A stretch of 64,000 nt of DNA from Limosilactobacillus caccae (lineage in GTDB: Bacteria > Bacillota > Bacilli > Lactobacillales > Lactobacillaceae), in NCBI RefSeq assembly GCF_900156885.1, contig NZ_FTOY01000011.1, positions 362,501-426,500 on the forward strand, given 5' to 3'. Numbering within the stretch: the stretch's first letter is position 1; every line of letters starts with the position of its first letter. A model generated the notes under the pieces. It was given only the letters and a program-made list of their open reading frames with translations, had not been told where the DNA came from and did no database searches. Position numbers and translations under genes: made by a program. Shown here one piece after another: positions 1 to 64,000 of this stretch.

Positions 1-376
1 CGCTGGGGAAACTATACCCACCGACTGCGATTAAGCGATTGGTCGGCCTCGTTCGCGCAATCCCGTACTTAACGAGGATGACTAGACAGTAGCCGATGAA
101 CTGGAGCATGCCATACCAGACACTATCGGTCGGGTGTTTCCTTCGCCAGAGGACCAGCATCATCCCAACCGTCACGAGCATGACGGTCACCGGATCACCG
201 AGGAAGGTTAATTCCGTGAGAATTGCGGTCTTCGTCTGCCCAGTTGGCTGGGTAAGCTGGTAGCCCCATGTGTCGATTGCGCTGGTCCATCGGGAGTTGT
301 TGACAACCCCCACCAGCAAAAGGCTGAATAAGAGCCAGCAGCCAATCCCGCTCAAAAATTTATATCGATCTTTCAT
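1..376 (-). CDS. PAP2-family phosphatase, N-terminal part (truncated by window edge)
   Basis: Read on the minus strand from the ATG at 376, the frame stays open to the window edge (about 125 residues). The translation has an N-terminal membrane segment (KFLSGIGCWLLFSLLLVGV), two further hydrophobic stretches, and K-x6-RP (KYGIARTRP), the first PAP2 phosphatase signature. SFPSG follows at the very edge and is the start of the second signature, PSGH. This supports a membrane-bound phosphatidic-acid or undecaprenyl-pyrophosphate type phosphatase. The third signature and C terminus lie outside the window, so the substrate cannot be assigned. Confidence 0.8.
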   Translation of the reverse strand, partial: MKDRYKFLSGIGCWLLFSLLLVGVVNNSRWTSAIDTWGYQLTQPTGQTKTAILTELTFLGDPVTVMLVTVGMMLVLWRRKHPTDSVWYGMLQFIGYCLVILVKYGIARTRPTNRLIAVGGYSFPS

Positions 377-556
377 TTTGCGCCCCCGCTTTAGTAAAGT
401 AGCATGTTCTATTATAGCATTTTCAAAATAAAATAGTGCTGAAGGTTGCTTTAGCTAGTTTACATAATGTTTGATATCCTGGACGAGTGTTTTTTTATTT
501 CACTCAATTTCATGATAAACTATGAAGTGGCGATTTTTAAGTAGGAGAGAGATTGC

Positions 557-1804
557 ATGAAAGAAATACAAGAGAACGTTCCGCTGGCGATTGCGACGAT
601 TGTCGTCGGAATAATTGTGGGGTGCAGCTCATTGATCTTGAGTGTGCTCTTAGATTTAACTGAAAGATTCTTTTTACACTTTGAAGAGAATAACCACTTT
701 CCGGTAAACATTAATATCACCCCGGCCAACCGTTTTTTCGCGGTCCTGATCGGGGGGATTATTGCAGCAGTGATTTGGTACTTCCTGCAACGTCACTACC
801 GGCCAGTAAGTATTAAAAGCGCGCTTAGCGGAAAAAGAATGCCGCTAGGGAAAACTTTAATCCACGTCGTAACCCAGATTTTTTTCGTGGGGACCGGGAA
901 TTCAATTGGGCGTGAACTGGCACCACGTGAAGCAGGGGCTGCATTTGCCCAGCAGTGGAACCGGTCGGTAAATAGGTTTCGCTGGCTGCATCTCAATAAG
1001 GAAGACCAGCGCTTGCTGATTGCGGCGGCTGCGGGAGCCGGTTTTGCCGGGGTGTATATTGCCCCGATTACTGGCACAGTCTTTTGCCTGGAACTTTTGT
1101 ATAAGCAGGTCAATGCCCGGGCGGTATCCGTTAGTTTGACAATGTCGGTCATCGCGACGATGATTGGCTCGATTGTTAAGGGTTATCAACCATATTACAT
1201 TGTTGGTAGTCGGGATTTTCCCTTGCAAATCGTGCCATTAGCGATCTTCCTGGGCCTCGTTCTCGGGGCTGCCGGTACCTGGTTTAAAAAAGGGGTCAAT
1301 CTTGCTTCGGCGCACCGGGCAACGACTTCGCGGATTTTGTGGCAATTGCCGTTACTATCATTATGCGCTGGGGCAATCGCGGCCTTTTACCCCCAGATCA
1401 TGGGAAATGGGCGGGGGTTGGCCCAATTAGCAATGAACACAACTGGTCCTAGTAAGCAGGTTCTTCTTGCCTTGCTGTTTGGGCTGGTGGCAAAGGTGCT
1501 CGTAACGATCTTTACAATCAAGTGTGGGGGCTACGGAGGTATCTTGACGCCATCAATTGCCGCCGGGGCGGTTCTTGGTGTCTTTATTGGGATTATCTAT
1601 ATGCAGTTTTTCCCGGTTGTTACCTTTGCCCAGTGTGCAGTCCTGGGAGCGGCCATCTTCCTTGCGGCATCCCAACAAGCACCCCTGATGGCAATGTTTA
1701 TGCTGTTTGAAGTATGTCATTTAAACTTCACCGCCTTTGTGCCCCTGGGAATTGGGGTAGCATTTTCTATTGCAATGTCGAAATGGCTATTGGCCCGTCA
1801 GTAA
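557..1804 (+). CDS. ClC-family chloride channel / anion transporter
   Basis: A 415-aa polytopic membrane protein. Near residue 118 it has GRELAPREAG, equivalent to the ClC GREGP selectivity-filter motif, with the gating glutamate at E120. Near residue 330 it has GGYGGILTPSIAAGA, equivalent to GxFxP. The AAGAGFAGVYIAPITG and GNGRG segments also fit the fold. The length suits a minimal bacterial ClC without CBS domains. The family includes both channels and Cl-/H+ antiporters, and some members export fluoride; the sequence alone does not decide. AGGAGAGAG lies about 7 bases before the ATG. The gene stands alone and ends at a bidirectional terminator. Confidence 0.9.
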   Translation: MKEIQENVPLAIATIVVGIIVGCSSLILSVLLDLTERFFLHFEENNHFPVNINITPANRFFAVLIGGIIAAVIWYFLQRHYRPVSIKSALSGKRMPLGKTLIHVVTQIFFVGTGNSIGRELAPREAGAAFAQQWNRSVNRFRWLHLNKEDQRLLIAAAAGAGFAGVYIAPITGTVFCLELLYKQVNARAVSVSLTMSVIATMIGSIVKGYQPYYIVGSRDFPLQIVPLAIFLGLVLGAAGTWFKKGVNLASAHRATTSRILWQLPLLSLCAGAIAAFYPQIMGNGRGLAQLAMNTTGPSKQVLLALLFGLVAKVLVTIFTIKCGGYGGILTPSIAAGAVLGVFIGIIYMQFFPVVTFAQCAVLGAAIFLAASQQAPLMAMFMLFEVCHLNFTAFVPLGIGVAFSIAMSKWLLARQ

Positions 1805-1805
1805 C

Positions 1806-1845
1806 AAAAAAGCACGTTAGCATGTGACGCTAGCGTGCTTTTTTT
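1806..1845 (+). terminator. Bidirectional intrinsic terminator between ClC gene and thiE
   Basis: A-run, then a 10-bp stem (GCACGTTAGC / GCTAGCGTGC, one G-U pair), then a T-run. The A/T flanks allow termination from both sides. The thiE stop codon overlaps the T-run. Confidence 0.85.
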
Positions 1846-2488
1846 AGTAGAGAGCTTTCATTTTTGCAATTGTCTTAACCAGGTCGGCACTCTGGAAAAT
1901 CATCGAGATCACGGCAATTCCGGCGACCCCGCTGTCATGGACCTCCTGCAGATTATCTTCAGTAATTCCACCAATGGCAACGAGGGGGTGCTGGCTCTTA
2001 GCATTAAGGGCAGCCAGTTGGTCAATCCCGATGGCTGGATCAGCATCATCCTTGGAAGATGTTGCAAAGACTGGACCGCAACCGATGTAGTCAACATCGT
2101 CTAACTTGTTGGCGGTGGCAATCTCAGCTGGGGTGTTACACGAGTAGCCGATGAACATCTGCTCACCGACAGCGGTCGAGACGGTTTCAATATCAGTGTC
2201 GCCCTGGCCGACATGAACCCCGTCCGCATTGATTTGCTGGGCGAGCCGGTAGTCATCGTCGACAATCAGTGGCACGGCGTACCTGGTACAAAGCTCCCGC
2301 AACTTTAAGCCGAGATCGACCCGTTGCGCCATCGTAAGGGTTGACTTACCCTTTTCCCGGTATTGAAAAGCAGTGATTCCAGCTTCTAGTGCTTGTTCAA
2401 CCTTGGCGAGAAACTGATCAACATCGTGATTAACGTCCTGGCTACCCCCAACGAGGTAGACTTGTAACATTTGTGAATTAAATTTCAT
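1844..2488 (-). CDS. thiE: Thiamine-phosphate synthase
   Basis: Joins HMP-pyrophosphate to hydroxyethylthiazole phosphate to give thiamine monophosphate. The 214-aa TIM barrel carries family motifs in order: FQYREK (diphosphate binding), [41 protein letters not shown] and a C-terminal VAIGGI phosphate loop. It is the last gene of thiM-thiD-thiE and overlaps the end of thiD by 11 bp, implying translational coupling. AGGAG sits 9 bases before the ATG. The operon lacks thiC/thiG-type de novo genes, so it fits a salvage pathway using imported HMP and thiazole. Confidence 0.95.
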
Positions 2489-3302
2489 TAGTTTGTGCTC
2501 CTTTAATTTTTGCCCAGTGGTTCAGGGGTCCGTGACCGTGGCCCACGTTAATGCCGTCTTTAATTGTTGCTTCAACATAGGCTTTGCCAATTACAATTGC
2601 CTCCGCCATCGAGTGTCCCTTGGCGATTTCAGCTGCGATGCAGGCGGAAATGGTATCGCCCGTCCCGTGTGTATTTTTCGTTGCAACCCGGGGCGCGGCC
2701 AACCAGCGGTCACTGCCGTTAGCAAAAAGGACATAGTCACTAGCGATGGCTGGGTCGTCGGCATGACCACCCTTTAAAAGGACGTTTGTTGCCCCCATTG
2801 CTTGCAGCTGTTTGGCAGCTGTAATGATGTCATTGCGGCTATTAATTTGCTGGCCCGTCAATACTTCTGCTTCGGGGATGTTGGGCGTGACTAAATTGGC
2901 GAGGGGGAGGAGTTCTTGACGGACGACGGCGATCGCGTCATCGCTGAGCAACTTAGCACCGCCCTTGGCGACCATTACCGGGTCAACGATGACGGGACCA
3001 AAGTCATATTTCTTGAGGTTATTGACGACCGCTTGAACGTGTTGCGCATCGGCTAACATTCCCGTTTTGCAGGCCCGAATATTAAGGTCGCTGGCGATTG
3101 AAGCAAATTGCTCGTCAATCATATCCGTTGGCAGGGGAAAGGCATCCTGGACCCCGATCGTGTTCTGGGCGGTCACCGCAACAACGACCATTGCAGCATA
3201 GGCTCCCCGCATCTGCATTGTTTTAATATCAGCTGCAATCCCGGCGCCACCGCCGCTATCTGTTCCCGCGATTGTTAGTGCTTGGGGGTAATCGTTAGTC
3301 AT
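2478..3302 (-). CDS. thiD: Hydroxymethylpyrimidine/phosphomethylpyrimidine kinase
   Basis: Phosphorylates HMP and HMP-P to HMP-PP for ThiE. A ribokinase-fold protein of about 274 aa: N-terminal [17 protein letters not shown] substrate/nucleotide motif, [10 protein letters not shown] in the middle and HGTGDTISA near the C terminus (anion hole plus catalytic Asp). The ATG at 3302 is preferred over an upstream in-frame ATG at 3323 because GTGAGG lies about 9 bases before it and the protein then starts at the conserved region. The ATG overlaps the thiM stop (CATGACTAA arrangement), so the genes are coupled. Confidence 0.94.
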
Positions 3303-4101
3303 GTAAATCTTCCTCACTTTCAATAAATTCTTGCATCATCCGAGAATCCATCAGTGTTAAATGGTCAAAGAACTGGGTTTGCCATGACCCGAGACCAACG
3401 GAGTGACGGTTAGCGATAACCCCGCTAGCTGAAAACATGGTAGTCGCAATCATGCAGGCCTTTAACTGGTTCCCGGTCACGGCTGCAAAGGCGGCAATGA
3501 TACTGGAAAGCATATCGCCACTGCCAACGTTAATGGCTAACATTGGCGTTTCTAACTCGTTGCGATAGGTGTGCTCACCATCGGTAATGGTGTCAATTTT
3601 ACCAGTGAGCACGACGATGGCGTGGTATTTTTGCGCACACTTTTTTGCCAGGCTGACCTGGTCGCTGACAACACCGGCATCGATTCCGTGGCTCTTGCCG
3701 GTTTCACCGACGAGGGCGGCAATCTCTCCGGCATTTCCGCGGATAATATCGAAATGGTACTTCGCTAATAGGTCGGTGGCAATTTTTCGCCGGGACGGGA
3801 TGGCCCCCACGGCGACCGGGTCCAGAACAAGTGGCTTACTGTCGTCAGTGGCCCGCAAGACGGCATAGATTTGCGTAAGCTGGGCTGCGTTAATTGTCCC
3901 GAGATTGATCGTAATCGCATCCGCAATTGCGACCATTTCACTGCTTTCAGCAGCATCAGTCGACATGATGGGGGAGGCCCCAATTGCGCTGAGGGCGTCA
4001 GCAACCTTACTAATCGTGACCGTGTTAGCAACCGTCAAGACGAGGGGGTTCTGCCTTTTGACCCGGTCAATTAGCTGCCAGTTAATCTTCTTGTTTTGCA
4101 T
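3295..4101 (-). CDS. thiM: Hydroxyethylthiazole kinase
   Basis: Phosphorylates 4-methyl-5-(2-hydroxyethyl)thiazole in thiamine salvage. About 268 aa from the ATG at 4101, chosen because AGGAGG stands 5 bases upstream; an in-frame ATG at 4125 would begin inside the upstream terminator stem. Motifs: SPIMSTDA, VLDPVAVGA, RGNAGEI, VVLTGKID, and NVGSGDMLSS at 191-200. In the enzymes I remember, such as B. subtilis ThiM/ThiK, the position of D196 is a cysteine; here it is the aspartate usual in ribokinases. First gene after the TPP riboswitch. Confidence 0.94.
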   Translation of the reverse strand: MQNKKINWQLIDRVKRQNPLVLTVANTVTISKVADALSAIGASPIMSTDAAESSEMVAIADAITINLGTINAAQLTQIYAVLRATDDSKPLVLDPVAVGAIPSRRKIATDLLAKYHFDIIRGNAGEIAALVGETGKSHGIDAGVVSDQVSLAKKCAQKYHAIVVLTGKIDTITDGEHTYRNELETPMLAINVGSGDMLSSIIAAFAAVTGNQLKACMIATTMFSASGVIANRHSVGLGSWQTQFFDHLTLMDSRMMQEFIESEEDLHD

Positions 4102-4111
4102 GTTACCTCCT

Positions 4112-4153
4112 AAAAAAGCGCCCAAGAAAGGAATAAAAACCTGTCTTGGGCGC
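4112..4153 (-). terminator. Expression-platform terminator of the TPP riboswitch
   Basis: On the minus strand GCGCCCAAGA pairs with TCTTGGGCGC around a 16-base loop and is followed by six T, directly before the thiM Shine-Dalgarno. A strong terminator here fits transcriptional control by the upstream aptamer. Confidence 0.88.
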
Positions 4154-4174
4154 CGCCACTTTAACTATCCACGA

Positions 4175-4268
4175 CTGCATTTTCCTTCGCGAGTATTAGC
4201 TCAACAGGTTCTAGGGTCCGCGCATCTAGCACATCTCAGTCCAGCACTATGGACACCCCTAATGCAAA
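4175..4268 (-). promoter_or_regulatory. TPP (thi-box) riboswitch aptamer
   Basis: The minus-strand RNA shows the conserved THI-box elements in order: GGGGTG, the CTGAGA pyrimidine-sensor loop, ACCCTAGAACCTG, GCTAATACT and CGCGAAGGAA. The P1 helix closes by TGCATT pairing with AATGCA. It precedes thiM by about 75 bases, with an intrinsic terminator between. Bound thiamine pyrophosphate is expected to stop transcription of thiMDE. Confidence 0.95.
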
Positions 4269-4281
4269 TATCAATAACTAA

Positions 4282-4310
4282 ATTATACTTCATCACTACG
4301 ATTAATAAAA
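4282..4310 (-). promoter_or_regulatory. Probable thi operon promoter
   Basis: A consensus TATAAT -10 (minus strand, 4287-4282) lies about 15 bases before the riboswitch. The -35 region is AT-rich and weak. Position rather than -35 quality supports the call. Confidence 0.45.
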
Positions 4311-4373
4311 GATTTTCTATCTAAGTGTTACTACAAATATACTGAAAACAAAAAATATGACAAAGAAAAAACA

Positions 4374-4408
4374 ACCATAAATAATAGCAAAGTCCGCGTA
4401 TTTATGGT
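4374..4408. other. 10-bp inverted repeat upstream of the 646-aa gene
   Basis: ACCATAAATA at 4374-4383 is perfectly inverted as TATTTATGGT at 4399-4408, with a 15-base spacer. It sits 44 bases before the likely ATG at 4452, in the promoter region. No U-tract follows, so an operator or leader hairpin fits better than a terminator. Confidence 0.5.
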
Positions 4409-4451
4409 CTAATTATATGTAGCAATTCGTAAAAAATAGGTGGTAACAAGA

Positions 4452-6380
4452 ATGTACATGAACGTTGCTGGTAAAGCGCAAAACTTATTTAGCGCGTTTA
4501 ACCAAACTAAAAATAACCAGGCGAAAGCAGATGCGTTGGCGAATCCGCTTTTTTCCTGGCACGTTAACTACTTTACGGCCAAGCGGCAGAAAAATGTTGT
4601 TTTCTTAAACGATGCCAGTACGCTCGCGGTAGTTGTCTACGATGTCAACGAAAAAAATAAGGGGAAATTACAGGTAAGGTTTGAGGAGAATCTTGCAGCG
4701 GTTTGGCAAGAAATTGGCTTACCCGAAGACCTATTGAAGCGGTACTTACAAGCTGGCGGCAGTTGGCAAGTTAATAAGTCAATTAGCCGGTCGGCAATCG
4801 CTAGCACAGCATTACTCTGTCGTGAAGTGGGGGAAGAATTAATTGGCCAGGTCGATGCTCCAACGATGGGCCTTGAGATGACCAAGCGGCTCCGGCGGAT
4901 TAATCAAAAGCCGCTGTTCCTAGATGATACGGTAAGGCTATTTACTGCTGCAGCACCGTTTAAATGGCAACAGGCTACTAATGATGGAGTAGTTGTCGAC
5001 CGCAGAGCGCTACGGGAAATTATCCGCCGTCTCCGGAAAAACGGCCAGGCAGATCCTGATGAGCATACGCCAAGCGAATTTGAAGAGATAATCAAGGATA
5101 TCCAGCGAACAAATGATGAGTTAATCGCGATGTTCATTGAAAATGAGCGCGATAAACATTCGGCTAAAACGATTGCGCATTATCAAGACAGCCTTACTTT
5201 CTACCTCAACCACTGGCTAGCTTTTCACTTTCAGACAATCCTCAGTGTTGAGAGCACCGCAATTGCGGACCTGCTATATCACGGTTCATCCGCAAACGAG
5301 GTGGTGCAGGTGCGGCGTGCAATGAAAGAATTACTGAAGTTCTTAGCTGATAATGGCGCGGTAACTAGCGAGTGGTATAAGGAACGAAAAATGCTGTTGA
5401 ACCGGGAAGACTTATCCGCTGATGCCCTAACGGACTTTGCTGACAATGATGATGTCGCATGGGCGAAGCGGGATGGGATGATGTTTAACGATAGTGGTGA
5501 TCCAACCTTGCCAACGATTTTTGACAAGGAAACCGATAAGATGATCGATGACTACTTCACCGCATTTGCGAGCCTGTACGGTTTAATTCCTACCCGCCAT
5601 GCTTACCAAATTATCACCAGTCAAAACCCGGAGTTAGGTTTACGGATGGATAAGTTCCAATCGTATGTTGAAGAGCGGGTTAGTAACCGCAACCTGCGCT
5701 ACCTTATCTTTAATATGGCGCAACTGGCAGATGAGCGCCAGCTTAACGGTAGCTTTGCGGATGAACTTTTCATTGTTTACCCGACGATCATTGCCGACAG
5801 CAGGCGCCTAGTCAACCTATACAACCACCAACTCGGCTTACAATACTATGTACCGAAGAAAAGTAAGATGATGCGCTTTGCTGAGGACGGCTACTTCGAC
5901 CTTGGCGAACTGCATAATCGGTTACGGGATATATTTATTACGAATTATGAGTTGACCGGCAGTAACCTTTATGCAGCAATTTACCTCAGCTTATTTGGGT
6001 TGAAACTCGACCAGTACGAAGACCTGGACCTAGTAGCAATGACCCGGGCGATTAAGAAGGTTATCTACATGCTCAACGATTCGATTCGCCTCGGCATTGA
6101 AGATACCGCGGAGCATGAGCAGTTGATCAAGTTGCTGTTCTTTATTGAAAATAAGATCCGGCGGCCGTATGACCGGGGATGGACGTGCATGGAGATGCGT
6201 GATATCCCGACTTTGGCGCAGGTTGTCGAGGACAGTGGGGCAACCTTAACCAATGAAGAAATTTTTGGGATTCGTAGTGGACAAATTGATCGCCAAGAAT
6301 TGATTGGGGAGATTGAAGAAAGCAATGAAATTCCCGCTGCCGCAAAAGAAAAATTAAAAAAGCAAATTGAAGAAATATAA
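4452..6380 (+). CDS. Uncharacterised 642-aa protein with DUF6933-like N-terminal domain
   Basis: No signal peptide or membrane segment is visible, so it is probably cytoplasmic. Residues about 1-140 (NPLFSWHVNYFTAKRQK, VVFLNDASTLAVVVYDV, SISRSAIASTALLCREV) resemble my memory of DUF6933, a small domain of unknown function. The remaining roughly 500 residues look largely helical and charged, with several YLxxxL-type segments, and end in a Glu/Lys-rich helix. I recognise no catalytic motif. The ATG at 4452 is preferred over the GTG at 4440 because AGGTGG lies 8 bases upstream. Monocistronic: an inverted repeat precedes it and a strong terminator follows. Confidence 0.75.
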   Translation: MYMNVAGKAQNLFSAFNQTKNNQAKADALANPLFSWHVNYFTAKRQKNVVFLNDASTLAVVVYDVNEKNKGKLQVRFEENLAAVWQEIGLPEDLLKRYLQAGGSWQVNKSISRSAIASTALLCREVGEELIGQVDAPTMGLEMTKRLRRINQKPLFLDDTVRLFTAAAPFKWQQATNDGVVVDRRALREIIRRLRKNGQADPDEHTPSEFEEIIKDIQRTNDELIAMFIENERDKHSAKTIAHYQDSLTFYLNHWLAFHFQTILSVESTAIADLLYHGSSANEVVQVRRAMKELLKFLADNGAVTSEWYKERKMLLNREDLSADALTDFADNDDVAWAKRDGMMFNDSGDPTLPTIFDKETDKMIDDYFTAFASLYGLIPTRHAYQIITSQNPELGLRMDKFQSYVEERVSNRNLRYLIFNMAQLADERQLNGSFADELFIVYPTIIADSRRLVNLYNHQLGLQYYVPKKSKMMRFAEDGYFDLGELHNRLRDIFITNYELTGSNLYAAIYLSLFGLKLDQYEDLDLVAMTRAIKKVIYMLNDSIRLGIEDTAEHEQLIKLLFFIENKIRRPYDRGWTCMEMRDIPTLAQVVEDSGATLTNEEIFGIRSGQIDRQELIGEIEESNEIPAAAKEKLKKQIEEI

Positions 6381-6409
6381 AAAGTGACGCTCCCTTCGTC
6401 AGGTGGGCG
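6379..6409 (+). terminator. Intrinsic terminator after the DUF6933-like gene
   Basis: AAAAGTGACGC pairs with GCGTCACTTTT and is followed by further T. The A-rich 5' flank also lets it serve the convergent integrase gene. Confidence 0.85.
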
Positions 6410-6452
6410 TCACTTTTTTGCACTTTAGTTTACATAATATCTGCAATAATAA

Positions 6453-7100
6453 TTACTCAAACTTGAAATTCTGAACAACCTTGTCCAAGTCTTCCTGTTC
6501 AATTCCCAAATAATGGCGGGTATTTCGCTCTGATGAGTGGTTAAAAAGTTGGGAAATGATTTCAACGTTAACCCCTTTTTTGTAGAGTTGGCGACCGAAC
6601 GTCTTCCGGAAGGAGTGGGTACCTAACTTGGCAGCAATTTTCTTATCACCAGTCTTCCGGGCCATCCGCTGTAACATCTCGTAAAAGCCATGAACCGAAA
6701 AATGCCCATCCTGCTTGCCAGGGAAGAGGTAGTCATTTTCATCATGGTAGTCGAGGTCGTTAAGGTAGTCGATGATCTCTGCCAAACAGTTATTCCAAAA
6801 AAGGGTCTTTGCTTTGCCGGTTTTTTGTTCGATTACCCGGGTCTTCGTCTTGTTAAGGACGTGACCCACGCGTAAGGTAACAACATCAGAGGCGCGCAGC
6901 CCATTATTAAGGGCAATCGCAATTAGCAACAGGTTACGGTTAACTAATTCCGGACGGGAGTACAGCTTAATCGTTTCACGAAGACGGTCATATTCTTCGA
7001 GGGTTAAATACTTAACGGATTCGACCCAGATTTTACGTTTTCCTTTGACTTGTCCGTTAGTTTTATTCTTGGGAATGTAGACTCGCTTCTTAGTTGACAT
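6453..7100 (-). CDS. Tyrosine recombinase / site-specific integrase, catalytic domain only
   Basis: 215 aa, much shorter than a full integrase (about 300-400 aa): it lacks the N-terminal SAM-like core-binding domain. The catalytic set is complete: R69 (NNGLRASDV), K93 region, H162-x-x-R165 (THSFRK), H188 (FNHSS) and nucleophile Y197 (TRHYLG). A basic N terminus (KKRVYIPKNKTNGQVKGKRK) may help DNA binding. There are no phage or transposon genes nearby. Short stand-alone recombinases of this kind are common in lactobacilli and include invertases; the target site is unknown. Confidence 0.88.
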   Translation of the reverse strand: MSTKKRVYIPKNKTNGQVKGKRKIWVESVKYLTLEEYDRLRETIKLYSRPELVNRNLLLIAIALNNGLRASDVVTLRVGHVLNKTKTRVIEQKTGKAKTLFWNNCLAEIIDYLNDLDYHDENDYLFPGKQDGHFSVHGFYEMLQRMARKTGDKKIAAKLGTHSFRKTFGRQLYKKGVNVEIISQLFNHSSERNTRHYLGIEQEDLDKVVQNFKFE

Positions 7101-7117
7101 AATATTTCTTCCTTTGG

Positions 7118-7972
7118 TTATTTCTCCAGATACTTAATTAAGTCGGGGATAATTGCTTCGCCTTCTTGCCGCCCAGTCTCATAAAGCGCCCGAATCTTCT
7201 TAACATTACCTTCAATCCGCTTGATCTTGACTGGCTCTGTTGGAGCGATATTGAAAACTTTTCCTTCGTGAACGAGGTGGGAGATCTGCGCAATTTGCTG
7301 ATTGTAAACCAATGGCCGGTTAATACCTGCTTCCGCAAAAGCCGGGTGGTCCTTATAAACCAGGTGATAAAGGCGCTTAACAGCTGGACTTGATAACTTC
7401 TTCCGGTAGTTAACATCACGGGTCCGAACAATGACGATCTTGTCATAGCCCTGTTGCTGGGCAATATCAAATGGAATCGAGTCGGTGATCCCACCGTCAA
7501 GGCATGGCCCTTGCGAGGTCATTTGTGGGTCGGACAGGAAAGGCATTGATGACGAAGCCTTTAGCGCATCAGTAAGATCCTTACCGGTGGGGTCGGTAAA
7601 AAGGACGGTCTTCCCAGATTGAACAGAGGTCGCAACCGCGGTGAAGTGTGATGCTGAACGGCGGTAGGCAGTCTCGTCAAAATTTTGCCATGAATAACCG
7701 TGGTCCTCGAATAAGTAGTCGAGGTTAATGATCTGCTTTTTAAATGCACGGGTTAATGAAATGTAATTGTGGTCGTGGCGGTGGTTAATATTGATGTTCG
7801 CCGCGCGACCATATTGCTTTGATACGAAGTTAACCCCGCATAGTGAGCCGGCGGAAACACCGATCACACTCTTGAACTCAATATGGTGGGCGAGGAAGGT
7901 ATCGACGACGCCAGCGGTGTACTGACCACGAAAAGCCCCACCTTCTAAAACAAGTGCAGCATTATATAACAT
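7118..7972 (-). CDS. Patatin-like phospholipase family protein
   Basis: A predicted cytoplasmic acyl hydrolase of 284 aa. Motifs in order: the GGAFRG oxyanion-hole loop at 11-16, GVSAGS nucleophile elbow at 38-43 (Ser40), and D159-G-G completing the Ser-Asp dyad. The start at 7972 (MLYNAALVLEGG) is chosen because the family begins just before the glycine loop. AAGGAG is 12 bases upstream, rather long; a further in-frame ATG at 8044 would add an unconserved N terminus. Its upstream region contains repeated GTAAGAC elements that may control it. Confidence 0.88.
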   Translation of the reverse strand: MLYNAALVLEGGAFRGQYTAGVVDTFLAHHIEFKSVIGVSAGSLCGVNFVSKQYGRAANININHRHDHNYISLTRAFKKQIINLDYLFEDHGYSWQNFDETAYRRSASHFTAVATSVQSGKTVLFTDPTGKDLTDALKASSSMPFLSDPQMTSQGPCLDGGITDSIPFDIAQQQGYDKIVIVRTRDVNYRKKLSSPAVKRLYHLVYKDHPAFAEAGINRPLVYNQQIAQISHLVHEGKVFNIAPTEPVKIKRIEGNVKKIRALYETGRQEGEAIIPDLIKYLEK

Positions 7973-8027
7973 ATAAACAACAATCTCCTTTATCTCCCAA
8001 AATGTAGCGAAAAATAGTGTTTTTAAC

Positions 8028-8149
8028 GTAAGACACTTTTTCAATAAAATTATATAACAGTCTTACAAGAAAATTCAAGAAATTAAAACCCTATGATAAC
8101 GGCATTTGTGGGCGAGATACGTAAGACTCTTTTATCAAAAGAGTCTTAC
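8028..8149. other. Four GTAAGAC elements forming two inverted pairs
   Basis: GTAAGAC occurs at 8028-8034 and 8121-8127; its inverse GTCTTAC at 8060-8066 and 8143-8149. The second pair extends to a perfect 13-bp inverted repeat, GTAAGACTCTTTT / AAAAGAGTCTTAC, with only 3 bases between. No U-tract follows on either strand. The cluster lies between the divergent patatin and fructansucrase genes and looks like an operator array. Confidence 0.55.
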
Positions 8150-8195
8150 ATAAGCGGTAAAAAACGAAAAAAGAGGGCGAAAACCAGAATTAGCT

Positions 8196-8251
8196 CTGAG
8201 GCGAAATGAAATCATCTTTGACGGGTAGTTGGTCGACTCATTTCGTTTCAG
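8196..8251 (+). other. 14-bp hairpin in the fructansucrase upstream region
   Basis: CTGAGGCGAAATGA pairs with TCATTTCGTTTCAG (two G-U pairs) around a 28-base loop. No T-run follows directly. It could be part of a 5' UTR or a regulator site. The rest of the roughly 400-bp gap from 7973 to 8379 shows only AT-rich promoter-like sequence. Confidence 0.45.
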
Positions 8252-8379
8252 CGTAAATTAATAAAAGCTCGCCTTGTGAAGTTTTTATGAAAAACTATTT
8301 ACCTTTTGGTGAAAATGTGATAAATTGGATAACGAATTTGATAAACGTTTAACATAGATTGAAAAGGGGTATTATATTA

Positions 8380-10776
8380 ATGTTAGAACGTAAAGAACAT
8401 AAAAAGATGTACAAGAGCGGCAAGAATTGGGCAGTAGTAACTCTTTCAACTGCCGCTTTAGTACTTGGTGCATCCAGTGTGACTGCATCAGCAAATACGG
8501 AAACAGAAACGAACAACAATAACACAGATACTGTCCAGGTAACGACGGAAGACAGTAACGTCAATGTTAAGAGCATTAATTTTAATGGGGGGGGGCAAAC
8601 TGCCGCTTCTAGTGACTCAGTAGTAAGCACTAAGGACAGTGCTGTGGCTTCAACAGCCGTAAATTCAGCTAGTGCATCCACTAAGGCTACTGCACAGGCC
8701 AGCGATGCATCTTCATCATCAGCTTCAAGTGCTAGTTCGAGTGACAGCAAAGGGGCGGTTGCTAGTGCTAGTTCTTCAACTGATAAGAAGAGTGCGGCGG
8801 CAAAACCAGCTACAAGCGCTAATAATAATGAAGAAAAAGTTACAGATAGCGCAGAAAAGCAAGCTAAATCTGCTAGTGAAGAAGGCAAGAAGGCTGATGA
8901 TAATGCCGCAAAGCTAAACAAAAATGCAGCAGCAGTAGTTAAGAATGCTGGTGTTGATCCAGCAAGTTTAACTGCTGACCAAATCAAGGCATTAAATAAG
9001 GTTAACTTCTCTAAGCGGGCAAGAACTAGTGCTCAAATGACGTACCTTGACTTTCAAAAGATCGCTGATACGTTGATTAAGCAAGATCCACGTTATGCCG
9101 TACCATTCTTTAACGCTAGTCAAATTAAGAATATGCCAGCTGCAACGACTCGGGACGCACAAACTGGGATTGTTCAACCATTAGATGTGTGGGATTCATG
9201 GCCAGTCCAAGATGCGACGACTGGTTACGTTACTAATTGGAATGGCTACCAATTAGCCGTTGCAATGATGGGTGTTCCTAACACTAACGACAACCACATT
9301 TACCTTCTTTATAACAAGTATGGTGATAATAACTTAGCTGACTGGAAGAATGCCGGCCCAATCTTTGGCTTTAACGCTGATGCACTTACTCAACAGTGGT
9401 CTGGTTCAGCAACTGTTAATAGCGACGGTTCTATTCAGTTGTTCTACACAAAGGTTGATACTTCTGATAATAATTCTAACCACCAAAAGATTGCGACAGC
9501 AACGTTATACCTTAACCACGATGACAACACCGTTTCAATTGCCAAAGTTGAAAATGACCATGTTATCTTTGAAGGTGATGGCTGGCACTACCAAACCTAT
9601 GCGCAATGGCGTGCCACTAACAAGGGTGCTGATAATATCGCAATGCGGGACGCGCACATCGTCAAGGATAACGAAGGCAACCGTTACCTTGTCTTTGAAG
9701 CAAGTACTGGTTTGTCAGATTACCAAGGCCCTGAACAAATCTTTAACTGGTCTAACTATGGTGGCGATGACCACTTTAACTACAATAGTTTCATCCGTCT
9801 GTTAGACAACAAGGACATGAACAGTCGGGCAAGCTGGGCTAACGCCGCGATCGGGATCATTAAGCTTAATAACGATGAAAAGAACCCCCAAGTGGAAGAG
9901 GTCATGAGTCCATTGCTTACTGCGAACATGGTAAGTGACGAGATTGAACGGCCAGACGTTGTTAAGTTAGGTGACAAGTACTACCTCTTCGCAGCAACCC
10001 GTTTAAACCGGGGAAGCAATGATGATGCATGGATGAAGGCTAACTACAATGTTGGTGATAACGTTGCCATGGTTGGGTATGTCTCTGATAACCTGACTAG
10101 TGGTTTTAAGCCATTGAATGATTCTGGGGTTGTTTTGACGGCCTCCGTTCCTGCTAACTGGCGGACTGCTACTTACTCTTACTATGCGGTTCCAGTAGAA
10201 GGAAAGGACAATCAAGTTCTTATCACTTCTTACATTACTAACCGTAACGGTGTAGCAGGAGAAAACATGGACTCAACATGGGCACCAAGCTTCTTGCTCC
10301 AAATTAACCCTGATAACACGACGACTGTTTTGGCAAAGATGACCAACCAGGGGGACTGGATCTGGGATGACTCCAGTGAAAACCTTAGTATGCTTGGGGA
10401 TCTCGATTCAGCTGCCTTGCCAGGTGAACGTGAAAAGCCAGTTGACTGGGATCTGATTGGTTGCGGGCTTAAGGATCACGATCCAGAGAAAGCACCACAA
10501 GACCAACCAAAACAGCCAGGTACTCCTGAAACGCCAACGACACCAGAAAAACCAGGGACGCCTAATACTCCAGGTACCCCTGAAACACCGAAGACACCGG
10601 GAACGCCAACAACCCCAACGACACCTGAGAAGCCAGGCACTCCTTATGACCCTGCCCAACCAGCACGCTTACCACAAACTGGTAATGCTAGTGCAAAGGC
10701 CGCAATGGGCTTAGGCGCAGCAACGCTTCTTGCAATGTTTGGCCTTGCCGGTGCAAACAAGCGTCGCTATTACTAA
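8380..10776 (+). CDS. Cell-wall-anchored GH68 fructansucrase, probably inulosucrase
   Basis: Polymerises fructose from sucrose into fructan at the cell surface. 798 aa. KMYKSGKNW at 9-17 is a textbook KxYKxGKxW signal peptide, with cleavage likely near A38. A Ser/Ala/Thr-rich spacer runs from about 40 to 215. The GH68 domain follows: nucleophile D272 (VWDSWP), transition-state stabiliser D424 (MRDAH) and acid/base E523 (DEIERP). These three numbers and the length match what I recall for L. reuteri 121 inulosucrase; levansucrase is the alternative. PXX repeats ([13 protein letters not shown]) lead to LPQTG, a hydrophobic segment and KRRYY. Start at ATG 8380, with AAAAGGGG about 10 bases upstream. 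Codons 70-72 are a G9 run. Confidence 0.93.
8587..8595 (+). repeat. G9 homopolymer inside the fructansucrase reading frame
   Basis: Nine consecutive G encode three glycines (residues 70-72) upstream of the catalytic domain. At nine bases the frame is open; loss or gain of one G would truncate the enzyme before GH68. Confidence 0.95.
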
Positions 10777-10784
10777 TCTTTAAT

Positions 10785-10820
10785 AAAAACATCCTTGCCG
10801 ATGGAGGCAGGGATGTTTTT
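10785..10820 (+). terminator. Fructansucrase terminator
   Basis: AAAAACATCCTTGCC pairs with GGCAGGGATGTTTTT around a 6-base loop, ending in a T-run, 8 bases after the stop codon. Confidence 0.9.
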
Positions 10821-10833
10821 TACTACTTGGATG

Positions 10834-10867
10834 AAAAAACCGCTAAGTCAACGACTCAGCGGTTTTT
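10834..10867 (-). terminator. Terminator for the zinc-ribbon gene
   Basis: AAAAAACCGCT...AGCGGTTTTT stem. On the minus strand it ends in six T, about 28 bases after the stop codon of the small zinc-ribbon gene. Confidence 0.8.
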
Positions 10868-10894
10868 AATTTGCTTTATTTGGGGGTAAACATA

Positions 10895-11068
10895 CTAGGC
10901 AGTATATTTACTGTATATTGGTTCGAGGACCTTTCTGCAGTAGTAGCAGTGAAGGTGACCATTTTTGTCTGCTAGGCGTTTTGCATCAAGTGATGAAAAC
11001 GTATAGTGCTCATGACAGAAGGGGCAGACGTATTGTTTCTTCCCAAACAATGAGTTGATCAAGCCCAA
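10895..11068 (-). CDS. 57-aa zinc-ribbon protein (TTG start)
   Basis: Found by reading the gap between fructansucrase and xerS. The protein begins MGLINSLFGKKQYVCPFC and has two knuckles, C15-x2-C18 (CPFC) and C41-x2-C44 (CYYC), spaced like a four-cysteine zinc ribbon. The start is TTG at 11068 with GGGAGG 8 bases upstream; no ATG gives the full domain. A TATAAT lies at 11110-11105. Likely a small nucleic-acid or protein-binding accessory factor, but no specific function can be named. It is flanked by its own terminator and sits 69 bp downstream of xerS. Confidence 0.75.
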   Translation of the reverse strand: MGLINSLFGKKQYVCPFCHEHYTFSSLDAKRLADKNGHLHCYYCRKVLEPIYSKYTA

Positions 11069-11137
11069 GATACTTTCCTCCCGATAAAAATTTGCGCCAG
11101 AACTATTATAAACTAAATTATCGCAGATTAAAAGTAA

Positions 11138-12238
11138 CTATTCAGTTTTCGGTTCAGTTTCCGGTAAACTATTGCTTGCTGCATTCGCGCTAATCTCGTT
11201 CAGGGCTTGCCGTTGCTGCTGCTGGTCAACGTGGGTATAAAGGTCCGTTGCTGACGTTCCCTTTTGGCCCAGTTGCTGGGCGACCAGAACCTGATCCTTT
11301 GTCACTTCGTACATCTCCGAAGCAAGGGTGTGGCGCAGCTTGTGGGGGGTGAGGGGATGGCCGAAGGCAGTTGAATACTTCTTAACCATCTTTTCAATTG
11401 CGTTGGCCGTCATCCGCCTGGTCTCTTGATGGTAGCGGGTCAAGAAGAAGGCGGTATCCTTTTTAAGGGCGTGGTAGCGCTGGCTCCGGATCTCCTGATA
11501 AGCGGAAACGTACTTGATCGCCCAGGGAGCAATCGGTACCGAGTCCCGCTGGCCACCTTTCCGGGTCACATCGAGTAGCTGCTGCTTGAGGTTGAGGTCG
11601 GCTAGGTTAACGTTGGCCGCCTCAGACACCCGGACGCCAGTGCCGAGGATCAGGGCAATGATGGCGATATCCCGCTCCTTATTGACCTTATACGCCGGAA
11701 GGGCCCGCTTGTCACACTTGGTTGGATACTCGTTTTCAATGAAATTGATGAAGTCAAACTTCATCTGTCCCCGGTACATGTGGGCCGCCAGGGTATGGGC
11801 CCGGTAGTTTAAGGTCTTCGTGTCATTGAGCGAATCAATCTTTAGCATGACATTTCGGTCGAAGTAGGGTTCACCATTGTTGTTATCGGCGGTGATTGTC
11901 AGAAACTTGTAGAGTGAACGCAGGGCGTTGATGGACCGGTTGATTGAGGTCGGGGAATTAAGCCGCCCCTGGGCATTGGTCGTGTGCTGGAGGTGGTCAA
12001 TATAAAGCATGATGTCATTTCGCCGGAGATTTTCTAAGGCCGTCACTGGTAGTTCACGATTAGTGGGTGTTTCGACAAGGCCACTTGCCCGCAACCAGTC
12101 AAAGAAACGGCGGATCTCCGTTAGGTATTGGTAGGTCGTTGTCACGGCATGGTTTGTCCCCAGGTAGTATTCGTTAACGTAGTCGGGAAGGTTTTGTAAT
12201 TCTTCCTGGATCAACTTTAAGTACTTATCTGCTTCCAT
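11138..12238 (-). CDS. xerS: Tyrosine recombinase XerS
   Basis: A 366-aa two-domain recombinase. The N-terminal core-binding domain (about 15-125) contains YQYLTEIRRFFDWL; the catalytic domain (about 180-345) has R203 (GTGVRVSEA), K227 (TRKGGQRD), H299-K-L-R302 and nucleophile Y334 (TDLYTHV). At the second histidine position of the family (LGH) this protein has Q325 (LGQKGTSATDLYTH). Length and the TDLYTH ending resemble XerS, the single chromosome-dimer-resolution recombinase of streptococci and lactobacilli. It is housekeeping rather than a phage integrase. No dif-like site was identified by eye in the flanks. Confidence 0.82.
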   Translation of the reverse strand: MEADKYLKLIQEELQNLPDYVNEYYLGTNHAVTTTYQYLTEIRRFFDWLRASGLVETPTNRELPVTALENLRRNDIMLYIDHLQHTTNAQGRLNSPTSINRSINALRSLYKFLTITADNNNGEPYFDRNVMLKIDSLNDTKTLNYRAHTLAAHMYRGQMKFDFINFIENEYPTKCDKRALPAYKVNKERDIAIIALILGTGVRVSEAANVNLADLNLKQQLLDVTRKGGQRDSVPIAPWAIKYVSAYQEIRSQRYHALKKDTAFFLTRYHQETRRMTANAIEKMVKKYSTAFGHPLTPHKLRHTLASEMYEVTKDQVLVAQQLGQKGTSATDLYTHVDQQQQRQALNEISANAASNSLPETEPKTE

Positions 12239-12271
12239 CTAAATCGGACCTCACTTTTTAACTTAAATAAT

Positions 12272-12307
12272 AAAAAAAGCCGTCTGAAAGCTAGCTTTCA
12301 ACGACTC
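12272..12307 (-). terminator. Terminator downstream of tRNA-Pro
   Basis: On the minus strand AGTCGTTGAAAGC pairs with GCTTTCAGACGGCT (one bulge, one G-U) and is followed by seven T, immediately after the tRNA. Confidence 0.85.
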
Positions 12308-12312
12308 CACGA

Positions 12313-12386
12313 TCGGGAAAACAGGATTCGAACCTGCGACCCCCTGGTCCCAAACCAGGTGCTCTACCAAGCTGAGCTATTTCCCG
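12313..12386 (-). tRNA. tRNA-Pro (anticodon TGG)
   Basis: 74-nt cloverleaf: CGGGAAA acceptor pairs with TTTCCCG; anticodon stem CCTGG/CCAGG with loop reading TGG; T arm GGTTCGAATCC; discriminator A. CCA is not encoded. Its sequence is identical to the tRNA-Pro at 56044-56117 on the opposite strand. Confidence 0.97.
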
Positions 12387-12402
12387 TTATGCAACAAATC
12401 CT

Positions 12403-12431
12403 ATTTTACCAATTTATCAGTCACCAGTAAA
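12403..12431 (-). promoter_or_regulatory. tRNA-Pro promoter
   Basis: On the minus strand TTTACT, a 17-bp spacer, then TAAAAT, ending 16 bases before the tRNA. Confidence 0.6.
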
Positions 12432-12560
12432 GACTAACTTTTAATTCGCCTGAGGAGAGGGCAGAAAAAATTTTAAAAGTTTAAATATAATTTAAAAGCT
12501 ATCATATCAACGGCCTAACTATCACATGGGGTTAACTACTTTTTCGAAAATCGCTAAAAT

Positions 12561-12592
12561 AGTTTGACAATCAAAATACTTTTGCATATAAT
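12561..12592 (+). promoter_or_regulatory. fab operon promoter with overlapping FabT operator
   Basis: A near-perfect sigma-A promoter, TTGACA (12564-12569), 17 bp, TATAAT (12587-12592). The -35 is embedded in AGTTTGACAATCAAAAT (12561-12577), which matches the FabT palindrome AxTTTGAxxxTCAAAxT. Binding there would block polymerase, which fits repression by FabT with acyl-ACP as corepressor. Confidence 0.85.
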
Positions 12593-12605
12593 TTGACCAT
12601 CGAAT

Positions 12606-12622
12606 ATTTTGATACTCGAAAT
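12606..12622 (+). promoter_or_regulatory. Second FabT-type operator before fabZ1
   Basis: ATTTTGATACTCGAAAT is an imperfect copy of the FabT palindrome, located just downstream of the -10 and upstream of the fabZ1 start. Confidence 0.7.
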
Positions 12623-12646
12623 ACTTTTTGAAGGCAGGTGAATCTT

Positions 12647-13093
12647 TTGGCAATAATGACCGCGCAGGAGATCATGGACCTCATCCCCAACCGATACCCG
12701 ATTTGCTACATCGATTACGTGGATGACATGGTTCCTGAAAAAGAAATCACGGCAACCAAGAACGTGACGATCAATGAATCATTCTTTCGCGGACATTTCC
12801 CGCACAACCCAGTAATGCCGGGAGTCTTGATTATTGAAACACTTGCCCAGGCAGCGTCAATTCTGATTTTAAAATCGCCACGATTTTACAAAAAGACTGC
12901 TTACCTTGGTGCAATTCATAAGGGCAAGTTCCGGGCAATGGTTCGGCCAGGGGATGTTTTAAAACTCCACATTGAAATGAAAAAAGTGCGTTCAAAGATG
13001 GGAATTGTCGAAGCCACGGCAACTGTCGATGGCAAGACGGCTTGCAGCGCGGAGCTGGTTTTCATCGTTGCAGAACGTAAAGAAAAGATTTAA
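12647..13093 (+). CDS. fabZ: 3-hydroxyacyl-ACP dehydratase, FabZ type (copy 1)
   Basis: Hot-dog-fold dehydratase of 148 aa that removes water from 3-hydroxyacyl-ACP. Active-site His50 (FRGHFPHNPVMPG) and Glu64 (LIIETLAQ) are present. The start is uncertain: TTG 12647 fits best because AGGTGA lies 5 bases upstream, but GTG 12638 and ATG 12656 are in frame. It stands first in the cluster, before fabT, apart from the second FabZ at 18246. In Enterococcus a FabZ-like paralogue (FabN) also isomerises trans-2 to cis-3 decenoyl-ACP for unsaturated fatty acids. Either copy could do this; no FabA or FabM is seen in the window. Confidence 0.92.
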   Translation: MAIMTAQEIMDLIPNRYPICYIDYVDDMVPEKEITATKNVTINESFFRGHFPHNPVMPGVLIIETLAQAASILILKSPRFYKKTAYLGAIHKGKFRAMVRPGDVLKLHIEMKKVRSKMGIVEATATVDGKTACSAELVFIVAERKEKI

Positions 13094-13138
13094 CATGGTT
13101 AGCTTTTATCATTTATAATGTATTTTGATAATCAAATT
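13090..13138 (+). promoter_or_regulatory. fabT promoter and FabT autoregulatory operator
   Basis: TTAACA (13090-13095), 18 bp, TATAAT (13114-13119), followed at once by ATTTTGATAATCAAATT (13122-13138), the best FabT palindrome in the window. The location implies negative autoregulation of fabT and the downstream genes. Confidence 0.8.
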
Positions 13139-13178
13139 ATTTGTACTGTCGAATAAAATTGAAAGGGAGAAATGCATT

Positions 13179-13625
13179 ATGAGTCGAGAAAGTGATTACC
13201 TCAAGATAAACAGGGGGCTCATCAAGGCCTATTCGGGGATCTTATGGATCGAAGAAAATGAGCTGCGAAAGAGTACCTTTAATGATTTGACGATCAAGGA
13301 AATGCATGCCATTGACGCAATTTCAATGTACAACCACCAGACCATCTCACAAGTAGCAGACAAACTTCACCTAACACCGGGGACGATGACTTCAATGACC
13401 GACCGCCTGATTAAAAAGGGCTATGTCGAACGGATCCGCGATAAGGAAGACCGGCGAGTAGTTCGCTTGGCATTGACAAAGCGGGGCCGGGTATTATACC
13501 GGGCACACCGGGCCTTCCATAACATGATGGTGAAGAGTTTTCTCAAGGGGATGAATGATGAAGAGATGAAAGTCGTCAAAAAGGCAATGCAAAACCTTGA
13601 AGATTTTGTTGACGAACACTCATAA
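13179..13625 (+). CDS. fabT: MarR-family transcriptional repressor of fatty-acid synthesis
   Basis: A 148-aa winged-helix protein. The HTH region (ISQVADKLHLTPGTMTSMTDRLIKKGY) and wing (RIRDKEDRRVVRLALTKRG) are typical of MarR proteins. Its place between fabZ and fabH and the matching palindromes upstream identify it as FabT. The ATG at 13179 is chosen over an upstream in-frame start because GGGAG lies 9 bases before it; the earlier start would fall inside the operator. It is expected to repress the operon when long-chain acyl-ACP is abundant. Confidence 0.93.
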   Translation: MSRESDYLKINRGLIKAYSGILWIEENELRKSTFNDLTIKEMHAIDAISMYNHQTISQVADKLHLTPGTMTSMTDRLIKKGYVERIRDKEDRRVVRLALTKRGRVLYRAHRAFHNMMVKSFLKGMNDEEMKVVKKAMQNLEDFVDEHS

Positions 13626-13645
13626 AACAAAGGTGTGGAAAGTTA

Positions 13646-14620
13646 GTGCAAGATGTAAAGATTATTAGTACTGCTAGTTATAATCCGCCATGTGTTGTCA
13701 CTAATGACCAACTAACTACTTTGATGGATACTTCTGATGAATGGATTAAGAGTCGCACGGGAATTTCTCGCCGCCACATTAGCCAGGGTGAAAATACAGC
13801 CGACTTGGCGGTGAAGGTAGGCAAGCAATTATTAATAAACACAAATATTTCCCCTTCCCAGGTCGACTTAATCATCATTGCCACCATGTCACCCGATGCC
13901 TACACGCCGTCTACCGCGGCTATCGTCCAGGGACGGCTGGGGATGGCCAATGCAGTTGCGTTTGACATCTCGGCCGCCTGCACCGGCTTCGTGTACGCCT
14001 TTAACACGGCAGAACTGCTGTTAAAAAGTACAGCTTGGCAGACGGCGATCGTGATTGGGGCGGAAGTATTATCCAAACTGGTTGACTGGCATGACCGGAA
14101 TACCGCGGTCTTGTTCGGCGATGGTGCCGGTGGGGTCCTTTTGAAAAAGGTCACAACGACTGTACCGTTAACTCTTGGCCGTCACTGGCAGACATACGGG
14201 CAATTGGGTGACAAGATTGTTGCCGGGCAGACGAAACCGGGCGACCACTTTCCCAAGGAGTTAACCGCTCTCAGCCCATTTACCATGGCTGGCCGGGAAG
14301 TGTACCGGTTTGCGACCCATGAGGTACCGGCATCAATTGAACAGGCTGCCAGGGTGGCACAGATTAACCTTGACGCGGTGGATCATTTTATCCTCCACCA
14401 GGCAAATGTCCGAATTATTAAGCAAATTGCTAAACGTTTAAAGCAACCACTCACCAAGTTCCCCGTTAACATCACTGAATATGGCAACACCGCGGCCGCC
14501 AGTGAGCCAATCCTATTAGCCGAGTGTGTGAGAAAAGGGATTGTCAAGCGTGGTGAGATTATCGCCCTCAGCGGTTTTGGTGGTGGATTAAGCACTGGCA
14601 CGACAATTATTAAATACTAA
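13646..14620 (+). CDS. fabH: 3-oxoacyl-ACP synthase III
   Basis: Starts fatty-acid synthesis by condensing acetyl-CoA with malonyl-ACP. 324 aa with the thiolase-fold triad C112 (ISAACTGF), H251 (FILHQANVR) and N281 (YGNTAAAS); GGGLSTG near the C terminus is the usual loop. It begins with GTG at 13646, 20 bp after fabT, with AAAGGTGTGG upstream. Confidence 0.95.
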   Translation: MQDVKIISTASYNPPCVVTNDQLTTLMDTSDEWIKSRTGISRRHISQGENTADLAVKVGKQLLINTNISPSQVDLIIIATMSPDAYTPSTAAIVQGRLGMANAVAFDISAACTGFVYAFNTAELLLKSTAWQTAIVIGAEVLSKLVDWHDRNTAVLFGDGAGGVLLKKVTTTVPLTLGRHWQTYGQLGDKIVAGQTKPGDHFPKELTALSPFTMAGREVYRFATHEVPASIEQAARVAQINLDAVDHFILHQANVRIIKQIAKRLKQPLTKFPVNITEYGNTAAASEPILLAECVRKGIVKRGEIIALSGFGGGLSTGTTIIKY

Positions 14621-14642
14621 GAAATAAAGGAAGAGATTGATT

Positions 14643-14885
14643 ATGACGAAGGAAGAAATTTTTGACACAGTAAAGAACATTACGGTTGACGAATTAGACG
14701 TTGATGCTGACAAGGTAACGATGGATGCCAAGATCAAGGATGACCTTGACGCTGACAGCTTGGACGTCTTTGAAATCATGAACGAACTTGAAGACAAGTT
14801 TGATATCGAATTAGATGCTGACGAAGGGATTCAAACCGTTGGCGACGTTGTTGACTTTGTTCAAAAGCAACTCGACGAGAAGTAA
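14643..14885 (+). CDS. acpP: Acyl carrier protein
   Basis: An 80-aa acidic helical protein carrying the growing acyl chain. Phosphopantetheine attaches to Ser39 in DADSLD. The ATG at 14643 gives the usual N terminus ([11 protein letters not shown]); an in-frame TTG at 14637 is closer to AAGGAAGAG and cannot be excluded. fabD starts one base after the stop codon. Confidence 0.95.
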
Positions 14886-14886
14886 G

Positions 14887-15837
14887 ATGCGCTACGGAAT
14901 TCTATTTAGCGGGCAAGGTGCCCAACGAGCGGGAATGGGAGTCGAGCTAATGGCCGACTCTCTTTTTTCAAGCATTGTTGAAGAGGCGAGCGCGGTTAGC
15001 GGCCTCGACTTGCTGACGATCATGAAGGATGAACATGGCGAATTAGCCAAAACGGAATATGTCCAGCCCGCCCTGGTGACCGTCAGCTACGGGATCTACC
15101 GGATGTTAAAACGGGACGTGCCAACCCTGCCAATCAGTGGGATGGTCGGCCTCTCCCTCGGTGAATACGCGGCGCTGTTTGCTAGTCAAGCAGTGACCTT
15201 TGCTGCGGGGATGAAGCTCCTTGTCGACCGGGCTAAGTATATGCAGGCCGATGCCGACAAGGTTGCTAGCACGCTGGCCGCAATCCTTGAACCAGATATT
15301 GTGGCCGTAACTGCGCTTTGCCAGCAACTCGCAGCAAGTGGGAAGCAAGTCTATATTGCCAACTACAATTCACCCGCCCAGTTAGTCATTGGGGGACGGG
15401 TTGCAGACGTAAAAGAGATGGTCAAACAGGTTAAATCCAACCACCTTGCCAAGCGGGCAGTGATATTGAAGGTCAGCGGCGCTTTTCATACCCCCCTCTT
15501 CAATGGGGCGCGGGCGAAGATGCATGACCGCCTGCAGGATGTTAGTTTTGCTACGCCAAGAGTGCCGGTGATTTCGAACACGACGGTTGTACCATTTACC
15601 AAGGAGACGACCAGCGCGATCCTGGAGCGGCAATTAGCAGTGCCAACCCACTTTGGGGATGACCTACAGTATTTAATTGACCACCAGCACATCAACGCGA
15701 CACTGGAGATTGGCCCTGGGAAAACCCTGACCCGCTTTGCGAAGCAGGTTGACCGGCAGCTGACAACTAACCACATCGCCAACCTTACTGACTATCAAAA
15801 ATTTGTAAAGGAGTACCAAGATGGAACTCAAAAATAA
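14887..15837 (+). CDS. fabD: Malonyl-CoA:ACP transacylase
   Basis: Transfers malonate from CoA to ACP. 316 aa from the ATG at 14887 (MRYGILFSGQGAQ); a start further upstream would overlap acpP. Nucleophile Ser90 lies in VGLSLGEYAA, where the usual GHSLG is GLSLG. Catalytic H201 is in GAFHTPLF, and the N-terminal GQGAQ oxyanion loop is present. It overlaps fabG by 17 bp. Confidence 0.94.
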   Translation: MRYGILFSGQGAQRAGMGVELMADSLFSSIVEEASAVSGLDLLTIMKDEHGELAKTEYVQPALVTVSYGIYRMLKRDVPTLPISGMVGLSLGEYAALFASQAVTFAAGMKLLVDRAKYMQADADKVASTLAAILEPDIVAVTALCQQLAASGKQVYIANYNSPAQLVIGGRVADVKEMVKQVKSNHLAKRAVILKVSGAFHTPLFNGARAKMHDRLQDVSFATPRVPVISNTTVVPFTKETTSAILERQLAVPTHFGDDLQYLIDHQHINATLEIGPGKTLTRFAKQVDRQLTTNHIANLTDYQKFVKEYQDGTQK

Positions 15838-16555
15838 AGTTGCCTTTATCACCGGTAGTAGCCGGGGAATTGGTGCCGCCACCGCCTTGCTCTTTGCTAG
15901 AAGTGGCTGCCGGGTAATCCTAAATGGGCGCCACGATGAATTACCGGCGGAATTGGTAACGGCACTCAATGAAACGGGCACCGAATATACCTATATTAAG
16001 GGTGATATTGCTGACGAAACAGCGGTTAAGCAACTAGCAAAGGACGCCTGGAACACTTATGATGGGATCGATATCCTGGTCAACAACGCCGGCATCACCC
16101 GGGATAAGCTCCTGATTGGGATGAAGACCGCGGATTTCGACGACGTAATCAACGTTAACCTGCGGGGGACCTTCATGCTGACACAGCGGATCCTCAAGAA
16201 GATGTTCAAGCAGCGGTCAGGCAGCATTATCAACCTTGCGAGCGTCGTTGGCCTTCACGGAAACGCGGGTCAAGCAAACTATGCGGCTAGCAAGGCGGCA
16301 ATCATTGGCCTGACAAAGACGGTCGCCCAGGAAGGGGCATTGCGGGGGATCCGCTGCAATGCCGTGGCACCAGGGATGATCAAGAGTGACATGACCGCGG
16401 CGCTTTCCGACCACGTCCAAAAACAAATCTTAGAACTAATCCCATTGAAGCGGCTTGGCTTACCAGGTGAGGTTGCGGAAACGATTAAGTTTTTAGCGGC
16501 TAATGATTACATCACCGGGCAAACGGTCGTTGTCGATGGCGGAATGACAATGTAG
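15821..16555 (+). CDS. fabG: 3-oxoacyl-ACP reductase
   Basis: NADPH-dependent short-chain dehydrogenase, 244 aa, second step of each elongation round. TGSSRGIG at 11-18 binds the cofactor; NNAG at 88-91; catalytic S141, Y154 and K158 (YAASK). The C terminus GQTVVVDGGMTM is typical. AAGGAG precedes the ATG inside the end of fabD, so the two are translationally coupled. Confidence 0.95.
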   Translation: MELKNKVAFITGSSRGIGAATALLFARSGCRVILNGRHDELPAELVTALNETGTEYTYIKGDIADETAVKQLAKDAWNTYDGIDILVNNAGITRDKLLIGMKTADFDDVINVNLRGTFMLTQRILKKMFKQRSGSIINLASVVGLHGNAGQANYAASKAAIIGLTKTVAQEGALRGIRCNAVAPGMIKSDMTAALSDHVQKQILELIPLKRLGLPGEVAETIKFLAANDYITGQTVVVDGGMTM

Positions 16556-16565
16556 GAGGAATAAG

Positions 16566-17798
16566 ATGCCAAGAGTAGTAATTACCGGGATGGGGGCAAT
16601 TGCTCCTAACGGGAACGGCGTAGAAAACTTTGTAAAAAATAGTCTCGCGGGTAAGATCGGGATCAAGAAGATCAGCAAGTTTGACGCCACTGACACCGGC
16701 ATTACCGTTGCTGGGGAAATTGATGACTTTGACCCGCAAGCAGTTGTTGGTAAAAAAGCGGCGCGGCGGATGGACCTCTACTCCCAGTACGCAATTCAAA
16801 GTGCGGTGGAAGCAATGGAAATGGCCGGGGTAACGGAAGAAAATACCACGCCAACTGACCTGGGGGTGATCTACGGGTCGGGAATTGGTGGCTTGACGAC
16901 CATCCAGGAACAGATCATTAAGATGCATGACAAGGGACCAAAGCGGGTATCACCGATGTTTGTCCCAATGGCGATTGCCAACATGGCTGCCGGTAACATC
17001 TCAATCCGCTTTAACGCCCAAAATATTTCGACGTCAATCGTGACGGCTTGTGCGACTGGGACCAACTCAATCGGTGAAGCCTTCCGCCAAATCAAGGAAG
17101 GGCGGGCCAAGGTGATGATCGCCGGTGGTTCCGAAGCATCAGTCAACGAGATTGGGATCGCTGGCTTTGCGGCCTTGACCGCGCTTAGTGACACAACTGA
17201 CCCGGCGAACGCCTCATTGCCATTTGACGTTCACCGGAACGGCTTTGTCCTCGGTGAAGGTGGGGCCACCCTCGTGCTAGAAGAGCTTGACCATGCTAAA
17301 CAGCGGGGCGCCAAGATCCTCGGCGAAGTCGTCGGCTACGGCGCAACTACGGATGCTTACCATATCACCTCACCGGACCCCACAGGTAAAGGGGCTGCCC
17401 GGGCGATGCAGGAAGCAATTGACGAAGCCGGGATTAAGCCCAGCGAAGTTGACTACATCAATGCTCACGGAACTGCCACCCACGCCAATGACGCGGGAGA
17501 GGCCAAGGCAATCAACCAGGTCTTTGGTAAAGACAGTGACGTGCGGGTCAGCTCGACGAAGGGGATGACCGGTCACCTGCTCGGGGCTGCCGGGGCAATT
17601 GAAGCAGTAATCACGGTGGCCGCGCTTGAAAAGGGGAAACTGCCAGCTAATATTGGTTGTCACGAACAAGACCCGGAATGCCAGGTCAACCTGGTGACAA
17701 CGGCCAACCAAGCTGCCCCGGATGCTAAGTACGCCATTAGTAATTCATTCGGCTTTGGTGGTCATAATGCCGTCTTAGCCTTTCGCAAATGGGAGTGA
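16566..17798 (+). CDS. fabF: 3-oxoacyl-ACP synthase II
   Basis: Elongating condensing enzyme of 410 aa. The Cys-His-His triad is C162 (TACATGTNS), H301 (NAHGTATHAND) and H337 (GMTGHLLGAAG). The terminal FGFGGHNAVLAF is diagnostic. AGGAGG is 6 bases before the ATG. It is the only FabF/FabB-type enzyme in the window, so it would have to support both saturated and unsaturated branches unless another copy lies elsewhere. Confidence 0.95.
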   Translation: MPRVVITGMGAIAPNGNGVENFVKNSLAGKIGIKKISKFDATDTGITVAGEIDDFDPQAVVGKKAARRMDLYSQYAIQSAVEAMEMAGVTEENTTPTDLGVIYGSGIGGLTTIQEQIIKMHDKGPKRVSPMFVPMAIANMAAGNISIRFNAQNISTSIVTACATGTNSIGEAFRQIKEGRAKVMIAGGSEASVNEIGIAGFAALTALSDTTDPANASLPFDVHRNGFVLGEGGATLVLEELDHAKQRGAKILGEVVGYGATTDAYHITSPDPTGKGAARAMQEAIDEAGIKPSEVDYINAHGTATHANDAGEAKAINQVFGKDSDVRVSSTKGMTGHLLGAAGAIEAVITVAALEKGKLPANIGCHEQDPECQVNLVTTANQAAPDAKYAISNSFGFGGHNAVLAFRKWE

Positions 17799-17805
17799 TT
17801 TTTAA

Positions 17806-18243
17806 TTGGAGCTTAAAGAGATTCAAACCTTAATGCAGAAATTCGAAGATTCCGACATGCGGGAGCTTGATATTGACGATGACGGCTTCCACCTCTATTT
17901 GAGCAAGAACAAGCAGGCACGGCCAGTTAAGCCAGCCGCCAGTAGCCAGCCGTCTAAAGCAGTGACTACCCCGGCCAAGCCGACCAAAACCGCGACTTCT
18001 GCTGGCAAGGAAATCAAGGCACCACTGGTCGGGACGGTCTACTTACAACCGAAACCGGACCAGCCCGCCTATGTCAGTGTCGGCGACCATGTCCAAAAGG
18101 GTGACGTGGTCTGCGTGATCGAGGCGATGAAGATGATGACCGAGATCAAGAGTGACTACACCGGGGTCATCACCCACGTCAACGTCAGCAACGAAGAATT
18201 AGTCGAAGTTGAACAACCGTTATTCACGGTCGCGGAGGATTAG
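17806..18243 (+). CDS. accB: Acetyl-CoA carboxylase biotin carboxyl carrier protein
   Basis: 145 aa. A short N-terminal helical part, a Pro/Ala/Thr-rich linker (about 40-68), then a biotinyl domain with K109 in EAMKMM. Carries CO2 between AccC and AccA/AccD. The start is TTG at 17806 with GGGAGTGA upstream, 7 bp after fabF; the N terminus MELKEIQTLMQKF is usual for AccB. Confidence 0.94.
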   Translation: MELKEIQTLMQKFEDSDMRELDIDDDGFHLYLSKNKQARPVKPAASSQPSKAVTTPAKPTKTATSAGKEIKAPLVGTVYLQPKPDQPAYVSVGDHVQKGDVVCVIEAMKMMTEIKSDYTGVITHVNVSNEELVEVEQPLFTVAED

Positions 18244-18245
18244 CA

Positions 18246-18677
18246 ATGACAGAAGAATTAGACACAAACGCAATTCAAAAGATCATCCCCCACCGTTACC
18301 CGATGCTATTAATCGACCGGGTAGAAAAACTGGTGCCCGGTGAAATGGCAATCGCCCGGCGGAACGTGACCATCCATGAAGAAGTCTTCAACGGTCACTT
18401 CCCAGAAAACCCGGTCCTCCCGGGGGCATTGATTGTCGAATCACTGGCTCAGACCGGGGCGGTTGCTTTACTATCGGAACCAGAATTTAAGGGGAAGACA
18501 GCCTACTTTGGTGGCATCCGGTCAGCGGAATTCCGCAAGGTCGTCCGGCCTGGTGACCAATTGAAACTCGAAGTTCACTTGGAAAAGGTCCGCGGCCACA
18601 TCGGTGTCGGCAAGGGTGTTGCCACTGTCGATGGCGAGCGGGCATGTACCGCAGAATTAACTTTTATGATTGGCTAG
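18246..18677 (+). CDS. fabZ: 3-hydroxyacyl-ACP dehydratase FabZ (copy 2)
   Basis: 143-aa hot-dog dehydratase with H51 (FNGHFPENPVLPG) and E65 (LIVESLAQ). It is embedded between accB and accC, the usual place for the housekeeping FabZ. It differs clearly from copy 1 in the tunnel region (TGAVALLSEPEF against AASILILKSPRF), so the two probably differ in chain-length preference or in isomerase ability. It begins 2 bp after accB. Confidence 0.94.
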   Translation: MTEELDTNAIQKIIPHRYPMLLIDRVEKLVPGEMAIARRNVTIHEEVFNGHFPENPVLPGALIVESLAQTGAVALLSEPEFKGKTAYFGGIRSAEFRKVVRPGDQLKLEVHLEKVRGHIGVGKGVATVDGERACTAELTFMIG

Positions 18678-18685
18678 GTGTTGAG

Positions 18686-20056
18686 ATGTTTTCAAAGGTT
18701 TTAGTTGCAAATCGTGGTGAGATTGCCGTGCGCATCATCCGGTCGTTACGTGAACTGGGGATTAAGACGGTCGCAATTTACTCCACGGCGGACCGGGAAA
18801 GTCTTCACGTGCAATTAGCTGATGAAGCAGTGTGCGTCGGGACGGCCCGGGCACAGGACTCATATTTAAACGTAAAAAACATCCTTGAGGCTGCGGTCGG
18901 GACCGGCGCCCAGGCGATCCACCCAGGATTTGGCTTCCTGTCAGAGAACGCTGAATTTGCGACGATGTGTGCCGAGTGTGGGATCACCTTTATCGGCCCG
19001 CAAGCGTCGGTGATCGACCTGATGGGGAATAAGGAACACGCCAGGGAGCAGATGAAAAAATCCGGCGTACCCGTCATCCCCGGCAGTGAAGGCTATATCG
19101 TCGACCCGGCCGCGGCAGAAGCAGTCGCCAATAAGATCGGCTACCCCGTCCTATTAAAGGCGGCCGCCGGTGGTGGTGGAAAAGGTATTCGGCGGATTGA
19201 AAATGACCAGCAGATGAAGCGGGCCTTTGCCGAGGCACAGAGTGAGGCTAAGCTGTCCTTTAACGATGACCGAATGTACTTGGAAAAGATCATGGAAGAC
19301 GTCAAGCACATCGAGGTGCAGGTCTTTCGGGACAACTTTGGTCACGCGGTTTACTTCCCCGAGCGGGACTGCTCTTTGCAGCGGAACAAGCAAAAGGTGA
19401 TTGAAGAAAGTCCCTGCCAATTAGTGACCGCCAGTCAGCGAGCAAGCCTCGGCCAGATTGCCTTGCGGGCGATTGACGCCATTGACTACCACAACACCGG
19501 GACGATTGAGTTTTTAATGGATAGGGACCACCATTTCTACTTCATGGAAATGAACACCCGGATCCAGGTGGAGCACACCGTCACGGAAATGGTCACCGGG
19601 ATTGACCTGGTTAAGGCCCAGGTCTTGGTTGCGGCGAATGAACCCCTGCCATTTACGCAGCAAGACATTCAGATCCGCGGCCACGCAATCGAGTGTCGGA
19701 TCAATGCTGAGGACCCCAAGCGCAACTTCATGCCGATGACGGGGACGGTCAACTACCTCTACCTGCCGGTCGGCAACCTGGGGATGCGGATTGATACTGC
19801 CTTGTATCTCGGGGCGAAGATTACGCCCTTTTATGATTCGATGATTGCCAAAGTGATTGCTCTCGGACATGACCGGACAGAGGCGATTGAGAAGATCAAA
19901 CGCCTGCTTGGTGAAATGGTCATCATCGGCGTCACGACCAACCAGAACTTCCACCTGGCAATCCTCAATGATCCGGAATTCTTGAAGGGGACCGCGACGA
20001 CGACCTTCTTGGAGGATTCATTTCTACCGCGTTGGAAAGGAGAGGGAACCGCGTGA
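18686..20056 (+). CDS. accC: Biotin carboxylase subunit of acetyl-CoA carboxylase
   Basis: 456-aa ATP-grasp enzyme that carboxylates biotin on AccB. Family motifs: VANRGEIAVRI at the N terminus, GFGFLSENAEFA, the glycine-rich AAAGGGGKGIRRI ATP loop, EMNTRIQVEHTVTEM and IECRINAEDP. The ATG at 18686 (MFSKVLVANRGE) is preceded by AGGTG and lies 8 bp after fabZ copy 2. It overlaps accD by 4 bp. Confidence 0.95.
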   Translation: MFSKVLVANRGEIAVRIIRSLRELGIKTVAIYSTADRESLHVQLADEAVCVGTARAQDSYLNVKNILEAAVGTGAQAIHPGFGFLSENAEFATMCAECGITFIGPQASVIDLMGNKEHAREQMKKSGVPVIPGSEGYIVDPAAAEAVANKIGYPVLLKAAAGGGGKGIRRIENDQQMKRAFAEAQSEAKLSFNDDRMYLEKIMEDVKHIEVQVFRDNFGHAVYFPERDCSLQRNKQKVIEESPCQLVTASQRASLGQIALRAIDAIDYHNTGTIEFLMDRDHHFYFMEMNTRIQVEHTVTEMVTGIDLVKAQVLVAANEPLPFTQQDIQIRGHAIECRINAEDPKRNFMPMTGTVNYLYLPVGNLGMRIDTALYLGAKITPFYDSMIAKVIALGHDRTEAIEKIKRLLGEMVIIGVTTNQNFHLAILNDPEFLKGTATTTFLEDSFLPRWKGEGTA

Positions 20057-20901
20057 AATTATACGAACAGAGTAATACCTTAAGTGAGCGCCACGTCAAG
20101 GCGGACAAGGAAGCTGACGCGAAGGTGCCCGACCGGATGTGGGTCAAGTGCCCGCACTGTGGGACGACTTTATTTGCTAAGCAACTGACGGCGTACGCTA
20201 CTTGTCCCGAATGTGACTACGGGTGGCGGATTGCTGCCCGCCAGCGACTCTCCTGGCTAGTCGACGACTTTCAAGAAGATGACACTGACTTGCAGACGGA
20301 TGACCCGCTTGACTTTCCGGGTTACCGGGAGAAGATTGCGAAGATGCAGGAGAAAACGGGACTAAACGATGCGGTCTTGACCGGTGAAGCCACGATCGGC
20401 CAGGTAAAGTTTGCCCTCGGAATCATGGACCCGACCTTTATCATGGGGTCGCTGGGGACGGTGACCGGGGAGAAGATTAGCCGCCTATTTGAAAAATCAA
20501 CGCGTAAGCGCGAGGCAGTAGTGATGTTTACGGCGTCTGGTGGTGCCCGGATGCAGGAGGGGATCTTATCCCTAATGCAGATGGCGAAGATTTCCCAGGC
20601 GATTGCGGACCATGCAGCCGCCGGGCTCTTGTACATCGTCGTCTTGACTGATCCGACGACCGGGGGTGTAACCGCCAGCTTTGCGATGGACGGTGACATC
20701 ACCTTAGCGGAACCCCACGCCCTTGTCGGCTTTGCGGGGCGGCGGGTGATTGAGCAGACGATTCACGAAAAACTGCCCAACGACCTTCAGTCGGCGGAAA
20801 ACATCCTCAAACACGGTTTCATCGATGCAATCGTCAAACGGCAGGATGAGAAAGCAAAACTAGCCTGGTTAATCAAGACAGGAGGTGGTCACCGTGGCTA
20901 A
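20053..20901 (+). CDS. accD: Acetyl-CoA carboxyltransferase beta subunit
   Basis: 282 aa. An N-terminal zinc ribbon (C33-P-H-C36 and C51-P-E-C54) is followed by a crotonase-type carboxyltransferase domain with FTASGGARMQEG and PTTGGVTASFAM. Works with AccA to move the carboxyl group from biotin to acetyl-CoA. GTG 20053 is chosen as start because AGGAG lies upstream and it gives the GTGA overlap with the accC stop. It overlaps accA by 8 bp. Confidence 0.94.
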   Translation: MKLYEQSNTLSERHVKADKEADAKVPDRMWVKCPHCGTTLFAKQLTAYATCPECDYGWRIAARQRLSWLVDDFQEDDTDLQTDDPLDFPGYREKIAKMQEKTGLNDAVLTGEATIGQVKFALGIMDPTFIMGSLGTVTGEKISRLFEKSTRKREAVVMFTASGGARMQEGILSLMQMAKISQAIADHAAAGLLYIVVLTDPTTGGVTASFAMDGDITLAEPHALVGFAGRRVIEQTIHEKLPNDLQSAENILKHGFIDAIVKRQDEKAKLAWLIKTGGGHRG

Positions 20902-21670
20902 ATTGAGCGCGGCCGAAATCGTCGCTAAGGCCCGCAGCGACCAGAAAATCACCGGGAAGGAAATTATCAACTACCTTTTCGATGACTTCATGGAACTCCA
21001 CGGCGACCGGTGCGGCAGTGATGATCCGGCGATTGTCGGTGGACTTGCAAGTTTTCACGGGCAGGCGGTAACGGTCATCACGACTGACCGGGGAGCAACG
21101 ACGGCGGAAAAGGTTGCCAAGCACTTCGGCAGTCCGATGCCCGGTGGCTACCGAAAGGCTGTGCGGTTAATCAAGCAGGCTGATAAGTTCCACCGGCCAG
21201 TCGTTTGCTTCGTCAATACGGCCGGAGCTTTTCCTAGTAAGGAAGCCGAAGAAGGCGGCCAGGGAGAAGCAATCGCCCAGAGCATCCTGCAGATCAGTCA
21301 AGTGAAGGTCCCCGTCATTACCGTCATCTATGGTGAAGGCGGCAGTGGTGGGGCGCTGGCCCTTGCTTGTGGGGATGAGGTCTGGATGCTCGATTACGCG
21401 ACCTACTCGATTCTCTCGCCAGAGGGCTTTGCGTCCATTCTCTGGAAGGATGCTTCCCGGGCAGACGAGGCTGCCGCAGTGATGCAGATGACCCCGGAAG
21501 CCCTGTTAAAGAAAAAGGTGATTGAGGGGATCATTGAAGAAGACGAAAGTAATCACCAGCGGACCGCCGGAAATATCGCGCGGGTGCTGGCAGACCGCCT
21601 GGCCGCCCTAGAAAAATTATCACCGCAAGAATTGCTCGCCCGGCGGCAGGCACGGTATCGAAAATTTTAA
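20894..21670 (+). CDS. accA: Acetyl-CoA carboxyltransferase alpha subunit
   Basis: 258 aa carboxyltransferase domain: GGYRKAVRLIKQADKF, FVNTAGAFPSKEAEE, YGEGGSGGALALACGD and SPEGFASILWKD. The GTG at 20894 is preferred to GTG 20885 because GGAGG lies 8 bases upstream of it. It is shorter than the E. coli subunit, lacking the long N-terminal helical extension, as is usual in lactobacilli. Confidence 0.94.
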   Translation: MAKLSAAEIVAKARSDQKITGKEIINYLFDDFMELHGDRCGSDDPAIVGGLASFHGQAVTVITTDRGATTAEKVAKHFGSPMPGGYRKAVRLIKQADKFHRPVVCFVNTAGAFPSKEAEEGGQGEAIAQSILQISQVKVPVITVIYGEGGSGGALALACGDEVWMLDYATYSILSPEGFASILWKDASRADEAAAVMQMTPEALLKKKVIEGIIEEDESNHQRTAGNIARVLADRLAALEKLSPQELLARRQARYRKF

Positions 21671-21686
21671 AAAGGAGCAGGACAAA

Positions 21687-22451
21687 ATGGGAAATTTGTT
21701 GTCAGGTAAAAAAATTATTGTGATGGGGGTCGCTAATAAGCGGTCGATTGCCTGGGGTTGTGCACGCGCAATGGCTGACCAGGGGGCGGAGATCATCTAC
21801 ACCTACCAAAACGACCGCTTAAAAAAGAGCATTAGCCGGCTAGTCAACGATGACGACCACTTAATCGAGTGTGACGTCGCTAGTGACGAGAGCATCAAGG
21901 CGGCCTTTGCGACGATTAAGGAACGCTTCGGCCAAGTCAACGGCCTGGTGCACGCGATCGCCTACGCAAAGAAAGACGAACTTAGTGGGTCAATCTTAAA
22001 TGCCAGTCGGGAAGGGTACGCTCTTGCCCAGGACATCTCCGCCTATTCACTATTAGCCGTTAGTAAAGAAGCGGAGAAGCAAGACCTGTTGACCGCTCCG
22101 GCAAGTATCGTTACCTTAACCTACTTTGGTTCGGAACGGGCAGTGCCAAACTACAACGTGATGGGCGTTGCCAAGGCGGCCTTGGAGGCGAACGTCCGCT
22201 ACTTGGCACGGGATCTCGGCGAAAAGAACGTCCGGGTCAACGCCATCTCAGCTGGGGCGGTGAAGACCCTCGCGGTCACCGGGATCAAGGGACATAGCGA
22301 CCTCTTGAAGGAATCGCAGTCGCGGACGGTGGATGGCGTCGATGTCACGACGACTGAAATCGGTGGCGCCTGCGCATTCTTGATGAGTGACATGTCAACC
22401 GGGGTCGTCGGCGATGTTATCTATGTCGACAAGGGTGTCCACTTAATCTAA
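21687..22451 (+). CDS. fabI: Enoyl-ACP reductase (NADH)
   Basis: Last step of each elongation cycle. A 254-aa SDR with the FabI-type glycine motif (GVANKRSIAWG) and catalytic Y146, Y156 and K163 (TYFGSERAVPNYNVMGVAK). It has no resemblance to the flavoprotein FabK. AAGGAG lies 9 bases before the ATG. Last gene of the operon; a terminator follows about 130 bp later. As a FabI-type enzyme it would be expected to be the triclosan-class target. Confidence 0.95.
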   Translation: MGNLLSGKKIIVMGVANKRSIAWGCARAMADQGAEIIYTYQNDRLKKSISRLVNDDDHLIECDVASDESIKAAFATIKERFGQVNGLVHAIAYAKKDELSGSILNASREGYALAQDISAYSLLAVSKEAEKQDLLTAPASIVTLTYFGSERAVPNYNVMGVAKAALEANVRYLARDLGEKNVRVNAISAGAVKTLAVTGIKGHSDLLKESQSRTVDGVDVTTTEIGGACAFLMSDMSTGVVGDVIYVDKGVHLI

Positions 22452-22579
22452 ATAACTTTCCATTTCCTGGCAATCGGCCGGTCAGTTGATCGCCTGTTTG
22501 CACTTATTTCTTTTATTATTCGGCCGGGGGATGGGAAAAGGCGTGAATGAGCTAGTATCGTCATGCCACCATCAATCAC

Positions 22580-22625
22580 AATGACCGCCAACGTTTGGTA
22601 AACCAGACGCTGGCGGTCATTTTTT
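22580..22625 (+). terminator. fab operon terminator
   Basis: AATGACCGCCA pairs with TGGCGGTCATT, with a further CGTTTGG/CCAGACG inner stem, then a T-run. The gap from 22452 to 22752 otherwise shows nothing recognisable. Confidence 0.88.
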
Positions 22626-22752
22626 AAATTTCGGTTGTGCTGGTGGCGTTTTCTTGCTGATGCTTTAGGCATTGATCGGGGACGGTGCCTATTTAGCCAG
22701 CGTTGAAGGGGAGTTGCACGATAATTTCAATTACGGTATTGTGAATAGGTGA

Positions 22753-23026
22753 AGTCACATGATAAGCTTGCGCCCACTAGGGGTAGGCGAAGGCTTGTTT
22801 GTGAGGCATTGAGCGGTTTGCTTTTACTAATGATCTAAAAATATTTTTATAGTAAAATAGCGAACCATTCCGATTAATTGCGTGTTATCATAGTAGTGAA
22901 TGCTATAACAAAAATGATTGCAAAAAAAGCACGCGTGATCTAGTAGTTGTTATAGTAGGGAATACTTATTACACAAAATTGAATAATCAATGCATTACTG
23001 AAAATCGAAAACGGGGGTTTTGATAA
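22753..23026 (+). repeat. Adhesin leader, copy A
   Basis: This 5' region is homologous to 36610-36884. Shared blocks in the same order and spacing are AGTCAC-TGATAAGC, TTTTTATAGT (22844, probable -10 region), TGCGTGTTAT-ATA, CTATAAC, TGATTGCAAAA, and a G5 run just before the start. From the first block to the start codon it is 274 bp here and 272 bp in the other copy. Confidence 0.75.
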
Positions 23027-26000
23027 ATGGTATCGAAAAATAACCAATGGAATAAAATGCAACAAGAAGCTGACCGGGTGCCGCACTATGGGTTGCGGAA
23101 GCTGTCGGTTGGGGTAGCAAGTGTCTTGCTGAGTACGACATTACTGTTCGGGATGGCAAGCACAGCGCACGCTGATAATGCGCCGTCGAATACTACTGCG
23201 GCCACCACAAGCACAAGTAGTGCAGGTGACACAGACGTGCAAAGCGAAGGGGAGACACCAGCACAACATAATGCGCCAGTTGCTAGCGGCGTAGGGGATG
23301 AAACTGCAACTACGCCGGAAATGCAGACATTTACTGTTCCGCAAGCATCTTCACCAGTATCTAAGCAAGCTTTGGCTGAAAGTAAAGCTGAGAAGACAAC
23401 AAATATTAATTTTCTTGACGAAAATAGTGACTATAAAGATACGGTAACTGTTGAAACTGGAAAAGATGTTCAAGTAAACTTCCAGACTAATGACTATGTT
23501 GATGGTGATAAATTTACTTTCAAAATTCATCCATCATCTGACGGAATTGATATTTCTAACACATATAATTTAACACCAGCTGATAATCAAAAAAATAAAG
23601 CAACAGTTAGTAAAGTAAGCGAAAACGTAAATGAATATGAATTCAGTGACACGATGAAGGGTTCTGGTACCTACAATCAAATTATTGCAATCAAAACAAA
23701 TGGTACTTTTGACCCAACAGTCGTACGCAAGGATGGAACTTACGAAATTGCCATTGACGTGTATAAAAATGGTCAAAAAATTAAAAACACTACTTTCAAA
23801 CAAATAGTCCATCATAAGCCGTACATTTATTGGCAAAATAATAATGGTGAAAACGATAGTCTTCACAACATTTACACTATGGATCATCAATATGTTTCAA
23901 ATGGACAAGTTTTACCTAATGTTGACTATCAATGGCGCTTGGCTGCTGGAATTAATCCAATCTTTAATCAAGGAACAACATTAACGGTTCCAGTGCCAGA
24001 ACATTTTATTCTAAACGAAGCAAAAACTAAGGCTAACAGTCCTAAATGGTTTAAAGACTACGGTCATCTTTCGATCAAACAAGATGGAAATAAACTTATA
24101 ATTACATTTCCTAAGATCAATGACGACCAGTTAAAAGAATTAAAACTTAGCGCTTCTCAATCTGCTGAGAACTATCCTGTTCAACATGACTTCTATATCG
24201 TCGGTAAAATTGATCAAAAAGTAGCTGATAAGACAACTATTTCTGGTGCTGATGATATCACTATTAAAAATGAGTCTGATCAGGATCACACCGTGCCACT
24301 TAAAGCCGTTCTTCTTGGTACAAATAATACTATCGAAAATACTCCAATTGGTGATTTGCTTGCGGGAAACATCACTCCAGACCAGCACAATGAAAAATTA
24401 CATAAATACTTCCCTGATCAACCCGAATGGATTACTACCAGAGAAGATAGTGACAAGGGTATCCACGCATTAAATAGAAACGTAAGTATAAGCAGTCAAG
24501 CTAATGAAACTCTTAATGGCGTTGATGCAACGGTTATTGTGCCAGATGGTATGAATATTTCTACCATTGTCAATAATGACACCAGTGATGCAAATCCAGT
24601 ATTCCAATACGAATACACTGATGGCTCAAAGTCTGATAAATTTACTAAAGATAACATTCCTACCGCTCCAGCTGGAAAGTTTATTAAGAATATTCATGTT
24701 CATTCAGACAAAGTTGACCCATTCCACAAAATGTTCAGCATTGATTTAATGGGTGTTTTAGCAAAACAATACCGTGGTGATAATAATGGAACTGCTGAAA
24801 AGACTGACAAGTCTCAACCTGCTAAAGGTGATAAGGTAAGTAATTTAGATCAATTAATTACTAAAATTGCTCTTACTCTTCCTGACTCAAAAACTAATCC
24901 AAAACATGATCCAACAAGTAACGACAGCGTTTGGTACCAAGGCCAAATTGTTTTAGATAAAAATCCGGATACAGATATCCATTTTAATCAAAACGAAGCA
25001 GAAGCCAATCAGCCTAGTAAACAAGCCGGTGCCACAGGCGGTACTCTGACAATTACGCAACTTGATGTTCAGGACGAAGTTCCTAATTTAACTTACCATG
25101 TAATCATACCAATAAATGCAGTACTTAATCCTGATAACCCTATCAGCAACTTGCCTAAAAACGCTACAGTCAGCTACTTTGATGTTAACGGTCGAACTGT
25201 TGTTAAAATTCAAATCAAGGGTGGTAAACGTGAAGATATCATTAATAAACCATTTACCTTACATTTAGACAATGCAGCCGTAATCAATAATAAAACTCTT
25301 AAGAGCTACTGGGATGTATATGTTACTGTACCAGATGGACAAAAAAGCTATGATCCTTTTGATACAGATAACCCATCTTACATTTACAGAGGATATCCTG
25401 AAGACGAAGAAGATCTAAAAACCGATGCCTTTGTTGAGAACAATAAGAATTCATACTGGGCATATACTAGCAATCATGAATGGAGATTAGTAACTGCCAC
25501 AGTTACCCAAACAACGACTGAAGCTGTGGGTAACTTGCTTCCCTCCTATGCTGCAGTTGGTAAATCTGACGATAAGGGCTCAAAGAACATGAAGTTCAGC
25601 TCCACGATTATGAATGCTGATTCTAATGACGTAACACATCTTACTACTATTCTTAGAATGCCGAACACTGAAGATGGCAAGTCCGAATTTAACTTTAATT
25701 TACAAAAGCCAGTTAAAGTCATAAATGTAGCTACTGGCCAAGAAGTTACTGAAGGTGTTCAAATCTTCTATACTACTAACAAAGATTATAAGTCTAAGAA
25801 AATGGCAGATATTAGTAAAGATGATTGGCAAAATGATTTCACAAATAGTCTCCCTGCTGATCCTTCAACAGTCACTGCAGTCGCTGTTAAAATCGCCAAA
25901 GTTCCAACGCAGGCTTTCTATCGTGTAGTTGCTGAAGGGACTGATCCAACTTTAAGAACCGATGCTGGTAAGACTGCATACGTAGCTAACAAGATTTGGT

Positions 26001-26548
26001 CTGATCAATTATTACCAAAGAACGTTGAAGCTGGTAAGACAAGTACTGATGATGACACATCCCTTTCAGCAAAAATTACTGTCTTCGGAGAATCGCACAT
26101 CAAAGTTAAGTTCCGTTATCAAAAGCCAGACGGCTCTTATGAGTACATTGACGGTGACGATTTAGTCTTAGAAGACAACAAGGATATTCTTAAAAAGGAA
26201 GATCTCTTTAAGAAGATTTTGGGTATTGATTCAGATACTTTAAAGAAATACGGACTTGATTCGAAAGATATCAATAAGCTCAATGACAACCCTGAATTCA
26301 GAAAAGAATTAACTAACAGATACCCTGGCCTTTCAGACTATGCAATTGATTTCACTAAACCTAGCGATCCAAGTAATCAAAACGGTGGTGACGTTGCTAA
26401 ATGGGGTGACACTTCTACTTGGTACTTTGATGGTAACCAAGTGACATTTGACTTAACCAAGCTCGTTAACTCAAGTCCTAATGTTACTTTGTCACGTGAG
26501 ACTACTTTTGTATCAAGTAAAGATGACTCAAAACTTAAGAACCGTTAA
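23027..26548 (+). CDS. Giant adhesin 1, N-terminal fragment (split by frameshift)
   Basis: 1173 aa. A YSIRK-type signal (YGLRKLSVGVASVLLS, 21-36) ends at AHA-D50. A Thr/Ser/Ala-rich spacer (about 50-125) precedes a large AT-rich-coded, beta-rich region without cysteines, resembling Ig-like adhesin domains of lactobacilli, though I cannot name a family. The last 30 residues (PNVTLSRETTFVSS) begin a 144-aa repeat that continues in another frame from 26539. Restoring one base (AAGAACC to AAGGAACC) yields LKEPLNEANI, aligning with LKDPEKETNV in a later repeat. As sequenced the product would be secreted without an anchor. The start is ATG 23027 after GGGGG. Confidence 0.88.
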   Translation: MVSKNNQWNKMQQEADRVPHYGLRKLSVGVASVLLSTTLLFGMASTAHADNAPSNTTAATTSTSSAGDTDVQSEGETPAQHNAPVASGVGDETATTPEMQTFTVPQASSPVSKQALAESKAEKTTNINFLDENSDYKDTVTVETGKDVQVNFQTNDYVDGDKFTFKIHPSSDGIDISNTYNLTPADNQKNKATVSKVSENVNEYEFSDTMKGSGTYNQIIAIKTNGTFDPTVVRKDGTYEIAIDVYKNGQKIKNTTFKQIVHHKPYIYWQNNNGENDSLHNIYTMDHQYVSNGQVLPNVDYQWRLAAGINPIFNQGTTLTVPVPEHFILNEAKTKANSPKWFKDYGHLSIKQDGNKLIITFPKINDDQLKELKLSASQSAENYPVQHDFYIVGKIDQKVADKTTISGADDITIKNESDQDHTVPLKAVLLGTNNTIENTPIGDLLAGNITPDQHNEKLHKYFPDQPEWITTREDSDKGIHALNRNVSISSQANETLNGVDATVIVPDGMNISTIVNNDTSDANPVFQYEYTDGSKSDKFTKDNIPTAPAGKFIKNIHVHSDKVDPFHKMFSIDLMGVLAKQYRGDNNGTAEKTDKSQPAKGDKVSNLDQLITKIALTLPDSKTNPKHDPTSNDSVWYQGQIVLDKNPDTDIHFNQNEAEANQPSKQAGATGGTLTITQLDVQDEVPNLTYHVIIPINAVLNPDNPISNLPKNATVSYFDVNGRTVVKIQIKGGKREDIINKPFTLHLDNAAVINNKTLKSYWDVYVTVPDGQKSYDPFDTDNPSYIYRGYPEDEEDLKTDAFVENNKNSYWAYTSNHEWRLVTATVTQTTTEAVGNLLPSYAAVGKSDDKGSKNMKFSSTIMNADSNDVTHLTTILRMPNTEDGKSEFNFNLQKPVKVINVATGQEVTEGVQIFYTTNKDYKSKKMADISKDDWQNDFTNSLPADPSTVTAVAVKIAKVPTQAFYRVVAEGTDPTLRTDAGKTAYVANKIWSDQLLPKNVEAGKTSTDDDTSLSAKITVFGESHIKVKFRYQKPDGSYEYIDGDDLVLEDNKDILKKEDLFKKILGIDSDTLKKYGLDSKDINKLNDNPEFRKELTNRYPGLSDYAIDFTKPSDPSNQNGGDVAKWGDTSTWYFDGNQVTFDLTKLVNSSPNVTLSRETTFVSSKDDSKLKNR

Positions 26549-28190
26549 ATGAAGCAAACATTGACGCTGACTCACTTGATATCAGTTACGATCCATTGAC
26601 TAAGGATTACATTGTTTATGACATTAGTAATCACCTTTCATATAAAGAATATGAGCCAAAAGATGATGTTTCTAACTACAAATTGGATAACGCTGATGCT
26701 AAATTAGATGGTCCTAGTCATACGGACATTCAAAAGGTCTTGGAAGATAACCGTGGCACTTTATTTGAAAGTTCGCACCAACATGGTATGCGTGTTGATA
26801 TCACTAAAGATGAAAAAGGTCAATTCAAAGCTTCTGAACCAGTTGAAGATGACTCTCTTGAACCTGGTAATATCTCAGTTGTTTACCATCAAGTAGCTCA
26901 CTATAATCCAAAAGTTAACGTTTCAATTAGTCGTGAAATTGATTACGTTTCAAACGCTACTGGCATATCACTTCAGGATACAACTAAGAAAGATAACTTC
27001 AACTCAACTACTATTTCAACTGAATATGATCAAAATACTAACGAACTTACCAACATGAGTAACGTTCCAGACAATTTTGATTACAGTAAAGAAAATGCAC
27101 CTGAAATTGGCGGTTACACTGTTGATCCATCAGATAGTGAGTTAACTGGTCCTCAAGATGCTGACATTCAAAAGATTTTATCTGATAATCAAGAGCAACT
27201 GTTTAACTCTAAGAGTGAGCATGGTTTCAAAGTTGAAGTTACTAAAGTTGGTGACAAGTACACTTCCAAGGTAACTGAAGATGATTCACTTGAACCTGGC
27301 AACATTTCAGTTGTTTACCATCAAGTAGCTCACTACAACCCAAAGGCAAAGATTTCAATTAGTCGTGAAATTGATTACGTTTCAAATGCTACTGGTAAAT
27401 CAATTCACGATCCTGCGAAGAAAGATAACTTTAATTCAGCTACAATTACGACTGACTATGATAAAGACAGTCATAAGATTAATAGCATCAGCAACGTAGG
27501 TTCTGATTTCGATTACAGTGAAGACAATGCACCTAAGATTGACGGTTACACTGTTGATCCAACAGATAGTAAGTTAACTGGACCTCAAGATGCTGATATT
27601 CAAAAGATTTTAACTGATAATCAAGATCAATTATTCAATGCTGGCAACAAGCATGGTTTCAAAGTTGAAGTTACTAAAGACGGTGACAAGTACACTTCTA
27701 ATGTCGTTGAAGATGATTCACTTGAACCTGGCAACATTTCAGTTGTTTACCATCAAGTAGCTCACTACAACCCAACTTTTGATGTTGAAATTAACCGTGA
27801 AGTTGATAGTGTATCTGCAATTGATGGTACAGAACTCAAAGATCCAGAAAAAGAAACTAACGTTGCATCCGGTACGATTATTGTTTCTTATGATCCGCAA
27901 ACTCATCAGGTTAAGCCAAATGGAACCAAAGTGTCTGATAACATCGAATATGGGACAAAGGATCCAGATCATATTCCGGGATATGCAACTAATGGCTCAA
28001 TTCCAGCAGTAAGTACTAATGATATTAATAAGGCTATTAGTGAACATAGCGAAGAATTATTCAATCCAAATAATAAACACGGTAAGACAATCACTATTGA
28101 TCAAATTACGGGTAAAACTACTGTAACTGATAATGATAAGGCTCCTGCTGGTAAGATCACGGTTAACTTGAAGCAACAAGCTAAGTACAT
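26474..28190 (+). repeat. 144-aa (432-bp) tandem repeats in adhesin 1
   Basis: About four units. The phrase encoding SLEPGNISVVYHQVAHYNP recurs at 26857, 27289 and 27721, exactly 432 bp apart. The first unit contains the frameshift and the last is more diverged (ends KITVNLKQQAKYIP). Copies 2 and 3 are near-identical at DNA level, implying recent duplication or gene conversion. Confidence 0.88.
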
Positions 28191-31100
28191 CCCTAGCCAC
28201 GCAAACTTGATTACTATGTTCCCTGGCCAAGATAATACGCTGGAAGTTGCTGGCAATATTGGTAAAGATGGTAAGCCAAGTGATGACATTAACTTTGAGA
28301 CTACTGATAATGACTTGAAGAAAGATGGTTACACTTACAAGGTTTACTATGTAGACGGCACTTATGACAGTAATGGCTTAAAGGATGATTATAAGTACTT
28401 GACTGAGAACTGGATTCAAGGGTTGGATGGCTATGATACCTTAGCTGACGCACAAAAAGCACATGGGTATGATGACATAGCAGACGGAGATACAAGCAAT
28501 GATGGAACTAAGTCATTTGCTAAATTCAATACGCAAAACTTCGTTGTTGTTTATACGCCAGTTAACGAGCAACCACAAGACATTTACATTACCAGTGACA
28601 ACGATCCTTATGCTAAGAATGATGCCTTGAAAGATTTCGCTATTCCAAAAGATATTGTTTCTGATAAAGACCAGCAAGCAAAATTGATCGCAGCGATCAA
28701 GAAGGCTCAAGAAAATCCTAAGGCTGACCAAGATACATTGCAGCAAATGTTGGAAATGGCAGAAAACGGTAACTTTGCTCAGCTTTACAAATTATCGGGC
28801 AAGAGCTCACAGTTCCCATTTACTGATGATAATTTCGGTTCACAGGGCTTTAATGAGCGGATTCATATTAATGAAGAAGGTAACCAGATTCCTGTTTATC
28901 CATTTATTGATGAAAGTAATGCTGGTCAATCATCACTTAATAATAATTCCCCACTGTATGTCCGCAATGGTCACTATATTCAAAAGGTAACTTTGACTGA
29001 TAAGAACGGTTCTGGTAATAAAATCACCATTACTCATACGGTTGATCCTGATAAATTAAAAGAAAACAGCAGCTTTGATAGTGACTGTATCGGTGACTCG
29101 GCAGTATTAAATCTTATTGATTACTTAACTAATAAAGATTCAGGCAATACTGATTCACTGCCGCTTAACGATCAAACTAATAGCGCTTGGACTATTTCTG
29201 TCGATGGTTTAAATAGTTCAACAGTTACTACTGATAAAGATGGTAACAAATACCTAACTATTAGTAATGGCGACCGTTTTGTTTACAACAATACTGAATA
29301 TGATGGTAAGACGGATTCTGACCCACAGATTATTAATCTGCACTATGCTCCAATTGTATTATCTGAACAGAATCCTGATAGCACTTACCAGTCAGTCACT
29401 ATTCACTATGTTGATGTAACTGATCAAGACCCAATGGATGAAGAGACTCGTCGAGGAATCTTTAATGACTACGGTGTTAAGTTACCTGATGGCACCAAAT
29501 ATGCTTATAACTACAGTAATGGTTACGAACTTGATATTGATGATGAAGGCAACGATGGCGTTAAGGCCAACTTGACGATTAACGAAAACCATGATGGCTA
29601 CACTTATGACAATAGCGAGCAAGATGCCAAGATTCTTGAAAAATTGGCTAAAGACGGCTATTACGTTGTTCAACGCGATAAGGAAACTACTGGTCAGCAT
29701 AACTTTGACCAATATGCTTCTGATATTAGTACGCATGAATACAATGGTAATGAACTGTATAATCCCCTCGGTTCTGGTGGTTACTCTAACCAAAACTACT
29801 ATGTCTACCTAGTAAAGGGTCAGAGAGTAAATTACAAGGTCGTCCTTGAAGATAAAGATGGTAATGAAAAAGAGACTTTAGTTCCAGAAAGTATCCTTGG
29901 ACTGGGGCAAACTGGCGACAAGTTCTCAGAAACAAAGTCTGGCGTAGACCAAGTCAACTCTAAGACTTCAATTAGCGATCGTTACCAAGCAATTATCGAA
30001 GAGATGGCTAAGAAGTATCCTAACTACACGGTAGTAACTAAGGATAATCCGAATACCAAGTTAGCTCAAACAGACGAAATCGGTACTGAGGAAGCCTTTG
30101 GTGATGGCGATATCACTAAGACTATCTACCTTGTTCCTAAGTACGGTAATGTGACGATTCACTATGTTGACGTTGACGGGGATGCCCGTAAGAACCCTGA
30201 CAAGAAGGAATTTACTTCTACTGATGGTCAAGAACTTGGTGAACACAAGCAAACGCCAGTAGATGCAGACACGGAATACGGTACAGACTACGAAAATACT
30301 CCTTGGAATTACGACAAGGCTGGCTATGAATTAGCTACTGTTGAACTTCCAAGTACTGCCACTAAGGGCCAAGTAAATGATGGCACCAAGGATATCTATG
30401 TTTACTTGAAGCACAAGCAAAGTGGTCTTACGACGCAACCTAAGACAGTGAATGAAACAATCAAGTACGTTGACCAAGATGGCAAGCCACTTCCAAAGGA
30501 TGTCAAGGACACCACTAGTCGTGAAATTACCTTCACACCTGAAGGTTACCACGATGATGTGACAGGCAACGATGTCATTATTGGATGGGCTTCATCTGGA
30601 GCTATTGTCAACGGTGGTTTTGACAAAGCCCCAACCACGGCTGAAGGTTATGACTTAGACCAAGAAGCCACTAACGGCGACAAGGATAATCCTGAAAATA
30701 TCTTCAATAATGATAAAGATGTTGCAGCTGTTCCTGTCACCCATGAATCAGATGACGTAACTATTACGGTTCACTACAAGCAACAGGCTGAAACCCACAT
30801 CCATTACATCGATGTCAATGGCAGTGACAAGACTTCAGGCTTCAGCAAAGACGACGGTACAGCAATCGACGGCCACGATGTTGATCACATCGGTCACATC
30901 AATGACTCAATCTTCCCTATTGGCCAGACCCCATGGGACTACGAAAAAGCTGGTTGGGTTCTTGCTGAAAATCCATCAAACGTTAACCAGGACATGAAGT
31001 TAACTAAGGATACTCCACACGATGTCTATGTTTACTTGAAGCATGACACCACTGACATTAAGGATCCAAAGAAGATCAATGTCACTGAAACAGTTCACTA

Positions 31101-34100
31101 TGTTGACGAAGATGGTAACCCAGTTAAGGATGAAAACGGTCATGATATCGTTGAAACCAACAAGCAAAACCTTACTTTGACCCAAACTGGTAAGTACGAT
31201 AAGGCTATCAAGGAAAACATCCCTGATGGTTGGAGTGCAGATAAGAAGGGCTTCTCTACTCTTCCAACTAAGGATGTTCCTGGCTACGATGTCGACAAAG
31301 TTTACCACAAGGATCAAAACAGCATAAAAATTGACGATAAAGATCAAAATGGTAAATCTATCAAGGAGGTTTACTACGATCCATCCAAGGTTAAGACTGA
31401 CGAAACCGAAGATCAAAACGTCGACGTTTACGTAGTTTTGAAGAAGCAGGCTAAGACAGCTGTTCACTACATTGATGTTGAAGGCGTAAATAAAGATGCC
31501 AAGGATCTTACTTCAAAAGATGGTTCAACTATCGAAAACAAAGGTCATGACTTCACTGTCAAAGGCCACGTTGGTGATACGAATGTCTTCTCAAACAAGC
31601 TTTGGAAGTTTGATCAAAATGAATGGGAATTTGTGACTCAAAGTCCTGAAATTGACAAAGGCAAGTTGACTGACAAAACTCCTTCAGACCTTTACATTTA
31701 CTTGAAGCATAAGCATAGTGCAATCAAGACTCAACCAATGACTGTCAACGAAACTGTTCATTACGTTGATCAAGATGGCAAGTCAATTAAGGATGATTCG
31801 ACTGCTAAGATGACTTTGACTCCTCAAGGTTACTATGATGAACATACTAAGAAGGATGTCATCACAGGTTGGAAGGCAGATCTCAAGGATTCTAAGTTCC
31901 CTAACTTTGACACTGCAATCAACGGTTATGACATTGATAAGGACAAGACCAAGTCAACTGATGTAACTGGCGATTACAACAAGGTTAAGGAAGTCCCAAT
32001 CACTGTTGAAAACAATCAACAACCTAAGGATGTTGATATTACTATTTACTACAACCAAAAAGCTGAAACTCACATCCACTACATTGATGTAAATGACAGT
32101 AAGAAGACTACTGGCTTTGACAAGAATGATGGTTCAGCTATCGATGGCCATGATGTTAACCACGTAGGTCACATCAACGATTCAATCTTCCCTGACGATA
32201 AGACTCCATGGGATTACGCTAAAGACGGCTGGGTTCTTGCTGAAAATCCATCAAACGTTAACAAGGACATGAAGTTGACCAAGGATACACCAAATGATAT
32301 CTACGTCTACTTGAAGCATGTCACTAGTGATCTAACTCCTAAGACCATCAAAGTGACTGAAACGGTTCATTATGTTGATGAAAATGGCAACCCAATCAAA
32401 GACGAAAAGGGTCAGCCAATCACGCAAGTAAATGACCAACACCTTACTTTGATTCAAACTGGTAAAAAAGATAACGTCACTGGAGATAACATCCCTAATG
32501 ATTGGACATCCGATAAACCTGGTTTCTCTAGTCTTTCATTTGATAGCAAGCCAGACGGTTACGATGTCGACTATGTTTACCACAATGATCAAGATGGTAA
32601 GAAGGTTGAAGATGGCGAGTCCATCAACGAAATCTCCTACGATCCAAGCAAGGTTGCTAAGACTGCAACAGAAGATCAAAACGTCAACGTTTACGTAGTT
32701 TTGAAGAAGCAGGCTAAGACAACTGTTCACTACATTGATGTTGAATGTGTCGATAAAGACGCTAAGGACCTCACTCCTAATGATGGCTCAACGATTGATA
32801 ATGAAAGTCATAATTTTACAGTCGATGGCCACGTTGGTGACGACTTCTCCGACAAACTTTGGGGCTACGATTCAAATGAATGGGAATTAGTAACGCAAAA
32901 TCCTGAAATCAATGGTGGCAAGTTGACTGACAAGACTCCATCAGACCTTTACGTTTACTTAAAACACAAGCACAGTAACCTCCAAACTCAACCAATGACT
33001 GTTAACGAGACTGTTCATTACGTTGACCAAGATGGCAATTCAATCAAGGGCGACTCAACCGCTGAGATGATTTTGACTCCGCAAGGTTACCACGATAACC
33101 AAACAGGCAAGGATGTCATCACTGGCTGGAAGTCAAACTTAACTAATTCTGAATTCCCAATTCACAAGACTCAGGTTGATGGCTATGATGTGGACATGAC
33201 GAAGACTGCGGCTACTGATGTGTCAGCTAACCACAGTGAAGTTAACCCTGTCAAGATTTCAGTAGGCAAGGACAACGAGAAGCCTAGTGACGTCGAAATC
33301 ACCGTGCATTACCAAAAGAAGTCATCGCTTAAGATTAATTACGTTGACGTAAATGGCCTCAATCAGGACCATTACCAAGACGGGAAAGTAATCGAAAATG
33401 GTCAGCACGATATCTCCTTAGCTGGTCATAAGGGGGACGCCGTCTTTAATAACGGTGCTACGCCATGGGACTTTACTAAGGACGGTTGGAAACTTGTCAA
33501 AGAGACCAGTCCAGTCAAGTCAGACTTAACCCTTGGCGATCAGCCGCGGGAAATCACCGTTTACCTGGTTCACGGGCAAACGACGACGAAGCCGCAAGAA
33601 GCGAAGGAAATCATTACTGAAACCAGCCAAACGCGGACGATTAACTACTACGATGACAAGACTGGTAACCCGCAAACCGGTGCTGGTTCACTAGCCGGTA
33701 AGGGAGCTAAGAGCATTACGCAAAAGCTTAACTGGAAGCGGACACCGGTCTATGACTTAGTTGATGGTCACCTCCTTGGCTTTGCCCAACTGGATAAGGA
33801 CGGCAATCCAATGATGAGCCCATTTGGGATGTTCTTATTGTTGCCAACGGGTGACGAAAATGATCCAGCCTCATGGACACCAGTTTCACTGGAGCAAGAT
33901 GGTAAGAAGCAGTCATGGGATAAGAACGAATTCCCAGCAGTTGAATCACCAGACTTGACCAAGCACGGTTACCAAAAGGACCAGTCGAAGAAGCAACACG
34001 CGGACGATAAGCAAGGTCAACTGGTTGAAGCAGCGGCTGCGGACCCAAGCAAGGGTAACCAGACGCAAAACATCTTCTACGTTCATGACCAAACGCCAGT

Positions 34101-36426
34101 GACCCCTGCGGACAAGCCAACTTATCCTGCGAACGCGCAAGATAAGAAGCTGACCAAGGTAACGCAAACGCGGACAATCCACTACCTTGACGATGTTAGC
34201 GGCGAAAAGGTCCATGATGACGTGGTTCAGACGATTACCTGGTCACGGACACCGGTTTACGATGCCGTTGATGGTTCATTCATCGGCTATGCCGGCAAGG
34301 ACGGTAAAGTTGATCCAGCATTGAACGATGAAAACTCATGGGTGGTAACGTCAACTGACAGTAACTACCCGGCAGTTAAATCACCAGCAGTTACTGGTTA
34401 CGCGAAGACGCCATCGCTTATTCGCCATACTGCTGATGGTAGCGGACAAGAAGTCTTAGCCGCTGACGGGGTACCGGCTACTGATGACATCGTCGTTAAT
34501 GTTTACTACTTCCACGATACGGAAGAAGTAACGGCGACGAAGACGGTCAGTGAAACAATCCACTACGTCTACAAGGACAGTGGTAAGCCGGCCGCCGCTG
34601 ATAAGACGGTTAAACTCAGCTTTAGCAGAAGCGGGCAAAAGGACAAGGTCACCGGCAAGACCACCTGGGGTGAATGGACGCCTAGCCAGGACTTTGCCAG
34701 TGTCACTAGCCCGACAATCAGTGGGTACACACCTGACCAGCACATGATTGACGCGCAAACGGTCGGCCACGACTCTCAGGACCTTGACTTTACCGTTTAC
34801 TACAGCAAGGATACGGTAACGACGCCTGGTGAAGATCAACCGACGACGCCGGAAATACCATCCCCGAAGACCTATACTTGGACGATCGAATACGTTGACG
34901 AAAACGGCAATAAGATCATCCCGGATGTCCAGGACCCAACTGCCTTCCACGATGGTGACCAATTCGACGGTGCTAAGCGCAGCTACGATAAGACCACGAT
35001 CAGCAAGGATGGTCAGACTTACGAACTAGTCGCAAGCAAGCACGCGAGCGGTTCAATCGCTGGTGGGGATGTCACGACGACCTATGTCTACAAGCTAGTG
35101 ACGTCAGAAGAACCGGGTGAGCCCGCAACTCCTGAAAAGCCTGGCAAACCCGACACACCAGTTGTACCGGACCAGCCAAGTCAACCAGGGGATGGGGAAC
35201 CAGCTCAGCCAAGTCAACCAGGTGAAACACCGGGTGATAAGCCAGAAGAGCCAACCCACCCAGGGACACCCGAAGAACCGGTAACGCCAACGACGCCGGA
35301 TACCCCTGGTGATGAAACGCCAAGCAAACCAGCAGGACCGAGCGAGCCTGACCAGCCGGGTGAACCGACAATTCCGGATGTACCAGCTACTTCGGAAACA
35401 CCGACAACACCGGACCAACCAAGTACAGCGGAACCTGGTCAACCTGCGGAGCCGGGCACCCCAGGGGAAGATGTTCCTCCAACGCCAGAGACGCCGGTAA
35501 CGCCAACGACACCAAGTGAACCGGACCAGCCAAGCACGCCAGTTCACGATGGCCGGTACATGTTGACGATTCGCTACCAGGATGAAGATGGGAACAAATT
35601 ACAACCGTCAGTAACCGATAGCAACAAGTACCAAGCTGGTGAGGCGTTCAATGCAGCAGCGTTCGAGCAAGCCGAGATTACCAAGGATGGGAAGACTTAC
35701 CAACTCGTGCCAGCCAAGAGCTTCAACACGACTGGTGAGTTTAGCGACCACAGTGAGTTGACCATCTACGTATACCGGGAAAAGGGTGCGGCACCAAAGA
35801 CGACCCTTAAGTTGACGATTAAGTACCTTGATGAGTTCGGTAACGAGATTGCGGAGACCGTTAATGGTGGGGATGCCTTCAAGAATGGCCAAGACTTTAA
35901 CAGTAATGGTCACCTGAAGACGACAATCACCACCGCTGACGGGAAGGTCTACAAGCTAATCGCCAAGAAGATCTACAACGCGGTCGGAACATTCGGCGAT
36001 AGTGACGAGACCACCGTCTTTATCTACCAACTCGTCGCTGATGGCAATGCGACATCGGCAGAACCTGCAGTGCCAGGGACACCGGCTGACGAGCCAAGCC
36101 AGCCAACTAACCCAGTAACGCCGGCAGAACCGACAGGACCGTCTACGCCAGCTGATTCAGCTAGCCCGGCCCAATCGACGACAGCAGGAAGTTCTGCTAG
36201 CGCCACACCGGTAGCCGATGGGCAAGCAAAGGCAACGAGTGCTGCTAGTCCAGCGGTAACGAAGACGGTTGCGGACGCAAGCCAGTCGACACCTGCCCAA
36301 GCAACAGCGGCAAAGCAGTTGCCACAAACGGGTAACGCTAACGCGAAGGCCGTGATGGCACTGGGTATTGGCAGCCTGATTGGCGCACTTGCTGCTGGCC
36401 TTGGCTTAGGCAAGAAACGGCGGTAA
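26596..36426 (+). CDS. Giant adhesin 1, C-terminal Mub/MucBP repeat and LPQTG part
   Basis: 3276 aa; the homologous frame opens at 26539. There is no signal peptide and no Shine-Dalgarno at the TTG or elsewhere near the start, so this is the broken continuation of the preceding gene. In order: 144-aa repeats; a helical/charged stretch (about 700-1150); MucBP/Mub-type repeats (THIHYIDVN, VTETVHYVDEDG, TVHYIDVE) in a 1.27-kb duplicated block; further Mub domains (TRTINYYDD, SRTPVYDAVDG); a Pro-rich wall-spanning region (about 35110-35550); two more small repeats (LTIRYQDEDG, LTIKYLDEFG); Thr/Ser/Ala spacer; LPQTG, hydrophobic helix and KKRR. MucBP domains bind mucin glycans; sortase would anchor it if it were made. 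Confidence 0.88.
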   Translation: MTKDYIVYDISNHLSYKEYEPKDDVSNYKLDNADAKLDGPSHTDIQKVLEDNRGTLFESSHQHGMRVDITKDEKGQFKASEPVEDDSLEPGNISVVYHQVAHYNPKVNVSISREIDYVSNATGISLQDTTKKDNFNSTTISTEYDQNTNELTNMSNVPDNFDYSKENAPEIGGYTVDPSDSELTGPQDADIQKILSDNQEQLFNSKSEHGFKVEVTKVGDKYTSKVTEDDSLEPGNISVVYHQVAHYNPKAKISISREIDYVSNATGKSIHDPAKKDNFNSATITTDYDKDSHKINSISNVGSDFDYSEDNAPKIDGYTVDPTDSKLTGPQDADIQKILTDNQDQLFNAGNKHGFKVEVTKDGDKYTSNVVEDDSLEPGNISVVYHQVAHYNPTFDVEINREVDSVSAIDGTELKDPEKETNVASGTIIVSYDPQTHQVKPNGTKVSDNIEYGTKDPDHIPGYATNGSIPAVSTNDINKAISEHSEELFNPNNKHGKTITIDQITGKTTVTDNDKAPAGKITVNLKQQAKYIPSHANLITMFPGQDNTLEVAGNIGKDGKPSDDINFETTDNDLKKDGYTYKVYYVDGTYDSNGLKDDYKYLTENWIQGLDGYDTLADAQKAHGYDDIADGDTSNDGTKSFAKFNTQNFVVVYTPVNEQPQDIYITSDNDPYAKNDALKDFAIPKDIVSDKDQQAKLIAAIKKAQENPKADQDTLQQMLEMAENGNFAQLYKLSGKSSQFPFTDDNFGSQGFNERIHINEEGNQIPVYPFIDESNAGQSSLNNNSPLYVRNGHYIQKVTLTDKNGSGNKITITHTVDPDKLKENSSFDSDCIGDSAVLNLIDYLTNKDSGNTDSLPLNDQTNSAWTISVDGLNSSTVTTDKDGNKYLTISNGDRFVYNNTEYDGKTDSDPQIINLHYAPIVLSEQNPDSTYQSVTIHYVDVTDQDPMDEETRRGIFNDYGVKLPDGTKYAYNYSNGYELDIDDEGNDGVKANLTINENHDGYTYDNSEQDAKILEKLAKDGYYVVQRDKETTGQHNFDQYASDISTHEYNGNELYNPLGSGGYSNQNYYVYLVKGQRVNYKVVLEDKDGNEKETLVPESILGLGQTGDKFSETKSGVDQVNSKTSISDRYQAIIEEMAKKYPNYTVVTKDNPNTKLAQTDEIGTEEAFGDGDITKTIYLVPKYGNVTIHYVDVDGDARKNPDKKEFTSTDGQELGEHKQTPVDADTEYGTDYENTPWNYDKAGYELATVELPSTATKGQVNDGTKDIYVYLKHKQSGLTTQPKTVNETIKYVDQDGKPLPKDVKDTTSREITFTPEGYHDDVTGNDVIIGWASSGAIVNGGFDKAPTTAEGYDLDQEATNGDKDNPENIFNNDKDVAAVPVTHESDDVTITVHYKQQAETHIHYIDVNGSDKTSGFSKDDGTAIDGHDVDHIGHINDSIFPIGQTPWDYEKAGWVLAENPSNVNQDMKLTKDTPHDVYVYLKHDTTDIKDPKKINVTETVHYVDEDGNPVKDENGHDIVETNKQNLTLTQTGKYDKAIKENIPDGWSADKKGFSTLPTKDVPGYDVDKVYHKDQNSIKIDDKDQNGKSIKEVYYDPSKVKTDETEDQNVDVYVVLKKQAKTAVHYIDVEGVNKDAKDLTSKDGSTIENKGHDFTVKGHVGDTNVFSNKLWKFDQNEWEFVTQSPEIDKGKLTDKTPSDLYIYLKHKHSAIKTQPMTVNETVHYVDQDGKSIKDDSTAKMTLTPQGYYDEHTKKDVITGWKADLKDSKFPNFDTAINGYDIDKDKTKSTDVTGDYNKVKEVPITVENNQQPKDVDITIYYNQKAETHIHYIDVNDSKKTTGFDKNDGSAIDGHDVNHVGHINDSIFPDDKTPWDYAKDGWVLAENPSNVNKDMKLTKDTPNDIYVYLKHVTSDLTPKTIKVTETVHYVDENGNPIKDEKGQPITQVNDQHLTLIQTGKKDNVTGDNIPNDWTSDKPGFSSLSFDSKPDGYDVDYVYHNDQDGKKVEDGESINEISYDPSKVAKTATEDQNVNVYVVLKKQAKTTVHYIDVECVDKDAKDLTPNDGSTIDNESHNFTVDGHVGDDFSDKLWGYDSNEWELVTQNPEINGGKLTDKTPSDLYVYLKHKHSNLQTQPMTVNETVHYVDQDGNSIKGDSTAEMILTPQGYHDNQTGKDVITGWKSNLTNSEFPIHKTQVDGYDVDMTKTAATDVSANHSEVNPVKISVGKDNEKPSDVEITVHYQKKSSLKINYVDVNGLNQDHYQDGKVIENGQHDISLAGHKGDAVFNNGATPWDFTKDGWKLVKETSPVKSDLTLGDQPREITVYLVHGQTTTKPQEAKEIITETSQTRTINYYDDKTGNPQTGAGSLAGKGAKSITQKLNWKRTPVYDLVDGHLLGFAQLDKDGNPMMSPFGMFLLLPTGDENDPASWTPVSLEQDGKKQSWDKNEFPAVESPDLTKHGYQKDQSKKQHADDKQGQLVEAAAADPSKGNQTQNIFYVHDQTPVTPADKPTYPANAQDKKLTKVTQTRTIHYLDDVSGEKVHDDVVQTITWSRTPVYDAVDGSFIGYAGKDGKVDPALNDENSWVVTSTDSNYPAVKSPAVTGYAKTPSLIRHTADGSGQEVLAADGVPATDDIVVNVYYFHDTEEVTATKTVSETIHYVYKDSGKPAAADKTVKLSFSRSGQKDKVTGKTTWGEWTPSQDFASVTSPTISGYTPDQHMIDAQTVGHDSQDLDFTVYYSKDTVTTPGEDQPTTPEIPSPKTYTWTIEYVDENGNKIIPDVQDPTAFHDGDQFDGAKRSYDKTTISKDGQTYELVASKHASGSIAGGDVTTTYVYKLVTSEEPGEPATPEKPGKPDTPVVPDQPSQPGDGEPAQPSQPGETPGDKPEEPTHPGTPEEPVTPTTPDTPGDETPSKPAGPSEPDQPGEPTIPDVPATSETPTTPDQPSTAEPGQPAEPGTPGEDVPPTPETPVTPTTPSEPDQPSTPVHDGRYMLTIRYQDEDGNKLQPSVTDSNKYQAGEAFNAAAFEQAEITKDGKTYQLVPAKSFNTTGEFSDHSELTIYVYREKGAAPKTTLKLTIKYLDEFGNEIAETVNGGDAFKNGQDFNSNGHLKTTITTADGKVYKLIAKKIYNAVGTFGDSDETTVFIYQLVADGNATSAEPAVPGTPADEPSQPTNPVTPAEPTGPSTPADSASPAQSTTAGSSASATPVADGQAKATSAASPAVTKTVADASQSTPAQATAAKQLPQTGNANAKAVMALGIGSLIGALAAGLGLGKKRR
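30787..33336 (+). repeat. Duplicated 1.27-kb Mub repeat block
   Basis: The segment starting at AETHIHYIDVN (30787) recurs from 32062, a period of 1275 bp. Internal landmarks such as KKQAKTxVHYIDVE recur at 31450 and 32713 (1263 bp). Each block holds alternating Mub-like units of two kinds. Confidence 0.82.
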
Positions 36427-36448
36427 TAAATCAAGATAGCGAGCTCGA

Positions 36449-36486
36449 AGAAGCGTTTAGACTTTCAACTAAACGCTTCTTTTTTT
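36449..36486 (+). terminator. Terminator after adhesin 1
   Basis: AGAAGCGTTTAG pairs with CTAAACGCTTCT around an 8-base loop, then six more T. Confidence 0.92.
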
Positions 36487-36609
36487 ACGGCAAAATTGGG
36501 CACGCTTTCAGTTTGATATTTTAGGCGATAAAGTGCTTACGAATTCATTGGCGGTTAAAGACGCAGTAGTTGCGTATGGCCCTATTTTATTGTAAGGTAA
36601 ATATGTTCC

Positions 36610-36884
36610 AGTCACTTGATAAGCGTTGCCCATTCACGGGCATGTACAAGTGAGATATTTAACAGTTTATTGTTGGAAAAACTTTATTTATTTTAAAACG
36701 ATTTTTATAGTTAATTAATAAACTTTTCGTTGAATGCGTGTTATGATAACAGGTGAAAACTATAACGGTTGTGATTGCAAAATCATTTTTGACCGAATTG
36801 TTGGGATAGTAAAGCACTGTTGGTTGATAATTACGCAAACAATTCATTAAAGAACTAATAACACGAAATCGGGGGTTGATAATG
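36610..36884 (+). repeat. Adhesin leader, copy B, ending in a ghost start codon
   Basis: Homologous to 22753-23029 with conserved block order and spacing, including TTTTTATAGT at 36702 and GGGGGTTGAT before an ATG at 36882. That ATG is at the position equivalent to the adhesin 1 start but opens only MISRFN then TAA. Confidence 0.75.
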
Positions 36885-36902
36885 ATTTCCAGATTTAATT
36901 AA
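36882..36902 (+). other. 6-codon ORF (MISRFN) at the end of leader copy B
   Basis: ATG to TAA in seven codons, preceded by GGGGGTTGATA. Either a decayed gene start or a leader peptide upstream of the hairpin at 36924. Confidence 0.45.
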
Positions 36903-36923
36903 CGGAAGTTGCGGTATGACACG

Positions 36924-36963
36924 AGTCCTCACCATTGGTTACAAGGGTAATCAGGCGAGGATT
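36924..36963 (+). other. Two-tier hairpin between ghost start and adhesin 2
   Basis: Outer stem AGTCCTC/GAGGATT and inner stem GGTTAC/GTAATC around AAGG. A short T-rich tail (TTTTCTG) makes it a weak terminator or attenuator candidate. The remaining gap to 37116 shows only the adhesin 2 Shine-Dalgarno (GGGGG). Confidence 0.4.
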
Positions 36964-37116
36964 TTCTGCAATCTTTCAGCAAAGTTCGTGATAATAGTTC
37001 TTGATATGTGGAATGTGATTTTTGTTCTTCCGAAAATGATAAATAGGGTATCTAATATCGAGAGAGAAAGATTATTTCGGTGAATCGATCACAAGAAAGT
37101 AAATGGGGGAAATACG

Positions 37117-40100
37117 ATGGGTAAGAATAACCGTTTAAATAACGTCAATTCGCAAAGAAAAAATTATCGCCTCTATAAGGCAAAGAAGCAGTGGATTACT
37201 GCCTGTGCGACCTTCTTCTTCACCTTAGGGGCCAGTGCGGCCGTAATGACGTCCAACGCGGCGGCTGCGGATGACCCTGCGACAGGGACAACGAGAGAAC
37301 CGCAAGTTGAGGAAGTGAACAGTAGTGCTAGTAGTAGTGCAGAAAAGTCAGATACGCCTGCTGTTGCTTCATCTTCTCCAGAGGGTAGTAATGCAGCAAA
37401 ACAGGGTGATAGCTCAGCAGCGTCAAGTGCTTCAGTAGCGGGAGAGCCGCAAAAGTCTAATGTCCCCGAGCAGCCAGGAGCAGCTAGAAGTATACCAACG
37501 GTCAGCTTTGCGGCTGCACCAGAAAGCAATACAAACACAGAAGGCGATACAAACATTGCACCAGAAGGCGTTCAGTCGATGGATGAAATCACAGGTGAAA
37601 TGAACGCTGTCATGAAGGGGACAGATATTGCTGGCAACGCCGCCGTCTTTATCAAGAACGCCGCCGAGTTGAAACAAGCTGGTGCCAAAATCACTTGGGA
37701 AAAATCACTTACCGAATCTGTCGACCCAAATGGTATGGGTAACATCTTATCCGGCACAGTTTTGGTGACTTATGAAGATGGCAAAACAACTTCTGTCAAT
37801 GTTTCAGCATATGCCCTTGCCCCAGCAATGACCCTTAATGGTGCGGCTAATAATCGTTATTACTACATCAATAACATTGGTGATGGAGCACCAACTTCAG
37901 CCCAGCAACCAGATGCCAACGGGATGATGATTTACGATCCAAAATGGAATGAAAAAGATTCTGCAGGCAACGATTTGAATCGGACGACGATTTTAGTCCC
38001 TTATATCGGAGATGACACCACAAATAGTCTTGGCTTTAATTTTGATGAGTTTTCGATCGAACTGCCTAAGCAGATTGATACTTCATCAATTGGGATTAAG
38101 TTCTTTCAGGTTAAGATTACACCTAACCAATCCAACCCCACCCAGTATGCTAATTTACTTAACACCGGTGCGGTTACCGTTAATATTCCATATTTAGTAA
38201 AGGACTTACCACTAAAAGCGGATACGGGCCAACCAGTCTATGTTCAAAAAGGTAATAATGGAGCCGTATCTGCGGGTGACAAAGGTGAAGGTTACTTCGA
38301 TTCAACGGTTGCTGATGCCTCAAGTGAAAACTCGACTGGTTTTGGCCGCTACTTCTATGGTACAGCTGCTAATGGTTACCAAGACTATGCCTTAGCTTAT
38401 GCCCTTGGGATCGGTGCTGTTGGTGATTTTAATAATACCCCAGGTGCGCCCAATCCTGATGCGGACTCGATGGAAATCTGGATCAATGTTCCGAATGCTG
38501 AACACCATAAATTCCAAGTAATTCAGGTTGCCCCAAAGGATCTGCCAGATAGTAATCCACTATATATCTTTAGGGATTCTTTCAAGCTTCCGCAGTATCA
38601 ACCGGGTGGTCCAATGGCTATACAAGGACCTAGTGCAGTAGTTAACGCGCTGAACGATAACGACAATTTAGAATATGTCAAAAATGAGATGTTGCCGGCC
38701 ATCGACGGCCAGGTTACTGGATCTTATATTAAGAATGCAAGTCCTGCAGTGCTGGATTCTGATAACAATCGGCATTTCACCTTCAAATATAATCCATACT
38801 ACGGTGGTTTCGTAGCAAGCGGGCAAAGCCAAATCCCGCTGTTGAGTACTAGCAACTCAGCAAATGTTACCATCCCTTTTAGAGATGAAATTGCTAAGGC
38901 TTTTGACAGCCTCGGCACTAATAGCTCATGGGGGCAGCTTAGTGGCGGTGGTGGCTATGGCCCAATGAATCTTAGAGCGATTCTTCGCTCTAAAGAATAT
39001 CTAGACAGCATGTACTATGCTCAAGATGGCGACATTTACATCATTGACCGTCCAGTAGCTAAGGATGTGCAAGACAACATTATCGACGTTTCTAACGGGG
39101 GCGTTACTCTAACCGGCGACAAAGCTGCAATTTTACTCAAAAATCCGACAACTTTAGACGGTAAGTGGCCGGCTGGTACGACCTTTACTTGGGTGTCGGA
39201 CGCAACTGGTAAAACACAAGCTGATCCAATGACTTTTGATAAGGCTGGTGAGACGAAACAAGGTTTCCTCAAAGTCCACTTGCCGATGCCAAATGGGATA
39301 AGTGACGGCCAACAAAAACGCTGGTTTGACGGTGTAATTGAAGTCACTGCCCAAAGTAAGGCCAAAACGTACAACCCAGGTGGTGACTTTGCTTACGGTG
39401 AAGCCAAAACCGCTGCAGAATTAGTGCAAAACAAGAGTGCCTTCCCAGACGGCACCACTTTCCACTATGCTGGTAAGGATGCAAAAGGCAACATTTGCTA
39501 TCAAAATAGCGATGGTAACTGGGTTTATGAAGTTAAAGACAGCGAGGGTAAGGTTCAACAAGTGGCCGCATCTGGCAAAGTCACTTCCACAGAACCTGAC
39601 TGGACTAAGTGGGGTGAATACTCCAACGTCTACATCTACGCAGATTATGCTCAGACTGATGTTAACGGTAATGTGGTTGGCCGCGCCCAATCAACGCCAT
39701 CACACGGAATCGTCACTATCGACCGCTTCGTTAACTACTACGTAGTTGAAGGTGGCGACTTGCCCACTGATCCAAGTACCTTGGTTCAATTTGACGCAGA
39801 TGTTCTTAAGGACAACGAACTAACCTTTAGTAAGGGATTTACCGAAGTAGGCAGTGATGCAGCTGCTAACTTGAGCAACGAGAAGTCGAACCAAGCACAA
39901 TTTACAGTTAACATTAAGAATAAGAAACTTGGCACTACCAATACCGTCAAGGTTTACTTGAACGTGGTCGTCATTCCAAAGATTGATGGAGTAGGTAACC
40001 AATGGTTCAACGCTAATGGTAGCCACAACCAAGATGTTGATACTGACCACCAAACTGGCGATTACACTATTGCTAACAAACAAGCTGCAAGCAAGCTGAC

Positions 40101-41088
40101 TGACTACACTGCTGCTGATGCTTCTTACATCGGCTATGACTTCCATAAAGATCCTAATAATCCTAACGAAGGAACATTCTCAGAAGCAACGAAGGAGTAC
40201 AAGCCAGGGATGACAGTGACTGGTTTAACTCCCGAAACTGGTGAACTAACTGGTGGTAAGCAAACCGCCATTGTCCGCATTGATGTGCCAAAGGGTGCTC
40301 ACGGCGGTAACGGGATTGTCATCCAAAGCGATAGCAAGGGAGATTACTACAACTTAAAAGTGCCAATTAACGTTATCTTCAAAGGTGAGATCACGCTTTC
40401 TGGACCACAAACCGTCACTTACAATGGTGAAGCGCAGAAAATCAACCAAAAAAAGGCAAAAGGCAAGTATCTTGGTGAGCTCGACATTAGTAATCCAGCT
40501 TCTGATAAAAACGTAGATAAGATAACAAAAGTGTCTGTGGAACTCACAGCCGATGATCTGCAATTCTTAGACGAAAATGGCGACCCTCTGACGACTCCAG
40601 TGATTAATGCTGGCACCTACCCTGTTCTCTTAACTAAAAGTGGGGTTGACAAGGTTGAGAAGGAAATTGCAGAGAAGTCAGAGAAAACTGGCTACAAGTA
40701 CGACTTTAGTGACACCAAGCCTAACATTGCTGACTTTGTGGTTGAAAAGGCTAAAGTAGGGGTAACTGTGTCTGCTGCGGGCAACAAGACCTATGACGGC
40801 AAGGCTGTCACTGACCTTAAGCCATCATTGACAATTACTACTGTTAATGGCAAAGAGCCGTTAGGACCGATTACTCTGCCAAACGTTTCTGATGTAACTA
40901 AGCTTGGTTTAATAGCCGGAGAAGACTACGAATGGTACTTGAGTGACGCTAAAGGCAATAAGATTGGCAGTGCATTAACAGAGGCTCCGACTAACGCAGG
41001 TAACTATACTATTGGATTGACCGAGGCTGGTCAGAACAAGATTGCTAATTTAAACAAGGATAATATTGAGTGGACTGTCAAGACCTAG
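37117..41088 (+). CDS. Giant adhesin 2, N-terminal fragment (ends at in-frame TAG)
   Basis: 1323 aa. RLYKAKKQW (18-26) is a variant of the KxYKxGKxW signal; hydrophobic to about 50, with cleavage likely at AAA-DD. A Ser/Ala/Glu-rich spacer (52-150) precedes folded regions including Rib-like segments (VLVTYEDGKTTSVNVSA) and a central region of about 700 residues that I do not recognise. The last 250 residues are two MBG-type units (SGPQTVTYNGEA, AAGNKTYDGKAV). The frame continues unchanged past the TAG at 41086 with GPYVIEKAKMPVSF, matching GSYIISKATATVNF of later units, so the stop is a nonsense change inside the array. GGGGG is 7 bases before ATG 37117. Confidence 0.87.
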   Translation: MGKNNRLNNVNSQRKNYRLYKAKKQWITACATFFFTLGASAAVMTSNAAAADDPATGTTREPQVEEVNSSASSSAEKSDTPAVASSSPEGSNAAKQGDSSAASSASVAGEPQKSNVPEQPGAARSIPTVSFAAAPESNTNTEGDTNIAPEGVQSMDEITGEMNAVMKGTDIAGNAAVFIKNAAELKQAGAKITWEKSLTESVDPNGMGNILSGTVLVTYEDGKTTSVNVSAYALAPAMTLNGAANNRYYYINNIGDGAPTSAQQPDANGMMIYDPKWNEKDSAGNDLNRTTILVPYIGDDTTNSLGFNFDEFSIELPKQIDTSSIGIKFFQVKITPNQSNPTQYANLLNTGAVTVNIPYLVKDLPLKADTGQPVYVQKGNNGAVSAGDKGEGYFDSTVADASSENSTGFGRYFYGTAANGYQDYALAYALGIGAVGDFNNTPGAPNPDADSMEIWINVPNAEHHKFQVIQVAPKDLPDSNPLYIFRDSFKLPQYQPGGPMAIQGPSAVVNALNDNDNLEYVKNEMLPAIDGQVTGSYIKNASPAVLDSDNNRHFTFKYNPYYGGFVASGQSQIPLLSTSNSANVTIPFRDEIAKAFDSLGTNSSWGQLSGGGGYGPMNLRAILRSKEYLDSMYYAQDGDIYIIDRPVAKDVQDNIIDVSNGGVTLTGDKAAILLKNPTTLDGKWPAGTTFTWVSDATGKTQADPMTFDKAGETKQGFLKVHLPMPNGISDGQQKRWFDGVIEVTAQSKAKTYNPGGDFAYGEAKTAAELVQNKSAFPDGTTFHYAGKDAKGNICYQNSDGNWVYEVKDSEGKVQQVAASGKVTSTEPDWTKWGEYSNVYIYADYAQTDVNGNVVGRAQSTPSHGIVTIDRFVNYYVVEGGDLPTDPSTLVQFDADVLKDNELTFSKGFTEVGSDAAANLSNEKSNQAQFTVNIKNKKLGTTNTVKVYLNVVVIPKIDGVGNQWFNANGSHNQDVDTDHQTGDYTIANKQAASKLTDYTAADASYIGYDFHKDPNNPNEGTFSEATKEYKPGMTVTGLTPETGELTGGKQTAIVRIDVPKGAHGGNGIVIQSDSKGDYYNLKVPINVIFKGEITLSGPQTVTYNGEAQKINQKKAKGKYLGELDISNPASDKNVDKITKVSVELTADDLQFLDENGDPLTTPVINAGTYPVLLTKSGVDKVEKEIAEKSEKTGYKYDFSDTKPNIADFVVEKAKVGVTVSAAGNKTYDGKAVTDLKPSLTITTVNGKEPLGPITLPNVSDVTKLGLIAGEDYEWYLSDAKGNKIGSALTEAPTNAGNYTIGLTEAGQNKIANLNKDNIEWTVKT

Positions 41089-44000
41089 GGTCCATACGTT
41101 ATTGAAAAGGCTAAAATGCCGGTATCGTTTGCAGCATCGGTACAGTCCGTTAGCTCGTCAAGTGACTTTGATCCAGAAAATTACTTCAATCCGCAAGCGA
41201 TGGTGGATGGTAGTAGTACAACTACCGTTGTTCTACAGAGAGTCAAAGGCAACGCTAACGGCTACTACCTTTTTGAAGATGAAGCCGGCAATAAAACTAT
41301 AGAATTGCCAGCTGAAAACGGCAGTTACAAGGTCACTTTGACTGAAGCAGGGATGGCGAGAGTACGAGAACTTTTTGCTGGCAAAGTTAACTTTAATAAC
41401 TACGAAATGGTCAACCAAACAGTTGGTGTCTTGAATGTTGTTTCGACATCAGCCATGATTCACTACGTTGACGCAGATAACAATGACGAACCACTTGATG
41501 TGCAATATACGCAAGTAATTGCTGGTGAACCAAACTCGAAACTTGAATTTGGTGACAAGTTGCGGATTCCAGAGGGCTATCAACTAGCAGTCAATCAGCC
41601 AACTAGCGTTACTTTGGGGGCTTTGGGTTCTAACACTAATGTAACGATCAAGCTGGTTCGCAATAGGGTTGTAGTAACCCCAGAGGATCCCAAGACACCA
41701 CAAGACAAGTTGCCAGAAACTCCGGGTAAGGACTATCCAGATGGCACTAATTATCCAACTGGTGTTGCTCAAGATGATTTGAATAGGACCATCACCCGGA
41801 CAATTACCCAAAAGCTGCCATCGGGTGAAGAAAAGACGACTACCCAAACGGTTACTTTCGCAAGATCAGCAATGGTTGATTTGGTCTCAGGTGAAGTTAC
41901 ATACGGCGAGTGGAAACAAACTGGATCATGGGATAAAAAGGACGTTGCTCAAGCCGGCTACACCGCTCACATTACGCAGACAGTCAATGGAACAACGACA
42001 ACTTTGACCTCCATTGACCAAGTCACGGTTACTCCAGATAGTCAGGACACGACTGTCACAGTTACTTACTCTGCTGAAGCAAGTGCTACGTTGTCAGGTA
42101 AGGCTTCAAGTGACTACTCTGGCTCAGCCATTAGCTGGGATGATGTTAACAGTGAAGATAATGGTAATAATATCAAAGTTACAGTTACCGGTCCTAATGG
42201 TGGAGATTACAAGTTGCAACAAGGCGATGTTGAATTTTCTGCCAATGGCACTGACTGGTCAACCGCTTTGCCAACTAATGCTGGAACCTACCAAATTCAC
42301 TGGACCCAAGCTGGTATTGCTAACATCAAGAAGAAATTCGGTAACGCTTCAATTACGTGGGGCGATAAAGACGCTAACATCAAGGGTAGCGCTACTTACA
42401 CAATTAATGCAGCGACTGTCGATGTTACATTGTCTGGATCTGGAACCAAGGTTTATGATGGTCAACCAGTTTCAACGACTGAGTTGAATAATGAAGCCAA
42501 TGGTGGCAAGAATAACATTCATGCTGAAATCCAAGTTTCAATCAACGGGACCATCACCAGTATTGATTACATCCTACAAGATGGTGACTATACTTGGGTC
42601 GATTATCCCAACCCAACACCTGACGATGGTCACCCAGATTATGTAACAAATGGACAGGCTCCAACGGACGTCGAACCTGGTCAGGCATACAAAATCCAAC
42701 TTAATCGAAAGAGTCAGACATTTATCGACCACATTACTGCAGCAATCTTGAAGCAAAACCCAGATTTTGAAGGTAACTTTGAGATTTCTAGCGAAAGTGC
42801 AGGCAATCAAGACGCCACCTTCACCATTACGCCGGCACCGGCTAAGCTGGAACAGACTGGCTCAGCTGATAAGACTTATGATGGTAAGGCTGGCAGTGTG
42901 ACTCTTGAACAACTCTTGAATAACTTGAAACCTAGTCTAGCTGATGGCAAGCCACTGTACGGTAAGGATGCCTTTAATACTACCGGGTTGACATTAGACG
43001 ACTTTGACTGGTACGAAGGCAACACTGATCTGGGCAAGGTCAGTGGTAAAGACACGGCACCAAAGAATGTCGGTCACTACACGATTAAGTTGAACCAAGA
43101 TGGTCTCAACAAGATTGCTGGCAGGGGTGACCAAAACTACAACCCTAACTACAGCTTCTTGACTGGTCCAGAAGGTAATCAAGAGCCAAACTACTCCGGC
43201 GCCTTTAAGTACGACATTAATCAAGCTGATGGTACGGTTTCAATTAAGAATACTACTGAAAACAATTACTCTAAGCCTTACGATGGTCAACCAACTACTA
43301 GTGTTGACATGTCTAAGTTGACAGTTACGGCAGCTGACGGTAAGCCTGCGGTAATTGACTTCAGCACAACTGGTTTAACCGACGATGACTTTGTCTTCAC
43401 TGACGCTGAAGGTAATGTTTTAGCTAACCAACCAACTGCCGCTGGTACTTACTACATTAAGTTAACTACTGCTGGATTAGCTCAATTAAACACGGCTAAC
43501 CCTAACTACAAGTTGACTTACGACAATAGTTTGGCAACTTACCAGATTACGCAAGCTGATTTAACTGTTAAGCAAAGTGGTTCAAGTAATCACGATTACA
43601 CTGACAGTCCACTTTCTCCAGAATTAAGTGGCGTTTTAGCTAACTTAAAGGCAACTGCTGGTTTAGTTAATGGTGAAAGCTTGAATACTAGCGGCTTGAC
43701 ATTAGCTGACTTTGACTGGACAGCTAAGACAGATGCTGGTGACTACACACTTAAACTGAATGCAGCTGGTTTGAAGACGCTACAAGATAACAACAAGAAC
43801 TACAGTATTAGTGCAGTTACTGGTGCTTACACCTTTACCATCAATAAGGCTAACGGTAAGGCTGTCTTTGGCGGCGATGGCAGCAAGACCTACAACGGTT
43901 CTGCCATTACTGATTACAAGCCAACTATTACCGTAACCGCTCCTGGTACTGCCACGATAGTTGATTTAACTGCTGGTACTGATTATGTTTGGTACTTGCT

Positions 44001-47000
44001 CGATGCTAACGGCAACAAGACAGGCTCAGCCTTGACTACTGCACCAGCTGATGCTGGCAACTACAGTGTTGAGTTGACAACTGTTGGTAAGGGCAAGATT
44101 ACTGCTCTTAACGCTGCTAATATCGATTGGACCGGTAAAGATGCCATTACTGGTACTGGTTCATACATCATTAGCAAGGCAACTGCCACAGTGAACTTCA
44201 CTAACAGCAGCGGCCAAACTGTTGATTACAGCGGCCAGACTGGTAAATTCGATGCAAGTAAATTCACGCCAAGCATCACAACTAATAATGGTCAAACGTT
44301 GACTATTCCAGAAGGTGTCCACTTATCACTTGCTGCTGGTGACTTCACCATCAACGGTGTTAAGACGACAACTGAACCGGTTGCTCTTGGCTCTTACACA
44401 ATTGGTCTAAGTGATACTGGTTTTGCTAAATTGCAATCAGCAACCAACAACTACAATTGGGACAACAAGGCTACAGCTAGCTACGTTGTTAAGGCTAACG
44501 ACAAGGCAACTGTCACTGTAACTAATAATGTCGCTGACGGCGGTCACCAAACTGTTGTCTACAAGGGCTCAGCTTTTGGTACTAATGACATTAACTTGGG
44601 CGACTACGCTTTGACTTTGCCAACTGGTTTAACTTACCAATTACAGGCAGGCGATTTGGAATTAGTCAGTGATCCAACTAATGTTGGTACCTACACTGTT
44701 CAATTGAGTCAGCAAGGTAAGACTAACTTGCAAAAGGCCGGTGGTGATAACTTTAAGTTTGATTTTGATAAAGCCGGTGTTGCTAACACTACTGCAAACT
44801 TTGAAATCACCAAGGCTACGCCAAGCGTAAGCTTCAACGGTGTCGGTTCTAAGACTTTTGGTCAAGATGACGAGGCATGGACTACACCAGCAGGTTTAAC
44901 ATTCACTGATGCACCAGGAATGGGCAACCAAACCATTTCCTTAGCTAACGGCGACTACGAATTTGTTGGTCAAGATGGCACTGTTTACCAATCAGTTCCA
45001 ACTAACGCTGGTACTTACAAGGTTCAACTTACTGACCAAGGTAAGGGTAAGATCACTGCTTCAACAATCAATAGCGCTAACCTTGATTGGGCTAAGGCTC
45101 AGATTAGCGGTGAAGGTTCATTCACTGTTAATGCCGTCGCAGGTACAGCCACATTAAGTGGTACTAACGGTAGAGACTACAACGGTTTAGCTGTTACAAC
45201 TACCGACATTAACAATGGCGGCAACATTGTCGTAACGATCGCAATTCCAAATAGTGATAAGACGATTAGCTACAAGTTAGCTGATGGCGACTACACTTGG
45301 AAGGATAATACTGATCCAACCAATGTTGGTACTTACACAATTGAACTTAACAAGGACAATATTTTAGCTCACTTGCAAGCTCAAATTGCTAATGACCCAA
45401 CTTGGAAGGGCAATGTAACCCTTACTGATGCTAACTTGTTAGGCACAGCAGCGTTTACGATCAACCAAAAGGCAAGTAGCGTTTCTTTAACTGGTGACAA
45501 TTACAAGGATCCTGCAGCATACACTGGTAGTCGAGTTTCAACGCCACTTGCCACTTTGAAGGCCGCTTTGACCAGCGCTGATAATTTGGTTCTTCCAGAC
45601 TTATTTGCAAATAATTTTAACTGGTACGACCAAACAGGTAAGCAGCTAGATTCAGCTCCAACTGCTGCTGGTTCTTACACGATTAGGTTGAATGATGCTG
45701 GTCTGAAACGGATCCAAAGGAAGAACCCTAACTACAAGATCTCAATTGGAACAAATAGTTACGGCTTCAAGATCAAGTCTGCAACTGGTCACGTTGTTCT
45801 TAACAATAATGCAACTGATACCTTTACTGGCGTTGCAAATAATGATGTTTATAAGAATTACACGCTAACTCTTTCAACAGAACCAAGCGTAACTGATAAG
45901 ATTGGTTACACTCTTCAAAAGGGTGACTTACAATTCTTAGTTAACGGCAAATGGACTTACAATGTCCCAACTAATGTCGGTACGTATGAAGTTCGGTTAG
46001 GCCAAAAGGGTTGGGACAACTTAAAGAATAGTTCCAACAATAATTCACAAAACATCAATTGGTTGGCAACTGAATCACAAGCTAATAAGAATTACTACAC
46101 TATCACCGCTGCTTCAGCAACAGCTAGCTTAGGTGGTAAAAACAGCATGGTCTACGATGGTCAGGCACCGGCTGTATCTGATGTTAATGGTGGTACTATC
46201 GGTGTAACTTTAACTTTCCCAGGCGCAACTGATGCTAATAAAGTATTTAAGTTGACCGATGCTAGTTACTACACTTGGAATACACCAAATCATACTGATG
46301 TCGGCAATTACACCATTACTTTGACTGATGCTGGTAAGACTGCTATTCAAAATTACATTGACAGTATTGTTGGTGAAGGTAATGTAATTCTTTCAGGTGA
46401 TGCGGCAACGGGGTCAGCTGAATTTGATATTACCCCTGCTCAATTAACAGTTGAACAAAGTGGTAATGGTTCTAAGACTTACAATGGCGATCCTGCTAGT
46501 GTTGATCTCACTACTTTGACTAATGCTAATAATTGGACAGCAACTGGCTTACTTGGTGGTCAAAGCTTAAGTATTCCATCTACTTTGACTATGGCCGACT
46601 TTGCTTGGTACCAAGAAAATGCCGATGGTAGTGAAACTAAGCTTAACGAAGCCCCAACTGATGCTGGTAATTATGCCCTTAAGTTGAATGAGTCTGGTTT
46701 AACTAAGCTTAAGAATGCTAATAAGAATTACAATGTTAACGTAAGTGGCAAGTACTCATACACTATCAACAAAGCTGATGCGGTCATTTCACTTGATCCT
46801 GCTAAGAATAAGCAAGAATCACCTTGGACTGGCAGTGCGATTGCGGTTAACCCAGCTGACTTTGTTCCAAGCATTAAAGATAGTTCGAATAAGAAGGATA
46901 TCTCATATCCAAGTACCTTAACTCTTGTTGCTGGTGACTACACTGTTAGTCAAGATGGTAAAGCTGCAACTGCTCAAGAACCAGGAACTTACCAAATTCA

Positions 47001-50000
47001 ATTAACTGAACAAGGTTGGAAGAAGGTTGCTAATGCTGTTACTGGCACCGGTAACTACAACTGGTCATACTCAGGCAATGGTACTTTGACGATTGCTAAG
47101 AAGCAGCAAGCAATTACCATTAGCGGTAGCCAAACAGTAACTTACACTGGGGATGCAGCTGTCTTGCCAACAAATGAAGACGGCACACTCAAAGGCTACA
47201 CGGTAGAACTTGGTAACGGCTTAACTTACCAGTTGAGGGCTGGCGACCTTGAATTTGTTAAGGCTGAGCATACTAATGCTGGTACTTACAAGCTGAAGTT
47301 ATCAGATGCTGGTCTTGAAAACATCAAGAAGTTAGCAGAAGGTAACCACTACGATTACAGCTACACTTACGATGAAGTTAAGAACTCTGCTGAATTGATC
47401 GTTGAAAAGGCAACCGCTAGTTACCAATTAAGTGGTAGTCAAAGTTCAGTTTATGGTGAGCCAGTTGCAATTGATTTGGCGAAGGGTACTTACACAATTA
47501 GCCTAACGACCAATAATGGGCAGGCCTTAACTTATCAATTACAAGCTGGCGATCTTGCCTTTGAAAATGGCACGACACCAACTAAGCGCGGCCGGTACAA
47601 TGTTGTACTTTCAGCAGCTGGTTTGCAGCACTTGCAAGCACTCAATGCTAACTACACTTGGGATGCTGAAAAGTCAACTTCAACTGCTTACTACCAGATC
47701 AACCCAGCAGAAATGTATGTTGGTCTTGGCGGGGCAACGAACAGCGTTTACAACAATGCTGTTCAACCAGTTCCAACCGATAAGTTAGCGGACTTACACC
47801 TTGTTTGGGGTGGTAGTGACACCATTCCAAGCGATACTAACGCTATTGACTTACAAGCTGACGACTTTGACTACTACCAAAAGCAAGAAGATGGCAGCTT
47901 TAAGAAAGTTGAGCCGAAGGATGCTGGTAAGTACTACTTAGTCTTGAACGAGACGGGTCTTAACCGGTTGAACGCTGCTAATCCAAATGGTAATTACACA
48001 TTCACGCTCAACGATAAGCCAAGCCAAATTAACTATGGTACTTACACGATTGATAAGTATGATGCCAAGGTAACTTTGACTGGTTCACAATCAGCTGAAT
48101 ATGGTTATGCACAGCAATTAGCCGTTAAGAACTTCCACTTGGTTGTTCTTGATAAGGACAACAACCAGATTATTCAGGTTCCAGACGACATGATTGCAGC
48201 TGGCGACTTAATAATTAAGGGTCAACCAACTACTACAGCTCATCCAAACGATGTTGGTACTTATGATGTTGAAATTACCGATGCTTTGCTTCAGAAGTTA
48301 GAAAAAGAGTACCCAAACATTAACTTTGAAGAAGAAAATGTTTCTTCTAGCACTGATTCTACGGGTAACAAGCAGCCGATAAATTCAAAGAATAATGATG
48401 GTAAGTACATCATCACCACCATTGATGCTTACATTACGATCAATGGTAGCCAATCGGTTTACTACAACCCTGAGCATTCATATGATATTGATTCAACTAA
48501 CTACAGCGTTACTTTGAGGGACAAGAATAACAAGGAAATTGTGATTCCTGCTGACATTAAGTCAAAATTGCAATTTGAATTTGTTAAATCTCCAACTGAT
48601 GCTGGTGATTACCAAGTAAAATTGACTCAAGGTTCAATTAACTTGATTAATGGCATTGGTGCTAATAACCCTAACGGCGAAGATAATTACGCTTGGCATG
48701 ATACAGTTCAATCACAAAAGTATGTTGTAAATAAGGTTCCAGTAACCGGAACGCTTGTTAATGCCGGGACAGACCCAGCAAGTTCAATTTATGGTAAGCC
48801 AATTAACTTAGATAATTACTTGGATAAGTACAAGGTTACTTTGCTTGATCAGGTTACTAATCAAACAGTTAACTACACGCTTCAAAAGGGTGACTTAATC
48901 TTTGTTAACGGTGATCCGACGACAACTGGTACATTTGATGTTAAGTTGTCACAAGCTGGTGTTGCTCACCTGAGAGCACAGTATCCAGAATCAAACTACA
49001 CGCTGGGTTTGAATCAACACGCTACTTTCAAGGTAACTGCAGCTACACCAACAATTACAATTACTGCTAATGGTGAGAGTCAAAAGACTTACGATGCAAA
49101 CCCTGCAGAAATTAAGCCGGGCGACTTCACTATCTCAATCACCACTAATAATGGTCATACAATTGATTACTCATTAAATGATGATGATTTACAGTTTGTT
49201 GGTCAAACGCCAACTAATGTCGGTCAGTATGATGTAACGATTAAGCAAAGCGTAATTGATAACTTGAAGCAGCAATTCCCTAACTACAACTGGGATGCAA
49301 GTTCAATCACTGGGGCAACTGGCAAATTTACGATTTCACCAGCTGCAGGTTCAGCTGAACTTTCCGGTAGTGTTACTAAGCCATATGATGGCACGGGAAT
49401 TAGTGATTTAAGTCCAATTACGGTCACGGTTAACTACCCAGGTGTTGGCGAAAATACTAGTTACCAATTAACTGATAGTGATTTTGTCATTGTTAATGAT
49501 GTAACTGGCACGCAGTATCAACCAAGCCAAGCGCCAGCTGATGTGGGTAATTACCATATCGAATTAACGGCGGCTGGTAAGGCTAATATCGCTAAGTTAG
49601 GCAATAGTGAAGTTAAGAACATTAATTGGACTGATGCTTCATACACCGGCAGACCAACTTACACGATTTCTGCAATTGCAATCAATGTAACTGGTAAGGG
49701 TCAAACCCAAACTGCAACTTATGATGGTAGTTCATTTGGTACTGCTAATCAGCTTGATCTTGATAAGTTTGTGCCAACACTTGAAGCTGGTAAAGTCACT
49801 GTGCCAACTATTCCAACTGGTACTTTGACCAACGATGATTACACCATCAAGGATAAGGACGGCAATGTTGTTACTGATCCAACTAAGGCTGGCGACTACA
49901 CTGTTTGGCTGAATGAAGATGGTATGAAGAAGCTTTCAGATCTTTCAAGCAACTTCACTTGGCCAACTGACCCAGTACAAATGGGTACTTTGACAATTAA

Positions 50001-51926
50001 CCAAGCTGAAATAACTGGAACTTTATCCGGTTCAAACAGTAAGACTTACGATGGTGATGATGTTTCAACTACTGATATTAATCAGCAGGGCGGCACTATC
50101 ACCGTTCAAGTAACTGTTAATGGTGTAACTTACAACTACAGCTTGCAAGATGGCGACTACACTTGGAACACCAAGGATGGTCAAGCGCCAACTGCTGCTG
50201 GTAGTTACACTGACAAGATTGTGCTTGACACTACTGGTGAATTGCCAAAACACTTGACTGACTTTCTTGTTGGTAAAGACAGTGAGCTCGCTGGCAATTT
50301 CAAGATTGATACGAATAAGCTCACTGGTTCAGCAAGCTTCACGATCAATAAGAAGGATGCAACTGTAAGTCTTGGCGGATCAGATCACAAGGATTATGAC
50401 GGCAGTGCTGGTTCTGTAACACTTGATCAATTACTCAATAACTTGAGTTCAAAGGATCTTGTTAACAGTCAAACTTTGGATACTACTGGTTTGACGCTGG
50501 CTGACTTTACTTGGTCAAATCCAGATCATACTCCAGCTGGTGAATACACTATTAGTTTGACTCCTACTGGTCTTGAAAAGTTACAAGCCAATAACCCTAA
50601 CTACAATATTTCTGTAGAAGGTAGCTTTGCTTACACGATCAACAAGTCCGCCGCAAGTGCAGTTCTTGCTGGCTCAGGGCAAAAGACTTATAATGGTGAG
50701 CGTGTTTCAAGCGCTGACTTGCAAAATGGCAACATCACTGTTAAGGTCACGCTTCCTGGCCAAACGGATCCACAAACAGTAACGCTTGGTGTGAGTGACT
50801 TTGCCTGGAATACTTCTGATGGCAAAGCGCCAACCAATGCTGGTGCCTACACCATTACAATCAATGACCAGGGTAAACAAGCAATTGAAGATCAATTTGC
50901 TGATAACCAAAATATTGATTGGACCAAGAGTACTTTCACTGGTTCAGCAACTTACAAGATCAACAAGGCAGCAGGAACAATTAACTTTACCGGATCAGAT
51001 GGCAAGGACTTCGATAATAAAGAAATGACGAGCCTTGATAAGGATAAGTTCTATGTAACTGTCAATGGCAATAAGGTTGCGTTACCTGATGATGGTTTTG
51101 AAATTGTTGATAAAGATGGCAAGCAAGTAACTCCTAAGGATGCCGGAACTTACTACATTGTTTTGACAGACAAAGGCTTACAAGAATTGCAAAAGGACAG
51201 CAATTACAGCTGGACACCAAACTGGAATGGTAACACCGTTCCAAATGAAATTGGTACTTATGTCATCAATCAAGCTAAGGCAACGCCATCGCTTAGTGGA
51301 CAAACTGCTAAGACTTACAATGGTGACGCAACTACTCTTGCTGAAGTAACGAAGGATGGTAAGATCACGGTAAGCGTTGATTTAGGCAATACTGAATTTA
51401 CGATTCCAAATTATGCTCTTACTGTTAATGATTACGAGTGGCTTGGAACGGATGGTCAAAAGCTTTCCGCCCCAACTGATGCTGGCAAGTACATCATCAA
51501 GTTGAATGATACTGGTTTGCAAAACATTCAAGCTTACTTAGATAAGACGTATGGTCAAGGCAACGTGCTCGTTGATTCAACTAAGGATAGTGGTCAAGCT
51601 AACTTTGAAATTACGCCATTTGAAGTGACGGTAACTATTAATGGTAAGGCAACTGTTGGCGCTGGAACGACAACGATTCCAGACGGCAAGTACAGCTTTA
51701 ACTTTGATCCAACTAAGAAGGGTGATAAGTTGCCGAATGGTTGGCAAGCACCAACGCTTTCTGCTAGTGAACTTGAATTTACGGGGGATGCACCTACTGC
51801 GGAGACGAAGAATGGGACATTTACTGTAAACTACAAGGGCGGTCAAGCCGCTCTGCAAACGCTACTTGGTGAAAACTATCAGGTAACTTACACCACAGCT
51901 TCAAATAATTACATTGTTGCTGCTTC
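40387..51926 (+). repeat. MBG-type domain array spanning the nonsense codon
   Basis: About 33 degenerate units, interrupted once by a MucBP block near 41450-42080. Recognisable heads include SGSGTKVYDGQPV, SGTNGRDYNGLAV, GGKNSMVYDGQAP, SGNGSKTYNGDPA and SGSNSKTYDGDDV, each ending in a YxIxKA-type strand. The units are well diverged from each other, unlike the 432-bp repeats of adhesin 1. Confidence 0.8.
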
Positions 51927-54819
51927 AACTCATGTCATTGATTATCAGGATAAAGATGGTAATCCAGTTGGCAACCAAACCGTATCTGGTGATCCAGATG
52001 AAATTGTTCCATTCACACCGGAATATCCAGCTGGTTGGAAACCTGTAGATCCAGCTTCAGTTCCAACCACAGTTCCTGTTGATGGTGGAACAACCACGAT
52101 CATAGTAGAGCACAAGGTAATTACGGTAACTCCAGATGATCCGAAGACGTCAGAAGATAATTTACCTGATACTCCAGGTAAAGATTACCCAGACGGTAAC
52201 AAGTACCCAGCTGGTGTAAGTGAATCTGACTTGAACAAGACCATCACGCGGACAATCATTGAAAAGTTGCCTTCTGGTGATAAGACGACTGAACAAAAAG
52301 TTACGTTCACTAGAACAGCAACAGTTGATTTAGTTACTGGTGAAGTCAAATACGGTGATTGGACAAAGAGTGGCGCATGGAGCAAATTTACTCCAGGAGT
52401 TGTTTCTGGCTACACTGCAAATCCGACTGTGGTTAAGGCAGAAGATGTAGCTGTTGATACCAAAGATCAGACAGTCACGATTAACTACACGGCTAATGTG
52501 GCAGATGAGCAAACTGTCACGATCAAGTTCGTCGATGATGATAAAGGCGGTAGTCAAGTTGGTGATTCGATCACTAAGAATGGTAAGACTGGCGAAAGTG
52601 TTCAGTTGGGCTTGAGTGTTCCAGAGAACTACAAGCTAGCTGAAGGTCAAACCCTACCTACGGATTACACCTTCACGTCAGCTAAAGATCAGACGATCAC
52701 GATTCATCTGGTTCACCAGACTTCCGAAGTGGATGGTAACAGCACTGATATTCCAGAAGCCATCAAGCAGCAACTGAATGATGAAGTTACCCGGACCATC
52801 AACTACGAAGGTCTGAGTGCGGATCAATTAGCTCAATTGCCAGCAGGTCAAAAGAACGGGACGAAGCAAACAGTTAAGTTTGTCGGTTCCGCTACATACG
52901 ACCCCGTTGATAAGAAGTTGGTTGGTGATATTACTTGGAAGGTTGGAACCCCAGCAAGCTACAAAGGCTTCACGCCAAAGAGCTTCCCAGGCTACACGGC
53001 TTCTGTATCTGAAGTTCCAAACTTTGCGCCAAAGCAAGGTGACAAGGACAGCACGGTAACGATTAGCTACACTGCTAATGACCAAACCGGCAAGATCTCA
53101 TATGTTGATGGTGACGGCAATGAAATCAGTTCAACACCATTGACTGGCAAGACTGGTGAAACGGTAACAGTAACGCCAAAGATTCCAGCCGGATGGAAAC
53201 TAGTTCCAGGACAGGATATTCCTGAAACGGTAACAGCAACCCCGGATGGCATCCCAACGGTAACGATTACAATCCAGCATAAGAAGATCACGGTAACTCC
53301 AGATGATCCAAAGACGCCGGAAGATAAGTTGCCGGAAACGCCAGGCAAGGATTATCCAAATGGCAGCAAGTACCCAACAGGTGTTGCCAAGGATGACTTG
53401 AATAAGGACATCACCCGGACAATCAAAGTGCACTTGCCAAATGGTAGTGTGGAGCAGCATGAGCAAACCGTTCACCTGACCAGAAACGCAGTTGTTGACC
53501 TAGTCACCGGTGAAGTAACTTATGGTGCTTGGTCAACTGGTAAGTGGGACGCATTTACTCCACAGGCCATCGATGGATACACTGTCAAACCGGCAACTGT
53601 ATCAGCGATGACGGTTACAGCGCAGACCACGGATCAGACAGTTGAAATTAACTACCAGAAGAACGATACCCCTGCACCAACCCCTGTTCCAGTTCAGGAA
53701 AGCAAAGAGGTTACGGAAACAATTAAGTATCAATTTGCGGACGGGACAGAAGCGGCGCCAAGTCAGGTAGTTAAGATTAAATTTACGCGGTCAGGCTTGA
53801 AGGATCCGGCAAGCGGGAAGGTTACTTGGAATGAGTGGGAACCTGCTACTCACGCGTTTAATGCGGTAACATCCCCACAGATTGCTGGTTACCAGCCAGA
53901 CATTGCGATTGTTGAAAAGCAAGAGGTAACTGCTGATTCTGCAGATCTTAGTTTTGTTGTCAAGTATGTAAAGAATGATGACAAGCCGGGCGAACCGACA
54001 ACGCCAGATGAACCGGGCAAGCCGGACAATCCAAACAAGCCTGATAACCCAGGTGAACCGGATAATCCAACAAACCCAGATAAGCCAGGCAAACCGGATG
54101 ATCCAAACAAGCCTGATAACCCAGGCGAACCGGATAATCCAAACGAACCTGACAACCCAGGCAAGCCGGATGATCCAAACAAGCCTGATAACCCAGGCGA
54201 ACCGGATAATCCGACAAACCCAGATAACCCAGGCAAGCCGGACAACCCGACAAACCCAGATAAGCCAGGCAAGCCGGATAATCCAACGAACCCAGGTGAA
54301 CCGGGTACTCCAGATAACCCATCGAACCCCGACCAACCTGGTATTCCGGATAACCCATCACAACCGGGAACCGGCGATGAAGATAAACCAGGAAACCCAA
54401 CAATTCCTGACAATCCTTCAACGCCAAACAAACCGGATAAGCCGTCTGATACGGATAATCCGGGAACGGGTGAAGAAGGTAAACCTGACACTCCTGGTAA
54501 GCCAACCCCTGGTACTCCAGAAGGGCCGGATAATGGCACTCCATTAACTCCAGATACGGAAAAAGAATCTGGCAGTTTACCTGTGCCAGGCGATCACTCA
54601 CCTGAAGACTCAACACCATCAGATGAGAAGTTAGTCAGCGACAAGCAACCTTCAAACGTTGCTACTGATAAGCAAAACGCTGCAAAGAACGGTGTTAATG
54701 CTAAGCAATTACCACAAACTGGTAATGAAAGTGGCAAAGCTGCTGCAATCACTGGCATTGGCTTATTAGGTGTTCTCGCCTTATGCTTCGGCTTTGGTAA
54801 GAAGCGTCGTGACGACTAA
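41116..54819 (+). CDS. Giant adhesin 2, C-terminal MBG array and LPQTG part
   Basis: 4567 aa in the same frame as the preceding fragment, open from 41089. No signal peptide, so export requires the full-length gene. Contents: one partial MBG unit; a MucBP/Mub block (IHYVDADNNDE, TPEDPKTPQDKLPETPG); about 30 MBG-type units of 80-150 aa (pattern SGxxSKTYDG ... DAGxYTIxLT ... YTIxKA); a MucBP/Mub block with two more TPDDPKT copies; a Mub domain (IKFTRSGLKDPASGKVTWNEW) shared with adhesin 1; a Pro-rich 12-aa repeat; and LPQTG, hydrophobic helix and KKRRDD. The intact protein of about 5,900 aa would be an extremely long surface fibre. ATG 41116 has a chance AAAGG upstream. Confidence 0.88.
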   Translation: MPVSFAASVQSVSSSSDFDPENYFNPQAMVDGSSTTTVVLQRVKGNANGYYLFEDEAGNKTIELPAENGSYKVTLTEAGMARVRELFAGKVNFNNYEMVNQTVGVLNVVSTSAMIHYVDADNNDEPLDVQYTQVIAGEPNSKLEFGDKLRIPEGYQLAVNQPTSVTLGALGSNTNVTIKLVRNRVVVTPEDPKTPQDKLPETPGKDYPDGTNYPTGVAQDDLNRTITRTITQKLPSGEEKTTTQTVTFARSAMVDLVSGEVTYGEWKQTGSWDKKDVAQAGYTAHITQTVNGTTTTLTSIDQVTVTPDSQDTTVTVTYSAEASATLSGKASSDYSGSAISWDDVNSEDNGNNIKVTVTGPNGGDYKLQQGDVEFSANGTDWSTALPTNAGTYQIHWTQAGIANIKKKFGNASITWGDKDANIKGSATYTINAATVDVTLSGSGTKVYDGQPVSTTELNNEANGGKNNIHAEIQVSINGTITSIDYILQDGDYTWVDYPNPTPDDGHPDYVTNGQAPTDVEPGQAYKIQLNRKSQTFIDHITAAILKQNPDFEGNFEISSESAGNQDATFTITPAPAKLEQTGSADKTYDGKAGSVTLEQLLNNLKPSLADGKPLYGKDAFNTTGLTLDDFDWYEGNTDLGKVSGKDTAPKNVGHYTIKLNQDGLNKIAGRGDQNYNPNYSFLTGPEGNQEPNYSGAFKYDINQADGTVSIKNTTENNYSKPYDGQPTTSVDMSKLTVTAADGKPAVIDFSTTGLTDDDFVFTDAEGNVLANQPTAAGTYYIKLTTAGLAQLNTANPNYKLTYDNSLATYQITQADLTVKQSGSSNHDYTDSPLSPELSGVLANLKATAGLVNGESLNTSGLTLADFDWTAKTDAGDYTLKLNAAGLKTLQDNNKNYSISAVTGAYTFTINKANGKAVFGGDGSKTYNGSAITDYKPTITVTAPGTATIVDLTAGTDYVWYLLDANGNKTGSALTTAPADAGNYSVELTTVGKGKITALNAANIDWTGKDAITGTGSYIISKATATVNFTNSSGQTVDYSGQTGKFDASKFTPSITTNNGQTLTIPEGVHLSLAAGDFTINGVKTTTEPVALGSYTIGLSDTGFAKLQSATNNYNWDNKATASYVVKANDKATVTVTNNVADGGHQTVVYKGSAFGTNDINLGDYALTLPTGLTYQLQAGDLELVSDPTNVGTYTVQLSQQGKTNLQKAGGDNFKFDFDKAGVANTTANFEITKATPSVSFNGVGSKTFGQDDEAWTTPAGLTFTDAPGMGNQTISLANGDYEFVGQDGTVYQSVPTNAGTYKVQLTDQGKGKITASTINSANLDWAKAQISGEGSFTVNAVAGTATLSGTNGRDYNGLAVTTTDINNGGNIVVTIAIPNSDKTISYKLADGDYTWKDNTDPTNVGTYTIELNKDNILAHLQAQIANDPTWKGNVTLTDANLLGTAAFTINQKASSVSLTGDNYKDPAAYTGSRVSTPLATLKAALTSADNLVLPDLFANNFNWYDQTGKQLDSAPTAAGSYTIRLNDAGLKRIQRKNPNYKISIGTNSYGFKIKSATGHVVLNNNATDTFTGVANNDVYKNYTLTLSTEPSVTDKIGYTLQKGDLQFLVNGKWTYNVPTNVGTYEVRLGQKGWDNLKNSSNNNSQNINWLATESQANKNYYTITAASATASLGGKNSMVYDGQAPAVSDVNGGTIGVTLTFPGATDANKVFKLTDASYYTWNTPNHTDVGNYTITLTDAGKTAIQNYIDSIVGEGNVILSGDAATGSAEFDITPAQLTVEQSGNGSKTYNGDPASVDLTTLTNANNWTATGLLGGQSLSIPSTLTMADFAWYQENADGSETKLNEAPTDAGNYALKLNESGLTKLKNANKNYNVNVSGKYSYTINKADAVISLDPAKNKQESPWTGSAIAVNPADFVPSIKDSSNKKDISYPSTLTLVAGDYTVSQDGKAATAQEPGTYQIQLTEQGWKKVANAVTGTGNYNWSYSGNGTLTIAKKQQAITISGSQTVTYTGDAAVLPTNEDGTLKGYTVELGNGLTYQLRAGDLEFVKAEHTNAGTYKLKLSDAGLENIKKLAEGNHYDYSYTYDEVKNSAELIVEKATASYQLSGSQSSVYGEPVAIDLAKGTYTISLTTNNGQALTYQLQAGDLAFENGTTPTKRGRYNVVLSAAGLQHLQALNANYTWDAEKSTSTAYYQINPAEMYVGLGGATNSVYNNAVQPVPTDKLADLHLVWGGSDTIPSDTNAIDLQADDFDYYQKQEDGSFKKVEPKDAGKYYLVLNETGLNRLNAANPNGNYTFTLNDKPSQINYGTYTIDKYDAKVTLTGSQSAEYGYAQQLAVKNFHLVVLDKDNNQIIQVPDDMIAAGDLIIKGQPTTTAHPNDVGTYDVEITDALLQKLEKEYPNINFEEENVSSSTDSTGNKQPINSKNNDGKYIITTIDAYITINGSQSVYYNPEHSYDIDSTNYSVTLRDKNNKEIVIPADIKSKLQFEFVKSPTDAGDYQVKLTQGSINLINGIGANNPNGEDNYAWHDTVQSQKYVVNKVPVTGTLVNAGTDPASSIYGKPINLDNYLDKYKVTLLDQVTNQTVNYTLQKGDLIFVNGDPTTTGTFDVKLSQAGVAHLRAQYPESNYTLGLNQHATFKVTAATPTITITANGESQKTYDANPAEIKPGDFTISITTNNGHTIDYSLNDDDLQFVGQTPTNVGQYDVTIKQSVIDNLKQQFPNYNWDASSITGATGKFTISPAAGSAELSGSVTKPYDGTGISDLSPITVTVNYPGVGENTSYQLTDSDFVIVNDVTGTQYQPSQAPADVGNYHIELTAAGKANIAKLGNSEVKNINWTDASYTGRPTYTISAIAINVTGKGQTQTATYDGSSFGTANQLDLDKFVPTLEAGKVTVPTIPTGTLTNDDYTIKDKDGNVVTDPTKAGDYTVWLNEDGMKKLSDLSSNFTWPTDPVQMGTLTINQAEITGTLSGSNSKTYDGDDVSTTDINQQGGTITVQVTVNGVTYNYSLQDGDYTWNTKDGQAPTAAGSYTDKIVLDTTGELPKHLTDFLVGKDSELAGNFKIDTNKLTGSASFTINKKDATVSLGGSDHKDYDGSAGSVTLDQLLNNLSSKDLVNSQTLDTTGLTLADFTWSNPDHTPAGEYTISLTPTGLEKLQANNPNYNISVEGSFAYTINKSAASAVLAGSGQKTYNGERVSSADLQNGNITVKVTLPGQTDPQTVTLGVSDFAWNTSDGKAPTNAGAYTITINDQGKQAIEDQFADNQNIDWTKSTFTGSATYKINKAAGTINFTGSDGKDFDNKEMTSLDKDKFYVTVNGNKVALPDDGFEIVDKDGKQVTPKDAGTYYIVLTDKGLQELQKDSNYSWTPNWNGNTVPNEIGTYVINQAKATPSLSGQTAKTYNGDATTLAEVTKDGKITVSVDLGNTEFTIPNYALTVNDYEWLGTDGQKLSAPTDAGKYIIKLNDTGLQNIQAYLDKTYGQGNVLVDSTKDSGQANFEITPFEVTVTINGKATVGAGTTTIPDGKYSFNFDPTKKGDKLPNGWQAPTLSASELEFTGDAPTAETKNGTFTVNYKGGQAALQTLLGENYQVTYTTASNNYIVAASTHVIDYQDKDGNPVGNQTVSGDPDEIVPFTPEYPAGWKPVDPASVPTTVPVDGGTTTIIVEHKVITVTPDDPKTSEDNLPDTPGKDYPDGNKYPAGVSESDLNKTITRTIIEKLPSGDKTTEQKVTFTRTATVDLVTGEVKYGDWTKSGAWSKFTPGVVSGYTANPTVVKAEDVAVDTKDQTVTINYTANVADEQTVTIKFVDDDKGGSQVGDSITKNGKTGESVQLGLSVPENYKLAEGQTLPTDYTFTSAKDQTITIHLVHQTSEVDGNSTDIPEAIKQQLNDEVTRTINYEGLSADQLAQLPAGQKNGTKQTVKFVGSATYDPVDKKLVGDITWKVGTPASYKGFTPKSFPGYTASVSEVPNFAPKQGDKDSTVTISYTANDQTGKISYVDGDGNEISSTPLTGKTGETVTVTPKIPAGWKLVPGQDIPETVTATPDGIPTVTITIQHKKITVTPDDPKTPEDKLPETPGKDYPNGSKYPTGVAKDDLNKDITRTIKVHLPNGSVEQHEQTVHLTRNAVVDLVTGEVTYGAWSTGKWDAFTPQAIDGYTVKPATVSAMTVTAQTTDQTVEINYQKNDTPAPTPVPVQESKEVTETIKYQFADGTEAAPSQVVKIKFTRSGLKDPASGKVTWNEWEPATHAFNAVTSPQIAGYQPDIAIVEKQEVTADSADLSFVVKYVKNDDKPGEPTTPDEPGKPDNPNKPDNPGEPDNPTNPDKPGKPDDPNKPDNPGEPDNPNEPDNPGKPDDPNKPDNPGEPDNPTNPDNPGKPDNPTNPDKPGKPDNPTNPGEPGTPDNPSNPDQPGIPDNPSQPGTGDEDKPGNPTIPDNPSTPNKPDKPSDTDNPGTGEEGKPDTPGKPTPGTPEGPDNGTPLTPDTEKESGSLPVPGDHSPEDSTPSDEKLVSDKQPSNVATDKQNAAKNGVNAKQLPQTGNESGKAAAITGIGLLGVLALCFGFGKKRRDD
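54022..54309 (+). repeat. Pro-rich 36-bp repeat, eight units
   Basis: Twelve-residue units of the form PDNPxxPDxPGx, read eight times in a row (for example PDNPNKPDNPGE, PDDPNKPDNPGE, PDNPTNPDKPGK). A wall-spanning stalk before LPQTG; the DNA is highly repetitive and prone to copy-number change. Confidence 0.9.
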
Positions 54820-54880
54820 ATAATTCGAAAGGACTGTGACATAAAATCTGTTAACCAGATAAAATTACAAATAGCACAGT

Positions 54881-54934
54881 ACACAAATGGGCTCCAAAGC
54901 TCGGTAACGCCGAACTCTGGAGCCCTATTTGTGT
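54881..54934 (+). other. Long hairpin after adhesin 2 (terminator or mobile-element remnant)
   Basis: ACACAAAT-GGGCTCCA pairs with TGGAGCCC-TATTTGTGT (one bulge) around a GC-rich loop. No proper T-run follows. The sequence just before it (GACTGTGACATAAAAT) resembles the outer ends of some lactobacillus insertion sequences, from memory. It serves by position as the adhesin 2 terminator. Confidence 0.5.
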
Positions 54935-55021
54935 TTACGGGGGCGTGAAAGCGGAATCATAATTGATTGGCTTCTTTCACGCTCCTTTTTCATGCTAAAA
55001 TAAGCAAGGAGGTGAGTCGCA

Positions 55022-55678
55022 ATGGATTTTTTGGAATTGAAACAAAAATTTGAAAACGGTCAGGATCCGGCGCGGGCGACACAAATGGCTGCTTATATGC
55101 GGAATAAATTTTCCTTTTACGGCTACCAGAGCGCACCACGTAAAGCGGTATATCACCAGGACCTACTTGCTGAAAAGAAAAAGAAAGTCGTTGACTGGGC
55201 ACTCTTGGATCAAGGATGGGCTGACGAACACCGTGAAATGCAATATTTTGTTTGTGACTACCTGATTGCGATGAAACGTTACCTCGTGTACGAAGATATT
55301 GCCCATATCGAACGCTACGTCCGTTCTAAGCAATGGTGGGATACAATTGATAGTTTGATTAAGCCAATTGGCTACATGGGCTTACAGGACCCGCGAGTGG
55401 ACGATTTAATGCGCAGGTGGTCGGTCGATAAAGACATCTGGGTACGGCGGGTGGCAATCGAGCACCAGCTCCTGCGTAAGGATAAGATGAAGACAGGTTT
55501 ACTAGCGGAAATTCTCACAAACAACCTTAACAGTAAAGAGTTCTTTATCAATAAAGCAATCGGTTGGGCATTGCGGGATTACTCAAAGACTAATCCGACC
55601 TGGGTGAAGGAGTTTATTGCAGACCACACGGACGGCTTAGCACCGCTATCAATCAAGGAAGGGAGCAAGTATCTTTAA
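55022..55678 (+). CDS. DNA alkylation repair protein, AlkD-like glycosylase
   Basis: 218-aa HEAT-like helical-repeat protein of the AlkD/AlkC superfamily, which excises bulky or N3/N7-alkylated purines. QYFVCDYL, WWDTIDSL (105-112; aromatic and Asp residues lining the active cleft) and FFINKAIGWALRDYSKTNP (C-terminal signature) are all present. AAGGAGG precedes ATG 55022. It lies between the adhesin and the tRNA operon with no apparent functional link. Confidence 0.9.
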   Translation: MDFLELKQKFENGQDPARATQMAAYMRNKFSFYGYQSAPRKAVYHQDLLAEKKKKVVDWALLDQGWADEHREMQYFVCDYLIAMKRYLVYEDIAHIERYVRSKQWWDTIDSLIKPIGYMGLQDPRVDDLMRRWSVDKDIWVRRVAIEHQLLRKDKMKTGLLAEILTNNLNSKEFFINKAIGWALRDYSKTNPTWVKEFIADHTDGLAPLSIKEGSKYL

Positions 55679-55706
55679 AATTTCCTGATTTTTTTGTAAA
55701 AAATAC

Positions 55707-55735
55707 TTGCCATTTTACTTGAGGATTGGTATTAT
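55707..55735 (+). promoter_or_regulatory. Promoter of first tRNA operon
   Basis: TTGCCA, 17 bp, TATTAT, about 48 bases before tRNA-Glu. A closely related promoter drives the second tRNA operon. Confidence 0.75.
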
Positions 55736-55782
55736 TAAAAACGTTGTGAATGACTTGTTTAAGTTGTTCGCCTGGCTAACAC

Positions 55783-55854
55783 GACCCGTTAGTCAAGTGG
55801 TTAAGACACCAGCCTTTCACGCTGGTATCGTGGGTTCAAATCCCGCACGGGTCA
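55783..55854 (+). tRNA. tRNA-Glu (anticodon TTC)
   Basis: 72 nt. GACCCGT/ACGGGTC acceptor stem, CCAGC-CTTTCAC-GCTGG anticodon arm with TTC, T arm GGTTCAAATCC, discriminator A. Differs from the copy at 56713 by one base in the T loop. Confidence 0.97.
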
Positions 55855-55863
55855 TTTAATTAT

Positions 55864-55935
55864 GCGGAAGTAGTTCAGTGGTAGAACATCACCTTGCCAT
55901 GGTGGGGGTCGCGGGTTCGAATCCCGTCTTCCGCT
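55864..55935 (+). tRNA. tRNA-Gly (anticodon GCC)
   Basis: GCGGAAG/CTTCCGC acceptor, anticodon loop TTGCCAT reading GCC, T arm GGTTCGAATCC, discriminator T. Confidence 0.97.
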
Positions 55936-55952
55936 TATGCCAGTTCTATTAT

Positions 55953-56038
55953 GCCGGGGTGGCGGAATTGGCAGACGCACAGGACTTAAAATCCTGCGGT
56001 TAGTGATAACCGTACCGGTTCGATCCCGGTCCTCGGCA
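55953..56038 (+). tRNA. tRNA-Leu (anticodon TAA)
   Basis: 86-nt class II tRNA with a long variable arm (GGTTAGTGATAACC region). GCCGGGG acceptor, anticodon arm AGGAC-TTAAAA-TCCT reading TAA, T arm GGTTCGATCC. Confidence 0.97.
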
Positions 56039-56043
56039 CTTTT

Positions 56044-56117
56044 CGGGAAATAGCTCAGCTTGGTAGAGCACCTGGTTTGGGACCAGGGGGTCGCAGGTTC
56101 GAATCCTGTTTTCCCGA
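56044..56117 (+). tRNA. tRNA-Pro (anticodon TGG)
   Basis: 74 nt, identical in sequence to the minus-strand tRNA-Pro at 12313-12386. Last gene of the first tRNA operon. Confidence 0.97.
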
Positions 56118-56128
56118 TACTGGTTTAG

Positions 56129-56162
56129 ATAGGTAGGAGATTGATTCTCCTGCCTATTTTTT
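56129..56162 (+). terminator. Terminator of first tRNA operon
   Basis: ATAGGTAGGAGA pairs with TCTCCTGCCTAT (one G-U), then six T. Confidence 0.92.
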
Positions 56163-56328
56163 ATTACCAATTTGAGTCGGTAGGGCCCATTCGCTTGAGT
56201 TATTGAAAAAGCAGTGAACAAATTATAAGCTGTTTTTTAAGCCTTTCCTTATAATATTTATTATTAAATAATTGCATGTAATAATATAATTACAGTAAGC
56301 TAAGGAAATGCGAAAGGAAGTGGCAAAG

Positions 56329-56586
56329 ATGCTACATTGGATTTGGGTGTTAATCGTTGGCGCAGTCATCGGACTGGTTGCCGGAGCAATTACCAAGCGG
56401 GGTGGCTCGATGGGCTGGATTTCTAACATTATTGCGGGGCTAATCGGTTCAAGCCTCGGTGAGTGGCTTCTCGGCGAATGGGGGCCACAGCTAGCAGGAA
56501 TGGCCATTATCCCGTCAATTATCGGGGCGGTAATCCTGGTCCTGATTGTGTCAGTTTGCTTAGGAATTTGGCAGAAGAATGAATAG
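56329..56586 (+). CDS. GlsB/YeaQ/YmgE-family small membrane protein
   Basis: 85 aa with three hydrophobic segments rich in Gly (WVLIVGAVIGLVAGAI, WISNIIAGLIGSSLGEWLL, IGAVILVLIVSVCLGIW), the layout of the transglycosylase-associated/GlsB family. The family is often stress-induced and has no known enzymatic activity. ATG 56329 follows AGGAAG with 8 bases spacing; the in-frame ATG at 56308 lacks a ribosome site. The gene lies between the two tRNA operons. Confidence 0.88.
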   Translation: MLHWIWVLIVGAVIGLVAGAITKRGGSMGWISNIIAGLIGSSLGEWLLGEWGPQLAGMAIIPSIIGAVILVLIVSVCLGIWQKNE

Positions 56587-56653
56587 GGTGAGGAATCCTA
56601 TGGCACCTACTAAGGGTGCTTTTAATTTTTTAAATCTTTTTTACGAAAAGGGC

Positions 56654-56682
56654 TTGCTATTTAGGTGAAAGGTTGGTATTAT
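56654..56682 (+). promoter_or_regulatory. Promoter of second tRNA operon
   Basis: TTGCTA, 17 bp, TATTAT, about 30 bases before tRNA-Glu. The sequence resembles 55707-55735, suggesting duplication of promoter plus tRNA-Glu. Confidence 0.75.
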
Positions 56683-56712
56683 AATATTCGTCGCTAAGAT
56701 GTGATAGCAAAT

Positions 56713-56784
56713 GACCCGTTAGTCAAGTGGTTAAGACACCAGCCTTTCACGCTGGTATCGTGGGTTCGAATCCCGCACGGGTCA
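56713..56784 (+). tRNA. tRNA-Glu (anticodon TTC), second copy
   Basis: 72 nt, same cloverleaf as 55783-55854 except for GGTTCGAATCC in the T arm. Opens the second tRNA operon. Confidence 0.97.
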
Positions 56785-56789
56785 CTTTT

Positions 56790-56862
56790 GGAGGATTAGC
56801 TCAGTTGGGAGAGCATCTGCCTTACAAGCAGAGGGTCACAGGTTCGAGCCCTGTATCCTCCA
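56790..56862 (+). tRNA. tRNA-Val (anticodon TAC)
   Basis: 73 nt. GGAGGAT acceptor, anticodon arm TCTGC-CTTACAA-GCAGA reading TAC, T arm GGTTCGAGCC, discriminator A. Confidence 0.97.
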
Positions 56863-56895
56863 TTAGCAGCTGTAAAGTTGCTAGACCATAAGTAT

Positions 56896-56967
56896 TGGGC
56901 TATAGCCAAGCGGTAAGGCAACGGTTTTTGGTACCGTCATGCGCTGGTTCGAATCCAGCTAGCCCAA
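56896..56967 (+). tRNA. tRNA-Gln (anticodon TTG)
   Basis: 72 nt. TGGGCTA/TAGCCCA acceptor, anticodon arm ACGGT-TTTTGGT-ACCGT reading TTG, T arm GGTTCGAATCC, discriminator A. Confidence 0.97.
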
Positions 56968-56976
56968 TCGGTTTGA

Positions 56977-57008
56977 GAGTAGTGAATTTCGGTTCACTGC
57001 TCTTTTTT
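56977..57008 (+). terminator. Terminator of second tRNA operon
   Basis: GAGTAGTGAA pairs with TTCACTGCTC (one G-U) around a 6-base loop, then six T. Confidence 0.88.
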
Positions 57009-57083
57009 GTTTTGGTTTGCTAATAAGTAATTACTTGTAATTATTATTTGACCATGAGAAAATAGACTTAGAGAGGTGATACT

Positions 57084-57416
57084 ATGGATGTTACAAAAAC
57101 TAGAAAGCAAGGAAATGCTCTTATGGTAACAGTTCCTAAGTCATTTAATGTTGGTGAAGGGGTAAGTTTGCGGCCACAATTAACTGATAAGGGAATTTTT
57201 TATGAATTCGTTAACGAAGATAATTTTTTTGATTTTGACGAAGATATTTTGAAAGATTTAGTGGCTAATGGCTATGAAGGCCAACGGCTAATTAATGAAT
57301 TTAGAAAAATGAAGCAAAATATTCCGGTTGCAATGGATAAACTCATTGATCAAGCAGAGAGGGAGACTCCCAATTCTATGACTAAAGAGGAGTTTAAAAA
57401 ACAAATTGGCTTATAG
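57084..57416 (+). CDS. Antitoxin of a type II toxin-antitoxin pair (AbrB/MazE-like N terminus)
   Basis: 110 aa. The N-terminal TRKQGNALMVTVPKSFNV matches the swapped-hairpin AbrB/MazE-type DNA-binding fold. The acidic helical C terminus (EDILKDLVANGYEGQRLINEF, MTKEEFKKQIGL) probably wraps the toxin. It overlaps the following RelE/ParE-like gene by 11 bp, the usual antitoxin-first, coupled order. Expected to neutralise the toxin and autorepress. GAGAGGTGA precedes the ATG. Confidence 0.82.
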   Translation: MDVTKTRKQGNALMVTVPKSFNVGEGVSLRPQLTDKGIFYEFVNEDNFFDFDEDILKDLVANGYEGQRLINEFRKMKQNIPVAMDKLIDQAERETPNSMTKEEFKKQIGL

Positions 57417-57699
57417 TATCAACCCTTCAAAACGAGTAATTAAGTATCTAAAGAAACTAAAAGATAAAAAACTTAAAAAGAAATTCACCGATATCATTTT
57501 CGACACGATCGCAAATGATCCGTATGTTGGTAGTAAGAAGCATGGTGACTTAAAAGCATATTTCGCCTATGGCTTTAAGCACAATCAGGTAGATTATCGA
57601 ATCGCCTATAAGATTAATGATGATAATGAGATCGTAATTGTTGTATTAGCAGGTCCCCACGAAAAATTTTATGAGCAGCTGAAAAGAGTATTAGGCTGA
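57406..57699 (+). CDS. RelE/ParE-superfamily toxin
   Basis: 97 aa, basic. NPSKRVIKYLKKLKDKKLKKKF, a central HGDLKAYFAYGFKHNQVDYRIAYKI and the terminal HEKFYEQLKRVL correspond to the RelE/YafQ fold, whose ribosome-dependent members cut mRNA. H and Y residues near the C terminus are candidate catalytic residues. It starts with TTG at 57406 inside the antitoxin end. Whether it is an RNase or gyrase-type (ParE) cannot be told by eye. Confidence 0.82.
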   Translation: MAYSINPSKRVIKYLKKLKDKKLKKKFTDIIFDTIANDPYVGSKKHGDLKAYFAYGFKHNQVDYRIAYKINDDNEIVIVVLAGPHEKFYEQLKRVLG

Positions 57700-57734
57700 G
57701 TAAGATAACGATTATCATCATGATTACTTCTATT

Positions 57735-57786
57735 TTAAAAAACAACAGCCACTAGTATTGGGATTAACCATGTACTAGTGGCTGTT
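57735..57786 (-). terminator. Terminator shared by toxin gene and dsbA-like gene
   Basis: AACAGCCACTAGTA pairs with TACTAGTGGCTGTT. On the minus strand the stem is followed by a T-rich tract, so it primarily ends the leftward DsbA-family gene. Confidence 0.82.
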
Positions 57787-57791
57787 TGCGT

Positions 57792-58436
57792 TTATTTCAT
57801 CTTCATAATTTTCTTTAATGATGCGACAAAGACTTCATCAGGCTGTGCGCCGGTGATTGAGTACTTGTTGTTGATTACAAATAGCGGAGCGCTGGGCATA
57901 CCAATCATAAATGCCCGTCGTTCGTCTTTACGGACTTCATCTTCATACTTATCAGATGTGATCACGTCCTTGACTGCTTCTTGGTCAAGGTCAAATTCAG
58001 CTAGCGTCGCAGTAAGGACGGCGGGATCGGCAACTGACTTGTTGCTAGTGAAGTAAAGCTTATACAAGCGGTCGACAAGTTGATTTACCAGGTCCTGGTC
58101 ACCAAGCGTCTTTACATACTTAATTAGCCGGTGGGCCGTGAGCGTATTAACCGGGATTGCATTTTCCATCTGAATGTCCAGGCCGGCGCTTGCTGCAAAC
58201 TGGTCGATTTCCGCAAGCTTCTTGTTTGCATCTACCAGGCTCAACTGGTGCGTCTGGGCATAGTATTCGGTCATTGACTGTTCAGTTGTGGTAGGCAGCG
58301 TCGGATCAAGCTGGAAGGCCTTAAAGTCCAGTGGTGTCTCTTCAGCAATTCCTAGTTCACTAAGGGCCTTTTTCAAGCGTGTAATCCCTACATAACTGAA
58401 GGGGCAAGCAATATCGGCCCAGATACTAATTATCAT
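57792..58436 (-). CDS. DsbA-family oxidoreductase, FrnE-like
   Basis: 214-aa cytoplasmic thioredoxin-fold protein with a helical insertion (about 60-150). The active site is C11-P-F-S, with only one cysteine where DsbA has CxxC; the conserved cis-Pro is in GMPSAPLFVINN and the C-terminal ITGAQPDEVF is typical of the FrnE / 2-hydroxychromene-isomerase-like group. It probably handles thiol or glutathione-type chemistry rather than disulfide formation. CAGGAGATGG precedes the ATG. Confidence 0.86.
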   Translation of the reverse strand: MIISIWADIACPFSYVGITRLKKALSELGIAEETPLDFKAFQLDPTLPTTTEQSMTEYYAQTHQLSLVDANKKLAEIDQFAASAGLDIQMENAIPVNTLTAHRLIKYVKTLGDQDLVNQLVDRLYKLYFTSNKSVADPAVLTATLAEFDLDQEAVKDVITSDKYEDEVRKDERRAFMIGMPSAPLFVINNKYSITGAQPDEVFVASLKKIMKMK

Positions 58437-58599
58437 CGTTATTCCATCTCCTGAAAATTATCTTTTTTCATTGTAACGAAATGAGGGTTGGTTAGTAAAG
58501 GCTAAAAGCGGGGCGGTTTCACTAAGCAATGAACATTATGGCGTCCACATGATACACTATATTTTATAGTATAAGGTACGGTACATGGAGGAAATTGCG

Positions 58600-58764
58600 A
58601 TGAATAATGATGTAAACCGTGACAAGAAGCCCATTGTTATTGGCAAAGATGATTGGAATGCGACCCAAGAAACACTTTTTCTTGTTAATCAAGGGGTTGA
58701 TCGGCGAATTCGTGAGCGGGAAAATGAGCCCGAAGAAGATTTTGATGAGGCCTGGAATGAATGA
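58600..58764 (+). CDS. 54-aa Phd/YefM-like antitoxin fragment (orphan)
   Basis: MNNDVNRDKKPIVIGKDDWN, then ATQETLFLVNQGVDRRIRE and an acidic tail (EPEEDFDEAWNE). The middle resembles the toxin-binding half of YefM/Phd antitoxins (ISxEDWxAIxETLYL...). The N-terminal DNA-binding part is missing and no toxin follows. GGAGG stands 8 bases before the ATG, so it is probably translated. A small inverted repeat (ACTATA/TATAGT, 58556-58570) lies upstream. Confidence 0.6.
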   Translation: MNNDVNRDKKPIVIGKDDWNATQETLFLVNQGVDRRIRERENEPEEDFDEAWNE

Positions 58765-58835
58765 TGAGCTATTTGGTTAATTTGGTATAAATACGATTTT
58801 GTGGATAAAGATTATATAGATAAAGGAATTTAACA

Positions 58836-58904
58836 ATGAAGAAATCAACAATTACATTAATTTGGACAGTAACAGCAGTGGTAATGATTGCGTTCAGTAG
58901 CTGA
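58836..58904 (+). CDS. 22-aa hydrophobic peptide
   Basis: MKKSTITLIWTVTAVVMIAF then SS. A good ribosome site (AAAGGA, 8 bases before ATG) and a terminator directly after support a real transcript. It looks like one membrane helix or a signal peptide cut short. Candidates are a small membrane peptide, a type I-like toxin, or the remnant of a longer exported protein. Confidence 0.5.
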   Translation: MKKSTITLIWTVTAVVMIAFSS

Positions 58905-58935
58905 CTTATTAAAATATATTCATTTTATATAGTGT

Positions 58936-58964
58936 AAAACTCCCGTTGTGGTGCGGGAGTTTTT
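58936..58964 (+). terminator. Terminator after the 22-aa peptide gene
   Basis: AAAACTCCCG pairs with CGGGAGTTTT, then T. Confidence 0.88.
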
Positions 58965-58995
58965 ATTGTTTACTATGTACATAGTAAACAATAAA
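58962..58995. promoter_or_regulatory. 34-bp perfect palindrome upstream of the lipoprotein gene
   Basis: Arms TATTGTTTACTATGT / ACATAGTAAACAATA are exactly self-complementary without a loop (centre between 58978 and 58979). It lies about 95 bp before the lipoprotein start. A spacer-free palindrome of this length fits a dimeric repressor operator or a replication/recombination site better than a terminator. Confidence 0.65.
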
Positions 58996-59087
58996 GAGTA
59001 AAGTATTAGTGTGTGCTTAGTATTAAAGTTTCGGGGATATAAGATATTTAATATCTGAGCTATTATTACTTATATATTAAGGGGGAT

Positions 59088-60008
59088 ATGCTTTTGAAAA
59101 AGCGATTTAAGTATTTAATAGGTTTTGTTGGCATTTTGATGATTTTATTTATTGCCGGATGTGGTAATAGTAAAGAAACTAATCAAAATAAAGAACAAAC
59201 ACAGTCTGCTAACCTTGTTGGTGCTTATAAATCTGACGATCAATACAATCGAAATGATGATGGAACTATTCAACCAAACTATTGGTATTTCAAGAAAGAT
59301 GGTAAATTGTTATACTGTTCGCCAGAGGCTGATAGTATTAAAGATGATGACTCTTATTGGTATGGAGAGGCGATGCGAGGTACCTGGAAATCTTTAGGTA
59401 ATGATGAATATCAATTAAAGTTCCATAGCGTATATAATAATAAGTATTTTACAATCAAAGCAAAAGTAGACGGAAAGAAACTTACAACATATCCAACACC
59501 TAAATCAGCAAAGTATAAGTGGAATAAAGATACTAATACTAAGATTGATATGACATATAATGATTATATGGATATGTTTAATAAAGCCAAAGAATCTGAG
59601 CAGGAAGGAATTAAAGAAGACGGTTATGCTGAACCTGATAATGATGGTTCGGATGACTCTTCTACAAGCGATTCGGATTCAGATAACACCAAGACCGTTG
59701 GGGTACTTATTTTAGCTGATGCCCAAGGTGGCTTAGATAAAATCGAAGATACCGATGTAGAATATATTATTATGCCCAAAGAGAACACCTATGAAATTGG
59801 GCTTGGGACCAAGGACAGCACTCTGCAATACACTATTGATGGCGATAAAGTAACATTTACTGACGGAGGACTGGATTACTCAGAAAGTTCTAGAAAGACG
59901 TTGTCTATTAATGATTTGAAAAAGAAATATTATTCAAGTTCTGACGACAAATCTACTGTTGACGATATAGCGTCCGATGCTAATGTTACTGATATGAGCA
60001 ATGAATAG
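59088..60008 (+). CDS. Predicted lipoprotein of unknown function
   Basis: 306 aa. The N terminus (KKRFKYLIGFVGILMILFIAGC) ends in a lipobox with C25, so it should be lipid-anchored outside the membrane. The next region (about 42-150; LVGAYKSDD, WYFKKDGKLLYCS, GTWKSLGNDEYQLKF) looks like a small beta-barrel or lipocalin-type domain. A Ser/Asp-rich linker (about 185-202) precedes a second beta-rich part (VEYIIMPKENTYEIGLGTKD). I do not recognise the family. AT-rich codon use differs from the fab operon. ATG 59088 follows GGGGG closely; TTG 59094 is an alternative. Confidence 0.75.
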   Translation: MLLKKRFKYLIGFVGILMILFIAGCGNSKETNQNKEQTQSANLVGAYKSDDQYNRNDDGTIQPNYWYFKKDGKLLYCSPEADSIKDDDSYWYGEAMRGTWKSLGNDEYQLKFHSVYNNKYFTIKAKVDGKKLTTYPTPKSAKYKWNKDTNTKIDMTYNDYMDMFNKAKESEQEGIKEDGYAEPDNDGSDDSSTSDSDSDNTKTVGVLILADAQGGLDKIEDTDVEYIIMPKENTYEIGLGTKDSTLQYTIDGDKVTFTDGGLDYSESSRKTLSINDLKKKYYSSSDDKSTVDDIASDANVTDMSNE

Positions 60009-60078
60009 AGAATAAAGTTTGTAATTACAAAAGGCTCTTCGTCAAGAAGGACTGATAGAAAAATTAAATAACTTTTCA

Positions 60079-60119
60079 AGCAGCTCGCACCAGATTTTTG
60101 GTACGGGCTGTTCTTTTTG
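60079..60119 (+). terminator. Probable lipoprotein gene terminator
   Basis: AGCAGCTCGCACC pairs with GGTACGGGCTGTT (one mismatch, G-U pairs), then CTTTTT. Confidence 0.6.
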
Positions 60120-60177
60120 AAACGGTTATGGCAGAAGGACCCATTTAATAACGAGAAGATGGTTGGGTATGCAAAAC

Positions 60178-60207
60178 AAAAAACCACCTGTTTAACGGGT
60201 GGTTTTG
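60178..60207 (-). terminator. Terminator of the two-gene unknown operon
   Basis: On the minus strand AAAACCACC and GGTGGTTTT form the stem, then a T-run, a few bases after the stop codon at 60213. Confidence 0.85.
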
Positions 60208-60212
60208 ATTGA

Positions 60213-60638
60213 TTATCGAAAGCGATCGGCGATATGTTCATCAAAATAGCCAAGGCCATTAACTTCCAATGTTTTAAGGTATGCAATTAGCTCAATTGCT
60301 GAGCTTGGGCTTAGTTCATTCACAGCGTTAAGCCCCATCCCCGTCGGCACCGTTTCACTCATCGCGGTAATCTGATTACCATTAGCTATTTCAACCCGAG
60401 AGCAAGAAATCGCCCACCGTCCGCCGACATTGGGCGCAAAAACGAAAAAGAGGCTGAAGTCTGCTGATAAGTAAGCAGGAAGGCCCCATGCAGTGTCATC
60501 GATTCGTTGAGGGAAAAGGTCACCTTGAATAGCAAACTTATCGATATTCAACTCAGTTGGTTGCGCTCTTAACATAAACATTGTATTCTCAAACTCTTTC
60601 ATGCCAAGTTTCATTTCTGGACGAATTTCTGGATGCAT
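60213..60638 (-). CDS. Uncharacterised 141-aa protein
   Basis: No signal peptide or membrane helix. It mixes beta-type stretches (FSLFFVFAPNVGGRWAISCS) with helical ends (SSAIELIAYLKTLEVNG). I recognise no family. It follows the 322-aa gene by 12 bp with AGGAGG before its ATG, so the two are co-transcribed and likely functionally linked. Confidence 0.65.
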   Translation of the reverse strand: MHPEIRPEMKLGMKEFENTMFMLRAQPTELNIDKFAIQGDLFPQRIDDTAWGLPAYLSADFSLFFVFAPNVGGRWAISCSRVEIANGNQITAMSETVPTGMGLNAVNELSPSSAIELIAYLKTLEVNGLGYFDEHIADRFR

Positions 60639-60650
60639 TGGTTAAACCTC

Positions 60651-61619
60651 CTAACTAAAGTTTTTGCGGTAGTACTGATACTTTTGCCGAATGTCCTTGA
60701 GTGGGGCATCCATCACGTGTTCTTTGCCCTCATGATCAACTAAGAAGTGATCGTGGACTAGTTGGTTAAATTTGATTCGTAGTAGTGGGTGACTATCGAA
60801 TAAAGTATCGATGTTAGTTGACATAATATCGAGCCGGTCAATGTAATCCGGAACAATTAACTTTTCTAGATCCTGGTAAACATCAGCAAGAACATTAGCA
60901 TAAGCGTGGTCGGCATACTTTAATTCGTTTTGTTCTAACGCGTCATAGTATTGGACTGTTGTTAGCCCTTGTTCATTCTTAATATTGTGTTGCTCATCAT
61001 ATTGGTGCGTCAAGTAGGCATCCCAGTCACGAAAGGCATAGGTTGTCAACTTGACCATTAATTGTTTTCCGGAAGGATTAACATTAGTCGGCGTTAACGC
61101 CCCCTGGGGATTAATTAAGTAAGGGCGGATAAGCTGGCTGGCGATGAGGTAGTAAAAGGTGTGCGGGACTAGCTCTTGGTCATGATTATCCTGGTAGAGT
61201 GGACCCGTCCCGGTAAGCTCTGATAGCCGTCCTAAGCTAAGCCTAGTTTGGTTGACCGCGTAGATGATATCTTCAATTTCCTGGTCAATTATTGGGCGCT
61301 TACTTATTACTTGGAGGATATTGGTGTAAAGACGAAGCAGGTTGCCAAGTTCACCTTGCTGGTTAGGGTATACCCCATTTTGTTGCTGGTACTTCCGTGT
61401 TTCTCGCTCAAGCTGTTCTTCTAATTGAAGGGTCATCCGTTCTACTTTAACGGGTAGAACTGGTTTATCAAAAGCATCCGCGGCTACCTGATGGACTGCT
61501 TCGCGGATCACTGGCCGCATTTCAATGAAGTCTGGAAAGTCAAACACATTTTGAAAACTTGCTTGTTGTTTGAGGCGTTGATAAGCAGCTTGCTTAAAAT
61601 CGTATTGTTCTGGTTTCAT
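60651..61619 (-). CDS. Uncharacterised 322-aa protein
   Basis: A soluble, mainly helical, charged protein with Gln-rich segments (LEEQLERETRKYQQQNG) and several Tyr-rich motifs (HTFYYLIASQLIRPYL, KYQYYRKNF at the C terminus). No catalytic or DNA-binding motif is recognised. GGAGG lies 7 bases before ATG 61619. First gene of a two-gene operon with the 141-aa protein. Confidence 0.68.
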   Translation of the reverse strand: MKPEQYDFKQAAYQRLKQQASFQNVFDFPDFIEMRPVIREAVHQVAADAFDKPVLPVKVERMTLQLEEQLERETRKYQQQNGVYPNQQGELGNLLRLYTNILQVISKRPIIDQEIEDIIYAVNQTRLSLGRLSELTGTGPLYQDNHDQELVPHTFYYLIASQLIRPYLINPQGALTPTNVNPSGKQLMVKLTTYAFRDWDAYLTHQYDEQHNIKNEQGLTTVQYYDALEQNELKYADHAYANVLADVYQDLEKLIVPDYIDRLDIMSTNIDTLFDSHPLLRIKFNQLVHDHFLVDHEGKEHVMDAPLKDIRQKYQYYRKNFS

Positions 61620-61750
61620 TTGTATTCCTCCATCTCATCCTTATTATAGTTGGTCAATGGTCGGGACAGAATTAGGGATAACGATAATTTATTGTTCCTA
61701 GTAATTGGTTATAATGAATGAAGAATAACACTGAATTGAAGGGGAACACA

Positions 61751-62767
61751 ATGAAAAAGAGACTGATTCTAATCCTCATGCTTAGCTTATGTTTATTGGC
61801 GCGCCCGCTAGACGTGCTAGCTAGTACCAAGACGGTTACTGATATGACTGGGCAGAAGGTAAAGATCCCGGAAAAGGTAAGAAGGGTTGCCGACTTATGG
61901 CATGCCAATAATCAGGTCGTCCTCTTACTGGGGGGACAAAATAAAATCGTCGCAACGACCCCACTGATTAAACACCAGCATTGGTTTGTCACCGTCGACC
62001 CAGCAATTAAGAAGGTTACGGCGCCCTTTGCTGGTAATCAAATTCAAGTTGAAGAATTGTTAAAGACAAAGCCAGATGTGGTAATTGCGGTAGATCCAGC
62101 GCAAATAAAAGCTGCCCGGCAGGCCAAGATTCCTACCGTCAACGCGATGTATCATGATTTTGCTGGTTTAAAGAAGTCAGTGAACCTCACGGCAGAAGTT
62201 CTCGGGGGAAAGGCACCCCAGGTTGCAAAAAAGTATAACCAGGAGCTAACTCATAATATTGACCTAGTTCAACACCAACTGGCAGGGGTCAAGGATAAAC
62301 CAACAGTTGTCCACTTTGTCAATGCAACCGACCTGACAAAAGTTGATGGACGGCAAACCATCGTTGACCAGTGGATCTCAATTGCTGGCGGTAAAAACGC
62401 AATCCATAAAAAAGGTAACCAGATAACAGTGACAGCCGAGGAGCTGATTAAGGAAAATCCAGATGTCATAATTGTCGGTAGTTGCTCAACTACCAAGGCC
62501 CGGCAGGCGTTACAAAAGGATAAGCAGTTGCAAAACTTATCTGCGGTAAAGCAGAAGAAGGTATACGGTAATCCGCAGGGGACTTTCCCTTGGGATCGCT
62601 ATAGTGCAGAAGAGGCCTTACAAGTTTTATGGGCGGCTAAATTGTTCCATCCGGACCAGATGAAAAATGTCAACATTGAGCAAGCAACGAAGTCCTTTTA
62701 CAAGCAGTACTACCATTACCAGCTGAATGACCAGCAGGTAAAACAAATTCTTAATGGTGACAATTAA
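61751..62767 (+). CDS. ABC transporter substrate-binding protein (iron/haem/cobamide type)
   Basis: 338 aa of the periplasmic-binding-protein family that serves siderophore, haem and B12 importers (VTDMTGQKVKIPEKVRRV opening; EELLKTKPDVVIAV; AEELIKENPDVIIVG). N-terminal signal MKKRLILILMLSLCLLA; the cysteine lacks a proper lipobox, so signal-peptidase I cleavage near VLA-S25 seems likely and the anchoring mode is unclear. ATG 61751 has GGGG 6 bases upstream, better than the ATG at 61718. A TATAAT lies at 61710. It converges on the ATPase and permease genes. Confidence 0.87.
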   Translation: MKKRLILILMLSLCLLARPLDVLASTKTVTDMTGQKVKIPEKVRRVADLWHANNQVVLLLGGQNKIVATTPLIKHQHWFVTVDPAIKKVTAPFAGNQIQVEELLKTKPDVVIAVDPAQIKAARQAKIPTVNAMYHDFAGLKKSVNLTAEVLGGKAPQVAKKYNQELTHNIDLVQHQLAGVKDKPTVVHFVNATDLTKVDGRQTIVDQWISIAGGKNAIHKKGNQITVTAEELIKENPDVIIVGSCSTTKARQALQKDKQLQNLSAVKQKKVYGNPQGTFPWDRYSAEEALQVLWAAKLFHPDQMKNVNIEQATKSFYKQYYHYQLNDQQVKQILNGDN

Positions 62768-62770
62768 ATT

Positions 62771-62812
62771 AAAATCCCCTAGCATAGTCGTGAATATGCT
62801 AGGGGATTTTTT
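62771..62812. terminator. Bidirectional terminator between binding protein and ABC ATPase
   Basis: AAAATCCCCTAGCATA pairs perfectly with TATGCTAGGGGATTTT around 8 bases, flanked by A and T runs. Confidence 0.93.
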
Positions 62813-63587
62813 AAATAATTAATTGGCAAGTATAGCGGTGAAGTTCGGGAAGGTAAGTTAGTGATAATGGAGTCTGGTACACGGTTTCTAGGTTTTCCTT
62901 AGTCATTAACTGTTCGCTATTGCCGACCAGTAATTTTCCGCCAGGCATAAAGAGACCGACCGTGCTATCGAGCATAAAGACATGGTCGGGAAGGTGGGTA
63001 GTGAGAATAATTGCCATCCCCGTTGTCGCAAGCGACTTGAGGAGAGTCAACACTACTTGCTGCCGGTTTAAATCAAGCGCCGCCATCGGCTCATCCAAAA
63101 TTAGTATCTGTGGTTCCTGCACGAGGGCTTTGATAATAGTAACCAATTGTTGTTGCCCACCACTTAATGACGAAAGAGGGTGATCTTTTAACTGGTCAAG
63201 GTTAAATCGCTTAAGCAATGTTTCAACCAGTTGTTGGTCCTTTTCTCTAGGAACTTGGAAGGGCCCTAAATATGGCGCCCGGGCCGTTATTAAGAAGTCG
63301 CTAACGGTAAGGTTACTATTAACCTGATAGTCCTGGGGGACATAAGCAATCTGCTGTGCAATTTGCCGGCGAGTCAACTGTTTAATCTGCTGGTCGGCAA
63401 GGCTAATCGATCCGCTGATCGCCGGAGTAAGGCCGAGAAGGCACCGTAATAAGGTTGATTTACCGACCCCGTTTGGTCCTAATAGTGCCAATATTTCCCC
63501 TGGTTGAACGGAAAAGCCGATCTTATTAAAGACAGGTTCCTGTCGTGGATAGGCAAAGCTAAGCTCTTTTACTGTTAATAGTGCCAT
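62811..63587 (-). CDS. ABC transporter ATP-binding protein (FecE/BtuD type)
   Basis: 258 aa. Walker A GPNGVGKST (37-45), Q-loop YVPQDYQ, signature LSGGQQQ (141-147), Walker B ILILDEP (161-167), H-loop LTTHLPD. The FecE-like spacing and the adjacent FecCD-type permease indicate iron-chelate, haem or cobamide import. The permease stop abuts its ATG with no gap, so they form one leftward operon. Confidence 0.93.
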   Translation of the reverse strand: MALLTVKELSFAYPRQEPVFNKIGFSVQPGEILALLGPNGVGKSTLLRCLLGLTPAISGSISLADQQIKQLTRRQIAQQIAYVPQDYQVNSNLTVSDFLITARAPYLGPFQVPREKDQQLVETLLKRFNLDQLKDHPLSSLSGGQQQLVTIIKALVQEPQILILDEPMAALDLNRQQVVLTLLKSLATTGMAIILTTHLPDHVFMLDSTVGLFMPGGKLLVGNSEQLMTKENLETVYQTPLSLTYLPELHRYTCQLII

Positions 63588-64000
63588 TTATAATCTCACC
63601 TGTTTCTTTAAGAGAATATAGACAAACAATGGGGCACCGATAAATCCAGTTAAGATACTGAGGGGGATTTCACCGGCAGATAGTGTGCGAGCGAGGGTAT
63701 CGACGAAGAGCAAGAAGATGGCACCACAAATTGCCGAAAAAGGAAGGGCATAACGGTTATCATCGCCAACAATGCTTCGCGCAATATGGGGGATGACCAA
63801 CCCGATCCAGCCGATGTTTCCACTGATGCAGACAGCTCCAGCAGTCAGGAGGGTTCCAGCTAAAACTAAGAGTAATCGTTCTTGTTTAACATTAATCCCT
63901 TCAGTATTTGCTACCTGGTCACCAAGTGAAAGGATTGTCAAGTGCCAACGAAGCAAGGTCAGGATTACCGCCCCAGAGATTAACATTGGCATCACCGCCA
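63588..64000 (-). CDS. FecCD-family ABC permease, C-terminal part (truncated by window edge)
   Basis: About 137 residues remain. Signatures: GNIGWIGLVIPHIARSIVGDDNRYALP, GAIFLLFVDTLARTL and GEIPLSILTGFIGAPLFVYIL, the conserved end of BtuC/FecD permeases. The N-terminal helices are beyond the window. Confidence 0.92.
   Translation of the reverse strand, partial: AVMPMLISGAVILTLLRWHLTILSLGDQVANTEGINVKQERLLLVLAGTLLTAGAVCISGNIGWIGLVIPHIARSIVGDDNRYALPFSAICGAIFLLFVDTLARTLSAGEIPLSILTGFIGAPLFVYILLKKQVRL

Follow-up and report, generated by a model that had tools for sequence, protein, structure and literature searches.

A nine-guanine tract in a predicted fructansucrase gene of Limosilactobacillus caccae, proposed as a slippage switch, and long G runs near surface signals in the genus

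In Limosilactobacillus caccae, a predicted fructansucrase gene of the GH68 family has been identified in a 64,000-nucleotide stretch of DNA, which was analysed as a whole and is referred to here as the window. The parts of this gene and their coordinates are listed in Table 1. The encoded protein scored 431.3 bits against the Glyco_hydro_68 family (cut-off 27), and its signal peptide was recognized by both PF19258 (44.8 bits, cut-off 23.6) and TIGR03715 (32.8 bits, cut-off 18). Pro/Thr repeats lie between the catalytic domain and the LPQTG sorting signal, and no anchor was among the Pfam matches listed. The nearest solved relative is 8xvp, Inulosucrase, with 1191.8 bits over query residues 1-797; with this structure, as with 8xvr and 2yfr, the protein shares the GH68 family and the overall architecture. 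Genes of the phage-integrase family of recombinases flank the fructansucrase region on both sides (window positions 6453-7100 and 11138-12238, both on the minus strand).

Table 1. Parts of the predicted fructansucrase gene, in window coordinates
Feature	Position	Strand	Basis
GH68 fructansucrase gene (inulosucrase/levansucrase type, predicted), 798 aa	8380..10776	+	Pfam Glyco_hydro_68, E 5.3e-129
KxYKxGKxW signal peptide, residues 3-42	8386..8505	+	PF19258, E 1.2e-11; TIGR03715
Variable Ser/Thr/Ala/Asn-rich N-terminal region, the interval between signal and catalytic domain; contains the G9 tract	8506..9018	+	Sequence
G9 tract, codons 70-72 (Gly-Gly-Gly), proposed slippage site	8587..8595	+	
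GH68 catalytic domain, residues 214-661	9019..10362	+	Pfam
LPQTG sorting signal, hydrophobic stretch and positive tail	10669..10776	+	Read from sequence

The tract reads AAT GGG GGG GGG CAA in its codon context. The original prediction had placed it after the signal peptide and before the catalytic domain, which is exact by the Pfam limits of the two domains. It had also expected a short peptide after a one-base change, and this was borne out, as eight G leave 80 residues and ten G leave 77. In the in-silico frame test, a tract of twelve G keeps the fructansucrase frame open with 799 residues. Because the signal is encoded upstream of the tract and the catalytic domain downstream of it, the effect of a slip should be all-or-none. 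The tract is thus placed as in a contingency locus, that is, in frame, near the 5' end and at a site where a single-G change abolishes the predicted product. Homopolymers become prone to slippage at a length of about seven to eight or more. The three glycines appear to fall outside the part needed in at least some solved GH68 enzymes, because the best aligned stretches of three chains (8xvr, 2yfr and 2yfs) begin only at query residue 123 or 156, 3' of the tract; the 8xvp chain aligns from query residue 1, with the tract region included. Length changes by three at these glycines should be tolerated.

We propose that the G9 tract is a poly-G contingency locus that switches the fructansucrase on and off, and we give this reading a probability of roughly 0.6, the tract having been read in one assembly of the species. 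DNA polymerase would slip on the nine G during replication, with one G added or lost. The G9 form would be the ON state, yielding a secreted, wall-anchored fructansucrase, and a gain or loss of one G would yield a peptide of 77-80 residues that keeps the signal and contains no enzyme. Later slips would restore the fructansucrase gene. With slippage of this kind, a minority of the cells in a clone would be unable to make fructan from sucrose. We infer that slippage at the tract is frequent enough to be of consequence and that selection keeps the tract.

The G9 tract is the longest G/C run of the 2.24-Mb genome, in which 269, 20, 3 and 1 runs have lengths of at least 6, 7, 8 and 9, respectively (numbers derived from overlapping-match counts). 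Run length alone argues weakly for a switch, because a geometric extrapolation gives 0.11-0.45 runs of at least nine per genome against the one observed, so that a G9 is only mildly unlikely. Similarly, the window holds no excess of G7 strings, its three overlapping matches all belonging to this run, against a mean of 5.74 in dinucleotide shuffles. As to position, the genome has three runs of G8 or longer, and two of them, the fructansucrase G9 and one G8, lie in KxYKxGKxW genes. The chance of this is about 1e-4, a figure in which the G9 that prompted the question is itself counted. The genome has 17 exact-G7 runs, of which one is intergenic and the other 16 fall within frames of 146 codons or more; a KxYKxGKxW or YSIRK signal is close to none of them.

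The G8 run (locus L166, C2:321235-327242) is in another KxYKxGKxW surface gene, within the part for the signal peptide; this gene encodes more than 1000 residues with DUF4767 and is divergent from a LytTR response regulator and an apparent kinase of that regulator. This G8 is a candidate for a second switch in the same genome. The third run of at least G8 (L179) is intergenic, on a 17-kb contig, and a screen of this locus for known RNAs gave no Rfam match. In addition, at one of the G7 runs (L165:2583-3918) an apparent MATE-type transporter gene is divided into two frames, of 167 and 323 codons, so surface genes are not alone in having frames interrupted at G runs. A large LPXTG protein adjoins the split transporter on the opposite strand. 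Another G7 of the genome (L174) lies, by eye, within a signal-like start, a kind of case that the motif script used below scores as non-surface.

To place these runs in the genus, 50 Limosilactobacillus genomes, including that of L. caccae, were searched for runs of at least nine G (G9+). Such runs are present in 27 of the genomes and number 61 in all, the window counted. A fixed script then looked for a KxYKxGKxW or YSIRK motif in six frames within 450 nt of each run; it knows these two motifs only, and proteins with a plain signal peptide score as non-surface in every set. The comparison sets were 47 G7 runs (30 tool-picked loci from 26 genomes and all 17 exact-G7 runs of L. caccae) and 32 G8 runs (30 tool-picked loci and two from L. 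caccae). A surface signal was found near 12 of the 61 G9+ runs and near none of the 47 G7 runs (0/30 tool-picked and 0/17 own; Fisher p 0.001, or p 0.002 for 11/60 without the window), p values that are too small because orthologous runs (L110/L148 and L127/L150) were counted separately. Only one of the 32 G8 runs is near such a signal, namely the L. caccae G8 described above. The coding strand carries the G in all 12 surface-linked G9+ cases. For the KxYKxGKxW signal alone, 6 of 60 runs (window excluded) were found against 0.25 expected from 419 Pfam matches in the 50 genomes, which on this definition cover about 0.41% of the sequence (p 2e-7, too small for the same reason).

Long G tracts are over-represented in surface or defence genes of this lineage, although these do not hold the majority, as 49 of the 61 G9+ runs and 31 of the 32 G8 runs are away from KxYKxGKxW and YSIRK signals. 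Long runs are not exclusive to surface genes, since some lie, by eye, in phage-like genes or in ordinary intergenic places. The longest run found is a G14 (L144, tract 4001-4014, minus strand), whose neighbours look phage-like by eye. Across the 26 genomes besides that of L. caccae that have G9+ runs, the exact run lengths are 343 G7, 61 G8, 31 G9, 21 G10, 7 G11 and one G14; selection of the genomes by their G9+ runs biases the tail upward. The steep fall to G8 and the flattening at G9-G10 are as expected if slippage drives the expansion of the runs.

The state of the reading frame was followed in nine intragenic cases, comprising the window gene, L110, L111, L113, L125, L146, L148, L160 and the L. 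caccae G8 gene. Four of these are in frame; in the other five (L110, L111, L113, L146 and L148), the frame is interrupted at the run or shortly after it. For three of the broken genes (L111, L113 and L148), a different number of G is by itself enough to open a long frame. In L110 and L146 the frame stayed closed at every run length tried, and these genes therefore carry further damage. L125 is open only with what appears, by eye, to be a second, compensating indel. Outside the nine, L132 has no signal motif by the script and, by eye, a stop in the signal region. Pfam identified Muc_B2 in L110, L148 and L160, MucBP_2 together with Muc_B2 in L111 and L117, and Rib domains in L113. By eye, L110 (genome G012) and L148 (G011) are the same gene in two species, with a thioredoxin-like gene adjacent; the G9 is 110 nt from the signal motif in both, and the frame is broken at the run in both assemblies.

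Long runs were also seen in a restriction gene and in an operon. An MmeI-type restriction-methylation gene (L142:3716-6539), with MmeI methyltransferase and target-recognition domains by Pfam, has its frame broken at a G10 run, which makes it a candidate for phase-variable restriction. In five genomes (G014, G019, G030, G031 and G062; loci L107, L119, L121, L128 and L139), a G9-G10 run lies 8-15 nt 3' of a cpsB-like gene in an EPS operon, with the flank well conserved in three of the five. In L107, the one of the five taken to Pfam, CpsB_CapC is 5' of the run and Bac_transf 3' of it. This run is a possible switch of EPS synthesis.

On the wider scale, the genus probably has a poly-G contingency set, of which the fructansucrase would be the species-specific member in L. 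caccae and the L166 G8 a second switch there. Such a set would include the fructansucrase, surface proteins with a KxYKxGKxW or YSIRK signal (those with mucus-binding or Rib domains), restriction genes and the EPS operon, with the run in the gene or just upstream of it.

The GH68 genes of related species bear on the age of the tract. In all, 34 GH68 loci were scanned from -300 to +700 nt of the start, a set that includes the window and a few duplicates and in which some starts are approximate. Two loci besides the window have a run of at least G7. In L. psittaci (L040:2664-2671), a G8 lies upstream of the gene, exactly between TTGACA and TAGAAT with a 19-nt spacer. Spacer-length switches of this type are known from Neisseria. 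In Ca. L. faecipullorum (L053), a G7 lies in the signal peptide. The site that corresponds to the L. caccae tract was found by motif in eight loci, with duplicate species among them, and in all eight it is encoded without a G run, as LGSGQ or LGEAQ in mixed codons. In this the genomic loci of the family to which 8xvp, 8xvr and 2yfr belong differ from the window gene, and it is, at the level of species, the outcome that the original prediction had counted against itself. Conservation of the tract at the orthologous site across species, which would have been supportive and is not required, was thus not found. The relatives without a run imply that the tract is specific to L. caccae; it does not follow that the tract is stable. 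Because the site of the relatives has mixed codons, the tract probably arose in the lineage of L. caccae itself.

Two GH68 loci showed other irregularities. In L. taiwanensis DSM 21401 (L050), a TAG interrupts the open frame of the gene 195 codons in, and the copy is possibly broken or sequencing-affected. At L004 (genome G018), the usual first residues are absent, a stop stands directly before MYKSGKNW, and the gene is downstream of a zinc-ribbon-like frame whose relative in the window is found 3' of the fructansucrase gene, on the opposite strand (10900-11083, minus). L004 has probably undergone a local rearrangement.

A second strain of the species was also sought. Among the genome contigs, from which the records of the L. 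caccae genome itself were possibly omitted, there was no GH68 gene of more than 69% identity over most of the length. An exact 32-mer had no match in viral contigs, and plasmids yielded DNA of 60-80% identity in 12 records, none covering 80% of the query.

The absence of the tract from related species fits a neutral origin, in which drift brought three GGG codons together in a linker under no constraint; the gene would stay stably ON, and a frameshift would be an ordinary, rare loss. The variable linker in which the tract sits agrees with this explanation, as do the window shuffles and the large share of G9+ runs away from the surface signals tested. However, a neutral run would not readily account for an enrichment of surface signals that is seen for long runs and not for G7, for the presence of two of the three own-genome G8+ runs in one class of genes, or for a length distribution that flattens above G8, albeit in genomes chosen for G9+ runs. 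On balance, we regard a neutral tract as rather unlikely. Even a neutral G9 may switch, because longer runs raise the frequency of frameshifts (PMC2831843). The original prediction of a slipped-strand contingency locus is upheld in part: the anatomy and the genus survey of long G runs in surface genes speak for it, and the GH68 site of the relatives, which is without a run, speaks against it.

Two other explanations were weighed. Transcriptional slippage or ribosomal frameshifting on the G9 could put a fixed fraction of the messages out of frame and so tune the dose of the enzyme. The gene is in frame in the DNA and homopolymers of this length can cause polymerase slippage; however, the frames of the relatives are broken at G runs in the DNA itself, which points to change at the DNA level and makes an action on expression very improbable. 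It is also highly unlikely that the assembly miscounts the tract and that the consensus has another length, for although homopolymers are error-prone in assembly and contigs end at a G10 in G011 (L147 and L151) and at a G9 in G072 (L163), the G9 keeps the 798-residue frame open and the genome is in only 11 contigs.

Switching by slippage at a G-tract, the reading preferred here, has counterparts in Mycoplasma and Bifidobacterium. A further case, possible phase variation of a glucan-making enzyme in Streptococcus gordonii, was sought in the literature and not confirmed. The gsmA gene of Mycoplasma agalactiae is not known to belong to GH68. It resembles the fructansucrase gene in having a G-tract in its coding sequence and in being required for the secretion of an extracellular polysaccharide, beta-1,6-glucan, as cited in PMC9187656; it differs in being another gene, in a ruminant pathogen. 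In Bifidobacterium breve UCC2003, slippage at intragenic G-tracts switches sortase-dependent pili (PMC9187656). The likeness is close: a gut commensal, a sortase-dependent surface protein, an intragenic G-tract that also lies between the coding parts for the secretion signal and LPXTG, and an OFF form that is truncated. The B. breve case differs in that a pilus gene is concerned and tract lengths were measured, whereas in L. caccae the gene encodes a sugar-polymer enzyme and the tract is known from one assembly.

In lactobacilli, frameshifts led the discussion in PMC5566788 to suggest that two L. casei adhesins might be phase-variable, with no tract named, and the phrase 'phase variation' occurs once each in the accessible text of PMC4667430 and PMC12688256. 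Phase variation in PMC6122466 concerns restriction specificity units, and PMC12413058 deals with Bacteroides. No report of G-tract switching in Limosilactobacillus or of a phase-variable fructansucrase was found in the open-licence literature, which was covered largely at surface level. Within that literature, the earlier statement that phase-variable fructan production is undescribed for lactobacilli stands. The mechanism is already known elsewhere, in the Bifidobacterium pili, and on the sources searched a G9 fructansucrase switch would be new for Limosilactobacillus.

If the proposal is true, cells of one pure culture of this lactobacillus would differ in fructan production, and the trait would be unstable. 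Fructan is relevant to sourdough texture, prebiotic effects and biofilm. More broadly, clonal populations of gut symbionts would mix surface states by way of the poly-G set, and probiotic-type lactobacilli would be using a form of slippage switching that is known mainly from mucosal pathogens. A simple genetic cause, open to testing, would then underlie inconsistent adhesion and slime from culture to culture.

Other recurrent sites of G runs were noted in the course of the survey. With the L. caccae LytTR response regulator as the query, 28 loci were found, and 6 of them have a G/C run of at least eight in the roughly 400 nt upstream, a proportion that is partly circular because the locus was examined after runs had already been noticed there. 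A divergent KxYKxGKxW motif is present at 5 of the 28 loci, three of which are among the six with a run. The run lies in the signal peptide of the divergent gene in L. caccae and is intergenic in G011 and G015, with offsets approximate where loci are at contig ends. Runs in promoter spacers were rejected as a general rule, as 5 of 91 G8+ runs (the hand-added L. psittaci locus included) fall between -35 and -10 hexamers versus 6.25 in flank shuffles; the L. psittaci G8 stands out as a single case. In three genomes (L108, L152 and L162), a G10-G11 run separates a divergent regulator-like gene from a PTS EIIC gene, the latter identified by Pfam on L108 only and followed by an apparent serine dehydratase.
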